A DNA stretch of 64,000 bases from Nitrospiraceae bacterium (GTDB lineage Bacteria; Nitrospirota; Thermodesulfovibrionia; UBA6902). The first letter of the stretch is position 1. The number at the start of each line of letters is the position of its first letter. The position numbers and the translations under genes were made by a program. The notes beneath the pieces are model-generated. The model worked only from the letters and a program-made list of their open reading frames with translations. It had not been told where the DNA came from and made no database searches. The stretch lies in assembly GCA_003599275.1 (NCBI GenBank), contig QZJG01000042.1, positions 1-64,000 of the forward strand, given 5' to 3'. This document shows positions 1-64,000 of the stretch, piece by piece.

Positions 1-1
1 G

Positions 2-529
2 TATATCGAGATAAAGACCCTGCTTTCCGGGTATCTGCTGTCTTCCCAGGGCGACAGGGTCGCAGCGGCAAACTCGATCGAAGGGAGGTTCCCGTTCCTT
101 GATCACAGGGTGATAGAATTTTGCTGCAAGCTTCCGCCCGGTTTGAGAATGAGGACCCTGACGGAGAAGTACATTCTGAAGGAAAGCATGAAAGATATAT
201 TGCCTCCGTCAATTACCAAAAGGACGAAGCAGCCCTATATGGCCCCGGACGCAAAAAGTTTTTTCAGGGGAGAAGCACCTGAATATATCGAAGAACTGCT
301 TTCTGAGCGATATCTGCATGACAGCGGATACTTTAATCCAAAGGCGGTTTTTCAGTTGATAAAGAAATGCAAGCAGAGTCCGGTCCTTGGTTTTAAAGAT
401 AACATGGCCATAGTGAGTATCATTTCCACGCTGCTTGTACATGATTTGTTTATTGAAAATTTTATTCAAAAGAGCAAGAAAATTACCGACGGGGTTATGG
501 AGGAAAGAAATTATGCAGACAAAGCTTGA
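2..529 (+). CDS. asparagine synthase-like amidotransferase, C-terminal part (5' truncated by window)
   Basis: The reading frame is open from the window edge, so only the C-terminal ~175 residues are visible and no start codon is given. The segment with SIEGRFPFLDHRVIEF is the conserved substrate-binding part of the AsnB synthetase domain, and the later LPPSITKRTKQPYMAP stretch is also typical. The N-terminal glutaminase domain must lie upstream. Family members transfer glutamine-derived ammonia to a carboxyl group; in exosortase/exopolysaccharide loci they probably amidate a sugar acid or peptide, but the substrate cannot be read here. The gene overlaps the acyl carrier protein start by 17 nt, so the two are probably co-translated. 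A second, complete member of the family lies at 17586-19472. Confidence 0.85.
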   Translation, partial: YIEIKTLLSGYLLSSQGDRVAAANSIEGRFPFLDHRVIEFCCKLPPGLRMRTLTEKYILKESMKDILPPSITKRTKQPYMAPDAKSFFRGEAPEYIEELLSERYLHDSGYFNPKAVFQLIKKCKQSPVLGFKDNMAIVSIISTLLVHDLFIENFIQKSKKITDGVMEERNYADKA

Positions 530-770
530 TGTCAAAGCTTTCATTCTTGAGAACTTTCTTTACGGCCAGGACGATAACAGCCTTTCCGATGATATCTCTT
601 TCCTGGAAAAAGGCATTATCGATTCAACCGGCGTCCTCGAACTGGTTTCCTTTATCGAGGAGAAGTATGGGATTTCTGTTGACGATGAAGAGATGATACC
701 GGACAATCTTGACTCTGTAAATAAGCTTTCGGCTTTTATTGACCGGAGAGCCGGCAATGGGAAAAAATAA
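513..770 (+). CDS. acyl carrier protein
   Basis: This is an 85-residue acidic protein with the size and pattern of a phosphopantetheine-binding carrier. The GIIDSTGVLEL segment around residue 35 contains the DS motif whose serine takes the prosthetic arm; the usual DSL is DST here. ATG 513 was chosen over a longer frame because GGAGGAAAG lies a few bases upstream and the carrier fold starts at MQTKLDV. The stop overlaps the next start as TAATG, linking it to the acyl ligase. Carrier/ligase pairs of this type are recurrent in exosortase A loci; the acyl group carried is unknown. Confidence 0.88.
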   Translation: MQTKLDVKAFILENFLYGQDDNSLSDDISFLEKGIIDSTGVLELVSFIEEKYGISVDDEEMIPDNLDSVNKLSAFIDRRAGNGKK

Positions 771-2317
771 TGTTCAGGCCTGCGTTAGTCAATAATCTCC
801 TGGAAGGGAGCGCTGAAAGATTTCCTGAAAAGGTCGCGATCGTCCATAAGGGAAAAAGGCTTACCTATTCTGCAATTGATGAAATGGTCAACAAGCTTGC
901 AGCAGCCCTGATGGAAAATGGGATTAAAAGGGGGGACCGGGTCGCTGTTTTTATGGATAATTCCATCGAGGCTGTAGTGTCGATCTTTGCGGTATTAAAG
1001 GCGGGCGCCGTCTTTATGATGATCAACCATACCACTAAAGCTGAAAAACTGGAATATATAATGAATAACAGCGGGGCTGTCGCTATGCTGACCCAGGACG
1101 GCATCGCCGGCGTCCTGTCCGTGATTGATTGCCCAAATCTGAAAAAAGTGATAATGACAGGCAGTAACAAAAATGGGACATCATGTATTTCATTTGAAGA
1201 CATTATGATTTCCGGCAGAGATGAAAAGGTAGCGTCACCGTGCATCGACCTCGACCTGGCTTCAATCATATATACATCCGGGTCCACCGGACACCCAAAA
1301 GGCGTTATGCTCTCGCATCTCAATATGATATCTGCGGCGCATTCAATAATTACTTACCTTGAAAATACTGAGAATGACATTATTCTGAACGCGCTGCCTC
1401 TCTCTTTCGACTATGGGCTCTATCAGATTTTAATGGGATTTATGGCAGGCGGCACCGTCATTCTTGAAAAGTCCTTCACCTACCCGTTTCAGGTCGTTGA
1501 TACGATGATAAAGGAAAAGGTGACGGGTTTTCCGGGAGTGCCGACTATTTTTGCGCTTTTATTGCAATTGAAAAACCTGGATAAATGTGATCTCAGCTCG
1601 TTGCGATATATAACCAACACGGCGGCCGCTTTACCCACAAGCCATATCAAAAGGTTGAAGGAATTATGCCCGAACGTCAGACTTTACTCAATGTATGGGC
1701 TGACAGAATGCAAAAGGGTTTCTTATCTGCCCCCGGATGAGCTTGACAGGAGACCCACGTCCGTAGGTAAAGGCATGCCGAACGTGGAAGTTTATATTGT
1801 AAATGAAAAGGATGAAAGGGTCGGCCCCGGTGAAGTCGGTGAACTCGTTGTAAGGGGCGCAAATGTTATGCTCGGTTACTGGAATCTGCCTGAAGCGAAT
1901 GCTCAGTGTCTGAGACAGGGCAAATATCCTGGCGAAAGAGTTTTATACACCGGCGACCTCTTCAAAATGGACGATGAGGGGTATCTCTATTTTGTGGCAA
2001 GAAAAGATGACATCATTAAATGCAGGGGAGAGAAGGTGAGTCCGAAAGAGGTCGAAAACGTTTTGTATAGTCTCGCAGGCATACTGGAGGCCGCTGTTAC
2101 AGGCATTCATGATGAAATATTGGGGCAAGCGGTCAAGGCATATGTTGCATTGGAACACGATTCAACACTGACTGAAAAGGATATCCTGCGCTACTGTTCT
2201 CAGCATCTGGAGAACTTTATGGTCCCTAAATTTGTCGAGATAAGGGAATCCCTTCCCAAGACGGCAACAGGTAAAATAAGCAGGAAATTGTTGACTGAAA
2301 CACCTGCTTCAATGTGA
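770..2317 (+). CDS. AMP-forming acyl-CoA/acyl-ACP ligase (exosortase A-associated type)
   Basis: This 515-residue member of the ANL adenylating superfamily activates a carboxylic acid with ATP and loads it onto a thiol. Visible motifs are the P-loop IIYTSGSTGHPKGVMLSH (about residues 163-180), YGLTE near 307, the YTGDL motif near 391, the hinge region with the KDDIIKCRGEKVSP segment, and the C-terminal catalytic lysine in TGKISRKLL. It starts on the A of the preceding carrier-protein stop (TAATG), so the carrier protein is the likely acceptor. No membrane segments are seen, so it is cytoplasmic. The substrate is not deducible; an amino or fatty acid used to decorate the polysaccharide is one option. 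Confidence 0.9.
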   Translation: MFRPALVNNLLEGSAERFPEKVAIVHKGKRLTYSAIDEMVNKLAAALMENGIKRGDRVAVFMDNSIEAVVSIFAVLKAGAVFMMINHTTKAEKLEYIMNNSGAVAMLTQDGIAGVLSVIDCPNLKKVIMTGSNKNGTSCISFEDIMISGRDEKVASPCIDLDLASIIYTSGSTGHPKGVMLSHLNMISAAHSIITYLENTENDIILNALPLSFDYGLYQILMGFMAGGTVILEKSFTYPFQVVDTMIKEKVTGFPGVPTIFALLLQLKNLDKCDLSSLRYITNTAAALPTSHIKRLKELCPNVRLYSMYGLTECKRVSYLPPDELDRRPTSVGKGMPNVEVYIVNEKDERVGPGEVGELVVRGANVMLGYWNLPEANAQCLRQGKYPGERVLYTGDLFKMDDEGYLYFVARKDDIIKCRGEKVSPKEVENVLYSLAGILEAAVTGIHDEILGQAVKAYVALEHDSTLTEKDILRYCSQHLENFMVPKFVEIRESLPKTATGKISRKLLTETPASM

Positions 2318-2351
2318 CGGCCGGCAATAGGGCACTTCGGACAAATAAACT

Positions 2352-3215
2352 ATGATGGAAGACTTCCTGCATAGCTATAATACGTTTAGAGAAAACGGGG
2401 TTGAAAATCCTCTGCTTGAAACATTGCGGCTGTTTGACCTTTTGTCTTGCGGATTGTTAAGGGCAACGGACCTTTCACTGTTAAGACAGGAGCATGTCGG
2501 GCTGTCGCAATTTGTACAAATGAGGAAAGAAGGTCTCCCCATGGAATATATAATCGGAAGAGCGACTTTTATGGGTAATATGTTTTTTTGCACTCCTGAC
2601 ACGCTGATTCCGACAGAGGAGAGTGATCTTCTTGTAAAAACGGCCGCGGACCTTATCAGGAAAAGACAGGAACGCGAAAATATTTTTACGGTCGTCGAGG
2701 TCGGGACAGGGTGTGGGAATATAGCGGTCTCACTGGCAATGAATTCAAAGGACACGAGGATATTGGCATCTGATATAAGTCCCGCAGCAATTGAGATCGC
2801 CAAGAAGAATGTAAGTCATTATTGCCTCCAGGACAGAATATCCCTGTTTTCAGGAGATCTCTTCGCGCCCTTTCATTCCATGACCGGCAAAATAGACATG
2901 GTTGTCTGCAATCCCCCATATATTCCCACGGGCTCTCTTGATAAGCTCCCTCCGGAGATTATTGATCACGAACCCAGGATCGCACTTGACGGAGGCCCAT
3001 ACGGTATTGATTTGTTCCGCAGACTCATATCGGGTTCACTTGAGGTCTTGAGGCCGAAAGGAATATTGGTCTTTGAAATCGGGGAAAGACAGGAGAAGCT
3101 GGTTGCAAGACTGTTTGAGAAAAATAAAGGTTATGAAGATATTGAATATTTCAGGCACGATGAAATAATCCGGGTGATAGGCGCCGTGAAAACAGGCAAC
3201 GAAGTCGGCCGTTGA
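2352..3215 (+). CDS. PrmC/HemK-like class I SAM methyltransferase
   Basis: The 287-residue protein has the PrmC layout: a helical N-terminal domain (about 1-90), then a Rossmann methyltransferase with VVEVGTGCGNIAVSLA (motif I, about 117-132) and the signature NPPYIP near 187. PrmC itself methylates the glutamine of release-factor GGQ motifs. Here the gene sits between an acyl ligase and a sugar amidotransferase, not beside prfA, so it may be a paralogue acting on another amide nitrogen, for example a product of this pathway. That reassignment is inference; a housekeeping role cannot be excluded. ATG 2352 is followed directly by a second ATG at 2355 and either could be used. Confidence 0.8.
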   Translation: MMEDFLHSYNTFRENGVENPLLETLRLFDLLSCGLLRATDLSLLRQEHVGLSQFVQMRKEGLPMEYIIGRATFMGNMFFCTPDTLIPTEESDLLVKTAADLIRKRQERENIFTVVEVGTGCGNIAVSLAMNSKDTRILASDISPAAIEIAKKNVSHYCLQDRISLFSGDLFAPFHSMTGKIDMVVCNPPYIPTGSLDKLPPEIIDHEPRIALDGGPYGIDLFRRLISGSLEVLRPKGILVFEIGERQEKLVARLFEKNKGYEDIEYFRHDEIIRVIGAVKTGNEVGR

Positions 3216-3269
3216 ACGGCCCGATTTTATATTTGCAAATAAGATATGTTCAATGAGAGAGAAAGGGAA

Positions 3270-4310
3270 ATGGAGAAAACCAGTCAACCAAAAATATGTG
3301 CCCGCTGCATTTTACCGGAAACCTTTCCGGGCATAACTTTCAACGCTCAGGGAGTATGCTCGCATTGCCGGCAGTTTGAGGGGAAAAGTACAAAGCTCGG
3401 TCAGGACAAGAAGAAATATGAAGAAAAATTTCTTGACCTTCTGAAAAGTCTTGGGATTAATTCAACCGGAGGTCTTCAGAGGGCCAATTCCTACGATATC
3501 CTGATGGCGTATAGCGGGGGCAAAGATTCAACATACACAATGGGGCTGCTGAAGAACAAGTATAAATTAAGGATAGTGGCAGTGAGCTTCGACAATGGGT
3601 TTATATCCGAAACGTCAATCAATAATATCAAAAGAGTGACAGACAGGCTCGGTATTGATCATGTTTTCTTCAAGCCTGGATGGGAAATACTCAAAAAAAT
3701 ATTTTTGGCCGCAGCCGAACGTGAACTGTATGCAAAGAAGACACTCGAAAGGGCCAGCACCATATGCACTTCCTGTATTGGTCTGGTAAAATCTCTTTGC
3801 CTGAAGATGGCCATAGAACAGGATATACCGATGGTCGGCTTCGGCTGGTCTCCGGGGCAGGCGCCCGTCCAATCTTCGATAATGAAAAATAATCCTTCGC
3901 TTATAAGAATGGCCCAACAGGCGATATTGAATCCCATGAGAGAAATTGCCGGAAGCGGGATCGAAACGTACTTTTTGAGGGAGAAGCATTATTCAACGCC
4001 CGGAAGGTTCCCGGTCAACGTACATCCGATGGCATGGGAATTTTACAATGAAGGCATGATCATGGAAGAGATCGGTAAGTTCGGATGGACAGCCCCCCAT
4101 GATACCGACAGCAACTCTACCAATTGCCTTCTGAACGCTTTTGCCAATGACATACATGTGAAACGATATGGTTTTCATCCCTATGTCTGGGAGATTGCCA
4201 ATATGGTGAGGGAAGGCGTGATGGACAGGGCAGAGGGGTATGAAAAGATCTACAGCGACCAGTCCCCCCGGCTTGTCGAGATTGCAAAGCATAAGCTGAA
4301 TGCTGAGTAA
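3270..4310 (+). CDS. N-acetyl sugar amidotransferase (WbpG/PseA-like, PP-loop ATPase)
   Basis: The protein begins with a zinc-type knuckle (CARCILPETFPGI then CSHC) followed by the ATP-pyrophosphatase P-loop SGGKDST near residue 83 and a second cysteine pair, CTSC, near 168. This is the architecture of LPS amidotransferases that convert an acetamido to an acetamidino sugar, with ammonia from a HisH/HisF-like pair; no such pair is visible here. A longer frame starts at ATG 3246, but that codon lacks a ribosome site, whereas ATG 3270 follows GAGAGAAAGGG and precedes the conserved domain, so I use 3270. The stop overlaps the next gene by 11 nt. Confidence 0.85.
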   Translation: MEKTSQPKICARCILPETFPGITFNAQGVCSHCRQFEGKSTKLGQDKKKYEEKFLDLLKSLGINSTGGLQRANSYDILMAYSGGKDSTYTMGLLKNKYKLRIVAVSFDNGFISETSINNIKRVTDRLGIDHVFFKPGWEILKKIFLAAAERELYAKKTLERASTICTSCIGLVKSLCLKMAIEQDIPMVGFGWSPGQAPVQSSIMKNNPSLIRMAQQAILNPMREIAGSGIETYFLREKHYSTPGRFPVNVHPMAWEFYNEGMIMEEIGKFGWTAPHDTDSNSTNCLLNAFANDIHVKRYGFHPYVWEIANMVREGVMDRAEGYEKIYSDQSPRLVEIAKHKLNAE

Positions 4311-5595
4311 TCTCACAAGGAGGATGTTTCTGGCATTTTCAGCAATGGCGGCGCTCGCATTGTATTTTAAGAGATACCCCAAAGACCTCTTCGCAGCAGA
4401 ACGGGTGAACACAGGAGTTAAAGCACACAACCCCGGAGCGTCTCATGACGGCAAGTCTTACGTTTATCTGGCAAAAGGAGCATCTTCTGAAGATAACATG
4501 CGCAAGGTCGTTGAGATGATGGGGGGAATTAATAAATTTGTCGGCGCAGATGATATTGTCCTGTTGAAGCCCAATGCGCAGTGGTGGAACCAGGGGACAA
4601 CTAATACCAATGCGATGAAGGCGTTTATTGAGATGGTCCTTGCAAGCCCCAATTTCAAGGGGGAAATTATAATTGCGGAAAACCATCATTTCCCGGAAGA
4701 CAATTCACGGGGCTGGACTACAGACAAACGAAACGGCGACCACAATCTTAACGAACTTGTTGAGCATTTTCAGAAATCAGGCCGCCCGAATGTGACTAAG
4801 TATCACTGGCATGACGGGGGGGGGTCCGTCCCCGGTATGTGGGGGGGCGCTGAGAAAGGCGGACTTGTAAAAGGTCCCGGAAATGGAGACGGATATGTCT
4901 GGAGAGACGATCTTGTGTTCACGGCGCCGGGCGGGAAAAAGGCAATGATGTCTTATCCTGTCTTTACGTCCGAATATAGCGGAATAACGATAGACTTCTG
5001 TAAAGGACCATGGAAAAACGGGATGTACCTTGACAGGAAATTGAAGTTTGTAAATTTTGCGGGACTCAACCATCACTCCAGTACCGGCGTGACGGCGAGT
5101 ATCAAAAATTATCTCGGCATCTGCGATATGACCTGCGGACACAGGGGCAGACAGCCGGAGGGCTTTTATAATCTCCATTTCATAGGCGAAAGTAATCTGC
5201 ACTGGAGGATAAAAGAAGTCCTCGGAAAATTCGGGTGGAAGGAATATTTGACGGCTATCGGCGGGGCGGTCGGGTATTTTATGAAGAATGTCCGGATGGC
5301 TGATCTGAACATAATAACCGCCGAATGGACAGGATATGGCTCAAGGACCGATACGAATCTCAGAGAGCATACACGAGCTGTTCTTGCGTCTGCAGATCCG
5401 GTGGCTCTGGACTATGCAGCTGCAAAGGACATACTGATGCCGGCAACCGTCAAAAATTCAAAGAGTTCATCTTTGAGGCTGGAAAATGACCCTGAACCGG
5501 ACGATTCCCCCTTCAGGAAATTTTTGTCAGGTTGTCACGACATGGGTATCGGGAACTTAAGAGAAGACAGGATAGTAAGGGTCAAGGATATTTAA
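4300..5595 (+). CDS. TAT-exported DUF362 domain protein
   Basis: The 431-residue protein carries a twin-arginine-like leader (LTRRMFLAF, then a short hydrophobic run to residue 22), which is why the 4300 start is preferred over ATG 4324, which would remove the RR pair. The body matches the DUF362 pattern: VLLKPNAQWWNQG near 90, a conserved region with the GLNHHSSTGVTASIKNYLG segment near 255, and the DPVALDYAAAKDIL segment near 365. DUF362 proteins are often linked to iron-sulfur chemistry, but no CxxC cluster motif is present here. The role is unknown. Position inside the sugar-modifying cluster suggests a periplasmic step. G9 and G7 homopolymer tracts occur at 4816-4824 and 4841-4847 without breaking the frame. 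Confidence 0.78.
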   Translation: MLSNLTRRMFLAFSAMAALALYFKRYPKDLFAAERVNTGVKAHNPGASHDGKSYVYLAKGASSEDNMRKVVEMMGGINKFVGADDIVLLKPNAQWWNQGTTNTNAMKAFIEMVLASPNFKGEIIIAENHHFPEDNSRGWTTDKRNGDHNLNELVEHFQKSGRPNVTKYHWHDGGGSVPGMWGGAEKGGLVKGPGNGDGYVWRDDLVFTAPGGKKAMMSYPVFTSEYSGITIDFCKGPWKNGMYLDRKLKFVNFAGLNHHSSTGVTASIKNYLGICDMTCGHRGRQPEGFYNLHFIGESNLHWRIKEVLGKFGWKEYLTAIGGAVGYFMKNVRMADLNIITAEWTGYGSRTDTNLREHTRAVLASADPVALDYAAAKDILMPATVKNSKSSSLRLENDPEPDDSPFRKFLSGCHDMGIGNLREDRIVRVKDI

Positions 5596-5596
5596 G

Positions 5597-6631
5597 TTGG
5601 ATTACTCCATAAAACAGACTGCGCCGGTAAAAGATGAATCGACGGTCTTGTCCCTGTGGAAAGGGAACCTGCCTGATTGCAGCGCTGAAAGATACAGGGC
5701 GATATACAGTGACAATACTTATGGCCTGTCCTGGGCGTGGCTGGCTTCAACAGACAAGGGCGAGGTAATCGGCACAACCGGACTCTGCCGGAGAAAGTTT
5801 GTTGTTAATGGCGGGACCGCCTCTGCAGGAGTTGCGATTGACTTTGCCGTCCTCAAAGAGCACAGGGGCTTCGGCCCCGCTTTGAAATTACAGAGACAGG
5901 TCACAACCTGCCTCAAAGAGGGAGGTCTCGATTTCATTTATGCCTATCCCAACCAACAGGCTTGGAGCGTTATTAAAAGGGCCGGGTATAAGTCAATCGG
6001 AATGATGACGCGATGGGTCAAGGTGCTCCGGTCTCATTATAAGCTCAAAGACGTCCTTAAATCGGAGACGATATCCAGGATAGTTTCTCCGATAGTTGAC
6101 ATTGTCGTCACTAAAACTCTCCGGGAAAGGCTGCGCGGAAGACCTAAAGACGTAAGGACGGAAGTCAACAATGCTTTTGACGAAAGGTTTGACGTGTTAT
6201 GGGAGAAGGTCCAAAAGCAATTCAGTATAATCGGGGAAAGAAGCACCGCATTTTTAAATTGGAGATACGGGAGGTTTCTGAAGGGGAGCTGCAGAATATT
6301 CTGTCTCTCCGACAGTTCCGGAGAAAATCTTCAGGGTTACATTGTTTACAGCATCAGGGACAGGCTTTGCCATATTGATGACCTTCTTTTTCTGAACAGT
6401 ATCGATACACTGCTTGCGGAGTTTATTGCCACCATGAGACGTGAGAAGGTGTTTGCCATCTCTCTTTCTTATTTCGGCAGCAGCGCCGTGAGCGGAAAAA
6501 TCGAGGAGTGGGGTTTTGTCAGGAGAGAGTCCGGGCGGAGCATAATGACGTTTGCGGACGATGGCTCCCAATATGCTCCGGCCCTTCTTAATAAAGAAAA
6601 CTGGCACCTCCTCGATGGGGATGACATATAG
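5597..6631 (+). CDS. GNAT-family N-acetyltransferase
   Basis: The frame starts with TTG two bases after the DUF362 stop, with AAGGA about 8 nt upstream, so the unusual start is plausible. The 344-residue protein shows a GNAT core: a strand ending in GVAIDFAVLKEHRGFG (acetyl-CoA loop region, about 75-90) followed by LDFIYAYPNQQAWSVIKRAGY, where the 'GF/GY' end of the acceptor fold is typical. A second, GNAT-like half follows (about 200-335), as in double-GNAT proteins. It probably acylates an amino sugar of the exopolysaccharide. The substrate is not identifiable from sequence. Confidence 0.7.
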   Translation: MDYSIKQTAPVKDESTVLSLWKGNLPDCSAERYRAIYSDNTYGLSWAWLASTDKGEVIGTTGLCRRKFVVNGGTASAGVAIDFAVLKEHRGFGPALKLQRQVTTCLKEGGLDFIYAYPNQQAWSVIKRAGYKSIGMMTRWVKVLRSHYKLKDVLKSETISRIVSPIVDIVVTKTLRERLRGRPKDVRTEVNNAFDERFDVLWEKVQKQFSIIGERSTAFLNWRYGRFLKGSCRIFCLSDSSGENLQGYIVYSIRDRLCHIDDLLFLNSIDTLLAEFIATMRREKVFAISLSYFGSSAVSGKIEEWGFVRRESGRSIMTFADDGSQYAPALLNKENWHLLDGDDI

Positions 6632-6649
6632 CGGCATGAAACGTCTATT

Positions 6650-7681
6650 ATGAAGAAAAAGATTTTTATCAACATATTGCACTACACCGGACTTTTGTAT
6701 CTTTTTTTGTTTTTAAAGAAGCTTGTCGGCAAGAGAGAAGCAATTATTTTATGCTACCATCGGGTCATAGATGTCGATGATATTTATGGATACCCGCTGA
6801 TGCACGGAGTGATTGACGCATCCGTCAGGGACTTCGAGAGGCAGATGAAGTTTTTATCCAGGCATTTTAACGTGATGAGTCTCTCAGCTCTGTCAGGATG
6901 CTATAGATCCGGCAAGCTGCCCAGGAATGCCGTTGTTGTTACATTCGACGACGGCTACAAGGACAACTTTACCAATGCATATCCTATCCTGAAAAAATAC
7001 GGAATTCCCGCCACAATCTTCCTCATTACCGATTTCATAGGTGAAGGCAGGCTCTTGTGGTGGGACAAGCTTGCCTATATCATCAAGAAGACCTCCTTAA
7101 GAAAGATCAGCTTCATTTCCAACGGGAGCGTTTATGAACATGATTTATCATCAAGCGAAAAGAGGCTGAAGGCCCTCAAGACGATAAACGCCATGCTTAA
7201 GAGGTATGGGAATGAAGAGAGAGAAGATATATTGGAACAGCTCGAAAACAAGTCGGGTGTTACAATTGATGAATACATAACAAAAGACCTGAGCCTTTTA
7301 TGGGATGACGTGAGGGAAATGCAGAAAAACGGGATTGAAATCGGGGCGCATACCGAGACCCATCCTATAATGATAAATTTGCATCCCGCTGTTGTGAAGA
7401 AGGAAATAGTCTCCTCAAAACAGAGGATCGAACAGGAAACATCAGGCTCTGTAAAAGCCTTTGCATATCCAAGCGGACAGTACAATGGAGAATGCGTGCA
7501 GTATGTCAAGGACGCCGGTTTTGAAATTGCCTGTGGATATGAACTTGGCGCTAACGACATAAATAGCGATTTTTATACGTTGAAAAGGCTGCCCGTCGAT
7601 CATTATGACGATTTCAATATATTCAGGGCCAAGTTGATTCTCTCAAAAAATACGAGACATAAGAGTAAAAGGAGTGTCTAA
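6650..7681 (+). CDS. polysaccharide deacetylase (NodB homology domain)
   Basis: The 343-residue protein begins with a single hydrophobic segment (LLYLFLFLKK, about 16-26) and then a carbohydrate-esterase-4 domain. The catalytic aspartate motif is VVVTFDDGYKDN near residue 100, the metal-binding histidines are in GAHTETHP near 235, and the AFAYPSGQYN strand follows near 265. Such enzymes remove N-acetyl groups from hexosamine polymers. The conserved motifs are intact, so activity is expected. The gene ends TAATG, overlapping the next start by one base, which couples it to the phosphatase-like gene that follows. Confidence 0.88.
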   Translation: MKKKIFINILHYTGLLYLFLFLKKLVGKREAIILCYHRVIDVDDIYGYPLMHGVIDASVRDFERQMKFLSRHFNVMSLSALSGCYRSGKLPRNAVVVTFDDGYKDNFTNAYPILKKYGIPATIFLITDFIGEGRLLWWDKLAYIIKKTSLRKISFISNGSVYEHDLSSSEKRLKALKTINAMLKRYGNEEREDILEQLENKSGVTIDEYITKDLSLLWDDVREMQKNGIEIGAHTETHPIMINLHPAVVKKEIVSSKQRIEQETSGSVKAFAYPSGQYNGECVQYVKDAGFEIACGYELGANDINSDFYTLKRLPVDHYDDFNIFRAKLILSKNTRHKSKRSV

Positions 7682-9324
7682 TGAAAAATGGTAAGGTCTT
7701 TGTTCTCGGGTTGGACGGGGCGAGCTTTCGTGTGCTGGATCCCCTTGTAAGAAACGGGATGATGCCTAATCTCGGAAGTATAACCGAACAGGGGGCAAGA
7801 GCGGTCCTCCGTTCTTCTATGCCGCCGATAACTCCAGCCGCATGGGTGTCATTTATGACGGGGAAAAATCCGGGCAAGCACGGCGTTTACGGCTGGCTTC
7901 AGCAGATAAGAGGTGAATATGAGTGCAATCCTATTGACATAAGAAATTTCTATAACGATACCTTATGGGGATATCTCGGAAGTCACGGCAAGAAAGTAGG
8001 TGTAATAAATGTCCCTATTACCTATCCGCCTCTCGAGGTCAACGGGTTCATGATTTCCGGCATGGATACGCCTTTTGAAGAAAACTGTTCATATCCCGAG
8101 GGACTGTATAAAGAGCTGCTTTCAAAGATAGGAGATTACAGGGTAGAGATAAAATGGAGGCATTATAACGACAAGAGCAAGGCGGAATTTCTTGACGATC
8201 TGATTTATTGCACAAAGAAAAGACTTGAGGCGACCCTTCATCTTATGGAGCGTTTTGAATGGGATTTCTTCATGTCGGTATTTATCAGTATGGACCGGGT
8301 CCAGCATTTCTTGTGGAAACAGATTGAAAACATAATTAGTGGGAATACAGACGGAGAGATTGAGAAAAAGATATTGAACTATTACAGGTTCATGGATGAG
8401 GTAATAGGTGAAATAAGGGGCCGGCTGGACAGCGACACGTCGTTAATTATCATGTCCGATCACGGCTTCAAACCCTGCTCGAAAAGTGTTGAGTGGAACA
8501 GATGGCTTATCGAAAACAACTACCTTTGCATCAAGAAAAACAGGAAAAAATATCTGGACAGCATCATTCCTCTCCTGCATTCCCTCGGAGTAAACAGGGA
8601 GAAGATAAGATCGCTCTTTAAGTCCCTGAAACTTGACAAACATACGACGATGCATAAGATAAGTTCTTTCAGCAGGGACATAGGGATCATCGATTGGGAA
8701 AAAACGAAAGCGGTTTTTTTGCAGCCTTACGGTCTTCGGATAAACCTCAAGGGCAGGGAGCCTGAGGGGATAATCAACTCCGGGGATGAATACCGGGGCC
8801 TCGTTTCTGAATTGAAGGGGAAGATGATGGCATTAAAAGACCATGAAAGCGGGATTTGCCCTGTAAAAAATATATATGCCGCCGAAGAGATATACAAGGG
8901 GCCGTATGTTGATCTGGCCCCGGACCTGATAATCGATTACGGCAATAATCCTTATGACGCATTTTCCGTTAAACTTGAATCGCCTGAAATATTTATGCAT
9001 ACGACCGATGAGCGCAAGGGAAGTCATGAAATGGAAGGGATTTTTATAGGACACGGTGAGGCGTTTGAAAAAATCAAAGCAGATCTGCCGATAGAAATGG
9101 TGGACATTTTTCCGACAATACTGCATATCATGGGGCTCCCGGTGCCTTCTGATGCTGACGGCAGGGTCATTGAGGACATGATCCACAATTCCTTCAAAGA
9201 GAAACCGGTCGAAAAGACATCTGTCTGCAAGGACGGGGACGATACGGTATCTCACCGTTACAGAAGCTCCGATGAGGACATGATAATCAAGGAACAGTTG
9301 AAAGGCCTGGGATATATTGACTGA
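7681..9324 (+). CDS. alkaline phosphatase superfamily protein (type I phosphodiesterase/pyrophosphatase-like)
   Basis: This 547-residue cytoplasmic-looking protein has the fold markers of the superfamily: the first metal aspartate in VLGLDGASF, the nucleophile region PPITPAAWVSFMTG with a threonine, the NPGKHGVYGW loop, the metal pair MSDHGF near 259, the GSHEMEGIFIGHG segment near 443 and the DIFPTILHIMGLPVPSDADG end motif. The family hydrolyses or transfers phospho- or sulfo-groups; substrate unknown. Two more copies lie at 20104-21717 and 33192-34538. It ends in LKGLGYID, a short tail like that seen in many sulfatase relatives and in two other proteins of this window. Confidence 0.85.
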   Translation: MKNGKVFVLGLDGASFRVLDPLVRNGMMPNLGSITEQGARAVLRSSMPPITPAAWVSFMTGKNPGKHGVYGWLQQIRGEYECNPIDIRNFYNDTLWGYLGSHGKKVGVINVPITYPPLEVNGFMISGMDTPFEENCSYPEGLYKELLSKIGDYRVEIKWRHYNDKSKAEFLDDLIYCTKKRLEATLHLMERFEWDFFMSVFISMDRVQHFLWKQIENIISGNTDGEIEKKILNYYRFMDEVIGEIRGRLDSDTSLIIMSDHGFKPCSKSVEWNRWLIENNYLCIKKNRKKYLDSIIPLLHSLGVNREKIRSLFKSLKLDKHTTMHKISSFSRDIGIIDWEKTKAVFLQPYGLRINLKGREPEGIINSGDEYRGLVSELKGKMMALKDHESGICPVKNIYAAEEIYKGPYVDLAPDLIIDYGNNPYDAFSVKLESPEIFMHTTDERKGSHEMEGIFIGHGEAFEKIKADLPIEMVDIFPTILHIMGLPVPSDADGRVIEDMIHNSFKEKPVEKTSVCKDGDDTVSHRYRSSDEDMIIKEQLKGLGYID

Positions 9325-9325
9325 C

Positions 9326-11143
9326 ATGGCTCCCGTCACCGCTGGTATCAGAGGTTTGTCTTCCATAATGCATGAACGGCCGGGTATCCTGTCTTCTGAA
9401 GAAACAGACTGTTTATATAATGCGGTTAAATCCGGGGGGTGGCATGCAGGGCTTAACAAGTTTGCCGGGACCATCCCGTTCTACAGGTTTCATCCTTTTT
9501 CGCGCATCCTCAGGACCAGACAGGCGGGGTGGAAATTTCTCCTCGACCTGCATGGACTGGAAAACGTCCTTGTTTACGATACGACTTTCGGCACAGTGAC
9601 AGAGACCCTTTCCCATCACTGTAAGACTGTGCATGCGATGCACCATGACAACCGGATAGTCAGTTGCATGATTTCCAGACTAAAAGAGAACAACATCGGT
9701 AATGTGAAATTTAATGCATTCGACAGGGCCGGTCTCCTGCCGTTTCGGGACGGCTTTTTTGATCTTGTCATCCTGCACAATGTATCATGCGAAAGTCTCG
9801 GGCACTGGAGCCTGAAAGGACTTCTCGTGGAAGTAAAAAGGAACCTCAAGGGCTCAGGTACACTATTTCTGTCATTCGAGAGTAATACAGGCTTGTCACG
9901 GATGTTGCGAAGAGTATCGCAGGGTAAAGGAGGACTCGTAAGATCGGCACCCGGTGCCTTTTCTTTTAATCAGGTAAAGAGGATGCTGAAGGCTCTGGAA
10001 TTTAAGAACATTAAGACTTACGCAGCATATCCGTCTCTCCATGATTTCAGGGAAATTTCATACATGGATACTTCGGGGAAACTTAATGTAGTGCGTAATT
10101 TTAAAGACAGTTTAAGAGGAAGAGACAGGTTTGCGCCGGCATTTATTTTCATGGCTGACGGGGTCGACAAAAAAGATTTTATTGAAAGATTTTATGATTT
10201 CAACAAAAGGCAATATAAGCCGTCCAGATATATCATAAGCGGCCGGCAGGTTATAGTTCTCGGCGGAGACGGTCCCCCCGGGTCCTCCGGCGATGTCATA
10301 AAATTACCTCTTACACAAAGGGCCGTCGGCTATTGCGACCATAATTTCGGCATGCTGGCCCATCTGAGAGGTCTTCAACATCCCGTCTCCGACATGGTCC
10401 CCGGACCGCTGAAAAAAGGCTCTTTTGAAAGCCAGCATTTATTTATTGAGAAGAAGGTCCCCGGCGTTGCAGTAGATGAGCAGGGAGAGATCTTTGACAG
10501 GGCCTTCCCGCATGTTCTGGATTTTATTATTGACTTTCACGGGAAGATCAACAGGCGGCTTAAAGTCGGGGACTTTTTGATGGAGAAATTGCTGACTGCT
10601 TACTTCGAGCCTCTGAAGGATATACTGAGCGGCGCATGCAGCGAACAGCTTGAAGCCCTTGAATGCTGTCTGAAAGGTGGATTGACAGGTAGAGAGTTGC
10701 CCCTGGTGATACAGCACGGAGATTTTAAACTTGAGAATGTCCTCATCGACCCGAACGGCTTTTCGGTTAAAAACATTATAGACTGGGATTTATCCGAGGA
10801 AGAGGGACTTCCCTTTCTCGACATTATCCACCTCCTGACTTCCAGACGGAGGGTCCTTGAGAGTAGAAAGCTCGAAGATATCATTATCGATATTGTTATC
10901 CCTCTTGATTTTGACGCCGTGGAGAGGCAGGCTATATGCAGATACAGGGATGCTTTATCTGCGGACCCGGAGCTTCTTGCCCCGTTGTCCGTTTTTTACT
11001 GGCTCCACCATATAACCAAACGGGTCCGCTGCTCCCTGACAAAAATACACCCTGAGTGGATTGAAAATAACGTCATGACCCCCCTGAGACTTGCAAACTC
11101 ACTTTATATTAAGAGGGGAATGTTTCCTGAAACTGCAAGGTAA
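9326..11143 (+). CDS. methyltransferase-like domain fused to aminoglycoside-phosphotransferase-like kinase
   Basis: The 605-residue protein joins two folds. Residues about 65-200 resemble a class I SAM methyltransferase (GLENVLVYDTTFGTVTETL, then DGFFDLVILHNV), but the glycine-rich motif I is degenerate. Residues about 270-590 resemble APH/choline-kinase enzymes, with the catalytic loop HGDFKLENVLID near 463 and the metal aspartate in IIDWDLSEEEG near 488. It would act in the cytoplasm, perhaps phosphorylating a sugar or alcohol. A TTG at 9317 would add three residues and overlap the upstream gene by 8 nt; I use ATG 9326 as the simpler choice. No substrate is evident. Confidence 0.75.
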   Translation: MAPVTAGIRGLSSIMHERPGILSSEETDCLYNAVKSGGWHAGLNKFAGTIPFYRFHPFSRILRTRQAGWKFLLDLHGLENVLVYDTTFGTVTETLSHHCKTVHAMHHDNRIVSCMISRLKENNIGNVKFNAFDRAGLLPFRDGFFDLVILHNVSCESLGHWSLKGLLVEVKRNLKGSGTLFLSFESNTGLSRMLRRVSQGKGGLVRSAPGAFSFNQVKRMLKALEFKNIKTYAAYPSLHDFREISYMDTSGKLNVVRNFKDSLRGRDRFAPAFIFMADGVDKKDFIERFYDFNKRQYKPSRYIISGRQVIVLGGDGPPGSSGDVIKLPLTQRAVGYCDHNFGMLAHLRGLQHPVSDMVPGPLKKGSFESQHLFIEKKVPGVAVDEQGEIFDRAFPHVLDFIIDFHGKINRRLKVGDFLMEKLLTAYFEPLKDILSGACSEQLEALECCLKGGLTGRELPLVIQHGDFKLENVLIDPNGFSVKNIIDWDLSEEEGLPFLDIIHLLTSRRRVLESRKLEDIIIDIVIPLDFDAVERQAICRYRDALSADPELLAPLSVFYWLHHITKRVRCSLTKIHPEWIENNVMTPLRLANSLYIKRGMFPETAR

Positions 11144-11206
11144 AGCTTATAGCTTAAGATTGACGGCTGATATTTTCAGCTTCTCTGTTCGACTGGGAAA
11201 ATCGAA

Positions 11207-12661
11207 GTGATAAAGAAATTTCTGAATCAATCGTTAGTATATTTCATAGGTAATGCACTGAACAGGCTCGGTGTATTTGTTCTGCTCCCTCTTTATACCA
11301 ACTATTTGACTCCTGCGGATTTCGGGACTCTGGAGCTGGTACTGGTGACCGTCGCCTTTGTCAGGGCACTTGTTGCCATGAGGATAGGGCACGCGACCGT
11401 AAGATTTTATTTTGAGTATGACGAGGAAAATGAGAGAAAGAAACTTATCAGCACATCTCTTCTTGCCACGGCATTGTGGAGTTTGCTTCTTGTTGTCGCC
11501 CTTATAATTGTCTCCAGTTATATTTCCAGGATTGTCAGCGGCTCCGAAGCCAATTATACGTTATTCATTCTCGGGTTCTCAGTTATGTTTTTCGAGGTAA
11601 TCAGCGAGATACCTTTTGCCTTTCTGAGGGCCAGAGAGCAGTCGGTGCTTTATGTAGTCAGCTCCTTGTCGCAGCTGATATTGAGGGTATCCTTAAATGT
11701 TTATATCATTAAATACATGAACGGCGGATTGAATGGGATCCTGACGGGCAATATGATAAGCGCAGCCCTGGTGTGGCTCGGACTGGTTATTTTTATTTTG
11801 AGATATTCCGGAATTCATTTTGATATCCCGAAATTGAAAGACCTCTGGAAGTATTGCTATCCTCTTGTTATTGCCGCTGTTCCGGGAGTGGCGGTCCGCA
11901 ATGCAGACAGGCTTTTCCTGGGCTGGTTCACAAGTCTCGAAGCCGTCGGCCTCTATGCTCTGGCATTCAGGTTCGGGTTGGCATTGAGGAATTTTATATT
12001 GGAGCCGTTTCAGCTGGGGTTCGGCCCCTTCAGGTTCAAGATAATGAACAGGGACGACGCTCAGGTCGTATACTCCAGACTCATGACATATTTTTTCCTT
12101 GCGGTCTCCTTTACCGCCCTCATATTGTCTGTCTTTTCCAGGGAGATTATCGAGGCGATGTCGTCGGAGTCTTACAGGAGCGCATATAAAGTCGTTCCGC
12201 TTATCGTGCTTTCCACTGTTATTCAGGGCATTACATATATAACTCAAACCGGGCTGCTTGTTGAAAAAAGGACCCGCTACTTCCCGTATATTTCCGGGGT
12301 AACCGCCGTAGCCAATGTCCTGGCGCTTTATATTTTTATTCGCTTCTTCGGCATTTACGGCGCAGGCATTGCGCTTGTAATTACCTCTGTCGTCGAAACA
12401 GCGCTGACATTCAAGTTCTCCCAGAAAATGTACAAGGTAAATTATGAGTACGCGAGGATCGTGAAGATCTTCGTTGCGGCTTTATCAGTCTATTTAGTGG
12501 CGACATTTGCCCCGGGGACAGACACAGGCGGGAGGTTTCTCATAAAGACAGGACTGATATTGTCCTTCCCGGTGCTCCTTTTTATGTTTAAATTTTATAC
12601 CGGATATGAAACAGAAAAAATATCCGCGGTGCTTGCAGCCATGAGGTTTACGAGGAGGTAA
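11207..12661 (+). CDS. polysaccharide flippase (Wzx/MOP superfamily)
   Basis: The 484-residue, very hydrophobic protein has about 12-14 predicted membrane helices and starts with the typical flippase signature LVYFIGNALNRLGVFVLLPL followed by YTNYLTPADFGTLEL. Such proteins move lipid-linked oligosaccharide units across the inner membrane, so it is the likely export step for the units assembled by the four glycosyltransferases downstream. The frame starts with GTG at 11207 after a 63-bp gap that shows no clear promoter; a weak GGGAAAATCGAA is the only ribosome-site candidate. The next gene follows after 1 bp. Confidence 0.88.
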   Translation: MIKKFLNQSLVYFIGNALNRLGVFVLLPLYTNYLTPADFGTLELVLVTVAFVRALVAMRIGHATVRFYFEYDEENERKKLISTSLLATALWSLLLVVALIIVSSYISRIVSGSEANYTLFILGFSVMFFEVISEIPFAFLRAREQSVLYVVSSLSQLILRVSLNVYIIKYMNGGLNGILTGNMISAALVWLGLVIFILRYSGIHFDIPKLKDLWKYCYPLVIAAVPGVAVRNADRLFLGWFTSLEAVGLYALAFRFGLALRNFILEPFQLGFGPFRFKIMNRDDAQVVYSRLMTYFFLAVSFTALILSVFSREIIEAMSSESYRSAYKVVPLIVLSTVIQGITYITQTGLLVEKRTRYFPYISGVTAVANVLALYIFIRFFGIYGAGIALVITSVVETALTFKFSQKMYKVNYEYARIVKIFVAALSVYLVATFAPGTDTGGRFLIKTGLILSFPVLLFMFKFYTGYETEKISAVLAAMRFTRR

Positions 12662-12662
12662 A

Positions 12663-13850
12663 ATGGTTATTGGAAGTTCTGCCAGGAAACTGGCCAAGAA
12701 GATTATTCCGGCAGTCGTTCTGAAAAACCTTACAGGGCTTTCCAGTGCCGTAAATTCATATTATCCCGAGTACCTGTTCGGCAATGGAAGGATAAACAAA
12801 CTCAGAAGCGTAAGCATAGAAGTCACGTTCAGATGCAATTGCAGGTGCCAGATGTGTCCGCTCTACGGAATACACACCGGAGGCGGTGAAGCCCTCGTCC
12901 GGTCCATGAAGGAGAAGGAGGAATTGACCGTTGAAGAATTCAGGGGGCTGTTCAAAGGACTGCGGGATCTCGGCACGCGGTCGGTCCATTTCACGGGAGG
13001 CGAGGCGTTCCTCAGAAAGGATATGCTTGATATTACCTGCCTTGCAAGGGAGGCGGGACTTGAAGTCTCTTTTACATCAAACGGCGGGCTGCTGACAAGA
13101 GAGATCGCAAAAAGAGTTGTTGAACTCGGGGTAAACAGCATCATTATCTCTCTTGACGGGCCGAAAGAGATACATGAGGACATCAGGAAGGCCAGGGTCT
13201 TCGGCAGAATCATGGAGGCTGTTGACTGGATAAATGAGGAAAAAAGAAGGCAGAACAGGCAAAAGCCTGAAATTAATTTCCTCTGCACCGTGTCCGCTCT
13301 GAATCAGAACCACCTCGGTGACCTCGTGGAAATTGCGAAAGGGAAAAATGTTCCTCTTACAATAGACCCCATAATCTTTACGTCCGACGACATTGTTAAA
13401 GATTCAAAAGAGATATTGCAGGGAGGGTTTGCAAAACAGGAAAGTTTTTTAATGCCGGATGAAATAGGGAAGGTGGACATAGATCTGCTGGAAAAAGAAT
13501 TGGAGGCGGTCTCCGATAACGCCAATAAACTGGATCATCAGGTATACGTATCTTTGGCCCGCAAAAAGACAAGAAGGAAATTTTTTTCAGACCCGGCCTA
13601 CAGCGTAGTAAATAAATGTTTTGCGCCGTGGTATTCATGCAGAATAGACCCTTACGGGAATGTCTATCCGTGCTCTCTTTCGGTAAATATGGGCAATATA
13701 AGAGAGCATGCGATCGGGGACATCATAAATGGCGACCAATTTGTGAGTTTCAGAAACAAGCTCAAAAATAAAAAGCTCCTGCCGTTTTGCAGCAAGTGCT
13801 GCATCCTTTACTCTCATCATAAATTCTGGAACTTTTTGCCTGCGATATGA
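12663..13850 (+). CDS. radical SAM/SPASM domain protein
   Basis: The 395-residue protein has the radical SAM cluster motif CNCRCQMC (a CxxxCxxC arrangement within EVTFRCNCRCQMCPLYG, about residues 56-66), the GGEA substrate/SAM element HFTGGEAFLRKDM near 110 and a C-terminal SPASM-type region with CFAPWYSCRIDPYGNVYPC and a final CSKCC. It therefore binds one SAM-cleaving 4Fe-4S cluster and at least one auxiliary cluster. In exopolysaccharide loci such enzymes may modify sugars or peptides; the reaction is not deducible. ATG 12663 follows GAGGAGGTAA, a strong site overlapping the flippase stop. It overlaps the next gene by ATGA. Confidence 0.85.
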   Translation: MVIGSSARKLAKKIIPAVVLKNLTGLSSAVNSYYPEYLFGNGRINKLRSVSIEVTFRCNCRCQMCPLYGIHTGGGEALVRSMKEKEELTVEEFRGLFKGLRDLGTRSVHFTGGEAFLRKDMLDITCLAREAGLEVSFTSNGGLLTREIAKRVVELGVNSIIISLDGPKEIHEDIRKARVFGRIMEAVDWINEEKRRQNRQKPEINFLCTVSALNQNHLGDLVEIAKGKNVPLTIDPIIFTSDDIVKDSKEILQGGFAKQESFLMPDEIGKVDIDLLEKELEAVSDNANKLDHQVYVSLARKKTRRKFFSDPAYSVVNKCFAPWYSCRIDPYGNVYPCSLSVNMGNIREHAIGDIINGDQFVSFRNKLKNKKLLPFCSKCCILYSHHKFWNFLPAI

Positions 13851-15241
13851 TCATCAAAAAACGTATTCTGCTTTTTTCATTTCTCCTTGTCAGCCTGTCA
13901 GTGTTGATCTTTTTTGCGCTGATCATACCCGGTAATAAACGCGAGCCGTATATTTCTCCATATCCGGAGGGGAAAAATTTTGTATTTACAATTACCGATG
14001 ACGCACATGACCAGACGGTGGAGAAAATAAAACCGGTATATGACCTGCTTTATGAATTGGGGTTAAAAACGACAATCGCAGTCTATGTAAGAGAACCGGC
14101 CCGGAATAACGGGATCCCCGATTTCGAACTGGGCTCTTTAAGCCGGGAAGAAAGGATTGAATTTATAAACGACAGTCTCAGTCTTAAAGGCGATACCCTT
14201 CAGCAGCAGGATTATCTGGATTATATCAGGGAGCTCAAAAGGAGGGGGTTCGAGATTGCAATACATACCGCTTCCGCCGGAAACGATTTGCGGGATGAAA
14301 CAATTAAAGCCTATGAGGAATACAGGGATATATTCGGCGAATATCCAGGCATGAACATCATGCATTCCAATAATCTTGAAAATGCATACTGGGGACACAA
14401 GGTCTTCGGCCCGGGAGTGATCAGGTGGGTCACGGAGAATGTGATTGGCGCTATTTACCCGAAAGCGAAATTTCCTTTTCAGGGAGAAGAGCAGGGCAGC
14501 CCGTATTTCTGGGGCGATATATTAAAAGAAAAGACAAAATATGTCAGGATGTGGGGGACCCATGATATAAATACCTTGAAGATCAACCCTTCAATGCCGT
14601 ACCATGACCCACAAAAACCGTATGTGAATTACTGGTTTTCGTTTTCAGAGGGACATACGAGAAAAATGTTCAACAAACTCTTAAACGACAAAAACATAGA
14701 AAAGTTATGTAAAGAAAGAGGCGCGTCAATAGTCTATACCCATTTTGCCTCCGGTTTTTCAAGGAGATCTGCCGACGGCAGCTATGTTGTGGATCCAGCC
14801 TCGAAAACGCAGCTTGCAAAACTTTCACAACGTAAAGACGGCTGGTTTGTGCCTGTCTCGGAACTGCTGGACAGACTGCTTTTGATGAAAAACGTCGTGC
14901 TTTCTGAAACAGCCTCAGCAGTAGTGGTGTCGAATTTCAACGACTCGGCAGTTCCCGGCGTAACGCTGATAGCGGAACCTGATTTCCGGTATTATGATGA
15001 AAACGGGAACCAATTGAAGCCGGATGAAGATGGAGAGATAATTGTTGGAGATATCCCGGCTCATGGGAACGCGGCTTTATATAAAAACGCCGATAACCTG
15101 AGGCCGGGAAGAGACGAGCTTTCCCGCTCAATTCAGCATCGCGAAGCCCCTCAAGCCGGAGCTGAGCCTGGAAGGTTTGAATATGCCAGACTGGTGCTGA
15201 ACCGGGGGTGGGTCTGGCTGACAACGACGGTTGACTGGTGA
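13847..15241 (+). CDS. membrane-anchored polysaccharide-deacetylase-like protein
   Basis: The 464-residue protein has an N-terminal membrane anchor (about 7-27) and a NodB-like fold in the periplasm. The first motif is recognisable (FVFTITDDAHD near residue 45) and IAIHTASAGN near 140 corresponds to the histidine motif, but the usual second histidine of HxxxH is missing. A separate, beta-rich C-terminal part (about 345-464) looks like a small sandwich domain. The protein may be a deacetylase with altered metal binding or a non-catalytic carbohydrate binder. It starts inside the stop of the radical SAM gene (ATGA), and its stop overlaps the next GTG start. Confidence 0.65.
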   Translation: MIIKKRILLFSFLLVSLSVLIFFALIIPGNKREPYISPYPEGKNFVFTITDDAHDQTVEKIKPVYDLLYELGLKTTIAVYVREPARNNGIPDFELGSLSREERIEFINDSLSLKGDTLQQQDYLDYIRELKRRGFEIAIHTASAGNDLRDETIKAYEEYRDIFGEYPGMNIMHSNNLENAYWGHKVFGPGVIRWVTENVIGAIYPKAKFPFQGEEQGSPYFWGDILKEKTKYVRMWGTHDINTLKINPSMPYHDPQKPYVNYWFSFSEGHTRKMFNKLLNDKNIEKLCKERGASIVYTHFASGFSRRSADGSYVVDPASKTQLAKLSQRKDGWFVPVSELLDRLLLMKNVVLSETASAVVVSNFNDSAVPGVTLIAEPDFRYYDENGNQLKPDEDGEIIVGDIPAHGNAALYKNADNLRPGRDELSRSIQHREAPQAGAEPGRFEYARLVLNRGWVWLTTTVDW

Positions 15242-16365
15242 GGACTGACAGAATGACATCCATTCCGATCTTATATCTCAATTACTCAATGGAGGTGGGG
15301 GGCATAGAAACGCTCATCCGGGAATTTATTTCCAGGCTTAACGGGGACGGATACCTGCCTTCCGCATGCGTGTTCAAAGGGGGGGGCAGTCTTGAAAAGG
15401 GACTTGTATCGGAAGGCATACAGGTCTTTGACCTTGAGAAGAAAGAAGGAATAGACATTGCATTGATATATAAATTGAGAAGGCTGTTCAGGGAAAATGA
15501 TATAAGGATCCTCCACACCCATAATTATTCCGCATGGCTTTACGGCGTCCTGGCTTCAACGGGACTTGACAGATTGCGACATATTCATACGGAGCATTCC
15601 AATGTCTCAAAAAGCAGAAGGGCGTGGGCTGAGAAGACGCTCGGTTTTTTCACTGACAGGATTGTCTGCGTCTCCGGTGATGTTAAGAGGTCAATGATCG
15701 AGAGGCAGGGTATCTCTGAAAAGAGACTTGCAGTAATTTACAATGGAGTCGATACTGACAGATTTTCCCCCTCGCCTGAGAAGAGGAGTTTATGCAGAAA
15801 GCAGCTTGGAATAGGAGGCGATGTTCCGGTAGCAGGGATTGTAGCGAGACTGCACCCGGTTAAGAATCACGCGTCCCTTCTTAATGCGTTTTCTATTATC
15901 AGAAGGAGCATCAGTGGCGCAGTGCTGTTGATCGTGGGTGACGGGGAATTAAAGGGCGATCTGTTGAACAGGACCCGCGAGATGGGACTTGAGGGCCAGG
16001 TCATATTTTCAGGAGAGAGGCAGGACATACCGGAGCTGCTTAACGCAATGGATGTATTTGTGTTGCCGTCTGTGAGCGAAGGACACAACATGAGCCTGAT
16101 CGAGGCAATGTCAACCGGCCTCCCGGCTGTAGCTACGGGTGTCGGCGGCAACAGGGAAGTTGTTTCAGACGGAATTACAGGCTATCTTGTGCCCTCAAAT
16201 ACCCCCACTGAACTTGCGGACAAGATCATGTGCCTGATGAAGGGACCGGGTCATGCGACAGAGATGGGAAAGAAAGCAAGAGAAATGGTCATTGATAAGT
16301 TCAGCGTCCGGAAAATGATGGAAGACTATAAGGCAGTTTATTGGCAGATGCACTTTGGGAATTAA
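15238..16365 (+). CDS. glycosyltransferase family 4
   Basis: The 375-residue GT-B protein shows the two Rossmann halves: SMEVGGIETLIREF at the N-terminus and, in the second half, VIYNGVDTDRFSP, VAGIVARLHPVKNH, LLIVGDGELKGDL and the E-x7-E nucleotide-sugar motif in SEGHNMSLIEAMSTGLPAV. It transfers a sugar retaining anomeric configuration, at the cytoplasmic face. The frame begins GTG 15238, overlapping the previous stop (GTGA); ATG 15253 is an alternative start. A G8 tract lies near 15379-15386. The donor and acceptor sugars cannot be told from sequence. Confidence 0.9.
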   Translation: MRTDRMTSIPILYLNYSMEVGGIETLIREFISRLNGDGYLPSACVFKGGGSLEKGLVSEGIQVFDLEKKEGIDIALIYKLRRLFRENDIRILHTHNYSAWLYGVLASTGLDRLRHIHTEHSNVSKSRRAWAEKTLGFFTDRIVCVSGDVKRSMIERQGISEKRLAVIYNGVDTDRFSPSPEKRSLCRKQLGIGGDVPVAGIVARLHPVKNHASLLNAFSIIRRSISGAVLLIVGDGELKGDLLNRTREMGLEGQVIFSGERQDIPELLNAMDVFVLPSVSEGHNMSLIEAMSTGLPAVATGVGGNREVVSDGITGYLVPSNTPTELADKIMCLMKGPGHATEMGKKAREMVIDKFSVRKMMEDYKAVYWQMHFGN

Positions 16366-16374
16366 TGCCTTCAA

Positions 16375-17583
16375 ATGAATATCCTGATATTTACAAATCT
16401 TTTCCCGAATCCTGAACAGCCGCTGAGAGGGAACTTTGTCGCCAATATGGTGCAGGAAGTAAGCAGGCTTGCCGTTACCTCTGTTGTCTCTCCGCTTCCG
16501 TGGTTCCCTGGGCTGAACGGCAGAGGGACCGGGCCAATAAGACTGAATAAGGAGTGGGGTCAGTTTTCCCGCGTGCCTGATTTCAGCAGGTGGAACGGTC
16601 TGGATGTGTATTACCCTAAATATCCTTTCATACCCGTGGTTTCAAGGGCGATTCAGCCGTCGCTTATTGCATTAAGCGTTTCCGGGGTGGTCAACAGGCT
16701 GATAGAAGAGAAAAAGATAGATGTGATCAGCGGTCACTGGATATATCCCGATTGTGTTTCCGCTGTGAAAATAGGAAAAAAGAAAGGGATCCCTACGGTC
16801 ATTACGGCGCGCGGCTGCGACATCAATCTTTACGGCGGATACAGGTTCAGAAAACCGCAGATTGAATGGGCGCTGCAAAATGCCGAAAAGATAACAGCAG
16901 TGAGCAACGCCCTTGCAGAGCGGATATGCAGGGATTTCCGGATAAGCGAGAAGAAGGTCGCGGTCATTTTAAACGGTGTTGACAGGGCCAGGTTCAACTA
17001 CATCAGCGAAAGTGAAAAGATAAAAGATAATATCGGGCTTGAGAGGGGGAAGAAATACCTTCTCTTTATAGGACAGCTTCATGAAGTCAAGGGCGTTCAT
17101 TACCTCATCGAGGCATTGCACATACTCAGCAACAGGAAGAAGCTGTTTTTTGAAACCATTCTCATCGGCAGCGGCCCGCAGAGGATGGAGATTGAACATT
17201 CAATAAAAGAAAAAGGACTTGCCGGACGCGTTTATCTCAAAGGCAATAAGCCGAATGAAGAAATCCCTCTCTGGATGAATGCCTGCGACGTCTTGTGTCT
17301 GCCGAGCAAAAGGGAAGGCATGCCCAATGTTGTTTTGGAAGGCCTTTCATGCGGGCTCCCGGTAGTAGCGAGCAGGACCGGCGGTATCCCTGAAGTTGTA
17401 AATGACAATAACGGAATACTTGTGGAAGCACAGAATGCCCCGGAACTTGCAAATGCATTGGAGACAGCATTCCGGAAGGATTGGAACAGGGAGGACATTT
17501 CATCCGGGATGGAACAGTTTTCATGGGGAAAAACAGCGAAATCATATTTGAGAATTTTTGAAGAGGTCCTCAGGGGAAGATAA
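16375..17583 (+). CDS. glycosyltransferase family 4
   Basis: The 402-residue protein begins MNILIFTNLFPNPEQPLRGN, a common GT4 opening, and has VISGHWIYPD, VILNGVDRARF, LLFIGQLHEVKGVHYLIEAL and the C-terminal LCLPSKREGMPNVVLEGLSCGLPV, which contains the E-x7-E motif. It is a retaining glycosyltransferase of the cytoplasmic membrane face. It lies 9 bp after another GT4 and 2 bp before the amidotransferase, so all three are in one unit. No signal or membrane anchor is seen. Confidence 0.9.
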   Translation: MNILIFTNLFPNPEQPLRGNFVANMVQEVSRLAVTSVVSPLPWFPGLNGRGTGPIRLNKEWGQFSRVPDFSRWNGLDVYYPKYPFIPVVSRAIQPSLIALSVSGVVNRLIEEKKIDVISGHWIYPDCVSAVKIGKKKGIPTVITARGCDINLYGGYRFRKPQIEWALQNAEKITAVSNALAERICRDFRISEKKVAVILNGVDRARFNYISESEKIKDNIGLERGKKYLLFIGQLHEVKGVHYLIEALHILSNRKKLFFETILIGSGPQRMEIEHSIKEKGLAGRVYLKGNKPNEEIPLWMNACDVLCLPSKREGMPNVVLEGLSCGLPVVASRTGGIPEVVNDNNGILVEAQNAPELANALETAFRKDWNREDISSGMEQFSWGKTAKSYLRIFEEVLRGR

Positions 17584-17585
17584 TT

Positions 17586-19472
17586 ATGTGCGGCATATTC
17601 GGTATTTTGTTCAGGGAAAAAAGCAGGGTGGTAAAGAAAAATTGGGTGAGTGATGTAATCGATACGATGAGTCACAGGGGGCCGGACGATCAGGGGGTGT
17701 TCACTGACGGCAACATCGGGCTCGGGCACCGCAGATTAAATATTATCGACCTCTCCGCGGGACCTCAGCCTGTGTTTAACGAAAAAGGCGATGTGTGTGT
17801 TGTTTTCAACGGTGAAATCTATAATTTCGGGGCGGTCCGCGCAGAGCTTCAGCAGAAAGGGCATGTGTTCCGTACTAACTGCGATACCGAGGTGATTGTG
17901 CACGCATATGAAGAGTGGGGCAGGGAATCCGTCAGCAGGCTAAGGGGCATGTTTGCCTTTGCGGTCTATGACGGAAAGCGGAAAAGACTCTTTCTTGCAC
18001 GGGACCGGTTGGGAATTAAACCGTTGTATTTCTATGAGGACGCTGACGCTTTTATCTTTGCGTCGGAGATCAAACCTATTTTAAGGACCGGACTTGTATC
18101 TGCCGAAGTCAACCATAATGCGGTCGATTTCTACATGAGCCTCGGTTATGTACCTGCGCCGGAGACCGGTTTCAAAAACATTTTCAAACTTGAACCCGGT
18201 CACTGCATGAGCGTAGATGAAAAGAGCGCTAACAAGAGCGAATACTGGAGACTTGAGCCGAAAGACACAGGGATATCTTTCAATGATGCTTCCATAAAGT
18301 TCAAGAAAATGTTTTCGGAATGCGTGGAGAGCCATCTGATGAGCGATGTGCCCCTGGGTGTTTTTCTTAGCGGCGGCCTTGATTCAAGCGCCGTAGTTGG
18401 CGTTATGAGCAGAAATACGAAAACCCCGGTAAAGACTTTTTCAGTCGGCTACAAAAATGCCGGTGAATTCAGCGAGCTTGAATATGCAAGGAAGGTTGCC
18501 GGGATATTTAAGACGGAGCACCATGAATTTATTCTCGAGCCGGGTGATTTTTTCGGTTCCATAAACACGTTTCTTCACTATTCAGAGGAACCGGTTGTTG
18601 AGAGCGCTGCCATAGCGCTTTATCAGTTGTCGAAAGTGGCAAGGTCTCACGTTACGGTGCTTTTGTCCGGGGAGGGCGCCGACGAGCTCTTCGGCGGATA
18701 TCCGCTGTACTGGAAGATGAAAAATCTCGAACGGCTTCATGATTTTTTCAGGTTTGTTCCCGCGCACAAGACCATCCCCTTTTTCAACATGCTCCCCGAA
18801 AAATACCAGAAATATCTCTACTGGATATCCGTTCCTTTTGCATCAAGATACAAGACCGTCCCGTGCGATGTTGTCCCTTCGATGACGGGGAAAATGTATA
18901 CGGATGATTTCAGAAAGGCCGCGGACAGCAGGCTTGCGGCTTTCTTTGAGGATGCTTACAGAAGGCTTGACGGAATGAGCATGCTGCAGAAGATGCTTTA
19001 TATTGATACAAAGTACTGGCTGCCTGACGATCTCCTTCTGAAGGCTGACAAAATGACGATGGCTACATCAGTAGAACTGCGGGTCCCGTTTCTCGACCAC
19101 GAATTTGTAGAGTTCGCGTTCAGCCTGCCGGATGATTTCAAGGTGAACAACGTACAGGGAAAACTGATATTTAAAAAGGCTGTGGAAGACCTGCTGCCGC
19201 ACGACATCATCTACAGACAGAAAAAGGGGTTCCCGGTCCCCATGAGCCGGTGGTTTTCCGGAGACCTGCACAAGGGCGCTTCGGACATATTGCTTGACCC
19301 CGTGACCATAAACAGGGGCTATTTCAGCAAAGACTATCTGAGAAAAATTCTTCTGAAACATAAACAGGGCGGACAGGACCTGAGCAGGAGGATATTCTCA
19401 CTGCTTGTGTTTGAAATGTGGCACAGGATGTATATTGATGAAGCTTTCCCGGCTGCTAAAAAACATTCTTAA
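17586..19472 (+). CDS. glutamine-dependent amidotransferase, asparagine synthase family (exosortase A-associated type)
   Basis: The 628-residue protein starts MCGIFGI, so after removal of methionine Cys2 is the glutaminase nucleophile. The glutaminase domain (1-~210) has SHRGPDDQG, NGEIYNF and DTEVI. The synthetase domain contains the PP-loop LSGGLDSSAVVG near 260, ELFGGYPLYW near 368 and VELRVPFLDHEFVEFA near 500. The length and organisation fit the exosortase A-associated amidotransferase rather than only housekeeping AsnB. It probably amidates a glycan or glycan-linked carboxylate. GGGGAAGA lies upstream of ATG 17586. It overlaps the next gene by 35 nt. Confidence 0.88.
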   Translation: MCGIFGILFREKSRVVKKNWVSDVIDTMSHRGPDDQGVFTDGNIGLGHRRLNIIDLSAGPQPVFNEKGDVCVVFNGEIYNFGAVRAELQQKGHVFRTNCDTEVIVHAYEEWGRESVSRLRGMFAFAVYDGKRKRLFLARDRLGIKPLYFYEDADAFIFASEIKPILRTGLVSAEVNHNAVDFYMSLGYVPAPETGFKNIFKLEPGHCMSVDEKSANKSEYWRLEPKDTGISFNDASIKFKKMFSECVESHLMSDVPLGVFLSGGLDSSAVVGVMSRNTKTPVKTFSVGYKNAGEFSELEYARKVAGIFKTEHHEFILEPGDFFGSINTFLHYSEEPVVESAAIALYQLSKVARSHVTVLLSGEGADELFGGYPLYWKMKNLERLHDFFRFVPAHKTIPFFNMLPEKYQKYLYWISVPFASRYKTVPCDVVPSMTGKMYTDDFRKAADSRLAAFFEDAYRRLDGMSMLQKMLYIDTKYWLPDDLLLKADKMTMATSVELRVPFLDHEFVEFAFSLPDDFKVNNVQGKLIFKKAVEDLLPHDIIYRQKKGFPVPMSRWFSGDLHKGASDILLDPVTINRGYFSKDYLRKILLKHKQGGQDLSRRIFSLLVFEMWHRMYIDEAFPAAKKHS

Positions 19473-20088
19473 AAACAGCATTCCGCAAAGCCTGCTCCTT
19501 CAGAAAGGCAATAAGGAAAGTAAGAAGATCGCGCTCACTTTCGATGACGGCCCTTTTCCGGAGAAGACTGATAACATACTCGATATATTGAGAAGGCATG
19601 ACATAAAAGCCACCTTCTTTATGATCGGCTCGGCAATAGAAAGCAATAAAGACTTGTTCAGGAAAATTATCGATGAAGGACATGAGATAGGCAATCATTT
19701 TTATAATCACAGGTCTGTATCCGGCCGTTCCTATGAAGAGTTGGACATGGAGGTCTCCACCTGGGAGAAAGTTGTGAAAGATATCGCGCCCCTTTACGAC
19801 TATCCGCGTCTTTTGAGATTTCCTTACGGCCGTTCCGATCTGAAAAGTTTCTGTTATGCGTGGAGAAATAACTGGCGCATAGTACACTGGTCTGTCGACA
19901 GCCGGGATTTGGACCCGATATCGGTTGACGTAATAATTGAAACCCTGAAATCCGGTCCGATCAGTGGTGGAGACATAATTTTGCTTCATGATGATTCAAT
20001 GCACGCTGAAGTGCTGCTCGAATGGATTATTCGGGAGGGGCTGAAATCAGGATACATTTTCAGCAGAATAAGCGAACTAAAAACTTAA
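19438..20088 (+). CDS. polysaccharide deacetylase (NodB homology domain)
   Basis: The 216-residue protein is almost only a NodB domain. Motifs are KIALTFDDGPFPEKT (catalytic Asp pair), IKATFFMIG, the metal-binding GNHFYNHRS, the LLRFPYGRSD strand and a late histidine in ILLHDDS. No signal peptide is evident, although the N-terminus is short and amphipathic. I use ATG 19438 rather than a GTG at 19405 because the latter lies deep in the amidotransferase frame; AGGAT lies upstream of 19438. The protein is likely to deacetylate an amino-sugar unit of the polysaccharide. Confidence 0.87.
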   Translation: MKLSRLLKNILKNSIPQSLLLQKGNKESKKIALTFDDGPFPEKTDNILDILRRHDIKATFFMIGSAIESNKDLFRKIIDEGHEIGNHFYNHRSVSGRSYEELDMEVSTWEKVVKDIAPLYDYPRLLRFPYGRSDLKSFCYAWRNNWRIVHWSVDSRDLDPISVDVIIETLKSGPISGGDIILLHDDSMHAEVLLEWIIREGLKSGYIFSRISELKT

Positions 20089-20103
20089 CAGGAGGAATCT
20101 GAT

Positions 20104-21717
20104 ATGGGCGTATTATTAATAGGACTGGACGGCACCCCCTGGTCGATATTGCATAAATGGATGGACAAGGGACATCTGCCGGCATTCAAAAAAATTTATG
20201 ATAATTCGGCCAGGGGCCCGCTGAGAAGCACCATACCAACTTATACCTGTCCTGCATTGCCGACTTTGTTTACAGGTAAAAGTCAGGGGAAAACCGGGGT
20301 GTTCGGTTTTACATATCCGGATGGCACTCCTGTTTCACTGCGGACCATGAAGGACTACAAATTGTGGAGCATACTCAGCATGAACGGGAAGACGTCCTGC
20401 ATAGTAAATGTCAGGATGCTGTATCCGGTGGAAGAATTAAACGGAGTGATGATTTCCGGCAATCCCGCCCCTTCGGAGGAGAGTGATTATGTATTCCCGA
20501 GAGAACTGAAAAAAAGGATTGCCGGGTTCAGACATATTGAGGACGACAGACTGTCCGAGGCATTGGCCGTTGACCCCAGGAAAAACAGGGACAAGATAGT
20601 TGATATCAGGATTAATATGACCCGGCACAGATACGGTGTCTTTAAGGAATTAAATGCAGAAAGAGAATATGATTTTTCTTTTTTCTGGGTAGGGGGCACA
20701 GACTTTATGGGGCACTGGTTTTGGGATGATGAGGAAGCTTATTTGCGGTACTTCAAAGAGATCGATGCTCTTCTGGATGATATTTCAGTTACATTTAATA
20801 ACCGGGACATAATAATTATTTCGGACCACGGCATGCAGGGCGTGCAGAAGAAAAAGTTTTATGTGAATACATGGCTTGAGAAGATCGGCTATTTGCATTA
20901 CAGGGGCAATATTCTATCGAGGGAGGCAAGGAAGATCATTGCTCCGAAGGCAAGTGTTTTTTTATCAAAAGAAAGAAAGGCAAAGCTGAGGAAATTTCTT
21001 AAAAGAGAAACAACCGCCGCTGAGCGCGCCACGGTGTCCCCGGCAAGCGGCAATGTCATTGAAAGATTGGAATACGGGTCTGTTCATAATATTGACTGGG
21101 ACAAAACGAAGGCCTTTCTGGTGAATGATTGGGGAATTGAGATCAGAGCGGATAAAGGAAGTGAAGCATACGATCAGATCAGAGAGGACATTATCGCCAA
21201 AATGAGGAAACTCGTCGATGATAACGGCAAAGCAATTGTGAGGGATGTTTGGAAAAAGGAAGAAATTTTTAACGGCCCGTACCTTGCAGAAATTCCGGAT
21301 ATTGTATTCATCACAATGGAGGATTACGGAATGGGGATACTGCCGTCACGAGAAATTACGGGAGTTATCAACAAAGATCAATATGGGCGGAGCGACGGCC
21401 GTTATTTCAGAGGCGATCATGAAGGGGCCATTGAAGGGATTTTTATGGCAACCGGCCCTAATATTAAACCGGGCAAATTAAACATCAAAGCGGGACTGCT
21501 GGACATAATGCCGACAGTTTTGCATATGCTCGGTGTTCCCGTCCCCGAGGATGTTGATGGTATTGTATTGAAAGAGTTGTTTAAGGAAGGCAGTCATGCG
21601 TTACTTCAGGATGTAAAAAAGAAGGACTACGGAAGACCCCAGCATCATCCCGATAGTCTTTCGTCCGAAGAAAACAAGGAAATTATAGAAAGCCTCAAGC
21701 AGATGGGATATATGTAA
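20104..21717 (+). CDS. alkaline phosphatase superfamily protein
   Basis: The 537-residue protein is a paralogue of the 7681-9324 product. It has LLIGLDGTPW, the nucleophile segment TYTCPALPTLFTG, GKTGVFGF, IIISDHGMQ near 240, FRGDHEGAIEGIFMATG near 440 and DIMPTVLHMLGVPVPEDVDG near 470. Metal ligands therefore look complete. The ribosome site ACAGGAGGAATC before ATG 20104 is the best in this part of the locus, perhaps marking high expression or a new translational unit. It ends ESLKQMGYM and its stop overlaps the O-ligase-like start (TAATG). Likely substrates are phospho- or sulfo-substituted glycan or lipid carriers, by family and context only. Confidence 0.85.
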   Translation: MGVLLIGLDGTPWSILHKWMDKGHLPAFKKIYDNSARGPLRSTIPTYTCPALPTLFTGKSQGKTGVFGFTYPDGTPVSLRTMKDYKLWSILSMNGKTSCIVNVRMLYPVEELNGVMISGNPAPSEESDYVFPRELKKRIAGFRHIEDDRLSEALAVDPRKNRDKIVDIRINMTRHRYGVFKELNAEREYDFSFFWVGGTDFMGHWFWDDEEAYLRYFKEIDALLDDISVTFNNRDIIIISDHGMQGVQKKKFYVNTWLEKIGYLHYRGNILSREARKIIAPKASVFLSKERKAKLRKFLKRETTAAERATVSPASGNVIERLEYGSVHNIDWDKTKAFLVNDWGIEIRADKGSEAYDQIREDIIAKMRKLVDDNGKAIVRDVWKKEEIFNGPYLAEIPDIVFITMEDYGMGILPSREITGVINKDQYGRSDGRYFRGDHEGAIEGIFMATGPNIKPGKLNIKAGLLDIMPTVLHMLGVPVPEDVDGIVLKELFKEGSHALLQDVKKKDYGRPQHHPDSLSSEENKEIIESLKQMGYM

Positions 21718-22955
21718 TGGCCTTTGCGTGCATTTTCATTTATATGTTTTTCTTCTTCATTCGCCCTCAGGATTGGTGGGGGCCTCTTTTGGGGGTCCCG
21801 GTGGACAACATAATTATTCCTTTCATAATTATCTCCAATCTGTTTCTGTTTCCGAAATTTATCAAATTGTTGAAGATGCCGCAAAGCAAATTTATTCTTT
21901 TATTCGTTGGGGCCGTGTTCCTTTCGAATTTTGTAAACGGTAATACGGACGCCGCCTTCGAATACGGTATAAAATACCTGAAATTTACGATTATCTTTTT
22001 CGCGATAGCTCTCTCGATCAGCTCCGTGCCGAAACTCAAGTGGTTTGTCCCCTATCTGCTTTTGCTAATCACCTTTATTGCGTATCAGGGGATAATTATG
22101 TCGGAGACCGGGACTAACTGGGCAGGACAGTCGCTATACTGGGCCAATAGGGTCAGATGGGTAGGTGTCTTTGACGGGGCCAATATTACTGCTCTTGCCT
22201 TCATATCCGCAATTCCCTTCCTGATGGAATATTTATTAGGGCCATGGAATGCGGCGTACAGGATTTTTGCCGGTATCCTGGGATATTTTATTCTCCAGTG
22301 TTTCTATCTGACAAACTCGAGGGGAGGCTTTATAAGTCTGCTCGCAGTAATATTTTCATTTTTTGCCGGGAGGGTCAAGAATAAGAAAGGAATAATAGCG
22401 GGTTTAATATTCGCAATAATCCTTTTGACCGTAGCCGCACCGTCAAGGATGAGTGAGATAGACGACTCTACACATTCGACAAGGGGGAGGATCAATGCAT
22501 GGAGTGAAGCATTGGACATGGTAAGGTATGATAACCCTCTCTTTGGAATCGGTAAGGGACAGTTTACAAAATACAGCAGTATTATTGCGCATAATGCTTT
22601 CTTGCAGCAATTGGGCGAAACAGGTCTTGTAGGCGCTTTTTTCTGGGTGGGACTGCTCTATACCTCTATTAAAGGTATGTTGATTGTAATCAGAAAGGAA
22701 GATATTGAACCTGTCAACCGCTCGCTTTATCGAGGATATTTCACGGGTGTTATAGGCCTGCTTGCAGGGGCGGTATTCATATCTGCAGACCACGAGCTTC
22801 TTTACATATGGCTGGCTTTTTTAACATCGATAATACTTATTGAAGATATAGATTTGAAATTTTCTCTTCGGGATATGAAAATTATCGGACTGATTGAGAT
22901 CGGATATATATTTTTCACGTATTGCGCCGTAAATATATTTAGAATCATTTATTAA
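21717..22955 (+). CDS. O-antigen ligase/Wzy-like integral membrane protein (exosortase A-associated type)
   Basis: The 412-residue polytopic protein has about 10-11 hydrophobic helices. The N-terminal FFFIRPQDWWGP is typical of the putative O-glycosylation ligase of exosortase A loci, and the large periplasmic loop carries RGRINAWSEAL, NPLFGIGKGQF and AHNAFLQQLGETGLVG, the Wzy_C region. It would polymerise the repeat unit or transfer glycan to a protein or lipid in the periplasm. It is translated from a TAATG junction with the phosphatase-like gene. The choice between polymerase and ligase cannot be made from sequence. Confidence 0.85.
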   Translation: MAFACIFIYMFFFFIRPQDWWGPLLGVPVDNIIIPFIIISNLFLFPKFIKLLKMPQSKFILLFVGAVFLSNFVNGNTDAAFEYGIKYLKFTIIFFAIALSISSVPKLKWFVPYLLLLITFIAYQGIIMSETGTNWAGQSLYWANRVRWVGVFDGANITALAFISAIPFLMEYLLGPWNAAYRIFAGILGYFILQCFYLTNSRGGFISLLAVIFSFFAGRVKNKKGIIAGLIFAIILLTVAAPSRMSEIDDSTHSTRGRINAWSEALDMVRYDNPLFGIGKGQFTKYSSIIAHNAFLQQLGETGLVGAFFWVGLLYTSIKGMLIVIRKEDIEPVNRSLYRGYFTGVIGLLAGAVFISADHELLYIWLAFLTSIILIEDIDLKFSLRDMKIIGLIEIGYIFFTYCAVNIFRIIY

Positions 22956-22960
22956 TTGCA

Positions 22961-24178
22961 ATGAATATCATTTATCACCACAGAACACAGGGTAAAGGCG
23001 TTGAGGGGGTCCATATAAGGGAGATAGTGCGCGCGTGGCAGAAGATGGGGCATAAGGTGGAGATGGTTGAACCTCCCGCCGTATCTGTTTGGAATGAAAG
23101 CAGCGGCAATAAAAAAGCCGGTTTTCCTGCGAAAGTTTATAAAATCATAAGCAGATATGTGCCGGAAATTGTATTTGAGATATTTGAGGCCACTTACAAT
23201 TTTAACGCAGGCGGCAGATTAAGGAAGATATTCAGGAAGGACAAGTATTCCTTTCTTTATGAGAGATATGCACTGTTTAACTGGAGTGGTGCAAAAGAAG
23301 CCAGGAGGGCAGGGGTCCCACTTGTCCTCGAGGTAAATTATACGAATCATACTCCGCTTTACCGCAGGCGAAGCAGCATAATGAGACCCTTTGTAAATTT
23401 GGCTGAGAAATGGATTTTCAAAAATGCGGATGGTTTCATTGTTGTTTCCACATATCTCAAAAAACATTTAATCGGGCTCGGTGTTGATAAAGAGAAGATC
23501 ATCGTATTGACTAATGCCGCTGACCCCGAAAAATTTTCTCCGCTGACAGACGGGAGAGAAATTAGAAGCAGATATGAATTGGACGGGAGGGTAGTAACAG
23601 GCTTTGTCGGCGGATTTTATCCATGGCATGGTCTCGACCTTTTAATTGATTCTTTTAAATCTTTAGCGGGGGATTGTGCTGACGCAGTGTTGCTGTTAGT
23701 AGGAGACGGCCCCATGAAGCCGTCACTTGAGAAAAAGGTCCTGGAATCGGGTCTGCAGGACAGGGTTTATTTCCCGGGGACAATTTCTCATGAAGATTTA
23801 CCAAAGTATATTTCTGCCTTTGATATCGCAATCATGCCTGATTCCAATGAGTATGGTTCGCCGATGAAGATATTTGAATATATGGCCATGGGAAAACCTG
23901 TTGTTGCGCCAAAGTTCGGCCCTCTTGAAGACGGCATTACCCATGGAAAAGAAGGGTTCCTCTTTGAACCGCAAAATGCAAATGATCTTGTTTCCTGTCT
24001 GAGACGGCTGATTGATAATGCAGACCTCAGAAGAGAGCTGGGCAAGAACGGCAGGACAAGGATAATGGACCGGCACAACTGGCAAAATAACGCGGTGTCG
24101 GTGCTGGACCTGGTTGATTCATCCAAAGGCAAGGGCAAAGAGCCGGTCACTGCGCAGCGGCCTGTTTCCGCAAAATAA
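22961..24178 (+). CDS. glycosyltransferase family 4
   Basis: The 405-residue GT-B enzyme begins MNIIYHHRTQGKGVEGVHIR, an opening shared with glycosyltransferases of exosortase loci. Other GT4 marks are IVLTNAADPEKFSP, VTGFVGGFYPWHGLDLLIDS, LLLVGDGPMKPSLEKK and the E-x7-E part within SNEYGSPMKIFEYMAMGKPVV. A retaining transferase acting in the cytoplasm is expected. It starts 5 bp after the O-ligase-like gene and is followed by another glycosyltransferase 11 bp later. Sugar specificity is unknown. Confidence 0.89.
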   Translation: MNIIYHHRTQGKGVEGVHIREIVRAWQKMGHKVEMVEPPAVSVWNESSGNKKAGFPAKVYKIISRYVPEIVFEIFEATYNFNAGGRLRKIFRKDKYSFLYERYALFNWSGAKEARRAGVPLVLEVNYTNHTPLYRRRSSIMRPFVNLAEKWIFKNADGFIVVSTYLKKHLIGLGVDKEKIIVLTNAADPEKFSPLTDGREIRSRYELDGRVVTGFVGGFYPWHGLDLLIDSFKSLAGDCADAVLLLVGDGPMKPSLEKKVLESGLQDRVYFPGTISHEDLPKYISAFDIAIMPDSNEYGSPMKIFEYMAMGKPVVAPKFGPLEDGITHGKEGFLFEPQNANDLVSCLRRLIDNADLRRELGKNGRTRIMDRHNWQNNAVSVLDLVDSSKGKGKEPVTAQRPVSAK

Positions 24179-24189
24179 TATTTTAAAAA

Positions 24190-25374
24190 GTGAACATTCT
24201 TTTTATCACTGCAAGGTTCCCTTATCCGCCGGTAAAAGGCGACAAGCTGCGGAGCTTTAACTTTATTAAAGAGCTTTCAAAAAAGCACTCCGTCCATCTC
24301 CTTTCTTTTATTGAATCACGGGTGGAAAAAGAGCACATTCCGGTGCTCAAAAAATATTGCGAAAGAGTTGATGTTGTTTATCTCCCCAAATGGAAATCAG
24401 TTTTAAAGATGCTGTTCAACATTACTCTGACTGAGCCGTTTCAGGTTGCCTATTACAAATCGAGGAAGATGAAAAACCTTATCAAAAGGTCTATAGCAGG
24501 GGACAGTTATGATCTGGTCCACGTAAATCTGATACGGATGGCAACTTATATTAATGAACTGAAAGGCCTGCCGGCGGTAATCGACCATATAGATTGTCTG
24601 TCGCTTAATATGAAAAGAAGATGTGAGACGGAGAAAGGGTTTCTAAGGAAAAGTTTATTCAGAAAAGAATGGCGGGCAATGATGGAATATGAATGTAAAC
24701 ACAAAGACATTACTTCCCTCGTCACCTCAGGAAAAGACAAGGAGGCGCTTGAAGGATATAATAGAGTGAACGTAATCCCCAACGGCGTCGATCTCGAGGG
24801 CTTCCACTTTGCAACAGACGGAGATATTGAAAAAGATATCGATATCCTGTTTGTCGGCAATATGGGTTATTTCCCAAATGCCCAGGCAGTGGAATTTTTT
24901 CTTGATAAGGTTTACCCGGCTTTAAAACTCAACCGGAGGGACCTGAAAGTATACATTGTTGGGACTGGTCCGAATAGAAAAATAAAAACGTTTTCCGATA
25001 ATAAAAATATTTTCATAACCGGGTTTGTTGAAGACGTGAGGGAATATTATTACAGGGCAAGGTTGTTCATAGCTCCTATGCAGTCGGGTTCCGGCATTCA
25101 GAACAAAATTCTCGAGGCTATGGCATGCGGGATTCCAGTCATAACCACATTATTGGGAAATTCCGGGATCAAAGCTTCACATCAGAAGGAAATCATCGTG
25201 GCAGATACCCCTGAGATGTTTGCAGAAATGATAATCGACCTTCTTGAAAATGCTCAAAAAGGCAGTGAACTATCTTTTAATGCAAGGATATTTGTAGAAA
25301 AACATTTTTCATGGGAAAAGCGAAGCAGGGAGATGGAGATGTTCTATGGGGAAATTGTTTCGGAGTTCAGGTAA
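24190..25374 (+). CDS. sugar transferase, PEP-CTERM/exosortase A-associated type
   Basis: The 394-residue protein opens MNILFITARFPYPPVKGDKL, matching the 'RfPyPpdKGdKiRs' signature of the sugar transferase family named for PEP-CTERM/EpsH1 systems. The GT-B second half has VIPNGVDLEGFHF, DILFVGNMGYFPN, VYIVGTGPNRKI and QSGSGIQNKILEAMACGIPV. The frame begins GTG 24190. This assignment is one of the strongest links of region 1 to an exosortase A system. It is the last gene before a 183-bp regulatory gap. Confidence 0.88.
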   Translation: MNILFITARFPYPPVKGDKLRSFNFIKELSKKHSVHLLSFIESRVEKEHIPVLKKYCERVDVVYLPKWKSVLKMLFNITLTEPFQVAYYKSRKMKNLIKRSIAGDSYDLVHVNLIRMATYINELKGLPAVIDHIDCLSLNMKRRCETEKGFLRKSLFRKEWRAMMEYECKHKDITSLVTSGKDKEALEGYNRVNVIPNGVDLEGFHFATDGDIEKDIDILFVGNMGYFPNAQAVEFFLDKVYPALKLNRRDLKVYIVGTGPNRKIKTFSDNKNIFITGFVEDVREYYYRARLFIAPMQSGSGIQNKILEAMACGIPVITTLLGNSGIKASHQKEIIVADTPEMFAEMIIDLLENAQKGSELSFNARIFVEKHFSWEKRSREMEMFYGEIVSEFR

Positions 25375-25472
25375 TCTTATTCTCCCGGGATCAATGCAGT
25401 CGGTCCGATTTACGTGTTATCAAAAATGCTGCACGGACAATTTTTTTGCTGTACAATGTAAATTAATAAACT

Positions 25473-25515
25473 TGTGATTTATATCACTGGATATTCATAT
25501 AATGCGGCTTATACT
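25473..25515 (+). promoter_or_regulatory. CRP-like class II promoter for the beta-helix gene
   Basis: TGTGATTTATATCACT (25473-25488) is a near-perfect TGTGA-N6-TCACA palindrome. A -10 hexamer TATACT lies at 25510-25515, so transcription would start near 25522. The palindrome centre (25480.5) is then at -41.5, the class II activator position. A TATAAT at 25498-25503 is an alternative -10 but would give poor geometry. A Crp/Fnr regulator gene is 4 kb away at 29241-29939. The region also carries a strong ribosome site, AGGAGGT, before ATG 25558. Confidence 0.6.
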
Positions 25516-25557
25516 TAAGTTAGAAGGAGAAGAGGTCATTTAAACAGGAGGTAAGTC

Positions 25558-27102
25558 ATGGATAGAAAAATCGCTAAACAAATATTCCTGTTTGTCATAA
25601 TTATTTTATCGGGGATATTTATCCCCCGGATTACAAGCGCTGCTACTTATTACATATCTCCTGCCGGCAGCAACAGCAACCCCGGGACGGAATCTCAACC
25701 TTTTGCAACTTTCAGTTACGCCTTTTCAAAAATGTCCGGTGGGGACACTCTTTATATCGCTGACGGAGTGTATCATCAGCAAATAACAGGTATGCCATCC
25801 GGTAGTCCGGGAAATTATACCAAGATTTATGCTGTGAATGACCACAAAGTGGATATAGACGGACAAGGCGTTCTGCCTTCTTCGGGATGGCAGGCGCTTC
25901 TTTATATAAATGGGAAATCTTATGTAGAAATAAAAGGGCTGAAGGTCCACAATAGTTCTTACAGTAATGATGTATGCGAGATTGAAAACAGCAACAATGT
26001 AATTTTCAGGGTTATGGGATGCTGGCAGGCAGGCGATTACAAACACGATAACCCCGTAAAAATATCGAATAGTTCAAATATGTTACTCGAAGATGTCTGG
26101 GCCTTCGGGAGGGGGAGATATAGTGTTCATATGGCGACGGATGCGACAAATGTTATTTTAAGAAGGGTAGTAACCAGATGGGATGACGGAGCATATTCAT
26201 CGGAACCAATTGCGGGTTTTTCGGTTTATAAGGCGTATAATAATATTTTGGAAAACACGATTACCTTTGATCATGCTAACCATCCTGATTGGTTTACGGC
26301 AGGGCATCAGGGGTATTACGTGATCAGTTGGAATACAAGTTATCCCGAAAGCAGAGAGAATAAATTTTATGGGAGTATAGCATTGAATTTGCCTGTAAGT
26401 GGGTTTTCAGTTGAAACAAATGCCCAGCCTGATATAGACAACCATTATTTTAAAGATTGCGTTTCCGTGGATACCTACAGGGGCTTTAATCTACTCAAAG
26501 CCAACACTTCAACTGTTGAACAGTGTTCATTCATCAATAGTTCAGGATCATCATCTGGCAGTCACGGATTATTTAATGGTGTAAACAGCACAAATGCCTC
26601 AGTAAAAAATTCTCTTGTTATCGGGAATGCCGCATATGGTTTCAATAACAACGGCGGAGGGATATCTATATCACACAGCGGTGCATACAATAATACAAAT
26701 GGCAATTATTCAGGCACCTCATGCGCTACAGGATGCCGCACGGACAATCCGCAGTTGAAATACCCGGTGCGCATTGAGTCAACTTCGACATACAAAGGCG
26801 CAGGTGAAAACGGAATGGATATTGGAGCAAATATCATAAACAGATATGAAAACGGCGTCTTGACAAGCAAGGCATTATGGCCTTGGCCCTATGAAGACTG
26901 GATAAAGGAAGATATGTGCGATTCAGCCACTCTGGAGAGCATCGGAAGAACCGGCGCCAGCACCCCGAAGTGGTGCACTACAAACAAGACGCTGACTCAA
27001 TATATATGGGAATATCTCGGAACTCAATGTCCGGAAGATATTTGCAAATATTCTGATCCGGCCCCGTCTCCTCCTCTTAATCTGAAAATTATTACCCAGT
27101 AG
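25558..27102 (+). CDS. secreted right-handed parallel beta-helix protein
   Basis: The 514-residue protein has a signal peptide (basic start, hydrophobic run about 11-25, cleavage near SAA at 28-30). ATYYISPAGSNSNPGTESQP and the PFATFSYAF then GGDTLYIADGVY pattern is the usual opening of pectate-lyase-like beta-helices, followed by many short N-rich turns such as SNNVIFRV, SNMLLEDV and TNVILRRV. Some relatives are polysaccharide lyases or epimerases, others only binders; the active residues are not recognisable. There is no PEP-CTERM tail or membrane anchor. It has its own promoter region, so it can be regulated apart from the biosynthetic genes. Confidence 0.82.
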   Translation: MDRKIAKQIFLFVIIILSGIFIPRITSAATYYISPAGSNSNPGTESQPFATFSYAFSKMSGGDTLYIADGVYHQQITGMPSGSPGNYTKIYAVNDHKVDIDGQGVLPSSGWQALLYINGKSYVEIKGLKVHNSSYSNDVCEIENSNNVIFRVMGCWQAGDYKHDNPVKISNSSNMLLEDVWAFGRGRYSVHMATDATNVILRRVVTRWDDGAYSSEPIAGFSVYKAYNNILENTITFDHANHPDWFTAGHQGYYVISWNTSYPESRENKFYGSIALNLPVSGFSVETNAQPDIDNHYFKDCVSVDTYRGFNLLKANTSTVEQCSFINSSGSSSGSHGLFNGVNSTNASVKNSLVIGNAAYGFNNNGGGISISHSGAYNNTNGNYSGTSCATGCRTDNPQLKYPVRIESTSTYKGAGENGMDIGANIINRYENGVLTSKALWPWPYEDWIKEDMCDSATLESIGRTGASTPKWCTTNKTLTQYIWEYLGTQCPEDICKYSDPAPSPPLNLKIITQ

Positions 27103-27183
27103 CAAAGTATCATCAATAATAACTCAAGCACGCTAACTCCTGGAAACATCGGGGGTTTGCGTTTCTTGATATTCTAATCAAAG

Positions 27184-28263
27184 GTGCTGAAAAAAAACCT
27201 TCATCTATGGTTTCCCGCATATATCCGGAAGACCCTTAAGTGGAACCCGCGGATTAAGAAACCTCTTCATATAGTTTTTACTATAGTTGACCACTTTGAA
27301 CCTTATTGGGGCAAGGTCTCACATGATACGGCATTAAAGCGTGTCAAAACATGGGTGGACAGACTGCCTGAGATCGCAGGAAGGCATGTAGATTCCAGAG
27401 GGACATCTCCTAAATACACTTTTTTTTATCCGGAGGAAGAGTATAAATATGAATATCTGGATATGCTTGAGGGCCTTTGCAGGCGGGGATACGGTGATGT
27501 TGAGATACATCTCCACCATGATAATGATACCCCCGAGGGACTGAGGGAAAAACTGGTCAATTTCAAAACCGTGCTTTATGAACGGCATGGGCTTTTGAGA
27601 AGAGATAAAAAGACGGGTAAGATAATGTATGGTTTTATACATGGTAACTGGGCATTGGACAATTCGAGGCGGGACGGAAGATGGTGTGGTGTAAATAATG
27701 AACTTATTATTTTGAAAGAAACAGGCTGTTATGCAGATTTCACCCTGCCTTCAGCCCCGAGCGATACACAAACAAGTAAAATAAACAGTATATATTATGC
27801 TAAAGATGATCCTGAAAAACCGAAATCTCATAATACCGGAATCGATGTGACATCGGGGAAAAAACCAGGTGAAGATCTTATGATAATCCAGGGCCCGCTT
27901 GCGGTTAACTGGAATCGAAGGAAATATGGCATTTTCCCGAGAATCGAAACCGGTGAAATTTCTTATTCTAATCCACCTACTCTTGAGAGGGTGGACTTGT
28001 GGGTAAAACAGCATATTCATGTAAGGGGTAAACCGGAATGGATTTTCATTAAGATACATACACACGGGACCCAGGAAAAAAATAGTGAAATGCTTTTGAA
28101 TGGAGGGCTTGAAAGAATATATAAGTATCTTGAAGAAGGATATAATGACGGGAAGAATTACATACTTCATTATGTATCAGCGTTTGAAATGTATAACATT
28201 ATAAAAGCCGCAGAAGCGGGAAAGACAGACAGCCCTTCAGTGTATAAGAATTATATTATTTGA
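27184..28263 (+). CDS. polysaccharide-deacetylase-like hypothetical protein
   Basis: I recognise this only as a conserved type found beside exopolysaccharide genes. The 359-residue protein has no signal peptide. Histidine- and aspartate-rich motifs recall a distant NodB/beta-alpha-barrel hydrolase: FTIVDHFEPYWG near 34, VEIHLHHDNDTPEG near 100, MYGFIHGNWALDNS near 140 and FIKIHTHGTQEKN near 292. The frame begins GTG 27184 with CAAAG close upstream. It is separated by 81 bp from the beta-helix gene and may be co-transcribed with it. Function is not assigned. Confidence 0.6.
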   Translation: MLKKNLHLWFPAYIRKTLKWNPRIKKPLHIVFTIVDHFEPYWGKVSHDTALKRVKTWVDRLPEIAGRHVDSRGTSPKYTFFYPEEEYKYEYLDMLEGLCRRGYGDVEIHLHHDNDTPEGLREKLVNFKTVLYERHGLLRRDKKTGKIMYGFIHGNWALDNSRRDGRWCGVNNELIILKETGCYADFTLPSAPSDTQTSKINSIYYAKDDPEKPKSHNTGIDVTSGKKPGEDLMIIQGPLAVNWNRRKYGIFPRIETGEISYSNPPTLERVDLWVKQHIHVRGKPEWIFIKIHTHGTQEKNSEMLLNGGLERIYKYLEEGYNDGKNYILHYVSAFEMYNIIKAAEAGKTDSPSVYKNYII

Positions 28264-28503
28264 GATGTGGATTGCTTGTAACGATGATAATGTCGGATAA
28301 TTTTACAAACACGATAAAAGCTACACTTTTCCATGTACAGTAAAAATAATATTGAAAATTAAATGGTTATAAATGCATGTTTTCAGAATCTTAATTTATT
28401 TGTCGGAACACCTTACATTAAGTTTATCTAATTTAAACACCATATCCAGCGTTAAATAATAAATATTACTTGAAATCAATGTGTTACAGATTAATCTTAA
28501 CTT
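28264..28503. other. A+T-rich intergenic region upstream of the PEP-CTERM gene
   Basis: No gene or reliable terminator is seen in this stretch. It precedes the sigma-54 promoter and is therefore where PrsR-type activator sites should lie, at roughly 80-200 bp from the start point. Candidate symmetric elements were looked for, but none was clear enough to call. Short related strings GTGTTACAG and GGAACACCTTACA are the only hints. Confidence 0.4.
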
Positions 28504-28519
28504 TGGCATCTATATTGCT
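28504..28519 (+). promoter_or_regulatory. sigma-54 (-24/-12) promoter of the PEP-CTERM gene
   Basis: TGGCATCTATATTGCT matches the RpoN consensus TGGCAC-N5-TTGCW with one mismatch (T for C), giving the invariant GG-N10-GC spacing. Transcription should start about 12 bp after the GC, near 28530, leaving a leader of about 42 nt before ATG 28573. The sigma-54 activator PrsR and kinase PrsK are encoded about 2-6 kb downstream, consistent with the known control of PEP-CTERM genes. Confidence 0.8.
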
Positions 28520-28572
28520 TTACATACCTTATAAAAAGAGTTGAAATTTTAACCTAAGAAAAGGAGAATAAA

Positions 28573-29151
28573 ATGAGAAAAATATTTATAGTTTGGAGCA
28601 TGCTAATTTTGATTAGTATTGCAACGGTTGCCGGCGCAACGACATATACATTTCAACCACAACCGCGTAAAGACATGCTTGATCTACCTCACTCTGCTTA
28701 TTTCACATGGGGAATTGACTGGACGTTGCCTTCAACTGAGTTTATTACGGGCGCAACATTTAGTTTCGATAACATAAGAAACGGGGACGACGATCCCAAC
28801 CAGCTGTATATACATCTTTTGCCTTATGCGCCATTCGGAACAACGAAATATTGGGATGGCGAAAAGGGTGGAGACAATTTTGACGGGCAAGGTATTGAAC
28901 TGTTCACATTAATCGATTTGCCGTCCTCGCCAGCACAAGATATAATATATTTCTTCACGGATGAGCAATTAGCTGTTTTAACAGGGTATGTAGCTGATGG
29001 AAATTTCGGCTTCGGCCTTGATCCCGACTGTGAATTTTTCAATGACGGGATAACGGTTACTATCAATACAGTACCTGAGCCCGGCACTCTGATCCTTCTT
29101 GGCGCCGGAATGGTTGGTGCAGCTTTCTATTCCAGACGCAGGAAAAACTAA
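28573..29151 (+). CDS. PEP-CTERM sorting domain protein
   Basis: The 192-residue protein has a signal peptide (about 1-22, ending ATVAGA) and a C-terminal PEP-CTERM tripartite signal: VPEPGT, a hydrophobic helix LILLGAGMVGAAFY and a basic tail SRRRKN. An exosortase would cut after the PEP motif and the product would be surface-associated, often glycosylated. The mature part (about 140 residues) is acidic and beta-rich with no recognised catalytic motif. AAGGAG lies a few bases before ATG 28573. It is the only PEP-CTERM protein seen in the window. Confidence 0.92.
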   Translation: MRKIFIVWSMLILISIATVAGATTYTFQPQPRKDMLDLPHSAYFTWGIDWTLPSTEFITGATFSFDNIRNGDDDPNQLYIHLLPYAPFGTTKYWDGEKGGDNFDGQGIELFTLIDLPSSPAQDIIYFFTDEQLAVLTGYVADGNFGFGLDPDCEFFNDGITVTINTVPEPGTLILLGAGMVGAAFYSRRRKN

Positions 29152-29184
29152 CTAACATCGTTGCATTTAGATAACAAAACAACA

Positions 29185-29224
29185 AAACGGCTTTTGCAAA
29201 AATTGATTTTTGCAAAAGCCGTTT
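29185..29224. terminator. bidirectional rho-independent terminator
   Basis: An 18-bp perfect stem (29185-29202 with 29207-29224) surrounds a TTGA loop. Its GC-rich centre CGGC and flanking A and T runs allow it to act for the PEP-CTERM gene on the + strand and for the convergent regulator gene on the - strand. Confidence 0.9.
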
Positions 29225-29240
29225 CTTATGGTGTTTGAGT

Positions 29241-29939
29241 TCAGATCTTTATATTCAAGTCCTTTTGCAGGAAGTCAGGGCTTAGGTGTATATATTTATT
29301 TTCGAGGATGGTTATCTCCTTATTTCTTTGTAACTTGTCAATGACCCTTGTAACCGTTTCACGGGTCAATCCTGCCATATCGGCTATGTCCTGATGAGTA
29401 AGCTTGATATTTAATGTCACCCCATTCTCTGTTTTCCGGCCATATTCGTCAGCCAACATTAAAAAAAGCATTTTTGTCCTCTGCGCAGCATTGTTGAAAT
29501 TCAGCAATTGTATCGTGTCCCAGCACTTTCGAAGTCTGGAACAGAATATTTTCAGCAAGTTCGTGACCACCTTGTTTTGTGTAAACAATATTGAATAGAA
29601 GTCCGTTTTGGAGATAATAGCTACGAGGGAATTTTCTGTTGTGATGACGGAAGCAGGGGTTGTTTTGCCGTCTATCATGGACATCTCACCAAAAAATTCG
29701 CCGGATTGATGTACAGCGAGAATAATTTCCTTACCATCTTCAGTAGTACGGACGACTTTAACTTTACCTAATAAAATCAGGTACATGAATTCGTTTGTGT
29801 CTTCTTCATGAAGAATTGTTTCATTCTTATTGAATTGTTTAACGAGAAGTTTATTTATTATCTGCTCCATCTCTTTATCATTTAGAGAGGAGAAGATTTT
29901 TGTTCTTTTCAGGAATTCATTTTGGTGACTATCTTTCAC
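29241..29939 (-). CDS. Crp/Fnr-family transcriptional regulator
   Basis: The 232-residue protein has a cyclic-nucleotide-binding-like beta-barrel (EDTNEFMYLILLGKVKVVR, then SGEFFGEMSMIDG, about 50-105) and a C-terminal winged helix, with LTHQDIADMAGLTRETVTRVIDKL as helix-turn-helix. The recognition helix R-E-T-V-T-R keeps the arginine and glutamate used by CRP to read TGTGA. No N-terminal cysteine cluster is present, so it is not an FNR-type iron-sulfur sensor; the ligand is unknown. GTG 29939 is chosen because AAGGGG lies 7-8 nt upstream; a TTG at 29963 is also possible. Convergent with the PEP-CTERM gene. Confidence 0.87.
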   Translation of the reverse strand: MKDSHQNEFLKRTKIFSSLNDKEMEQIINKLLVKQFNKNETILHEEDTNEFMYLILLGKVKVVRTTEDGKEIILAVHQSGEFFGEMSMIDGKTTPASVITTENSLVAIISKTDFYSILFTQNKVVTNLLKIFCSRLRKCWDTIQLLNFNNAAQRTKMLFLMLADEYGRKTENGVTLNIKLTHQDIADMAGLTRETVTRVIDKLQRNKEITILENKYIHLSPDFLQKDLNIKI

Positions 29940-30013
29940 GATGTTCCCCTTTTTGGAAAACAATGATGGAGACCGATGGTAATGTAACTTTGTAAGAAAA
30001 TGATAACATAATA

Positions 30014-30027
30014 ATGATAAAAATCAA
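30014..30027 (-). promoter_or_regulatory. FNR/CRP-type box in the regulator promoter region
   Basis: ATGATAAAAATCAA on the + strand reads TTGATTTTTATCAT on the gene strand, nine of ten positions of TTGAT-N4-ATCAA. It overlaps a possible -10 (TATCAT, 18 bp after TTGCAA) of the Crp/Fnr gene, so autoregulation is possible. The box also lies about 90 bp upstream of PrsK. Confidence 0.4.
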
Positions 30028-30117
30028 CAGGTTTTATTTGCAAAAAGTCTATTGACAAAGACGATGATTAATCCTCACATTGAATACAAAAAGGTTTTGA
30101 AAAAGTTATAATTTTTT

Positions 30118-32184
30118 ATGATAACACTAATTCTTTCGATAATAACAGGAATAATCTCTATTCTCATCGCGCTCGCAGTTTTGTTCCGCGACTATCGACG
30201 TCTGACCAATGTTGCGTTTTTTACAGGCATAATCTTCACAATAGTTGCGATAGTTGGCGATTCCATGTGCGTGCTCAGACCCGGATCGCTCACTTTCTGG
30301 AAAAGAATTGTCTTTATCGGCGAGGCAACGATGGCCCCGTCATTTCTCTTGTTTACCCTGAGTTTTGCAAGGACGGATTACTGGGGCAGCGTCAGCCGCT
30401 TCTCCAGACTGTTATTGTTTCTGTTTCCCGCCCTTGTGGTTCTTTCAGTGGTTGCGCCGATCGAAAGTTTTTTTTATTCCCCGGAATTTGAAAGCGAAAG
30501 CGTCCTGTTTCTTGGTAATGCAGGTTATATATTTAATCTCCTGCTGCTGCTTTATTTCATAGTGGCGCTTGTAAATATTGAGACGACATTGAAAAGCTCT
30601 TCAGGCCCCGGCAGATGGCAGCTTAAATATACTTTAATAGGCACCGGAGGGATCATAGCAATAAATATCTTCTATTACAGTTACGCCCTTCTTTACCGTT
30701 CAATCAACATGAGCCTTTTGCCTGTAAGGAGCGGCGCAATTCTTATATCGGTCCTTTTGATCGGCTTTTCCCTTATGAGGCATAAACCGTTGGATGTTGA
30801 AGTCGCTGTGTCAAGACGTGTGGTCTATAAGTCGCTCGGTATAATTATCGTGGGGTTTTATCTGCTGGGGCTGGGCATAATGGGTGAAGGGATGCGTTAT
30901 TTTGGACCGAGAGTCGGTAAAAATATTACGACCTTTCTGGGGTTTGTGGGCGCAATTTTAGTCCTTACCATTGTTCTTTCGGAGCAATTACGCCGGAAGG
31001 TGATGGTTGTTATAAATAAAAATTTTTTCAGCCACAAATACGATTACAGGGAGCAGTGGCTGCAATTTACTCAGCGCCTTTCCATGAAGCACAGCTTTGA
31101 AGAGCTCCTGGATGCAATAGCAGAAGGTTTTAAAGAGGCCATTGGTTCAAAGGGCGCCTCTGTGTGGTTAAAGGAAGAAGGTAATGGCGAGTACGTATGT
31201 GCCAGGGCATTCGAAACTCTTCTGATAAAAGACAGGCCCGGAAAGGAAATAGTTGAGTTTCTAAGAAACAAACAGTGGGTCCTGAATGCGCACGACGGCA
31301 GTTGCAAAACGGTTGTGGACTTCAATTCTGATTTCATTCTCAAAAACAGGGCGTCGCTTATTGTGCCTCTTTTGTATCTGGACAGGCTTGTCGGTTTCAT
31401 AATCCTCAGAGAAGGGCTTGCAGGTGATGAATATAATTATGAAGATTATGATTTGCTTAAAACTCTTGCCAGGCAGGCGACACTGGCAATCATGAACGCT
31501 CAGATGTCGAAGGAGTTGACTGAGGCAAGGGAGATGGAAGCCATGGGAAGGTTATCGTCTTTCATTATTCACGATCTTAAAAATGCCGCTTCGGGACTTT
31601 CTCTCATAGCGCAGAATGCCGAGGAACATATTGATAATCCGGAGTTTCAGCGCGATGCCATGAGGGCTGTATCCAATACGTCCGGGAAAATCAAGGGAAT
31701 TATAGGAAAGTTGAAAAATCTTCCCTTAAAGAAAAGCCTGGCCCTTCAATATTCCGACTTGGGAGAGTGTGTTATGGCGGCCATAGGGGAACTGAACCTG
31801 AACGGGGATCACAGGCTCCATTATGATGCGGCTTCGGGGCCGGTAATGACGAAGTTTGACAGGGAAGAGATAATGAAAGTCGTTGTCAACCTGATAATTA
31901 ATGCATTGGATGCAACATCGTCGAATCGTCGGATAAAAGTGTCTGTCGGCAAAGAAGGCGATATGGCGTTTGTAAAGGTATCGGACAATGGAAACGGGAT
32001 GTCGGAAGAGTTTATTGAACAGCGTCTTTTTAAGCCGTTTCAGACAACCAAAAGCAAAGGGCTTGGAATCGGTCTTTATCAATGCAAGACAATTGTCGAG
32101 GCGCATTCGGGAAAGTTGAGGGTCTTCAGTCAGGAAGGGAAGGGGACGGACTTTATTGTGAACCTGCCTGTGATGACGGACTGA
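30118..32184 (+). CDS. prsK: PEP-CTERM system histidine kinase PrsK
   Basis: The 688-residue protein has the PrsK layout: eight or so N-terminal membrane helices (to about residue 290), a GAF domain (about 310-465), and a kinase core with the phosphoacceptor FIIHDLKNAASGLSL near 484, an N box around NLIINALDATSSN near 590 and G boxes VSDNGNGMS and GLGIGLYQCKTIVEAH. It is the membrane sensor that phosphorylates PrsR to activate sigma-54-dependent PEP-CTERM and exopolysaccharide genes. No good ribosome site precedes ATG 30118. Here prsK and prsR are separated by two other genes, while they are adjacent in many genomes. Confidence 0.9.
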   Translation: MITLILSIITGIISILIALAVLFRDYRRLTNVAFFTGIIFTIVAIVGDSMCVLRPGSLTFWKRIVFIGEATMAPSFLLFTLSFARTDYWGSVSRFSRLLLFLFPALVVLSVVAPIESFFYSPEFESESVLFLGNAGYIFNLLLLLYFIVALVNIETTLKSSSGPGRWQLKYTLIGTGGIIAINIFYYSYALLYRSINMSLLPVRSGAILISVLLIGFSLMRHKPLDVEVAVSRRVVYKSLGIIIVGFYLLGLGIMGEGMRYFGPRVGKNITTFLGFVGAILVLTIVLSEQLRRKVMVVINKNFFSHKYDYREQWLQFTQRLSMKHSFEELLDAIAEGFKEAIGSKGASVWLKEEGNGEYVCARAFETLLIKDRPGKEIVEFLRNKQWVLNAHDGSCKTVVDFNSDFILKNRASLIVPLLYLDRLVGFIILREGLAGDEYNYEDYDLLKTLARQATLAIMNAQMSKELTEAREMEAMGRLSSFIIHDLKNAASGLSLIAQNAEEHIDNPEFQRDAMRAVSNTSGKIKGIIGKLKNLPLKKSLALQYSDLGECVMAAIGELNLNGDHRLHYDAASGPVMTKFDREEIMKVVVNLIINALDATSSNRRIKVSVGKEGDMAFVKVSDNGNGMSEEFIEQRLFKPFQTTKSKGLGIGLYQCKTIVEAHSGKLRVFSQEGKGTDFIVNLPVMTD

Positions 32185-32367
32185 TTCCGGAGGGATTCTC
32201 TGCAAAAGCCGAAAACTGTAATACATTGCAAATTAAAGTATCTTGAATACCCTGCCGAATAGCATAAAAAAGAGCACAGATATAGTAGTATAAATAAACC
32301 GCCATTTCCCCGGCTGATCAAATGGCATCCGGGTCAGTGATTTATAAAAAATAAAAGGAGGCAGACA

Positions 32368-33192
32368 ATGGAACAGAACGAGAGTGAAAGCTTGATGGCA
32401 TTAAGTCTTGAAGACAAGATTGTTCAGTCAAAGAAGGTGGTGAAGGAAGCAATCGAGAAATTCGGCACAGAAAAATTGGCCGTAGCATGGACAGGGGGGA
32501 AGGACAGCACGACGATGACATGGCTGTTCAGAGAGACATGCAGAGAGCTTTCAGTGCCTATGCCAAAACTTATGTTTATAGATGAAGGCTATGTTTTTGA
32601 AGAGATATGGGACATTGTCAATCAGCTTAAAAAGGAATGGAATCTTGATGTAATAATTGCCAAGAACACGGATGTCAGTGACAAGGCGAAAAACGTTGGG
32701 GACATGGTCAAGGTCAGCAGTCTCAATGAGCGTAACAGAAGTGAGATCGCAAAGCTCGGCTTTGATGGAGATGAATTCCCGTTTGAGCCTGAATCTTACG
32801 TGGGCAACCATCTGATGAAAACAGTTGCCATGAATACGTTTCTGGAAGACCACAAGATTGAGGCGTTAGCGACCGCAATAAGGTGGGATGAACAGACAGC
32901 GAGAGTGGCCGAAACGTATTTCAGCCCGAGGACCACGCCTCCCCATACAAGAGTGCAGCCTATTTTGCATTTCAAGGAACGCGATATATGGGACTTTATT
33001 TTCAAATACAAAGTGCCCTTCTGCGTTCTTTATAACGAAGGCTACAGGTCGCTCGGCGCAAAAGGGTCTACAGTCAAATTGTCTGACATTCCTGCATGGG
33101 AACAGGACCTTGAAAATACCACGGAAAGAGCCGGACGTGGACAGGGTAAAGAAGAGATAATGGGCAAGCTGAGAGATCTGGGGTACATGTAA
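32368..33192 (+). CDS. PAPS reductase/CysD-like PP-loop protein
   Basis: The 274-residue protein has the ATP-pyrophosphatase loop AWTGGKDSTTMTWLF near 41 and the family regions LMFIDEGYVFEEIWD, PHTRVQPILHFKERDIWDFI and YRSLGAKGST. The order and the C-terminal ERAGRGQGKEEIMGKL resemble the CysD (ATP sulfurylase small subunit) and CysH group. The partner GTPase CysN is absent, so it is not a complete sulfate activation complex. AAAGGAGG precedes ATG 32368. It is coupled by TAATG to the phosphatase-superfamily gene, and that gene by TAATG to prsR. A role in sulfur or nucleotide transfer onto glycans is inference. Confidence 0.75.
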   Translation: MEQNESESLMALSLEDKIVQSKKVVKEAIEKFGTEKLAVAWTGGKDSTTMTWLFRETCRELSVPMPKLMFIDEGYVFEEIWDIVNQLKKEWNLDVIIAKNTDVSDKAKNVGDMVKVSSLNERNRSEIAKLGFDGDEFPFEPESYVGNHLMKTVAMNTFLEDHKIEALATAIRWDEQTARVAETYFSPRTTPPHTRVQPILHFKERDIWDFIFKYKVPFCVLYNEGYRSLGAKGSTVKLSDIPAWEQDLENTTERAGRGQGKEEIMGKLRDLGYM

Positions 33193-34538
33193 TGCTTGGT
33201 TTTCTGAAAAAGAAATTAAAGCAGAACGACAGGAAAGATAAAGTGGTTGTTATCGGCATCGACGGCGTTCCCTGCAGCCTGTTGAACCGATTTATTGAAA
33301 AGGGTTTGATGCCCAACCTCGCAGACCTTGCGAAAAAGGGGACTCTCACCGACATGAGCGCATCGATCCCGGAAGTCTCCTCCACTTCCTGGACAACCTT
33401 CATGACAGGCGTAAATCCCGGAAGACACGGCATCTACGGTTTCATGGAGCTTCAGAAGGGAAGTTACCGGTGGCGGTTTCCGAATTCCACCGATATTAAA
33501 AGCGATACGCTGTGGGACATAGCCGGTAGAAACAACAGAAAGAGCATCGTGATCAACGTGCCTTCTACATATCCTGCGAAGCCGGTAAATGGCATTCTTA
33601 CGGCGGGGTTTGTAGCGCTCGACCTGAAGAAGGCCACGTATCCCGACTCCGCGTATGAATATTTGAACAGCATCGGATACAGGATGGATGTAGATACACG
33701 GAAGGCGCAGGAATCGGCGGAGGCGCTTGCCAGGGACATAGAAGAGACATTCGTAATCAGGAAAAACGCCATACTGCACTTTTTGGACAACCACGAATGG
33801 GACCTTTTCGTCGGGGTGATAACAGAGACCGATCGCCTGCACCATTATCTGTGGGCTGCGCTCCAGGATGAGAATCATCCGCAGCACAATTTCTTCCTTG
33901 ATTTTTACAGGAAGCTTGATTCATTTATAGGCGAAGCGTATGAAAGGGCGGGGGATGAAATACCGTTCATCATCCTGTCCGACCACGGCTCGACTGCCAT
34001 AAAACAGGAGATATACCTCAACTCATGGCTCAGGGAGAACGGGTACCTGAAATTCAAAAAGGACAATCCTCAGTCTCTGGAGGACATGCATGAGGAGAGC
34101 AGGGTTTTTGCGCTGGACCCCTCAAGATTTTACATACATCTGAAAGGGAAATACCCCAGGGGAAGTGTTGGTCCCGGCGAATATGACGGCTTGAGAGAAA
34201 AATTGAGGGAAGGACTTCTTTCATTGGAGGCAGGCGGGGAGAAGGTCATAAAATCGGTCCTGTTCAAAGAAGAGCTTTACAGCGGCGCTCTGCGTGACGA
34301 GGCGCCTGATATCGTTGTATTGTCTTATGAAGGGTACGACCTGAAGGGCTCGATAAATAAGACCCAGGTAGCGGGCAAGGGTTTTCTCACTGGAGGGCAT
34401 ACAAGGGAAGATGCAGTGTTTTATATAAACAGGAAAGTGACCGCAAAGGACATAAATATAGTGGACGTCGGCCCTACGATCATGTCTTTGTTGAAAATCG
34501 GGGGGAACAGTTTTGACGGGAAGAGTCTGAGCTTGTAA
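33192..34538 (+). CDS. alkaline phosphatase superfamily protein
   Basis: The 448-residue protein has VVIGIDGVPC, the nucleophile segment EVSSTSWTTFMTG (serine in place of the threonine of the other copies), NPGRHGIYGF, FIILSDHGST near 260, FLTGGHTREDAVFYI near 400 and DVGPTIMSLLKIG. It is shorter than its two paralogues in region 1 because the middle insert is reduced. It is translationally coupled on both sides: TAATG from the CysD-like gene and TAATG to prsR. The chemistry could be phosphate or sulfate ester transfer or hydrolysis; the pairing with the PP-loop gene makes sulfate worth testing. Confidence 0.83.
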   Translation: MLGFLKKKLKQNDRKDKVVVIGIDGVPCSLLNRFIEKGLMPNLADLAKKGTLTDMSASIPEVSSTSWTTFMTGVNPGRHGIYGFMELQKGSYRWRFPNSTDIKSDTLWDIAGRNNRKSIVINVPSTYPAKPVNGILTAGFVALDLKKATYPDSAYEYLNSIGYRMDVDTRKAQESAEALARDIEETFVIRKNAILHFLDNHEWDLFVGVITETDRLHHYLWAALQDENHPQHNFFLDFYRKLDSFIGEAYERAGDEIPFIILSDHGSTAIKQEIYLNSWLRENGYLKFKKDNPQSLEDMHEESRVFALDPSRFYIHLKGKYPRGSVGPGEYDGLREKLREGLLSLEAGGEKVIKSVLFKEELYSGALRDEAPDIVVLSYEGYDLKGSINKTQVAGKGFLTGGHTREDAVFYINRKVTAKDINIVDVGPTIMSLLKIGGNSFDGKSLSL

Positions 34539-35935
34539 TGAAACAAATATTAATTGTAGAAGACGACCCTGATATTCAATCGCAGATGAAATGGGGCCTG
34601 TCAAAGGAATACGAAGTTGTTCAGGCAAAAGACAGGGACTCTGCGGTCAAGGCGTTCAGTAAGACCCTGCCTTCCGTAGTGACACTTGATCTCGGACTGC
34701 CGCCGGAAGCTGATGATTCGAGCGAGGGGCTATCCTGTCTCCGTGAGATACTGAAAAAGGCCCCGGAAACCAAAGTGATAATAGTGTCGGGAAACAACGA
34801 AAGAGAGAACGCGCTGAAGGCGATCCAGATGGGCGCATATGATTACTATCTCAAGCCCGTTGATCTTAATGAGCTGAAAGTAATTATACGGAGGGCCTTT
34901 CACCTGCACGAGCTTGAGTCCGAAAACCGTAAATTACATTTGCTCCTGGACAGGGAAATAGGATTTGAGGGCATGATAGGAGAATGTCCAGGGATGCTGA
35001 AGATATTTGAGACGATACAGAAAGTGGCTTCTACCGACGCCTCAGTGCTTATTACAGGAGAAAGCGGCACAGGCAAGGAGCTCGTTGCACGTGCGATCCA
35101 CGAAAAGAGCACAAGGAAAAAAGGGCCTTTTGTGCCCATTAACTGCGGCGCCATACCTGAGACCCTTCTCGAGTCCGAGTTGTTCGGGCATGAAAAAGGC
35201 TCTTTTACCAATGCGTATGCGCAACAAAACGGCAAATTCGAATATGCAGACAAGGGTACGCTGTTTCTCGATGAAATAGGAGAGCTGTCCACTATGCTGC
35301 AGGCAAAGCTTTTGAGGTTCTTGCAGGAAAAGAAATTTCAGAGGGTTGGAGGCAGAAAGGACATAGACATAGATACAAGAATAATTGCCGCAACTAATAT
35401 CGACCTGGTAAGTGCGATGAAGGAGGGGCGGTTTCGTGAAGACCTTTTTTTCCGGATAAGCGTCATCGCGATTGACATCCCTTCTTTAAGGGAAAGGGGC
35501 AATGACAAAAAGCTGTTAGCCGGTATGTTTCTCGACAGATACAAGGTGATGTTCAAGAAAAAGATCAAAGGGTTCAGTTGGGAGGCGCTCGAAGCGATCG
35601 AAAAATACCCATGGCCCGGCAATGTGCGGGAGCTCGAAAACAAGATACAGAAGGCCATAATTACGGCGGACACCAACGTCATTGAACCTCACAATTTAGG
35701 GTTGGAAGGACAGATGATAACAGGGATACCCGATGAAAATCCTGACGGAAAGCGGTATGAGGGAGTCACTCTGAAAGAGGCGCGCGCCAGACTCGAAAAA
35801 GACCTCATTGAGAGCGCCGTCGAAAAACATCGTGGAAACATAAAAAGGGCCTCCGAAGAATTAGGTGTCAGCAGGCCTACACTGTATGATCTGATCGGTA
35901 AATATAGTCTGACCATTAAAATTAAAGAAGATTGA
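34538..35935 (+). CDS. prsR: PEP-CTERM system sigma-54 response regulator PrsR
   Basis: The 465-residue protein has a receiver domain (acid pocket EDD at 8-10, phosphoacceptor Asp51 in VVTLDLGLPPEADD), an AAA+ domain with Walker A GESGTGKE, Walker B GTLFLDEIG and R-finger region, and a Fis-type HTH (IKRASEELGVSRPTLYDLI). The sigma-54 contact loop reads GSFTNA instead of GAFTGA, a notable departure. The receiver with the PEADDSSEGL insert and the kinase nearby identify PrsR. It should activate the RpoN promoter at 28504-28519. The start overlaps the preceding stop (TAATG). Confidence 0.9.
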   Translation: MKQILIVEDDPDIQSQMKWGLSKEYEVVQAKDRDSAVKAFSKTLPSVVTLDLGLPPEADDSSEGLSCLREILKKAPETKVIIVSGNNERENALKAIQMGAYDYYLKPVDLNELKVIIRRAFHLHELESENRKLHLLLDREIGFEGMIGECPGMLKIFETIQKVASTDASVLITGESGTGKELVARAIHEKSTRKKGPFVPINCGAIPETLLESELFGHEKGSFTNAYAQQNGKFEYADKGTLFLDEIGELSTMLQAKLLRFLQEKKFQRVGGRKDIDIDTRIIAATNIDLVSAMKEGRFREDLFFRISVIAIDIPSLRERGNDKKLLAGMFLDRYKVMFKKKIKGFSWEALEAIEKYPWPGNVRELENKIQKAIITADTNVIEPHNLGLEGQMITGIPDENPDGKRYEGVTLKEARARLEKDLIESAVEKHRGNIKRASEELGVSRPTLYDLIGKYSLTIKIKED

Positions 35936-35984
35936 AGCAGTACAGTAAGAAAAAGTTTGTTTGCAATTGATATCCGCGACCTCC

Positions 35985-38447
35985 CTAAATTTTTGTCGTT
36001 TTCAGCAAGGCCGAGTTGCTTACAACAGAGAGAGAGCTTAAAGCCATTGCCGCCGCAGCGAGAATGGGATTCAACAAACCAAAGGCCGCGATTGGAATGC
36101 CGATGCTGTTATAAATGAATGCCCAGAACAGGTTCTGTTTTATCTTGCGCATCGTTGCCCTGCTGAGCCTGATGCCTTTTATGACGTCTCTCAAATCATC
36201 CCTCACGAGGATAATGCCGCCGGTCTCCTTTGCCACATCAGAGCCGCTTCCTATGGCAATTCCTATCTCAGCCTGTGCAAGTGCGGGTGAGTCGTTTATC
36301 CCGTCTCCCACCATCGCCACAACCTTCCCCTGAGCCTGAAGTTCCCTGATGACCTTTGCCTTGTCCCCGGGAAGGACATTGGATATTATCCTGGTTATAC
36401 CCACTTTTGATCCGATTGCCTTTGCAGTGCGTTCGTTGTCGCCGGTCAGCATAACAACTTCTACCCCTTCTTCCCGTAGTCCTTTAATCACTTCTTCCGC
36501 ATGTTCTTTCAGCGTGTCTGCAACTGCGATAAACCCTGCAAGTTTTCCCTCCAATGCGACAATCATGACGGTATTACCCTTTTCTTCAAGCCCTGAAACG
36601 AGCGGCTCATTCTCTTCAATTGATATGCCGTTTTCTCTCATAAGCTTTCTGTTGCCGACGAGTATTTCTTTTCCCTGATATAACGCCTTTATCCCGTGCC
36701 CTGGTATAGCCTCAAACTTTTCAGCGTCAGGGACCGCTGCCCCCGTCATTTTCGCTCTCTTTATTATTGCTTCGGCAAGCGGATGCTCCGAACCTTTTTC
36801 AGCAATTGCAGCAAGCTGCAGTATTTCTTCACTCTTAACTCCTTGCCCCTCAATTATCTCCGTCACTTCCGGTTCACCCTTTGTGAGGGTGCCTGTTTTG
36901 TCGAATACAACAGCGTTGAGTTTTTCAGCCCTTTCAAGATATTCAGCGCCTCTTATCAGTATTCCCAGCTCAGCTCCCTTGCCGACCCCAACCATCAAAG
37001 CGGCGGGAGTTGCAATGCCGAGGGCGCAGGGGCAGGCGATTATAAGCACAGCCACAAAGGACAGAAGGGCGTTTGTGGAATTGCCTGCAATAATCCACAA
37101 GACAGCGGACAGGAATGCAACACTGATGACGATGGGAACAAAATAGGACGCCACCTTGTCGGCGAGCCTCTGTATCTGAGAGGACGATGTCTGGGCCTCC
37201 TCCACCATCCTGATAATCTGGCTCAAGGTCGTGTCGGCGCCGATCCTCGTTGCCTTAAACTTGAAGGAGCCGACCTTATTTATCGTACCGCCGATAACTT
37301 CATCGTTTGTATTTTTTTCGACCGGTACGCTTTCACCCGTTAGCATCTTTTCGTCCACTGAGGAATGACCATCTACAACAATGCCGTCGGTCGGTATTTT
37401 CTCACCGGGTCTGACAACTACAATTTCATCCACCATAACAGATTCGGCGGGTATTTCAACTTCTTGAAAGCCCACCAACCCTTCCCCTCCCCCTCGAGGG
37501 GGGAGGGCTGGGGAGGGGGTGACTTCTCTGAGAACATGTGCTGTTTGGGGTTTAAGGTCAAGAAGCTTGCGGATGGCGGCGGAGCTGCGCTTTTTGATTA
37601 TCTCTTCCATGTATTTGCCGAGGAGAACGAAGGCGATGATAATTGCGGAGACCTCGAAATAGACATTCTTCTCCTCTACCGGCAATACCCCGGGGAAGAA
37701 GACGACGAATGCGCTGTAGATGTATGCGGTGGATGTGCCGAGGGCGATGAGAAGATCCATATTTGCCACACGGTCTTTTATTGCATGGTATGCGCCTACG
37801 AAGAATCCCTTCCCGCCGAAGATCATGATAGGCGTTGTGATGATGAAAAGCCATACGCCCCATGTAAACCAGGGGAGCCACGGTACAGGGACCCATGTGA
37901 GGATTGTTGCCCCCGTTGCAAGACCCAAAAACACCGCTGCTCTGAAGATCGCAAGGGCGATGACGCCGGTAAGGGCGATCGCGACCCGCTTCTTCATGTC
38001 TTTCAGCTCCGCCTCCGGGGCCTCGAAGGTCTTCACGCAGCTTTCAGCGCAGAAATAATAGGTCCTGCCCCCGATCTCTCTCTTTATTGAACGGTCCTTA
38101 GGGATGACCATCCCACAAACGGGGTCTTTCGCCATGCCCGCTGAGCCAGGATGTTCACCCCCACCCTTGCCCTCCCCCGTCAAGGGGGAGGGTATATTTT
38201 TAAATTTCCCCTCCCCTTGCGGGAGGGGGTGAGGGGGAGGGGTGTCTGTGCTCTGTGTTCCGATAAATGCTTCCGGGTCTTTATCAAATTTTTCCTTGCA
38301 CGATACCGCGCAGAAATAGTAAGTCGTGCTTTTGTATTCGGACGTGCCGGCTGCGTTCTTCTTATCTATGGTCATCCCGCATACGGGATCAACTGACTGC
38401 CCTGTCTTTGCTTTTCCGCCGATGCTGACTTTAATTGATTTCTGCAC
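35985..38447 (-). CDS. heavy-metal (copper/silver) P1B-type ATPase with two YHS domains
   Basis: The 820-residue pump has two N-terminal YHS metal-binding domains ([10 protein letters not shown]...FCAVSC, about 18-60, and [10 protein letters not shown]...FCAESC, about 106-145), eight membrane helices, the copper-type motif [11 protein letters not shown] near 471, phosphorylation motif [12 protein letters not shown] near 514 and the ATP-binding GDGIND. It exports monovalent copper or silver from the cytoplasm. Two in-frame insertions (about residues 68-97 and 309-324) are translations of GC-rich palindromic repeats. The frame starts GTG 38447, overlapping the upstream stop as TAGTG. Confidence 0.9.
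37476..37521. repeat. palindromic GC-rich repeat inside the P-type ATPase gene
   Basis: The element is built around CCCCCTCGAGGGGGG, with arms AACCCTTCCCCTCC and GGGCTGGGGAGGGG. It is translated in frame on the - strand as [17 protein letters not shown], in the actuator-domain region of the pump. The related pair at 38155-38243 shows it is a mobile or dispersed repeat rather than native protein sequence. Confidence 0.75.
38155..38243. repeat. two palindromic GC-rich repeats inside the P-type ATPase gene
   Basis: Two adjacent elements, 38155-38193 (CCCTCCCCCGTCAAGGGGGA core) and 38205-38243 (CCCCTCCCCTTGCGGGAGGG core), lie in the linker between the two YHS domains. They are read in frame as [10 protein letters not shown] and [12 protein letters not shown] peptides. 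The reading frame stays open through both. Confidence 0.75.
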
Positions 38448-38818
38448 TATTTCTTCATCTCCATGTCTTGCATCTTTTTCTGCATGTCATCCATTCTCTC
38501 ATGCATTTTTTTCATTTCGGCTTCCGAGGCTGTTCCCTTTTCCATCATTTTGGACATTTCAGACATATGCTTTGACATGTCTTTCATCATTCCGGACATG
38601 GCTTTCATTCTTTCCGCGGGCATGTCCTTCATCATTTCGTGCATCTTTTCCATCATCCCGGACATATGGTCGGTCATGTCCATCATATCATTCATCATAT
38701 GCTTGTGTTCCATCATGTGGTCCTTGTGCATTTCTCCATGCTGCCCGCCCATCTGGGCAAAGCCGGAAGCTGACATTAATCCTGAAATCAATACGGTTAT
38801 TAAAAATATGCGTTTCAT
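38447..38818 (-). CDS. Met/His-rich periplasmic protein, probable copper or silver binder
   Basis: The 123-residue protein has a signal peptide ([21 protein letters not shown], cut near 21) and a mature part dominated by methionine and histidine ([18 protein letters not shown] and similar), with [17 protein letters not shown] repeats likely to be helical. Soft thioether and imidazole ligands of this kind bind Cu(I) or Ag(I) in the periplasm. A paralogue lies at 41739-42176. It overlaps the pump gene at its stop, so it probably supplies or buffers metal for that system. Confidence 0.8.
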
Positions 38819-38840
38819 TCTAAGCCTCCTTTTTTTGAAA

Positions 38841-38919
38841 GTAGACGGTAGTTAGTAGCTAAGGGGGGGGGACGTAATTCTCTGCTTCCCTTTACTTCCA
38901 ACTACTAACGACTGACTAC
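38841..38919. repeat. short imperfect inverted repeat
   Basis: GTAGACGGTAGTTAGTAGCT (38841-38860) and AACTACTAACGACTGACTAC (38900-38919) are complementary at about 16 of 20 positions, with a nine-G run and a short spacer between. It lies between the Met-rich gene and the YHS remnant, and its right arm supplies that remnant's stop codon. Confidence 0.5.
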
Positions 38920-38993
38920 TTTTGTACATATTTCTCTGGCGTTTTGTCAAATTTTTCTTTGCAGCCCTTTGCACAAAAATAATATGTTTTTCC
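38916..38993 (-). pseudogene. YHS-domain remnant
   Basis: On the - strand a 25-codon stretch encodes GKTYYFCAKGCKEKFDKTPE followed by KYVQK and a stop. This is the C-terminal half of a YHS domain, closely like the two in the pump ([20 protein letters not shown]). The frame is closed by TAG directly upstream and there is no start codon, so it is a decayed copy, not a gene. It probably derives from a former stand-alone YHS protein or an earlier N-terminus of the pump. Confidence 0.7.
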
Positions 38994-39014
38994 CTATGAC
39001 TCGTCAAGCTTGCA

Positions 39015-39262
39015 TCACTTTCTATAAAAGAAATTGTATATCGGCACGAAAACAACCCCGATATACACCCCGTAAAGGAAGCTTTCCACAAGACCGAGAA
39101 TGAATCCGCCGAAAGTCAGCCACTTGAAAGCCGGAAGCGCCGCCTCAAGAAAAACAGACATGCCGTGCAGTCTCTGCGGGACAATTAATCCGTAAAGAAC
39201 ACATAGAATATATGTGAGCGACAAAAAATTCCCGTCGTCCAACTGACGACCCTTATGTTCAT
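39015..39262 (-). pseudogene. DUF5676-like membrane protein, interrupted by a frameshift at a T run
   Basis: The ATG at 39262 overlaps the stop of the small gene upstream (TGATG) and encodes MNIRVVSWTTGIF, then the frame runs into a stop within ~15 codons. The other frame continues LSLTYILCVLYGLIVPQ and ends GLVESFLYGVYIGVVFVPIY, the typical DUF5676 two-helix membrane protein. The switch is at the T6 run (39223-39228 on the + strand as A6); one extra T would restore an 82-residue protein. It is either a sequencing indel, a true lesion or slippage. Members sit in copper/mercury islands. Confidence 0.7.
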
Positions 39263-39435
39263 CAGCATCCGTGCCCCTCTTTCTCCTCTTTGTCTGAATG
39301 ACCTTTATGCTCATCTTCTTCTTTACCATGTCTCTTATGTCTGCCGGGGCCGCAGCATCCGCCGCCGAAAAGGTGCATGCTTATAAAGATGACAAAGAAA
39401 ATGATGAAGACCCAGTTTTCCCTGACCCATTCCAT
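39262..39435 (-). CDS. small DUF2933-like membrane protein
   Basis: A 57-residue gene with GGGAGG 8 nt before its ATG. It encodes MEWVRENWVFIIFFVIFISM, one membrane helix, then HLFGGGCCGPGRHK and a highly charged His/Glu/Lys tail. That organisation matches small DUF2933-type proteins of copper islands. The CC pair and histidines could bind metal. Its stop overlaps the DUF5676-like start, so the two were a translational pair. Confidence 0.7.
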   Translation of the reverse strand: MEWVRENWVFIIFFVIFISMHLFGGGCCGPGRHKRHGKEEDEHKGHSDKEEKEGHGC

Positions 39436-39461
39436 TTTATGCCTCCCTGTTTATAGTTGGG

Positions 39462-39489
39462 ATGTTATCACTCCCTGTAATATTGTCAA
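39462..39489 (-). promoter_or_regulatory. probable sigma-70 promoter for the DUF2933-like gene
   Basis: On the - strand TTGACA (39489-39484) and TAACAT (39467-39462) are separated by 16 bp. The start point would be near 39455, about 20 nt before the start codon. Confidence 0.5.
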
Positions 39490-39578
39490 GCAATTTACCC
39501 CTATAACTCCCTAAAGCTTATCTTGTATCCGAGATTGAACCCCAGCATTTGCCTTACTTGTCAGAATGAGATCTTTCC

Positions 39579-41630
39579 CTAAAACCTTACAGTCACTCCA
39601 ACCCCGCCTTTATAATCTGAATGATATGCCCCAATCAGCGAGGCATATTTATTCAGCGTCCATTCCGCCCTGACGATGCCTTCCCATTGCGTCCCCGTAT
39701 CATATTCGGCGTCACCGGATACGCTGAACCTGTCTGTTAACTGTATTTTCTTGCTGATTCCCATCCGGAAATCGCCTTTGGTATCAACCTGCGTTCTGCT
39801 TTCAATATTCAGAGGGAGCAGATAACTCACGCCGAATATCCCTCTTGTTTCATCATCGGTGACATTCACGCCGCCGAATACTGTAAAAAACCGGTTGAAG
39901 TAGCGGTCATATGCTATTTCTGTATCGTAACTTCCATTCCAGTCAGCCTCCCACCCCGCAGAGAAAATGTTCCGGGTGTTTGACGACAGAAGTTTGCCTT
40001 CGCTCATCTGTGTAAGAAGCGACGCCTCACCCCAGAAATACCACGGGTCTTTTTTCAGATTATTGGCAGGGTCTTTTCTTGCCTCCGCAATCTCGGGGTC
40101 TATCTCCGAACCTTCGTAACTGAGCACGGTAAACATCCCGGCCTTCATGTGATAAAGGATATGGCAGTGGAGCGGCCAGTCCTTGTCCTCTCCGGCATAA
40201 AACTCTATTGTCTGTTTTCCCATCGGGGGTATATCGACAGTATGCTTGAGAGGCGCATATTCGCCCTGATCATTCAGGACACGGAAGAAATGGCCGTGAA
40301 GATGCATAGGGTGATGCATCATGGATTTGTTTTCAAAGACAAGGCGGACATTTTCCCCCCTTCGTATCATTATCGGATCTGCCTCTGAAAGTATCTTTCC
40401 GTTTATGGTCCATACATAGCGCTCCATGTCGCCGTCAAGGCTGAGGTTGATAGTCCTCACCGGATTTAATTCCGGAAGTGCAGTTAGTTTTACTGAACGA
40501 AGATATTGATAAGGAGGCAAAGGGCGCGCTTCCGCCTGTTTTCCCATATCATGCATCATAGGCATATCATGTCCTTTCATATCCATATCCATTTTCGTAT
40601 TCATTCCCTCATGACCTCCTCCATGCATCCTGTATAAGTCAGGTTTGGGAATATCCGGTGCAAATAGCCGCTCTCCCTCTCCGATGAAGGCTGAGGTGCT
40701 TCCGCTTCCATCCTGGGCAGTGGCTTTAAATTCAAAAGAGCCTTTATCTGAAGCAACGATAACGTCGTATGTCTCCGCAATGGCAATAAGAATACGGTCC
40801 AGGTCAACAGGTTCCACATCCTGCCCGTCCGCCGAAATAACCGTCATGGGGCCGCCGGCATATTGCAGATAGAAGTAACTGCCGGCAGCCGCATTGATGA
40901 TGCGCAGGAGAATTTTTTCTCCCGGCTTTGCCTGAAGGGTTAACTCTTTTTTACCGTTTAGGAGAAACAGGTCATACCCCACATCGGAAACGTCCATAGG
41001 CGGCATCCGGTCCAAAGAACGCTTCAGTACATCGATTAACGCCCCTTTTTTGTAAGCGTCATAAATACTTTGCATAGTCCCCCTTTTCAGCATATAGTAG
41101 TCGCTTCCCCGCTTGAGAGTTCTCATCACCTCATGAGGGTCTTCGTCAATCCAGTCGGAAAGTGCCAGGACATATTCCCTGTCAGCCCGCGTCTTTTTCC
41201 CTTTCGGATATATCACAATAGCGCCGTACACGCCGATCTGCTCCTGCAAGCTTGTATGTGAATGATACCAGTATGTGCCTGATTGCTTTATGGGGAAAAT
41301 GAATTCCCGGCTTGTGCCGGGCTTTATGGGCGGCGTAGTGAGATAGGAAACGCCGTCTTCTTTGTTCGGGACTATTATCCCGTGCCAGTGGATTGACGTC
41401 TCCTCATCGAGCCTGTTGTGAACGCGAATTTTGGCAATATCACCCTCGGTCAGATAAAGCGTCGGCCCGGGAATGCTGCCGTTTATGGTCATTGCCTTAA
41501 CTTCTTTGCCAGTGAAGTTTACGATATTCTTTTCAATGAAGAGGTCGTACTCGGCTGTTCCACCATAGGCGGGCAGATTACAGGCAAGGAGCAGCAACAT
41601 GGCTATTGTTAGAATTTCCTGCCGCTTCAT
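39579..41630 (-). CDS. multicopper oxidase (CopA type) fused to CopB-like C-terminal domain
   Basis: The 683-residue protein has a signal peptide (about 1-23), copper motifs HWHG near 78 and WYHSH near 122, a Met-rich copper-binding insert (about 337-365, HEGMNTKMDMDMKGHDMPMM), and C-terminal motifs HHPMHLHGHFF near 437 and LHCHILYHMKAGMF near 487, with the methionine axial ligand. After about 510, PWYFWGEASLLTQM...WNGSYDTEIAYDRY...GVTVRF is beta-rich, ends in an aromatic residue and resembles the outer-membrane protein CopB, normally a separate gene. Periplasmic cuprous oxidation is expected. Confidence 0.88.
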   Translation of the reverse strand: MKRQEILTIAMLLLLACNLPAYGGTAEYDLFIEKNIVNFTGKEVKAMTINGSIPGPTLYLTEGDIAKIRVHNRLDEETSIHWHGIIVPNKEDGVSYLTTPPIKPGTSREFIFPIKQSGTYWYHSHTSLQEQIGVYGAIVIYPKGKKTRADREYVLALSDWIDEDPHEVMRTLKRGSDYYMLKRGTMQSIYDAYKKGALIDVLKRSLDRMPPMDVSDVGYDLFLLNGKKELTLQAKPGEKILLRIINAAAGSYFYLQYAGGPMTVISADGQDVEPVDLDRILIAIAETYDVIVASDKGSFEFKATAQDGSGSTSAFIGEGERLFAPDIPKPDLYRMHGGGHEGMNTKMDMDMKGHDMPMMHDMGKQAEARPLPPYQYLRSVKLTALPELNPVRTINLSLDGDMERYVWTINGKILSEADPIMIRRGENVRLVFENKSMMHHPMHLHGHFFRVLNDQGEYAPLKHTVDIPPMGKQTIEFYAGEDKDWPLHCHILYHMKAGMFTVLSYEGSEIDPEIAEARKDPANNLKKDPWYFWGEASLLTQMSEGKLLSSNTRNIFSAGWEADWNGSYDTEIAYDRYFNRFFTVFGGVNVTDDETRGIFGVSYLLPLNIESRTQVDTKGDFRMGISKKIQLTDRFSVSGDAEYDTGTQWEGIVRAEWTLNKYASLIGAYHSDYKGGVGVTVRF

Positions 41631-41653
41631 CTATATTTTGTCCTCTTTAATCT

Positions 41654-41742
41654 TTAACAGGCTGCTGAAAAAGTATGGGATTGCTTCGTCACTAACGTTC
41701 CTCGCAATGACACTGAAAACCGACTTTTCAGCAACCTGTTAA
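41654..41742. repeat. MITE-like dispersed palindrome (short copy)
   Basis: The 89-bp element has terminal inverted repeats AACAGGCTGCTGAAAAAGT and ACTTTTCAGCAACCTGTT, and a core with GATTGCTTCGTCACTAACG and CCTCGCAATGACA. The same ends and core occur at 54958-55103. The right end supplies the TAA stop of the Met-rich gene at 41739. No coding capacity. Confidence 0.85.
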
Positions 41743-42176
41743 TGCTTGTGAGGCTCTGCCTTCGGCGTCTCTTCTTTCGAAGGCGCTTCTTCCGTCTGCT
41801 CCATAGGACAATGCATCATCATGCCTTTCATCATCGTGCCGCGTATGTCTGACATCATCCGGTCCATATGGTCCATCATCCTGTTTATTTCCATCATCAT
41901 CTCTTTCCTTTCGGCAGGCTTCAGCTCCTTCATCATATTTTTTTGCATCCGCATCATGTCTTTCATCATCTGCATCATATCTCTCATCATCATCCCGTGA
42001 CCCGTCATCTGCCGCATCATGGGCATGCACATATGCGTCTCCCGTCCCTCGCCCGCCATCATGTTATGATGCTCCATTTTGTCTTTTGATTCACCCTGCA
42101 CGACATCGCCTGATTGAGCCTGCGCTGAAATGCTCCAGGCAAATAAGACCGCTAAAATAATGATCAGTTTTTTCAT
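41739..42176 (-). CDS. Met/His-rich periplasmic protein, probable copper or silver binder
   Basis: The 145-residue protein has a signal peptide (MKKLIIILAVLFAWSISAQA) and a methionine-dominated mature domain (MMRDMMQMMKDMMRMQKNMM, MMDHMDRMMSDIR), plus a Cys pair (CMPMM and HCPME). ATG 42176 follows GGAGGCAGGAA; an upstream in-frame ATG would lack a ribosome site. It is a paralogue of the 38447-38818 product. The stop codon lies within the right end of the MITE-like element. It sits directly upstream of the multicopper oxidase. Confidence 0.8.
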   Translation of the reverse strand: MKKLIIILAVLFAWSISAQAQSGDVVQGESKDKMEHHNMMAGEGRETHMCMPMMRQMTGHGMMMRDMMQMMKDMMRMQKNMMKELKPAERKEMMMEINRMMDHMDRMMSDIRGTMMKGMMMHCPMEQTEEAPSKEETPKAEPHKH

Positions 42177-42206
42177 TTCCTGCCTCCTTTGTTTTGTTGG
42201 AAATAC

Positions 42207-42223
42207 CACAGAGAAACTCTGTG
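42207..42223. promoter_or_regulatory. 17-bp palindrome upstream of the Met-rich/oxidase unit
   Basis: CACAGAGAAACTCTGTG is a perfect 7-bp inverted repeat about 30 bp before ATG 42176 on the - strand. A TATAAT (42256-42261, - strand) lies upstream, so the palindrome would be in the leader, as an operator or hairpin. No regulator gene of the copper type is seen nearby. Confidence 0.4.
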
Positions 42224-42271
42224 TTTTATTGGAACTTGGATCACGCGCGTTTTAAATTATATCTTCCCGCG

Positions 42272-43102
42272 TTAATGCTCACCTGTCCCGCTGCCCGGGC
42301 CCCGTTCTTTAATTGCCTCTTCCCCGACATCGACCGTGTGAATGAACTTTTGCACCTTACCGTTATGTCTGTATTCTGCAAAGACCCGGTGCATGCCGGT
42401 ATTCCTGAAGACAATACTTACCGCCACCTTTGGGCCTCCCGTATTCTGTCTGGGCGTGGCATATATAAAGTCGTTCAGCCGCCGGTCCCAGGAGGCAACC
42501 TGCATATCGAGGCCGTCGATTTTATCGAGGTCGCTAACGGGAGTGCCGTTTTTTCTTATTTCATAGAGGAAGGTCGCCACATGTCCTGTATAAGCCTTTT
42601 CAGGGACCATCCGCACCTGAACGTCATATTCTCCGGTTTCCATCCTGTCTTGTGCCTTTCCGCCTTTTGTCCTGAAATCATCGACCATGTCCGCCCATCC
42701 GTATTCCGTCCTGAAGATTACCTCCACGCGGTATCTGCCGGCAAGAGGAGGACTGAAAGTGAAATGATACATTCCGCTTCCGGACCTCTCCGGGCGGACA
42801 TGTTCATATACCTGCATATCCATGTCGGTGATAAAGACGTGCACACTTTTCTCATCGAAAGTCTCTCCCTCCGGCGGGACTATGCTGAAGGAAAATTCCG
42901 CATTCTCTCCGGCAGGTGGCGCCCCGAACCGGGTGGATAATTTATATCCCGAAGGATTAATGACGGCATTCCATATATATTGCTGCGTATCGTGAGTGTC
43001 GGGGACAGAGATGACTTCCTGCTCAAGATCAAGCTGAGCGTAAGAAGGGTCTAATGTCACAAGGACAAACATGGCCGTTAAAGCAATAAAATATATTTTC
43101 AT
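42272..43102 (-). CDS. secreted protein with beta-sandwich (YtkA/FixH-like) repeats
   Basis: The 276-residue protein has a signal peptide (about 1-22, ending PSYA). Two halves have a similar pattern of beta strands ending in aromatic-rich segments (GMYHFTFSPPLAGRYRVEVIF near 110-130 and GMHRVFAEYRHNGKVQKF near 245), as in small Ig-like YtkA/FixH domains. It probably belongs to the copper island by position, as the first gene of the - strand run. No catalytic residues are seen and function is unknown. Confidence 0.55.
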   Translation of the reverse strand: MKIYFIALTAMFVLVTLDPSYAQLDLEQEVISVPDTHDTQQYIWNAVINPSGYKLSTRFGAPPAGENAEFSFSIVPPEGETFDEKSVHVFITDMDMQVYEHVRPERSGSGMYHFTFSPPLAGRYRVEVIFRTEYGWADMVDDFRTKGGKAQDRMETGEYDVQVRMVPEKAYTGHVATFLYEIRKNGTPVSDLDKIDGLDMQVASWDRRLNDFIYATPRQNTGGPKVAVSIVFRNTGMHRVFAEYRHNGKVQKFIHTVDVGEEAIKERGPGSGTGEH

Positions 43103-43154
43103 ATTCTCCCTTATACTTAAACAGATTATTTTGAAGATATTGTGAACGGGTTGT

Positions 43155-45329
43155 TCATTTTTCTTTTATCAGACTCTTCGCGCCGTTCTCCCGGTGATGA
43201 CTTCTCTTTTCATAAGGTAAATACAGGTTGAAGGTGGAGCCTTTGCCTGCTTCGCTTTCCACCCTTATAAAACCGCCGTGGTCTTCAATAATCTTTTTGC
43301 TTATTGCAAGACCCAGTCCGGTGCCGTGCTCCAGCACTTTTGTAGTAAAGAACGGTTCAAAGACCCTCTTTAGTTTGTCTTCAGGTATCCCTTTGCCGGT
43401 GTCGGTTATTTTTATATTCAGGTACTGCATTCCATTACGGACTTCTTTTTTGACCGATACAGTCAGTAACCCTCCTGCAGGCATTGAATCTATTGCATTG
43501 GACACAATGTTATTTATTACTTCTCTTATCTGTTCCTTATCTGTAATTATAAGTGGGGCATCTGCAAACAATTTCTCTACCCTTATGGATTTCTCATGAC
43601 AGAGAACTTCAAAGGTGTTGAGAGAGTCGTTGATTATCTCCCTGATGTCGTGACTTCCCAGATTCAGACGTGTCTCACTTGAATAAACAAGGACGTTCCT
43701 CAGGATCCTTTCGAGCCTGTTTGCCTCTGCAATAATTATTTCCGTATATGTCTTTTCATCTGCTTCCCCGGAAATTTTTTTGTTCAACCTCCTCGCGTAT
43801 CCACCGATCGAGGTCAGGGGATTTCGTATCTCGTGCGCAACGTTGGCCGTAAGCCTTCCCAGCGCAGAGAGTTTTTCGACCTGGACGAGCTGTTCCTGGA
43901 GTCTCTGCTTTTCCTGTTCGGCGTGCCTCCTTTCTATGACCCCGGCCATTGTATTGGCTATGGACGACATAAGGGCGTCATCTTCTTTGTTCCGTTTATA
44001 CCCTTCTTTCATTAGAAGGCTGATTACGCCAAGGACGTTTTCACCGGACAATACAGGGATGCAATAGTTACTGTGCGGCATCATGCCCTTATATTGTATT
44101 TCGTGGCGGTCATCAATATTTTCGCAGGATATGACTTCATGTTTAGAAGCAGCCAATCCGCAAAGGCAGACGCCGAAGCGGACTTTTGCGCAGGCCGTCT
44201 GCATCTCTCCGGTATAGCCCCTGTGGACTTTCATCACCAGGACCTCAGGGTCATCTTCCACAAGATATATGCAGCCCTTTGAAAGCAGTGGAAGAAAAGG
44301 AATAGAGAGGACAATATCGAGCATGCGCCCCAATTGCTCTTCAAAAGAAACGGGACTGAGGGATATTTGCAATATGGAGCTTATGGCGCTCTGGAAGTAG
44401 TAGGCCCTTTCGATCTTTTTTTCCGCAGCCTTGCGGTCGGTGATATCGCGAATGTCGGCCAGAACAAAGGTCCCTTCTTCCGTCTCCACAGGGCTCAGAC
44501 CTATATCCACCGGAAACTCTCTGCCGTCTCTGGCAAGCCCGTAAAGGTCCAATCCGGCGCCCATGGCCCGCGCCTTTGGTTTTGCGTAATATCCTGTTCG
44601 TTTTTCCCTGTGGATGCCGCGAAAACGCTCCGGCATCAGTATCTCTATTTCTTTCCCCTGCAGCTCTTGACGGGGATATCCGAATAACCTCTCTGTCTGT
44701 TCATTGACAAGGGCTATCTTTCCGTCTCCGTCAACGTATATCATGGCATCGGGCGCGGAATCCATGAGGGTGCGAAATTTTTTTTCTGCTTCCCTGCGGA
44801 TGGCGATTTCTCTCTCCATGGGGACCAGGGCGAGCTTTTTCATGCTGTACCAGAGGGTTATTCCCAATAGGACCGTAAATAAAACCGAGCCGGAAATAAG
44901 TCGCAGCATGAACCGGTCAAGGCTGTCTCTGATTGATGAAAAGTCCCTTGCCATTTCCAGTGTGACCAGATCGCGGCCGGCATACTGAATTGTATTTTTG
45001 AAAGGGAAGGAGTAGTTTGAAGGCGCTCCTCGTCTGTAATGAGAGATTATGAAATTGTTGGCTGCTGTCGCCTTAAGCTCTATAATGTCCTCGTGTCCTT
45101 CTCCCCAGTGCTCCAGGAACTGTTCGACTGCGGCATAATCATGTCTGAGGACCGCATCCTGCACAAAGGCCCCCATAAGCTCCAGGTCCCCGAACGTCGC
45201 TCTGCGCGCGTCATCAAGCATCTCACGCTCATGGGCCAGTATGACGGCAACGACAACGCTGAACGACGCTAACAATATCGCGATGAAAGAGATCATCACA
45301 CGTCTGTATCTGAATACCGGAAGGGTCAT
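43155..45329 (-). CDS. PAS-GAF sensor histidine kinase
   Basis: The 724-residue protein has a helix at about 10-30, a periplasmic domain to about 135, a second helix near 145-165, a PAS domain (FRTLMDSAPDAMIYVDGDGK near 185), a GAF domain (about 325-470) and a kinase core with phosphoacceptor NVAHEIRNPLTSIGGY near 515, N box VNNIVSNAIDSMP and G boxes ITDTGKGIP and HGTGLGLAISKKI. It overlaps the PhnD-type gene by ATGA, so that binding protein probably feeds its periplasmic sensor. No response regulator lies next to it. Confidence 0.9.
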   Translation of the reverse strand: MTLPVFRYRRVMISFIAILLASFSVVVAVILAHEREMLDDARRATFGDLELMGAFVQDAVLRHDYAAVEQFLEHWGEGHEDIIELKATAANNFIISHYRRGAPSNYSFPFKNTIQYAGRDLVTLEMARDFSSIRDSLDRFMLRLISGSVLFTVLLGITLWYSMKKLALVPMEREIAIRREAEKKFRTLMDSAPDAMIYVDGDGKIALVNEQTERLFGYPRQELQGKEIEILMPERFRGIHREKRTGYYAKPKARAMGAGLDLYGLARDGREFPVDIGLSPVETEEGTFVLADIRDITDRKAAEKKIERAYYFQSAISSILQISLSPVSFEEQLGRMLDIVLSIPFLPLLSKGCIYLVEDDPEVLVMKVHRGYTGEMQTACAKVRFGVCLCGLAASKHEVISCENIDDRHEIQYKGMMPHSNYCIPVLSGENVLGVISLLMKEGYKRNKEDDALMSSIANTMAGVIERRHAEQEKQRLQEQLVQVEKLSALGRLTANVAHEIRNPLTSIGGYARRLNKKISGEADEKTYTEIIIAEANRLERILRNVLVYSSETRLNLGSHDIREIINDSLNTFEVLCHEKSIRVEKLFADAPLIITDKEQIREVINNIVSNAIDSMPAGGLLTVSVKKEVRNGMQYLNIKITDTGKGIPEDKLKRVFEPFFTTKVLEHGTGLGLAISKKIIEDHGGFIRVESEAGKGSTFNLYLPYEKRSHHRENGAKSLIKEK

Positions 45330-46180
45330 GGCTGGATGCCGATTTTTTTAAGCTTCTGCAGAATAACTCGCAAGTTGTCATAATCCCCGTTAACTGCCGG
45401 CACAAGGCCGGTGAGGTTCCCCTGCATCCGGAGCAGTATCTCTTTCCCTTCCTTATCGTCTTTGAGCCGGAGCAATGCCTCCTGCAATATCCTGACGGTC
45501 TCTTTGGGAAGGAGTGAGCTTGTGACGAACACGTGTTCGGAGATGGGAGGCGTCCATGCAAGCACTTTGAGACCACGCTTTTCATACTCATAAAAGACGT
45601 CTTCCTTGACGGCCCCGGCGTCAAAGTCCCCGGTAAGCACTCCGAGGGCGACGTTGTGATGGTTGTATAAAAATTTGGATTCAGCCAGGTCCTTGACGTC
45701 TACCCCCGCCTCCAGAAGCATGTACCGGGGGACAAGATGTCCCATGGTGGATTCAGGGTCTACGAAGGCAAATTTTTTTCCCTTTAAATCAGCCAATGTT
45801 TTTATTTTGCTGTTTTTCGATGTAATGACCGCGCCCATGAACACAGGTTTGCCCGTTATTTCCAAACGCGCAAGAATGGGTTTGCTGCCGTATTTCTCCA
45901 CCAAACCAACATATGAAACCGGGCCCATGAATGCTATGTCGACTTTATTCTTTCCGATCTTATCGATATGCTCCTTGTAATCCTTTGAAATTTCCATGAC
46001 GACAGGTTTACCGATTTTTCTGCTCAGATAATCAGAGAGGGGGGCGAATCTGTCTATAAGCTCCGTCGCAGGCAGGTAGGGATGTATTCCCAGGACCAAC
46101 GACTCATGCGTGTATGCAATGCTCCCTTTAAAAAGCAGGGCCAGGAATATCAACACGAAGAAAGCAAAATTTGGTCTCAT
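45326..46180 (-). CDS. PhnD-type periplasmic substrate-binding protein
   Basis: The 284-residue protein has a signal peptide and the PhnD/phosphonate-binding pattern: LVLGIHPYLPATELIDRFAP, then NKVDIAFMGPVSYV near 80, FAFVDPESTMGHLVP near 130 and GVLTGDFDAGAVKEDVFY near 190. The family binds oxyanions such as phosphonate or phosphite; the actual ligand is unknown. No ABC transporter genes are adjacent. Instead it is coupled by ATGA to a histidine kinase, suggesting a sensory role. ATG 46180 after AGGTGAAT is preferred; a GTG at 46186 is the longer option. Confidence 0.85.
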   Translation of the reverse strand: MRPNFAFFVLIFLALLFKGSIAYTHESLVLGIHPYLPATELIDRFAPLSDYLSRKIGKPVVMEISKDYKEHIDKIGKNKVDIAFMGPVSYVGLVEKYGSKPILARLEITGKPVFMGAVITSKNSKIKTLADLKGKKFAFVDPESTMGHLVPRYMLLEAGVDVKDLAESKFLYNHHNVALGVLTGDFDAGAVKEDVFYEYEKRGLKVLAWTPPISEHVFVTSSLLPKETVRILQEALLRLKDDKEGKEILLRMQGNLTGLVPAVNGDYDNLRVILQKLKKIGIQP

Positions 46181-46258
46181 ATTCACCTGTCCTCACAGTC
46201 TCCGGTATCTTCTCGTGTAACGCCTTCAGGAAAAGCGCCAATAAGATAACATTGCAAA

Positions 46259-46322
46259 AGTATAACACACTCTTCTCACAGCAGCTCTTTTATTAGCAAC
46301 AGTAATCTCACAGCAGATCTTT
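46259..46322 (-). promoter_or_regulatory. promoter with two direct repeats upstream of the PhnD-type/kinase pair
   Basis: On the - strand TATACT (46264-46259) is a good -10. Two 17-bp repeats (46274-46290 and 46306-46322, TCTCACAGCAGCTCTTT and TCTCACAGCAGATCTTT on the + strand, one mismatch) are spaced 32 bp, about three helical turns, at about -22 to -38 and -54 to -70. This looks like tandem activator sites. Confidence 0.5.
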
Positions 46323-46393
46323 TTTCTTTTCGTCCCAAATCACCTTCTTTTCTGCCTGTGCGCTGAAACCGGCGGCAGTTCTTCCGGCAACAT

Positions 46394-46420
46394 AAGGGGA
46401 TGGTGTTTGCCATCCCCTCT
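46394..46420 (-). terminator. hairpin terminator after the molybdopterin oxidoreductase gene
   Basis: GGGGATGG (46396-46403) pairs with CCATCCCC (46410-46417) around a TGTTTG loop, a few bases after the stop of the gene ending at 46425. The T run on the gene strand is weak, so termination is probable rather than certain. Confidence 0.55.
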
Positions 46421-46424
46421 TTTG

Positions 46425-49400
46425 TCAAACCTTCATGAGCTTGACTTTTGTGTCATAAAACGAAACGCTTCCGCCGACAGGGTCGAGCATACAGGTGTTT
46501 TTCAGGTGAGGGTCGGTCCACATTGCGGCATTTGCGTGAATTCCTGTTGCCCTTCTCGGATCGCCTTTGACGACTTTGCCGTCTATGCTGACGTCAACTG
46601 CGCCTGTTGCCCAGTGACCGAACCCGAGCACAAAAGTAATTGCGCCCGGCATGATTGTCTCGGTCGTCATGATCTTCCCGATCATCGGTTTTTTCATTCC
46701 GTTCTTCAAATCCCAGACGCCTTCTTTGTTTGTCGCGGAGACCACTTTGACCTTGTCTCCTGTTTTCAGTCCGAAATTTTTTGCATCCTTCGTGTTGATC
46801 AATATCTCGTTCTCGGGTTTGACGGCAAGCAGCCAGTAATCAGCGATGGTCCTGGACTTGGTCATTGCCACATGCCGCTGTGTAAGGAGGTGAAGCGGAT
46901 AGCCTTCTTCAAGCCCTTCTTCTTTCGGGGACTTCCCAAGCGCGGTTGAGACAGGGAGATAGGTCGCGTAACCGGGGTTGGATTTTCCCGTAAATGCGCT
47001 CTTCGTGCCCGCTGTTTTCTCCTGATAGATATTGATCAGCTTTTTGTACTGGTTGGACACATGCTCGCCTTTGTATACGTCTTTGTATTCCTGGAACCTT
47101 CCGCCGCGGTTAAGGACGTATACGACTTTTCGCCAGTTTGCCCCGGCGATCTTCTCCCATCTCTCAGGATCAAAGACTGTTTTGGGAAGATGCTTTCTTG
47201 AATCAAGAAAGAGCTTCAGCTCCGCGTCATCCGCGTCAGGCACAGGGCTGCCGTCGGTCGCTACATTCGCCACCATCCTGATGTAGAAATCATCAGGTGT
47301 TGTGAAATCTTCTCCGGCCGCGAAACCGTCCTTGCCGAAACCCTTCATGCCCAGCTTCTCAGCTAATGCAAGCTGGAGCGCCTCATAAGAGCAGGGCATC
47401 TCTTCGCCGAAAACCGTTACAGTATCGGGTATCGGCGCGATGACCGGCTGCCTGACCGGCTGGACCTTTACAGGCATGTTCGGATGTGAGCCCTGCATCT
47501 CCCACCGCTCAAGATAGGTAAGGTCGGGGAAGATATAATCCGCGTACATCGACGTTGTTCCTATGAGAATGTCGGAGCAGAAGTACAACGGGATTTTATT
47601 CACGTCTGCAAGTATTTCAATGTTCGTATGTCCCGCGGGTAAAGCATACGCGGGGGTCCCCATATAACTGAACAAGGCCTTGATCGGGTAGGGATAGGCG
47701 TCACCCATCGATGGGACCAGCTCTTCATAAATATCGCTTGAGAGGGGCCACCAGTTTCTCTTTGCGGGATAGCCGTTAAAGAGCGTTGAGTCTTCGTATT
47801 TAATGTCGTGCCTTATCACGCTTATGCCGAACTTTGAAGTCTTGCCCGGTTTCATCTTTCCGAGGTCAAAGGGCTGTCCCTCTTTCCCGCCCATAGGGCC
47901 GTAAGCGGATGCCGCTATCATGCCGCCTTTCCAGTCAAAGTTCCCAAGCAGGAGATTGACGGTCATTGCAGAGGTGACATTGTAAAAGCCGTTGGTATGC
48001 TGGGCAATTCCCCTGTGCACGTCCACAACCGCCTTTTTGCCGTGATTCGCGAGCTCCTGAGCGACCTCTTCAATATCCTTTACGCTTATGCCGCAGATCT
48101 TTGACCATTCAGCCATGGATTTGGAATTTGCTGCGTCAGCCACGACCTGAAGGGCGCTTTTGACCTTGATGCCGCTGAGTTCTGCGTCTACCAGAAGGTC
48201 CCCCGTCACCGGCGCTTTTTCATCGTTAGGGTCAACGGCAACAGGCTTGCCGTCTTTCATCACAACAAGATACTCGAAGTCGTGTTCTTTCCCGTCCTTG
48301 TCCGTTCGTTTTTCCGGCTGTGCGAGACCTGTCTCATTTGCCCTCAGGAATTTCCCCGGTTTTCCATCCTTGTCGGTTTTTACGAGGAGTACCGCGTTGG
48401 TCCATGTAGACTCGTCTGCTGCCTTTGCCGCGGCCTTGTTCGCGTTTCCGAGATATTCGGCATCGAACTTTTTGTTCTTTATCATCCACTGGATAATCCC
48501 GGCGAAAAACGCAGCGTCCGTGCCCGGATTTATCGGCAGATATTTATTAGCCTTTGCTGCGGCCTTGTTGAATCTCGGGTCCACAACCGTCATCTTTGCC
48601 TCGCCGTCCGCAAGTCTCGGGACAAGTCGCGCATTCCTGTTAGGCGGACCGTAATTGGCGTCAAAGAGATTTGATCCGACACAGAGGATGTATTTTGAGT
48701 TTTCGAAATCACCCTGCCAGTAGAACTTCTGGCCGCCGCCGAATTTGTTGTATTCATACTGCTCGCTCATCGCCTTGCAGGTGAAATAGAGAGAGCCCTG
48801 GCATACAGTGGTGTGACCATGTGTATTTACCGTGCCGAAGTAGTCGCCGAAAAACCTCGCGGAGAAATCGCTCCTGCCGCCCTTCTTCCTTCCCCAGATA
48901 TAGACGAACTGGTTGTTTTTGGGGCCGAAGTCCGGATGTTCAGGGTCAATGAGATAATGGAGGTTTGCCGCGTGTTTTGTCTTGAAGTCTTCCACCGCCT
49001 TTTTTTTGTCTTTCGCTTTTGCGATTGCCTTTGCGTCCTCGCCCATCTCCTTTGTCGTCTTCGGGTCTCTAAGCGCATAAAGGTCTTTTAAGCCGGTCAC
49101 CACTCTTTCTTCCTCGCCGGGGACGTTTTTAAATAAGACGCCGCCGTTGACAATCTCATCGACTGCTTGCCCGAACGGGACCGTCATCCATTTGTTTTCA
49201 CCCCGCTTCCCAGCCCTCTTTAAGACCTTTGTTATCCTGTACGGGTCATACGCTGTTTGTATGCCCGCGTGCCCCTTGGGACAAATTGCCATGTCTACGG
49301 TATTGGTATCGAAGGGTGAAGTCTTATACGGCAGATGAGGCACTGATACAAAGGGGTTGAAAGGGTTGCCGTCGATCTTAAGAGCTATTGCAGAGCCGTT

Positions 49401-49640
49401 TTTTCTGTAGAGCTTGACCTTTATGCCGCAGCCCGTGTTGCATTGCAGACAGACTGTATGAAGGATATTTTCAGCTCTTATGAGCTCATATTCCTCTTCC
49501 GCGGATATAAACCCGGCCTCCGCCCTGCGCATAAGGTCGGCGGTCCATTCCATCTGGGAAGCAAGCAGGGCGCCTCCAAGCACCGCGGAGCATTTCATAA
49601 AGTCTCTTCTGCTGAATCCGTTGTTCTTTTTGTCATCCAT
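46425..49640 (-). CDS. molybdopterin-dependent oxidoreductase catalytic subunit (TtrA/PsrA-like)
   Basis: The 1071-residue protein has a twin-arginine signal (GFSRRDFMKCSAVLGG), a 4Fe-4S motif VCLQCNTGCGIKV...ICPKGHAG (about residues 60-120) and the bis-MGD domain. A cysteine in HTTVCQGSLYF near 270 is the expected Mo ligand. The lysine-rich insert (about 165-230) and the C-terminal LLTQRHVAMTKSRTIADYWL and FVLGFGHWATGA are like tetrathionate/polysulfide-type enzymes, but the substrate is not certain. ATG 49640 is used because GGAGGTG lies 6-10 nt upstream; the GTG at 49649 overlaps that site. It is exported folded with its FeS partner. Confidence 0.87.
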   Translation of the reverse strand: MDDKKNNGFSRRDFMKCSAVLGGALLASQMEWTADLMRRAEAGFISAEEEYELIRAENILHTVCLQCNTGCGIKVKLYRKNGSAIALKIDGNPFNPFVSVPHLPYKTSPFDTNTVDMAICPKGHAGIQTAYDPYRITKVLKRAGKRGENKWMTVPFGQAVDEIVNGGVLFKNVPGEEERVVTGLKDLYALRDPKTTKEMGEDAKAIAKAKDKKKAVEDFKTKHAANLHYLIDPEHPDFGPKNNQFVYIWGRKKGGRSDFSARFFGDYFGTVNTHGHTTVCQGSLYFTCKAMSEQYEYNKFGGGQKFYWQGDFENSKYILCVGSNLFDANYGPPNRNARLVPRLADGEAKMTVVDPRFNKAAAKANKYLPINPGTDAAFFAGIIQWMIKNKKFDAEYLGNANKAAAKAADESTWTNAVLLVKTDKDGKPGKFLRANETGLAQPEKRTDKDGKEHDFEYLVVMKDGKPVAVDPNDEKAPVTGDLLVDAELSGIKVKSALQVVADAANSKSMAEWSKICGISVKDIEEVAQELANHGKKAVVDVHRGIAQHTNGFYNVTSAMTVNLLLGNFDWKGGMIAASAYGPMGGKEGQPFDLGKMKPGKTSKFGISVIRHDIKYEDSTLFNGYPAKRNWWPLSSDIYEELVPSMGDAYPYPIKALFSYMGTPAYALPAGHTNIEILADVNKIPLYFCSDILIGTTSMYADYIFPDLTYLERWEMQGSHPNMPVKVQPVRQPVIAPIPDTVTVFGEEMPCSYEALQLALAEKLGMKGFGKDGFAAGEDFTTPDDFYIRMVANVATDGSPVPDADDAELKLFLDSRKHLPKTVFDPERWEKIAGANWRKVVYVLNRGGRFQEYKDVYKGEHVSNQYKKLINIYQEKTAGTKSAFTGKSNPGYATYLPVSTALGKSPKEEGLEEGYPLHLLTQRHVAMTKSRTIADYWLLAVKPENEILINTKDAKNFGLKTGDKVKVVSATNKEGVWDLKNGMKKPMIGKIMTTETIMPGAITFVLGFGHWATGAVDVSIDGKVVKGDPRRATGIHANAAMWTDPHLKNTCMLDPVGGSVSFYDTKVKLMKV

Positions 49641-49655
49641 GATTTTCACCTCCTT

Positions 49656-50501
49656 TTAAACCGGCAGTATGTAATACACTCTCGGTTTTGTTACGGCTGA
49701 ATCCGCAAAGACAGGCGCCATGCCCGGATAACCGACCTTCTTTGCTATTTCTTCAGCGCTCTTATTTTTAAACATGCCTGTCCCCACCTTTGCGTCAACG
49801 TTCGGAGTGACGCCGGACAATACTTTTATTTTGTTTTTCATCATGACCTTGTGAATAAGGCTCTCTTTGTCCTCAGGGTCTCCGAAGTAATTGGCCCTGC
49901 ATACGCATGTGTTGACGCACACGGGGACCATTCCTTTTCTGAGCCTGTGCAGGCAGAAATGGCATTTACGTGCGACCCCGACAGGCAGTTGGTCCTTCTC
50001 GCGGGGCCATTTCCTGCTGTATTCCCACGACGGAGATTCATCATATCCTTCAATCTTCGGAGTGCCTCCGGTATGGAACGCCCCACGGTCGAGGGTCCTT
50101 GCCTTGTATGGACAGCCTGCAACACAGCGGCCGCAGCCGATGCACTGCTCGTAATTAATCATCACTATTCCTGCGCTGTCGCCTTTTGTGCTCTTCCACG
50201 TGGCCTTGCCTTCTCCTTTGTTGGGACAGGCCTCAACGCACGGCGGGTCATCGCACTGCAGGCACGGTCTCGGAGTAAAACGCCTTTTGACCTTTGGGAA
50301 CGTCCCCGTCTCTTCCAGATAGATCGGCCTGTACATGACCCCGGGCGGGCTTTTCTGCTCCACCATGCAGCCTACCGTGCAGGCCTTGCAGGCCGTGCAC
50401 CTTCTGAGGTCGATCAGCATCGCCCATTTTGTGCCGGGCTTTCCGTAAGCCCTTTTAATGTCTTCCTGTATAACCGTCAATTCGTCTCTGCCTTCGAACA
50501 T
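49656..50501 (-). CDS. 4Fe-4S dicluster electron-transfer subunit (DmsB/TtrB-like)
   Basis: The 281-residue protein has four ferredoxin-type cysteine groups: CTACKACTVGC near 35, CLQCDDPPCVEAC near 81, CIGCGRCVAGC near 119, and CHFCLHRLRKGMVPVCVNTC near 180. These should hold four 4Fe-4S clusters that pass electrons between the Mo subunit and an external partner. No TAT signal, so it is probably co-exported with the catalytic subunit. It lies between a triheme cytochrome and the catalytic gene, with GGAGGTGG before ATG 50501. A membrane NrfD-type anchor is not encoded in the window. Confidence 0.88.
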   Translation of the reverse strand: MFEGRDELTVIQEDIKRAYGKPGTKWAMLIDLRRCTACKACTVGCMVEQKSPPGVMYRPIYLEETGTFPKVKRRFTPRPCLQCDDPPCVEACPNKGEGKATWKSTKGDSAGIVMINYEQCIGCGRCVAGCPYKARTLDRGAFHTGGTPKIEGYDESPSWEYSRKWPREKDQLPVGVARKCHFCLHRLRKGMVPVCVNTCVCRANYFGDPEDKESLIHKVMMKNKIKVLSGVTPNVDAKVGTGMFKNKSAEEIAKKVGYPGMAPVFADSAVTKPRVYYILPV

Positions 50502-50516
50502 TTGGGTCCACCTCCT

Positions 50517-50825
50517 TTATTTTTTGTGGCAATTGGCGCAGCTACCCTTAACGTCAAATGCCCTTGTGCCGTTGTGGCAGGCGCCGCATGACTGCCCTTT
50601 CTGCATTTGGGACATTGTTGCTGTCTTGCGCTTTTCCTTTGTGATAAAAAGCGCATCGTGGCAGTCGGTGCATTTAAGCCCTGCGCCTGCAATATGATTG
50701 TCATGGCTGAACATAACATTGCCTATGCTCCTGACCTCAAAAGTTATGTCGCCTCCTCCTGTTTTTGCGGCTGCAAAAGACGCCGATAACAGGGTGGCAA
50801 TAATTAAAAGCAGTAATATTTTCAT
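50517..50825 (-). CDS. small triheme cytochrome c (c7-like)
   Basis: The 102-residue protein has a signal peptide (MKILLLLIIATLLSASFAAA) and three heme-c motifs: CTDCH near 53, CGACH near 80 and CANCH near 96. An extra pattern FSHDNHIAG near 40 supplies distal histidines. Size and heme count resemble periplasmic c7/c3-type electron carriers. It is the first gene of the Mo operon, so it is the likely direct redox partner of the FeS subunit in place of a quinol-oxidising anchor. Ribosome site GGAGGTGAGAG precedes ATG. Confidence 0.87.
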   Translation of the reverse strand: MKILLLLIIATLLSASFAAAKTGGGDITFEVRSIGNVMFSHDNHIAGAGLKCTDCHDALFITKEKRKTATMSQMQKGQSCGACHNGTRAFDVKGSCANCHKK

Positions 50826-50875
50826 CTCTCACCTCCGTGTTGATTGTTCGGGATTGACGGTCTTGTTTAACTCAT

Positions 50876-50904
50876 CAATTATCACATGGACAAGGGGATG
50901 TCAA
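50876..50904 (-). promoter_or_regulatory. sigma-70 type promoter of the molybdopterin oxidoreductase operon
   Basis: On the - strand TTGACA (50904-50899) and TAATTG (50881-50876) are separated by exactly 17 bp, about 50 bp upstream of ATG 50825. The -35 is perfect and the -10 is weak, as in an activated promoter. Confidence 0.5.
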
Positions 50905-51030
50905 TACGCGTATAAAGGAGGAGAGGAGAAAGACAAACAAGCACTTTACCTCGAAGCTTTGGATGGGAAAAAGAAGAAGAGTGTAGTGCGGCGACTCGTC
51001 CGGATAAAATGAATAATCAGTCCGGGACAA

Positions 51031-51070
51031 AAAAAGGATGGACGGACCAGGGACCCGTCCATCCTTTTTT
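51031..51070. terminator. bidirectional rho-independent terminator
   Basis: AAAAAGGATGGACGG pairs with CCGTCCATCCTTTTT, a 15-bp stem with an eight- to nine-base loop and T runs on both strands. On the - strand it follows the octaheme cytochrome stop at 51076 and separates it from the operon downstream. Confidence 0.9.
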
Positions 51071-51075
51071 ATTTA

Positions 51076-52176
51076 TTATTTGTGAAAACCCTTTGCTTTT
51101 GTAAGCGCCCAATTCCTGTCCTTGTTTTTGTGGCAGTTCAGACATGCAAACTCTACAGTCGTAAAGCCCCTTGCAAATTCCTCCATCACAGGTTTGCCGT
51201 CCTTGTCGGTAACCTGTTTGCCTTCTTTATCAAGTTTTGGGGTTTTGTAGAACATTTCGGCTGCCGGATCAAGATTGATTTTGAATAGATGGCTCCTCAC
51301 GTCAGCTTCATATTTACCTTTCGATGTTGCGGACTTGGTGGCCTTCGGCATATGACAGTCAACGCATTTGACCCCGACTGCCTCCATAGGTTTCCCTTTA
51401 TAGGCAGATGCTTCTTTGCTATGACATTCCGCGCAATCTTTTTTAATGGCAAATTTTACCCTCTTGTGCGGGTCATGACAGGTCACGCAATCCATGGACA
51501 TTTTTCCGGCCCCTGCTTCGCTGACTGAAAGCTCGTTGAATGTCTCATGATGCTGGATGAAACCGCCCTTTGCCGGGATCTTCTCCCTGTTACCCCTGAT
51601 ATGACAGCTTCCGCAAAGCAGCGCTGACTTGTTTGTATTTATCTTTGTTTTGTCAGCGGTAACTGCGTGCTCTTTCCCTGCGCCATGACATTGCTCGCAA
51701 TGTATTCCTGGAAAAACCCATGTGCCGACTATCCCCTCAAGGCCGTCCTGACTGCCTGCCCCCGAGTAGCCTGTTGTATGACACTTCGCGCAATCATATT
51801 TCTTTTTCGCACCGGGCTCATAATCGGACCATGTACCGGTTTCGATATTATATTGATTTTTACCGGGCTGGTCCTTATTCGGTCCGGTCATGGTAATGAT
51901 GTAGCCTTTTTTATCTATGAATCTGGCCTTCTTGTGTGAACCGCCTATAACATAAGATATATCATCCCATGTATAGCCTTCGGGAAGAGGCAGCCCTGTA
52001 TATTTCGCAACCTCAGCTTTTCTAAGTTTATTTGGATGGCCGGATACCACCCAGTCGTTATATTTGCCGGCATGGCAGGTGGCGCATGCATCGGACCCGA
52101 TGTATTCAGCGGCGTATGAATAACTGAAAGTCCACAGCACAGCCATGCACAGCAGAAACAACATACATTTTCTCAT
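51076..52176 (-). CDS. octaheme cytochrome c (cytochrome c554-like)
   Basis: The 366-residue protein has a signal peptide (about 1-22) and eight CxxCH motifs: CATCH, CAKCH, CEQCH, CGSCH, CVTCH, CAECH, CVDCH and CLNCH. The opening EYIGSDACATCHAGKYNDWV then SGHPNKL is the cytochrome c554/multiheme signature. No CxxxCK-type active heme is visible, so it is an electron carrier rather than an obvious reductase. ATG 52176 is second of a pair, placed 5 nt after GGAGG; ATG 52179 is too close. A sigma-54 promoter lies upstream and a terminator downstream, so it forms its own transcript. Confidence 0.88.
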   Translation of the reverse strand: MRKCMLFLLCMAVLWTFSYSYAAEYIGSDACATCHAGKYNDWVVSGHPNKLRKAEVAKYTGLPLPEGYTWDDISYVIGGSHKKARFIDKKGYIITMTGPNKDQPGKNQYNIETGTWSDYEPGAKKKYDCAKCHTTGYSGAGSQDGLEGIVGTWVFPGIHCEQCHGAGKEHAVTADKTKINTNKSALLCGSCHIRGNREKIPAKGGFIQHHETFNELSVSEAGAGKMSMDCVTCHDPHKRVKFAIKKDCAECHSKEASAYKGKPMEAVGVKCVDCHMPKATKSATSKGKYEADVRSHLFKINLDPAAEMFYKTPKLDKEGKQVTDKDGKPVMEEFARGFTTVEFACLNCHKNKDRNWALTKAKGFHK

Positions 52177-52218
52177 CATATCCTCCTTTGGGAAAGTTAA
52201 CACTTTACTTGTCCTGTA

Positions 52219-52234
52219 AGCATACGTCATGCCA
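52219..52234 (-). promoter_or_regulatory. sigma-54 promoter of the octaheme cytochrome gene
   Basis: On the - strand TGGCATGACGTATGCT has GG-N10-GC spacing and differs from TGGCAC-N5-TTGCW at two positions. The start point is predicted near 52208, about 32 nt before ATG 52176. Two NtrC-type activators are encoded in the window, one 3 kb away. Confidence 0.65.
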
Positions 52235-52335
52235 GGAGGAATTGTCGGGAAAACAATAATAAATCAGGAAGATACAATGGAGGTTATTTGTGATGGTTTG
52301 CAAGAAATGAGGCACCGGATGTCTTCAGAATTATC

Positions 52336-52395
52336 TAACCCTGCTTGAATAAAAGGAATAAAGGATGCCTCAAGAATGATGCAGCATTGATAGCC
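52336..52395. repeat. conserved 3' flank of heme-kinase gene 1 (partner at 56673-56730)
   Basis: The roughly 58 bp after the stop of the kinase at 52397 are similar to those after the kinase at 56731. Shared strings are GGATGCCTCA and TAACC(C)TGCTT, in the same order and spacing with small indels, giving roughly 70 percent identity by eye. Confidence 0.55.
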
Positions 52396-52420
52396 GTCAT
52401 TCTGAGCGCAACGAAGAATC
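52395..52420. repeat. short dispersed repeat forming the kinase C-terminus
   Basis: CGTCATTCTGAGCGCAACG followed by AAGAATC resembles the widespread bacterial repeat GTCATTCTGAGCGAAGCGAA. It is read on the - strand as the final residues TDSSLRSE of the kinase and contains its stop codon. Confidence 0.55.
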
Positions 52421-54001
52421 AGTCTTACCGGCAAGCATGCTCCGGGACGGAAAAATTATTCTGAAGGTCGTTCCCTTGCCGGGCACACTGTCAACATAAA
52501 TATCGCCGCCGTGGTCTTTTACTATACCGTATGTGATGGAAAGCCCCAGGCCCGTTCCGTCTTTTTTGGTTGTGTAAAAAGGCTGAAATATTTTTTGGAG
52601 CGCATCGTTGGGAATTCCCGTCCCTGTATCAGCTATAGTTATTTCGACCCCAGTTCCGGTATTCTTTGTGATGATCTTCAGCTCCCCGCCGTCGGGCATG
52701 GCCTGGACCGCGTTCAAAAACAGGTTCAGTAACACCTGCTTCAGGTTCGCCGGGTCTGCTTCTACTGAAGCAAGGTCCTTGTCCAGATTTCTCTTTACAA
52801 CTATCTTTCTCATCGAATGCTGGTAATTAATCAGTGTCAGCGTTTCATTTATAACACTGTTGATATCCAGGATTTTTTCTTCATGCACTGATGTCCTCGC
52901 AAACTCAAGCAGACCCTGGACAATTCTCTTGCACCGGAGGATTTCCTGCTCAATGACCTTCAGGTCCTTTTTTACAGGGTCGTCGCCGTCAATCTGGGAA
53001 TTTATCAGTTGTGTAAAACCAAGGACCGTATTCAGCGGCGTGCTCATCTCATGTGATACTCCTGCCGCCATTGTACCGATGGCAGCGAGGGTCTCCGCCC
53101 GCACCATGCTTTCCTGTGTAAGCCTGAGTTTGTCCGTCGCTTCTTTTACCCTTTTTTCGAGTTCTTCGTTAAATCCTTTCAGCGCATCGAGAAGTTTGTC
53201 CTTTTCCTCATTCATCGCGCTCAGTTTTGCCGTCATGTTATTAAAGGCCTCCGCCATAAACCCGATCTCGTCTTTTGTATCAACCCGGACCCTCTTGGAG
53301 AAATCACCCGATGCAATGGTCTGGATCCCTTTTATCAATGAATTTACCGAACCTGTGACGCCCCTGATTATTACCATCAGCACTATCAGGGAAGACACGA
53401 TTGTAACGAATATGGAAGTGAATATTAACGTTCTCGACCTGGTTATGAGGATGTTCCTTTTGCTTTTGATTTCGCTTCTCATCTTGTCTGCCGCATGCCT
53501 CGCCTTTTCAAGAAGTCCGATCATGGTAATGCCCTTCTGGGTCGCCGCGTCCTCAACCAGCTTTATCTGGATCGCATCGTTTGTTGTGATAAGTATGCTC
53601 ACGTCTTCTTTATAGTCCTTTTCAAGCTTCTCTATACCGGACAATATTCCGGACAGCGACGTCAGCCTTTCTTCTATCTGTGAGTGGCACTGCATGCAGG
53701 CCACGTCGTGGAGGTGGGAAGAGTATTTTTTCGGAAGGAATTCCAGGTTTGCATCAAACTCCTCTATATAACGTATAAGGTCATCAATATTCCTTGTGTA
53801 GCCGGCCTGATGCCTGTAAAGCTCGGCCTGGGCGCCTTTCATCTGGAAAAGCATTTCATTGTACATGGTGATTATCATGTCCTGCTCGTTTATGAGGTTC
53901 TGGTTTGCGACTATGGTGTTCAGGTTCTGTATTACAACCATGGAACCTATGGTGAATATCAGCAGTACCAGCGCGAGTCCTGTTATGAGTTTCTTTTTCA
54001 T
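52397..54001 (-). CDS. heme-c sensor histidine kinase with HAMP domain
   Basis: The 534-residue protein has a helix at about 5-24, a helical periplasmic sensor (25-190) containing a CxxCH motif, CMQCH, at 102-106, a second helix (about 192-215), a HAMP domain (SGDFSKRVRVDTKDEIGFM), a coiled coil and a kinase core: GVSHEMSTPLNTVLGF near 320, N box LLNLFLNAVQAMP, G boxes IADTGTGIP and GTGLGLSITYGIV. A covalent periplasmic heme would let it sense redox state or a gas. It overlaps the PhnD-type gene by ATGA. The last ~8 residues come from a dispersed repeat. Confidence 0.87.
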   Translation of the reverse strand: MKKKLITGLALVLLIFTIGSMVVIQNLNTIVANQNLINEQDMIITMYNEMLFQMKGAQAELYRHQAGYTRNIDDLIRYIEEFDANLEFLPKKYSSHLHDVACMQCHSQIEERLTSLSGILSGIEKLEKDYKEDVSILITTNDAIQIKLVEDAATQKGITMIGLLEKARHAADKMRSEIKSKRNILITRSRTLIFTSIFVTIVSSLIVLMVIIRGVTGSVNSLIKGIQTIASGDFSKRVRVDTKDEIGFMAEAFNNMTAKLSAMNEEKDKLLDALKGFNEELEKRVKEATDKLRLTQESMVRAETLAAIGTMAAGVSHEMSTPLNTVLGFTQLINSQIDGDDPVKKDLKVIEQEILRCKRIVQGLLEFARTSVHEEKILDINSVINETLTLINYQHSMRKIVVKRNLDKDLASVEADPANLKQVLLNLFLNAVQAMPDGGELKIITKNTGTGVEITIADTGTGIPNDALQKIFQPFYTTKKDGTGLGLSITYGIVKDHGGDIYVDSVPGKGTTFRIIFPSRSMLAGKTDSSLRSE

Positions 54002-54918
54002 CGGTTGTGTCTGAAGGGATAGATCTGTGGGTCCAAATCGAGTTCACTCGCCATTTTTCTTAACTCAGCATATTCAGAGTCTGCAGTCTCTTTAAAACTT
54101 AAAGCATCTAATGCGGTAAGGGTATTTTTGCCGTCAGGCGAGGTGTGCATGGACAGTAAAATCTCCTTGAGGGAAATTTTAATGCCGGGGTCCAGATCTC
54201 CCCTGAGGCAGAGTGTGTTTGAAGGCACTTCTATGGAGCTGGCTATAACTACAAGCTTGTCCTTAATGTCGGGGTTGTCCGAAAGGAGCTTTTCATATAT
54301 AAGGTCTTTCGCAGCGCCGATATCAGCCTGACCTTTAAAGACAGCGAGGATTGCGGCATCATGACTCCCTGTAAAGGTTATTTTGCTGAAGTACTGCTCG
54401 AAATTGTTGACCCCGTGTTTCTTGAGATACCACGCCGGGAATATATATCCGGCGGTGGTGACTTCATGTACGAGGGCTATACTCTTACCCTTTAACGCCT
54501 TTGCATTGCCTGTAAGCCCGGTATCTTTCCTGGTAAATATCAACCCGTGATAAGTTGATTTGCCGTCTGTGCCGACCGCCCTTGCAATGGGCTCTATGTC
54601 CGCCCTTGCCTTTGTGAGCACATAATTGAAGCTTCCGAAAAACGCGCCGTCAATGGTCTTGTTCTTTATCTCGTCGTATATGGAGCCGTAGCTGTCGAGG
54701 AGTTTGATTTTTACGTTCATGTCAAGGGCGTTTGAAAGATATTCCGCAAGGGGCCTGTACTTTTTTCTCTGCTCAAACACATTCTGCTCGGGCAGGATCG
54801 CTATGGTAAGTGTGTTTTCTCTGATTTTCTTCGGCTCCACGCTGTTGATGTCCGGCGTGTTATTTGTGCATGAAAAAGAAATGAGCAGAAAAAGTACAAG
54901 AAAGAATTTTGAAAACAT
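53998..54918 (-). CDS. PhnD-type periplasmic binding protein, probable lipoprotein
   Basis: The 306-residue protein starts with a short hydrophobic leader ending LISFSC, a weak lipobox, so it may be lipid-anchored. The binding-protein body shows LTIAILPEQNVFEQRKKYRPL, IDGAFFGSFNYVL near 90, SIALVHEVTTAGYIFPAW near 148 and GQADIGAAKDLIYEKL near 205. Like the copy at 45326-46180 it has no transporter partner but is coupled by ATGA to a histidine kinase. It likely delivers a ligand signal to that heme kinase. The ligand is unknown. Confidence 0.83.
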   Translation of the reverse strand: MFSKFFLVLFLLISFSCTNNTPDINSVEPKKIRENTLTIAILPEQNVFEQRKKYRPLAEYLSNALDMNVKIKLLDSYGSIYDEIKNKTIDGAFFGSFNYVLTKARADIEPIARAVGTDGKSTYHGLIFTRKDTGLTGNAKALKGKSIALVHEVTTAGYIFPAWYLKKHGVNNFEQYFSKITFTGSHDAAILAVFKGQADIGAAKDLIYEKLLSDNPDIKDKLVVIASSIEVPSNTLCLRGDLDPGIKISLKEILLSMHTSPDGKNTLTALDALSFKETADSEYAELRKMASELDLDPQIYPFRHNR

Positions 54919-54957
54919 AATTTATTATATCAAAGCCATAAGATGTTTTAGGTTATC

Positions 54958-55103
54958 TGTCAGGTTGCTGAAAAAGTCGGTTTTCAGTGTCATTGCGAGG
55001 AACGTTAGTGACGAAGCAATCTCAAACATATTGATTAATACAGAAGCGGATTGCTTCACCTTGTTCGCAATGACAGCCAACAGACTTTTTCAGCAGCCTG
55101 TTA
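54958..55103. repeat. MITE-like dispersed palindrome (long copy)
   Basis: The 146-bp element has ends CAGGTTGCTGAAAAAGT and ACTTTTTCAGCAGCCTG, and two internal arms with TGTCATTGCGAGGAACG and GATTGCTTCACCTTG that are imperfect reverse complements. The whole forms a long hairpin. The 89-bp copy at 41654-41742 is a deletion derivative with the same ends. It lies between the PhnD-type gene and the response-regulator stop. Confidence 0.85.
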
Positions 55104-55125
55104 GGACCTTAAAAGCTCTCTGCCG

Positions 55126-56514
55126 TTAATTCGCAGAGACGAAGTTGCTGTCGAACAGGTCATATTTTTTCATCCTGCGCCTCAGGGCGTCCCTCCCGAT
55201 ATTAAGCATCCTCGCGGCCTGGCTCTGGTTGCCGTTTGAATGGCCAAGCGCCTGTAAAAGCATATTACGCTCCATTTCTTCCAATGATCTGCCGGAGCGT
55301 ATGTTGTCTGGAAACGGTCCGTTATTAACTTTGTATACATGCTGTCTCAGCTCCACGGGAAGGGTGTCAATCCGGATGGACGGCCCTGCGGATAAAAGGA
55401 CCCCTTTTTCAATAATATTCCTGAGCTCACGTATATTGCCCGGCCAGTCATGCTCAAGAAGAATTTCTAAAACTTCTCCGGGAATCTCATTTATGCTCCT
55501 GTTAAACTTCTTGTTGTAAAGACCCATGAAGTGCATGGAAAGCGGGACTATGTCCTCTTTCCTGTCTCTGAGAGGAGGGATAGTTATAGGTATGACGTTT
55601 AATCTGTAATAAAGGTCTTCCCTGAATTCTTTTTTCCTGACAGCTTCTGAGAGATTCTTATTGGTTGCGGCTACTATATTTACATCTGCACTGATATCCG
55701 TGGTGCCGCCCAGCCTGCGGAATTTCTTTTCCTCTATGAGACGGAGCAGTTTAATCTGCACGTCCATCTTTATTTCGCCGATTTCATCGAGAAAGAGGGT
55801 GCCGCCGTCGGCGATCTCAAAAAGCCCCTTCTTTTGTGTCCGGGCATCCGTAAAAGCGCCTTTTTCATGTCCGAAGAGCTCGCTTTCAAGCAGGTGGTCG
55901 GGAAGGGCGCCGCAATTTATTTCCACAAAAGGCATTTGCCTTCTTTCACTCATGTTGTGTATCGCGCCGGCAACAAGATTTTTGCCTGTGCCGGTCTCAC
56001 CCTGAAGAAGCACAACGGGCATATCCATGCTCACGATCACCTGTGAAACAAGCCTCATGACCCCGGCCATTTTTTCCGACCTGTAAACAACGCCCGCGGG
56101 ATTTCCGTTTACAACATTACAATCATGCTGTATAACGGTGTCAACGCAAGGCTGCTTTATTATGTTTTTTATGGACCCCAGCAGTTTGTCCATTGAAAAG
56201 GGCTTAACTATGTAATCGTGCGCTCCGGCTTTCATGGCCTTGACAGCCGTCTCCGCATCGTCCATGGCCGTAAGCATGATTACCACGGCTTCTTTATCTA
56301 TTTTTTTTATCTCACAGAGGGTTTCAAGTCCGTCCATGACCGGCATCGTATAATCCAGTAAGAGGAGGTCTGTATTTCCACGTGAATATTTTTTTAACGC
56401 CTCCTTTCCATTCTCCGCCGTAGAAACTTCGAAATCTCTTTTGAAGAGCTCTTTTTCCAGCGAATGCCTGATAAGCTCATCATCGTCTGCTAAAATGATC
56501 TTTAACTTTTGCAT
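55126..56514 (-). CDS. NtrC-family sigma-54 response regulator
   Basis: The 462-residue protein has a receiver (ADDDE at 9-13, phosphoacceptor Asp54 in LLLLDYTMPVMDG), an AAA+ domain with GETGTGKN (Walker A, N in place of E), the loop GAFTDA, Walker B GTLFLDEIGE, and a Fis HTH (NQSQAARMLNIGRDALRRRM). It activates RpoN promoters. ATG 56514 is used because GAGG lies about 10 nt upstream and the receiver starts there. It lies between the two heme-c kinases, its likely partners. Its own gene has a sigma-54 promoter. Confidence 0.9.
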   Translation of the reverse strand: MQKLKIILADDDELIRHSLEKELFKRDFEVSTAENGKEALKKYSRGNTDLLLLDYTMPVMDGLETLCEIKKIDKEAVVIMLTAMDDAETAVKAMKAGAHDYIVKPFSMDKLLGSIKNIIKQPCVDTVIQHDCNVVNGNPAGVVYRSEKMAGVMRLVSQVIVSMDMPVVLLQGETGTGKNLVAGAIHNMSERRQMPFVEINCGALPDHLLESELFGHEKGAFTDARTQKKGLFEIADGGTLFLDEIGEIKMDVQIKLLRLIEEKKFRRLGGTTDISADVNIVAATNKNLSEAVRKKEFREDLYYRLNVIPITIPPLRDRKEDIVPLSMHFMGLYNKKFNRSINEIPGEVLEILLEHDWPGNIRELRNIIEKGVLLSAGPSIRIDTLPVELRQHVYKVNNGPFPDNIRSGRSLEEMERNMLLQALGHSNGNQSQAARMLNIGRDALRRRMKKYDLFDSNFVSAN

Positions 56515-56560
56515 CGAAAACCTCACAAGTTAAAATAGGGTCCAGGATCACTTGTCTTGT

Positions 56561-56576
56561 AGCAAATTATGTTCCA
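56561..56576 (-). promoter_or_regulatory. sigma-54 promoter of the response-regulator gene
   Basis: On the - strand TGGAACATAATTTGCT keeps GG-N10-GC and a perfect TTGCT, differing from consensus at one base of the -24 box. Start is predicted near 56550, about 36 nt before ATG 56514. An RpoN promoter on an RpoN activator gene suggests autoactivation. Confidence 0.7.
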
Positions 56577-56672
56577 ATTTTTATTAGATAAAAATATCTT
56601 AAAATTTAATACGTTAACTAATTAAAAAATTTGCGGGTGCTTCAAAAAAAATCATGCAGATGAGAGAGTTGG

Positions 56673-56730
56673 GATAACCTGCTTAATTATAAGAATTTTC
56701 AGGATGCCTCAGAACAGTTGCACTTGATGG
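56673..56730. repeat. conserved 3' flank of heme-kinase gene 2 (partner at 52336-52395)
   Basis: This segment follows the kinase stop at 56731 and carries the same ordered strings (GGATGCCTCA, TAACCTGCTT) as the flank of the other heme kinase. It has no coding capacity. Confidence 0.55.
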
Positions 56731-58236
56731 TCAACTCGTAACTCTTGCACCGGCCGGCAGCTTCACGGTAAAAGTGGTCCCCGTCCCCTGCCTGCTTTCA
56801 ATAACGATTTCGCCGCCCTGGGCTTCAATAACTCCTTTTGATATGAACAGTCCCAGGCCCGTGCCGTTTTCCTTTGTAGTAAAAAACGGTTCAAATACCC
56901 TGCTCATTTCATGGTCCGGGATCCCGGGACCGCTGTCTGAGAATGAAACATAACAGCTTCCGTTGTCAGGAGACACCCCCGAAATTATCCTGAGGCTGCC
57001 GCCGGACGGCATGGACTGGATGGCATTCAGCAGCAAATTGAGAAAAACAAGTTTCAGATTATCAGGCTCTGCATAGACCTCGGGCAAATTATCCGTGAAT
57101 TTTTTCAGGATCCTGATCTTCTGCTTTTCCGCCTGCTTCACAACAAGGAATAAGGCGCCTTCCACAAGATCATTCAGGTTGACGTGCTCCAGCATGGAGC
57201 GGGAAGGCTTTATAAAGCTCAGTTGTTTCTTGGCCATGTTCATGACCTTATCTAAATGTATCAGGACACGTTCCAATATGTATCCCGCCTCGCTCCCTTC
57301 TTTTTCATCATCCTTCAGCGCCTTTAAAGAAAAATATACGCCTGTAAGCGGACTCTGGATTTCATGTATGATCCCGGAGGTAAGCTGTCCGATTGCAACA
57401 AGTTTTTCCGTCTGATAGAGATGTTTCTTGTAACTTTCCCTTAACTCCCTGTTTGTATTATTCAAGGATTCAACCATAGCATTCAAGCTGTCCCCAAGAT
57501 GTCCGATTTCATCCTTTATCGGGTAATCTTCTTTTACGGTAAGGTCTCCCTGTTTAACTCCGTCAATCACTTTTTTTAACTTTTTTACGGGCCGGTATAT
57601 GTAGCGGTTGTTTAAAAAAAACAGGATCAGAGATACGGAGATCATTGCAACAATAGAAGAGAAAATAAGCCTGTTCCGGTTTTCAATGATCAGCTTCTCG
57701 GTCGGCGTCATTGAGATGTCGACAAGCATGATTCCTAAAAATTGTCTGTTTCTGTCATGACAACTGAAACACTCTTTGCTGTTGGACAACCTTGTAACAA
57801 CACTGAGGACCCTCCGGCCTGATTTGAAACCGGTATTCATGACCTGCTCTTTGTCCATTTCAAGGAAATTTGATATATACGAAGCGCTTATCTTCATCCC
57901 GATGGAATTCGGATTTGTCGAGTATACTATCTGACCGTCTTCTTTTATTATGGAAGCTGTTTCTATTTCCCTGGATTTGTTCATGTCCTCCATAAATTGT
58001 GTTATCTCGCCCCTGTCGTTTTTTATCATGTGGTACTCAAGGTTGCTTAATAAGGTTGAAGATATGAAGAACCCCGATTCCTCCGCTTTTCTGAGTGTGT
58101 CTCTCCTCTGGACCTCCTCAATGACATATGTAGAAGCGCCGAGCACCGCAAGTAGTGACATGACGATTGCAACGGTGATCTTGGTATTCAGCCTGTAGAA
58201 AATTTTATCTCTGATAGTGAAAAACATAAAACTCAC
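56731..58236 (-). CDS. heme-c sensor histidine kinase with HAMP domain
   Basis: The 501-residue protein has a helix at about 18-38, a periplasmic sensor (about 40-190) with a single CxxCH motif, CFSCH, at 156-160, a second helix (about 190-207), HAMP (KQGDLTVKEDYPIKDEIG), and a kinase core: GIIHEIQSPLTGVYFSL near 277, VFLNLLLNAIQSMP near 390 and G boxes FSDSGPGIP and NGTGLGLFISKGV. It is the last gene of the giant-cytochrome operon; GTG 58236 overlaps the AMIN lipoprotein stop (GTGA). ATG 58227 is a possible alternative start. The sensor probably reports heme redox state. Confidence 0.87.
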   Translation of the reverse strand: MSFMFFTIRDKIFYRLNTKITVAIVMSLLAVLGASTYVIEEVQRRDTLRKAEESGFFISSTLLSNLEYHMIKNDRGEITQFMEDMNKSREIETASIIKEDGQIVYSTNPNSIGMKISASYISNFLEMDKEQVMNTGFKSGRRVLSVVTRLSNSKECFSCHDRNRQFLGIMLVDISMTPTEKLIIENRNRLIFSSIVAMISVSLILFFLNNRYIYRPVKKLKKVIDGVKQGDLTVKEDYPIKDEIGHLGDSLNAMVESLNNTNRELRESYKKHLYQTEKLVAIGQLTSGIIHEIQSPLTGVYFSLKALKDDEKEGSEAGYILERVLIHLDKVMNMAKKQLSFIKPSRSMLEHVNLNDLVEGALFLVVKQAEKQKIRILKKFTDNLPEVYAEPDNLKLVFLNLLLNAIQSMPSGGSLRIISGVSPDNGSCYVSFSDSGPGIPDHEMSRVFEPFFTTKENGTGLGLFISKGVIEAQGGEIVIESRQGTGTTFTVKLPAGARVTS

Positions 58237-58778
58237 GTCTTTCGGAGGACACTTATATAGAGAGCTTTATCCAAAGGAAGAACATCATAAGTGGTCTTCC
58301 CTGTAAGCCTTATAGTGATTCTTACAGCGGCGCCCCTTTCGGTATTCAGCTCGGCAATCTCTACACGACTGATGGTGCCGTTATTGACCTCGATTTTTTC
58401 GGGGGCCTTCCCTTTTGTTGTCTTATGGAGCACGACCATAATCCGATCGGGGTCGGCTTTCTGCACAACATTATAAAGAAAATCCCCGGAGAGGGTAATA
58501 TGAAACATGGTCAAATTTCTTGAGTCATCTTCTGTTATTTTTAAACCGGTAAGACTTATCGAAGGCATTGCCCCGTGAATTCCGGATGTTGGTCCCCCCG
58601 GCTTTAAAGCCTCTGACGTACCCGCAGGCTTTTCAGGCGGTACAGGTTTTGCCTGCACCGCCGGTTTTTCAGCAGAGGGTGGGGGCGCATCAGTTTTTCC
58701 TTTGCACCCGGAGAAGATGAACAGCATAAAGACTGTTCCCGTGATCGCAACCATTTGTCTGTAATTTTTAAAGTTCAT
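58233..58778 (-). CDS. AMIN-domain lipoprotein
   Basis: The 181-residue protein has a lipoprotein signal ending FIFSGC, a Pro/Lys-rich linker (about 30-75) and a C-terminal AMIN-type domain with NLTMFHITLSGDFLYNV, DPDRIMVVLHKT, ISRVEIAEL and AAVRITIRLTG. AMIN domains bind peptidoglycan or sit in secretin partners, and this could position the cytochrome complex at the wall. ATG 58778 follows AAGGACAGC; the longer frame lacks a site and runs into the cytochrome gene. It overlaps that gene by 11 nt. Confidence 0.8.
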   Translation of the reverse strand: MNFKNYRQMVAITGTVFMLFIFSGCKGKTDAPPPSAEKPAVQAKPVPPEKPAGTSEALKPGGPTSGIHGAMPSISLTGLKITEDDSRNLTMFHITLSGDFLYNVVQKADPDRIMVVLHKTTKGKAPEKIEVNNGTISRVEIAELNTERGAAVRITIRLTGKTTYDVLPLDKALYISVLRKT

Positions 58779-61700
58779 GCTGTCCTTTCTTATGACACCG
58801 CCTGCAAAGCTCTCTACGCCTGTCGCCGTTTGTGAGTTTGTCATTATCTGATGAATGCGGATTATGACAACTGACGCAGTTTATATATTGCCCCGTCGCG
58901 GCGTCTACATAAGGGCTTTTACCCATGCCGTGCATATGGGTTTTTTGTACCTGCTCATGGCATTGCAAACAGAGTTGTTTCAGGTCCATCGCAAGAAGTC
59001 TTGCCTGCTCGCCTGAGTGAGGGACATGGCAGGTTGAACAGTCTTCTGCAGGGGGATGCTTGACTTTCCTGCTCACCATCTCATTTCCATGACAGTTAAG
59101 GCAAAGACCGGTAAATTGCTTAATCAAAAGTTTCTTTGAAGAAGCGGCGTGCGGAGAATGGCAGTTCAGGCACTGTTTGCCTGTAGCCACGGGGAAATGG
59201 ACTACCTTCCCGGCAAAGCCTTTTTTGGCGTCCGTATGGCATTCCCAGCAAAGTTCAGGCACTGGTTTTAAAATTTTCCTGCTGCCTTCAGAGACATGGC
59301 AGGAAGTACACGCTCCTTCCGCATACGGCGCGTGACTTACCGGTTCAAGGAGCGCCTTTGTCCCCTTATCATTCCCGTGGGGGTTATGGCAGCTCAGACA
59401 ATTGGAATCAGCTATGTCTATGCCCCTGTGTTTTGTTTTAAGGCCGGAGGCGTCATGACACCGCCAGCAAAGATCGGGGACTTTTTCTGCAATTAATTTC
59501 CTGTTATTGGTGCCGTGGGGGTCGTGACAGGCGCTGCAGGCCCCGTCGGCAACCGGCTTATGAAGAGATTTCCCGGCGAGGCTTTCTCCCAATTCCGTAT
59601 GACAGCCGAAACACAGGTCTTTCCCCGGCATCATGAGGAGCCCCTTGTTCTCCGAAGAGTGGGGATAATGGCAAACACCGCAATCTCCTCCGGCAAGCGG
59701 CTTATGCTGGAACATTCTCTCGTTAATATCGGATTTATCGGTGTGACAACGAGAGCATAATCTTGCACCCTGAGCTGCAAGGAGCTTGTTCCCTGAGGAC
59801 GCATGGGGATTATGACATCCAACGCATTGCCCGCTCTTTACCGGATTGTGCACCACAGTGTCCTTTAAGACTTTTTCCATGTCCGAATGGCAAATAAAGC
59901 AAAGTTGCTCTTTTGGTGTCAACAATGCCGTATCGCCGGCAGCTTTACTCTCGGCATGACAGAGGTCGCACGCCCTGTCTTTAAAGGGACTGTGGGCCTT
60001 GCTCCTTAAAAGCTTGCCGTTTTCAGATGAGTGCGGGTCATGACAGGAGGCGCATGCGGATTTTGAATCAGCCATATTCCTGTGGGCGGCCTTGAATTCG
60101 GTTTTTGACAGGTTATGACAGCCTGCACAGAGGTCGCCTACGGGTTTGAGAAGATTGCCGGGGTTGTCCGAACCATGCGGGGCATGACATGAAGTGCATT
60201 TGCCTTTTTCCACCGGGACGTGGACCTTACCTTCGCTGAAACGCTTCTTTTCTTCTTTATGACAGGAATAGCAGAGGTCGGTCCCTTCAGCGCTCAGACC
60301 CTTTTCAAAATCCGAACCGTGCGGGTTGTGGCATCCGGAGCATTCTCCCTTTTTTGCCGGGGTGTGGACCGATTTACTTTTGAATACCGGTTCAAGGTCT
60401 CCATGACACGTAAGGCAGAGAGCTTTCTGGTCTTTGGCGAGGATCGCCATGTTGTTGCTTCCATGCGGACTGTGACAATTAATACATTCCCCTGCGGCCG
60501 GTGGATGCGGATGCTTTTTTGAGAGGGCTTCTTTGAGAGCTGTATGGCAATTCAGGCAAAGCTCTTTGCCCTGTATTTTTGTAAGCGCCTTGCCTTCCGA
60601 ACGATGCGGCGTATGACATGCCGAGCATCCCTGATCTATGAGGGGCTTGTGTTTGTATCTGTAACCCGAGCTTTCTTTAAGGTCCGCATGACAGCTTACA
60701 CAAAGGTCTATCTCAACCTGTTTTAGCAGTTTCCGGTTAAGGGCACTGTGCGGCGTATGGCAGGTCAGGCATCCCTCCATATCCAGCGCCATATGGCGTG
60801 TTCCGGCACGATTAAGTTCCTGTTTGATCTTGTCGTGACATCCCAGGCAGAGTTCAACGCCTGTATTTTTTACAAGCTTGCTGTTTACCGAGCCATGCGG
60901 CTCATGACACGCGGCACATTTACCCTGATTAAAAGGATCATGGATCTGCGGCTTCTTGAGTTCATCATCAAGGAGCATGTGACATTCAAGGCACACTTTT
61001 TTCAAGTCCGCTTTTAACAGAGGACGCAATTCGCTTTTATGCGGGGTGTGGCATGTGAGACACTCGCCATCCTTTGCGGGGAAGTGCCCAACCTGCTTTT
61101 TAGTATTTTCAGAGACATCCGGATGGCACATTATACATAGTTCTTTGACCGGCTGTGTCAGTTTCCCTCCCCGGGGTCCCTCGTGGCAAACCGTACAATC
61201 TCCCTGGACATAAGGCTCGTGGATTGCAGGGAGGAGCGAACCCTTTTTCCCGGTGCCGTGAGGGCTGTGACAGACAATGCAGTTCTGGGCCTGTGTTGAG
61301 GGAAGATCATGAGGTTTCTTTGAGGTCACGCTATCTTTCTTATGGCAGGAAAAGCAAAGCTCATTGCCTGTCATTGTGAGCAGGCGGTCCTGATCGGATG
61401 AGTGCGCCGGATGACAGAGTATGCATTCACCCTTTTTGAAAGGTTGATGAACGCCGGCAGCGGACACTATTTCTTTAAGTCCTTTATGACATTCAAAACA
61501 GACAGAGGTGCTGTCCTCTGTTTCCTTCATTAATCCTTTTATGTTTGATGCATGGGGATTATGGCATGAAGTGCATTGCCCCTTTTGAGTTGGAGGGTGC
61601 ACGGTTTTCTTTTCAAACTTTTCTTTTAATTCGTTATGGCATGTATAGCAAAGCCCGGAACCTTCGGCCTTTAAAATCAGCTTATTGGAGAACCCATGCC

Positions 61701-61899
61701 GTTTGTGACAGGCCTCGCAGTCTTCCTTTGCCACAGGGGCGTGAACAAAGGTCTTTGTGTGCTTTACCTTCGCCTCTTTATGGCAATCATAGCAGGTCTT
61801 TTTTACTGCCAGTCCCTCGCGGCTTCCCAGTGTAATCAAGGATGCCAGAAAGAGAGTGAAAAGCAATCCCATGACAAGCTTTTTCCCATATCTTCCCAT
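58768..61899 (-). CDS. giant multiheme cytochrome c with 42 CxxCH motifs (doubled-CXXCH repeat type)
   Basis: The 1043-residue protein has a secretory signal (about 1-32) and then 42 CxxCH motifs, by count, arranged as 21 repeats of about 48 residues. Each repeat has an odd motif (LCYSCHKE type) and an even motif (GKCTSCHAPHGSDN type), a spacing typical of doubled-CXXCH proteins. Between them HxP or VHxP segments supply distal histidines. No enzymatic heme (CxxCK) is seen. A long extended heme chain in the periplasm or beyond is expected. ATG 61899 is preferred, six bases after GGAG; ATG 61902 and a TTG at 61917 are alternatives. Confidence 0.92.
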   Translation of the reverse strand: MGRYGKKLVMGLLFTLFLASLITLGSREGLAVKKTCYDCHKEAKVKHTKTFVHAPVAKEDCEACHKRHGFSNKLILKAEGSGLCYTCHNELKEKFEKKTVHPPTQKGQCTSCHNPHASNIKGLMKETEDSTSVCFECHKGLKEIVSAAGVHQPFKKGECILCHPAHSSDQDRLLTMTGNELCFSCHKKDSVTSKKPHDLPSTQAQNCIVCHSPHGTGKKGSLLPAIHEPYVQGDCTVCHEGPRGGKLTQPVKELCIMCHPDVSENTKKQVGHFPAKDGECLTCHTPHKSELRPLLKADLKKVCLECHMLLDDELKKPQIHDPFNQGKCAACHEPHGSVNSKLVKNTGVELCLGCHDKIKQELNRAGTRHMALDMEGCLTCHTPHSALNRKLLKQVEIDLCVSCHADLKESSGYRYKHKPLIDQGCSACHTPHRSEGKALTKIQGKELCLNCHTALKEALSKKHPHPPAAGECINCHSPHGSNNMAILAKDQKALCLTCHGDLEPVFKSKSVHTPAKKGECSGCHNPHGSDFEKGLSAEGTDLCYSCHKEEKKRFSEGKVHVPVEKGKCTSCHAPHGSDNPGNLLKPVGDLCAGCHNLSKTEFKAAHRNMADSKSACASCHDPHSSENGKLLRSKAHSPFKDRACDLCHAESKAAGDTALLTPKEQLCFICHSDMEKVLKDTVVHNPVKSGQCVGCHNPHASSGNKLLAAQGARLCSRCHTDKSDINERMFQHKPLAGGDCGVCHYPHSSENKGLLMMPGKDLCFGCHTELGESLAGKSLHKPVADGACSACHDPHGTNNRKLIAEKVPDLCWRCHDASGLKTKHRGIDIADSNCLSCHNPHGNDKGTKALLEPVSHAPYAEGACTSCHVSEGSRKILKPVPELCWECHTDAKKGFAGKVVHFPVATGKQCLNCHSPHAASSKKLLIKQFTGLCLNCHGNEMVSRKVKHPPAEDCSTCHVPHSGEQARLLAMDLKQLCLQCHEQVQKTHMHGMGKSPYVDAATGQYINCVSCHNPHSSDNDKLTNGDRRRELCRRCHKKGQHEL

Positions 61900-61913
61900 C
61901 ATTAACTCCTTTT

Positions 61914-62516
61914 TCAATTCTTTATAGAAGCTGCGAATGCCTTTGCGATTTCTTCCGCAGTTTTTTGCGCCAGACTATCCATAGACTGGATCCTGCCTAT
62001 GCCAAAGACCGTTTCCGTATCTGTCCCGCGTCTTGGGGCGCTGACGGCCCAGACAATATTCCCCGTATCAGCGTCTATGATTCTTAAAGAAACGGCAATT
62101 GCGGGTACCTGGCCGGAGCCTCCCGCCCCTGTGGCAAGCTGCATATCATATTCATGCACAACCCCGATTATAAGAAGCCCGGCGCCGAGACGTTTTCCGA
62201 TCTTATTAACGGTCTCCCTGGAGATGGAAGTAGCAAGCCTGATCCTTTCCTGTGAAAGCACTGAAGCTACTTCACCGGGCTCGATGATATTGATCGGTGA
62301 GTGCTTTAATAATTCCACCAGCACGTAGTCCTCCATTATTTTCCCCGCCCCCTGTGTATCGCTGAGGTTGTCAAAAGGCAAAATCGCTATCTTGACGTTC
62401 CCTTCTCTTTTGAATTCATTGCTTCTGAAGGGTTTCATCGAGGTCCCGCAACCTGCAAGCAGTATCAAAAGCAATACTGAAATGCTGCCTGTATAAAAAA
62501 ACTGTCTTATTCCCAT
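61914..62516 (-). CDS. CsgG-like lipoprotein
   Basis: The 200-residue protein has a lipobox LLLAGC near 23 and a CsgG/curli-type domain: VKIAILPFDNLSDTQGAGKI, then the PINIIEPGEVASVL and LGAGLLIIGVVHEYD segments and VSLRIIDADTGNIVW. Such domains occur in outer-membrane secretion pores and related lipoproteins of unknown function. It is smaller than CsgG itself and lacks the transmembrane hairpin signs, so a pore is not shown. It lies 14 bp before the giant cytochrome gene in the same orientation. Confidence 0.75.
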   Translation of the reverse strand: MGIRQFFYTGSISVLLLILLAGCGTSMKPFRSNEFKREGNVKIAILPFDNLSDTQGAGKIMEDYVLVELLKHSPINIIEPGEVASVLSQERIRLATSISRETVNKIGKRLGAGLLIIGVVHEYDMQLATGAGGSGQVPAIAVSLRIIDADTGNIVWAVSAPRRGTDTETVFGIGRIQSMDSLAQKTAEEIAKAFAASIKN

Positions 62517-62532
62517 AGTAAGCTGTTCCTTT

Positions 62533-63126
62533 CTATTTTGAATATGCCTTTCTGTAGAAATCTTTCACCACACCCTCAGATATCTTCTGAGATAATTGTC
62601 CCAGGGTAAACTCTTCTCCGATGGTCACAATCGGCAGGTTGGGCCCTCCGGTTGCGGTAACGCTGTTCTGCCAGACGATTTTCCCGGTCAGGGCGTCTAT
62701 GAATTTCACCGTCATTGAAATCATGGGGTATTGCTCGCTGCCAAGCTGGATCATCTTGTAATCGTGGATAGTACCTGTGAAAATTCCCTGTATGTCCGCT
62801 ACATCGGCAATCTGGGCTATCTGCGCCGGTGTCAGCTCACTCACGGAGGCGGACCCGCCTGCGACCTGTGAGACCACGGCATTAAACTGCCCGGGGTCCA
62901 TTATTTCCAGTTCACCCCGTATGAGAAGCTCGGTCATAAAATGCTCCGTTACTTTCTCTCCCGCAAGCCTGTCGTCTGCCTGGGTAATAAAGGGGGACAG
63001 GCCTGCTTTTTGATAAAAGCTGAAGTCAGCATCGGAATGTATAAAACTCCGGCTGTCCATAAGAGAGCTGCAACCCGTGGAAGTTATCATCAGCAAAGAA
63101 AGTATTAATATGTTAAAGCGTTTCAT
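62533..63126 (-). CDS. CsgG-like lipoprotein (second copy)
   Basis: The 197-residue protein has a lipoprotein signal (LMITSTGC) and a domain related to its neighbour: VTEHFMTELLIRGELEIMDP, ADVADIQGIFTGTIHDYKM and VKFIDALTGKIVWQNSV. The C-terminus QLSQKISEGVVKDF resembles the neighbour's LAQKTAEEIAKAF. ATG 63126 is chosen because GGAGG lies 5 nt upstream; an ATG at 63138 overlaps the upstream stop and has no site. Two different CsgG-like lipoproteins in series suggest a hetero-oligomer or partner pair at the outer membrane. Confidence 0.75.
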   Translation of the reverse strand: MKRFNILILSLLMITSTGCSSLMDSRSFIHSDADFSFYQKAGLSPFITQADDRLAGEKVTEHFMTELLIRGELEIMDPGQFNAVVSQVAGGSASVSELTPAQIAQIADVADIQGIFTGTIHDYKMIQLGSEQYPMISMTVKFIDALTGKIVWQNSVTATGGPNLPIVTIGEEFTLGQLSQKISEGVVKDFYRKAYSK

Positions 63127-63137
63127 TCCGTCCTCCA

Positions 63138-64000
63138 TTAAAAGGATTTGTTGTATCTGACCCTTATAAAACTGCTCTGCTCATCTTCGAACAACTGCGA
63201 TATTGAATATATCAGGTCCAGTGTGGTCCGCTTCCTTAACATAAACCTGAGGCTCCCTGAAGTATTATCAGTTGTTGCCCCGGCCACCGCAGTGCTGCCG
63301 TAGCTCAGGCTTGCCTGGTGTCCGCGATAGAACCTGTAAGCCATAGTAGCTGTTCCCGAATATGATTCGTCTCCCGTCTCGGGCAGCGTGACGGCGCCGG
63401 TCAGGCTGTAGCTGGTCCGGCGGTTTGGCTGATAACTTAACGAACCGTTCAGATTCTGACTGTCTATGCTTGTGAGATCAAGCTCGTCAGAGGAAGAATT
63501 TACCGAATAAAAAAGCGTGAGCATTGTTTTGTCGGATGGTATCATGTTCATCTGCACTGATTCGTTGACTGAAAAGGTCTCGGTTACAGGCTCAAGATGT
63601 TGAGGGGCCGACCAGTCACCTGTCGCTGAAGAAAGTTTGGTATACAGGTCATTGCCGGACGTATCAAAAAAGGTGAAGCCGGCCGGTCTGTCGTCATAGG
63701 CCGCCCGGTCTGACAATGTTCCGGAGGCGTCGAAGTCCCGTGTGCTCACAAATGCCGGGGATTCGCTTCTGCCGATATTCATATTGACTCTTAACGAAAC
63801 CCTCGGCGTCAGGTCCATTACCGAGTTCAATCCGAAATTGTCCCTTATATTATCGCCCTGATCGGGGTCTGTTTCGCGGGTCCGTGATACGTTTAAGCCA
63901 AGTTGGACCTTTTCCTGTAATTTATGTAAGAACGATGCTCCCAACGTAGTAAAATCCACACTGCGTATCTGCTCTATATCGTCAAACTTCCTGTTTCCTG
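63138..64000 (-). CDS. outer-membrane beta-barrel-like protein (5' truncated by window)
   Basis: The frame is open to the window end with no stop upstream of the first in-frame GTG (63959), so the N-terminus lies outside. The visible ~287 residues are alternating strands with polar turns (VSLRVNMNIGRSES, TMAYRFYRGHQASLSYG, RTTLDLIYSISQLFED) and end VRYNKSF with a terminal phenylalanine, as in outer-membrane barrels. No heme motif is seen. It is upstream of the CsgG-like and cytochrome genes in the same operon, so a barrel plus multiheme conduit is a reasonable hypothesis. Confidence 0.7.
   Translation of the reverse strand, partial: GNRKFDDIEQIRSVDFTTLGASFLHKLQEKVQLGLNVSRTRETDPDQGDNIRDNFGLNSVMDLTPRVSLRVNMNIGRSESPAFVSTRDFDASGTLSDRAAYDDRPAGFTFFDTSGNDLYTKLSSATGDWSAPQHLEPVTETFSVNESVQMNMIPSDKTMLTLFYSVNSSSDELDLTSIDSQNLNGSLSYQPNRRTSYSLTGAVTLPETGDESYSGTATMAYRFYRGHQASLSYGSTAVAGATTDNTSGSLRFMLRKRTTLDLIYSISQLFEDEQSSFIRVRYNKSF

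Follow-up and report, generated by a model that had tools for sequence, protein, structure and literature searches.

The 64,000-nucleotide stretch of Nitrospiraceae DNA analysed here (the window) carries a gene for a doubled-CXXCH c-type cytochrome with 42 heme-binding motifs (58768–61899, minus strand). Judged by its heme register, this gene is a genuine fusion of two ancestrally adjacent genes, one of OscI type for 26 hemes and one of OscJ type for 16 hemes, with loss of the inner signal peptide. The explanation we regard as best, and as probable, is that the product of the OscI-OscJ fusion forms one elongated 42-heme conductor charging a nanowire or outer-membrane apparatus. The original prediction had described an array of 21 double-heme units, and missed both that the gene joins two genes (26 + 16 hemes) which are separate in most relatives and that it belongs to a locus of the OmcS-nanowire type. 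The split pair and its operon are already known. The inter-gene fusion and the nearly constant number of 42 hemes, in one chain or two, across the Nitrospirota appear to be new, as neither a description of them nor a match to a 42-heme protein was found in a literature search of incomplete coverage.

The 42-heme protein and its heme array

The host, a deep-subsurface Nitrospirota bacterium, has a genome of 3.05 Mb, and its nearest named relatives are the Thermodesulfovibrionia MAGs SURF_11, DeMMO2_3, and DeMMO2_13 from deep-mine sites. The locus lies on a 76.7-kb contig, for which a plasmid search returned no match. The open reading frame starts with an ATG codon after AGGAG and has its sole stop at the end, the other five frames containing 27–69 stops. 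It encodes 1043 amino acids, beginning with a hydrophobic, cleavable signal peptide without a lipobox. All 84 cysteines lie within the 42 CXXCH motifs, and 2000 residue shuffles of the protein contained 0.56 such motifs on average and never more than 4. The mature form has about 1012 residues, as initially counted (42 motifs in about 1010 residues), and a computed mass of 110 kDa as apoprotein and about 136 kDa with 42 hemes. Its assignment to the doubled-CXXCH kind was borne out by profile searches, which yielded 719.9 bits over 20 stretches for the Pfam model Paired_CXXCH_1 and 705.5 bits for TIGR01905, above the curated cut-off; NCBIfam profiles likewise gave some 20 doubled-CXXCH stretches. 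The DmsE/MtrA model TIGR03508 also scored above its cut-off, but only by way of the many repeats, the protein having 42 hemes and not the ten of that family. The mature chain contains 45 histidines outside the motifs, of which 42 are conserved in all four fused homologues (see below) and would suffice for bis-His ligation of 42 hemes. This heme number is high, as had been claimed, but it is no record, since PMC5566968 reports a protein with 85 heme sites.

The array had been described as 21 near-regular doublets. An alternation of L-type ('LC..CH') and E-type sites ('EC..CH', mostly followed by PH) holds approximately, but the sites number 20 L and 22 E. An L-type heme would be expected but is absent at hemes 9, 26, and 35, where successive E-type hemes are 28–30 residues apart and the E-type heme lacks the PHGS tail, and the array is thus divided into four blocks of 9, 17, 9, and 7 hemes. 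The most similar blocks within the array include those at shifts of 17, 26, and 9 hemes (mean over 34 proteins or concatenated pairs), which suggests that the array grew in the distant past through duplication of a nine-heme block. The proposed old age of the array agrees with an inter-heme register that is common across the phylum.

Correspondence to separate 26- and 16-heme genes

The search for homologues covered 47 genomes from the same order, 230 from the class, and 396 from the phylum. The full-length 42-heme protein was found in four genomes only: that of the host, two of the same genus (80–84% identical), and one of another family (62%), with identities of 62–85% among the four homologues. 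Adjacent genes for 26 and 16 hemes occurred in the 32 Nitrospirota loci studied in detail (with one 25 + 16 and one 26 + 15 exception), and the closest non-fused relatives are also split into two adjacent genes. The paired genes either overlap by up to 44 bases or are separated by a gap of up to 75.

In a joint alignment, each heme of the split pairs fell onto a heme of the fused protein in the same order (42 of 42). Hemes 1–26 (OscI-like part; 59950–61806, minus strand) are in register with the separate 26-heme gene, with a peak at offset 0 (score 16.4 versus 6.4 for the next), and hemes 27–42 (OscJ-like part; 58771–59949, minus strand), where the second signal peptide is absent, with the 16-heme gene, with a peak at offset 26 (11.7 versus 8.0). 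One alignment that had placed the 16-heme proteins on hemes 1–16 was replaced by the joint alignment. Matches to the two genes of the genomes G351/G396 were collinear, at 39% (residues 25–651) and 38% (658–1036). Fused and split forms have spacing landmarks in common, with 28–30 residues at hemes 8–9, 25–26, and 34–35 and 29–31 at hemes 40–41, and agree in their N- and C-terminal motifs. For windows of a single heme the own counterpart was the best match in only 12%, and the register evidence is to be taken as collective rather than as a property of each heme. The protein thus shows the 26-then-16 register of OscI- and OscJ-type cytochromes in one open reading frame with one signal peptide, not in two separate exported proteins.

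At the junction, hemes 26 and 27 have the usual spacing of 23 residues. Separate OscI-type proteins end 6–10 residues past the first cysteine of heme 26 and most mature OscJ-type proteins seem to begin 9–17 residues ahead of heme 27, so that tail and head, once the signal peptide is removed, add up to nearly the spacing of the fused form. The fused forms constituted one clade with full support (100/100) on a long stem. Since split forms occur in both other lineages and, according to published papers, in the Desulfobacterota, the fusion is regarded as derived, a polarity to be read against an unrooted tree with a long fused stem.

Two observations concern the wider family. The split 26-heme genes of loci L049, L050, and L056 contain an insertion of about 28 residues between hemes 22 and 23 that adds no heme, and other large doubled-CXXCH proteins, of 18 hemes and 21 hemes, which lie near the family or may be related to it, are encoded at L063:2986-5232 and L099:8290-9843.

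Gene neighbourhood and proposed function

All neighbouring genes described here for the window are on the minus strand, like the 42-heme gene. An AMIN-domain putative lipoprotein gene (58233–58778) overlaps the end of the 42-heme gene and adjoins it in those fused-type loci long enough to show it. Farther downstream follow a histidine kinase whose sensor part contains a CXXCH motif (56731–58236) and, adjoining it, an NtrC-type sigma-54 response regulator (55126–56526). A second histidine kinase with a sensor CXXCH is located at 52397–54001, and both kinases lie beside an NtrC-type regulator and PhnD-like binding proteins; a heme-based redox control of the cytochrome locus by these kinases is possible. 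The sigma-54 promoter pattern occurred at chance level. On the other side of the 42-heme gene, profile and neighbourhood comparison identified two putative CsgG/LpoB-like lipoproteins (61914–62516 and 62533–63138) in the position of OscF/OscG-like genes, followed by a putative outer-membrane beta-barrel, whose C-terminal part lies in the window (63138–64000). The whole barrel gene (C6:63138-64940) codes for 600 amino acids ending in Phe, and its product is a distant relative of the 730–820-residue barrel of split operons according to a profile-profile match over the whole length. Beyond the window, three OmcS-like hexaheme cytochromes are encoded in tandem (L009:10161-14530 = C6:72160-76529); they are about 56–64% identical to each other, match the OmcS profile with E = 3.4e-81, and are the only strong OmcS-profile matches in the genome. 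The locus further contains a TolB-like propeller, two NHL propellers, and six-heme and nine-heme cytochromes.

Split loci typically begin with an OmcS-like hexaheme cytochrome (in L087 with a full-length match to OmcS at 1e-100), a YVTN-type propeller, a large barrel, and one or two CsgG/LpoB-like lipoproteins, and continue with a double CsgG/LpoB-like gene, a PPIase, the 26-heme and 16-heme genes, and then a propeller or small cytochromes. The fused locus shares with them a nearby OmcS-like gene and the barrel and lipoprotein genes, but has no adjacent PPIase; none of the OscH type was found in it, and the PPIases of the genome are on other contigs. The fused locus also has no counterpart of the lipobox that many 26-heme relatives bear, is missing the double-domain CsgG-like gene, and contains another type of propeller, so that the two locus types may not be functionally identical. 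Two further gene groups may be mentioned. Genes at 46425–50825 (minus strand) encode a molybdopterin oxidoreductase, a 4Fe-4S subunit, and a small three-heme protein, and could form a respiratory enzyme on the upstream or downstream side of the conduit. A second cytochrome cluster (L010; C42:1-12000) comprises a PPIase, a 388-residue doubled-CXXCH protein, NHL propellers, two more multiheme cytochromes, and a 571-residue barrel-like protein, and is perhaps another outer-membrane conduit.

In the preferred explanation, the product would be exported once, receive 42 bis-His hemes, and form a single elongated conductor, in which the 26/27 junction would correspond to the docking face between the separate 26- and 16-heme proteins of other species. 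The conductor is proposed to link periplasmic electron carriers with the barrel/lipoprotein apparatus of the outer membrane, passing electrons between them and thereby charging the OmcS-like filament. We infer heme loading, extended shape, location, and direction of electron flow. The heme wire foreseen in the original prediction is favoured by the ratio of about 24 residues per heme, the 42 conserved non-motif histidines, and the best solved relative by sequence, the wire MtrA (4e-33; PDB 6R2Q, MtrCAB, in the PDB copy of which the MtrA chain is mislabelled); AlphaFold models were of low confidence (pLDDT 51 and pTM 0.31 for the full protein, pLDDT 49 for hemes 22–42). The 20 hemes of MtrCAB extend over 185 A (6R2Q), and at this pitch 42 hemes, fully extended, would by our arithmetic reach about 400 A, enough to cross the periplasm, for which cytochromes of 21–27 hemes are already thought to be long enough (PMC10734462).

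The fusion bears on the route of electrons from the periplasm to OmcS nanowires, in an operon whose 26- and 16-heme cytochromes had no assigned function. It suggests that the split proteins usually connect at their ends to form one conductor, and a natural fusion at normal heme spacing predicts such docking with heme 26 beside heme 27. Models of the conduit gain a new constraint in the near-constant total of 42 hemes, and expression and imaging may be simpler for one exported polypeptide than for two.

An alternative that is unlikely, but carries some weight, has one half on either side of the outer membrane, the arrangement proposed for OetA/OetB, and makes the fused chain a one-piece trans-outer-membrane conductor running through the barrel, in effect MtrA, MtrC, and their joint within one polypeptide. 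The available passages of Murali 2023 on the Oet cluster describe OetA as periplasmic and OetB as a lipoprotein outside, with the barrel OetI between them; of the 32 separate 26-heme proteins, at least 16 have a lipobox; MtrA, the closest relative of solved structure, itself sits inside a barrel; and a barrel gene stands in the same gene row as the 42-heme gene. However, those passages do not match OetA and OetB to the 26- versus the 16-heme protein, no lipobox was found in the fused proteins or their closest split relatives, and the accessible parts of the literature on the Geobacter osc genes list both GSU2495 and GSU2494 as periplasmic. Should the halves elsewhere lie on opposite membrane sides, the fused chain has to pass through the barrel, whereas a periplasmic position of both, as listed for Geobacter, means that it spans the periplasm. 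A single chain that starts in the periplasm, passes through the outer-membrane barrel, and meets an OmcS-type filament at its base, with the count of 42 hemes, maintained across the phylum in one or two chains, set by the thickness of the envelope, is likewise put forward only tentatively.

It is quite improbable that the protein serves chiefly to store electrons in the periplasm, as a capacitor, or that it is a generic cytochrome spanning the periplasm without a specific connection to the nanowire genes. The very high heme density would fit charge storage, a role already suggested for large cytochromes elsewhere (PMC10734462), but heme count and spacing landmarks are conserved across the phylum, and fused and split forms alike have the neighbourhood of a nanowire/outer-membrane apparatus. 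The chances are very slim that the array expanded independently to 42 hemes and resembles 26 + 16 by coincidence, an idea to which the repetitive units and the poor single-unit match between fused and split forms lend themselves: the 28-residue landmarks, the 31-residue gap at hemes 40–41, and the terminal motifs match by position, and the register scores have clear peaks. Finally, although most relatives keep the two genes apart, in some cases in frame with each other and a short distance between them, an assembly or reading-frame error, considered from the outset as a possible source of a fused cytochrome, is excluded for practical purposes by the recurrence of the same join in four genomes at 62–85% identity, with the second gene's signal peptide absent and not read through, and by purifying selection on the fused gene, junction included (dN/dS about 0.09 overall and 0.04–0.16 across the junction where estimable).

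Comparison with known systems

A 26-heme/16-heme operon with propeller and PPIase has been described from ANME partners (Skennerton 2017; PMC5539420); its hosts include ANME-partner sulfate reducers, Geobacter, Anaeromyxobacter, and others (PMC5539420), and it is related to the OetABI cluster as far as the available text of PMC10553843 indicates. The fused locus resembles this operon in the order of 26 then 16 hemes, the propeller genes nearby, and the accessory cytochromes, but differs in having one gene instead of two, no PPIase, other propellers, a shorter barrel, and a host in the Nitrospirota.

In Geobacter, the accessible parts of PMC12977616, PMC13194489, and PMC2996986 link the eight-gene block GSU2500-GSU2493 to OmcS maturation and secretion and identify GSU2495 of Geobacter sulfurreducens, with 26 hemes, as oscI and GSU2494 as oscJ; the osc names are those of Shen 2025, as given in citing papers. 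The split-type relatives carry genes fitting this block, and their gene pair fits OscI/OscJ in heme number, gene order, and association with OmcS, the Geobacter side of the comparison being taken from papers. Like the osc operon, the companion of omcS, the fused locus has OmcS-like hexaheme genes followed by a maturation/secretion block; unlike it, oscI and oscJ are fused, OmcS-like genes are present in three copies, an OscH-type PPIase is missing, and an AMIN protein, a kinase, and a regulator are encoded downstream.

The decaheme proteins MtrA, PioA, and MtoA (DmsE family; TIGR03508) share with the 42-heme protein, as predicted here, a wire-like character and bis-His hemes, but contain 10 instead of 42 hemes, and no MtrB-family porin was recognised beside the 42-heme gene. 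By description, the protein can also be likened to the large PCC3 cytochromes, periplasmic or extracellular, of Fe(II) oxidisers (PMC5566968), with their very many hemes, low ratio of residues to hemes, and a porin in the cluster; the heme number of PCC3 varies from 10 to 85, whereas here it is fixed at 42.
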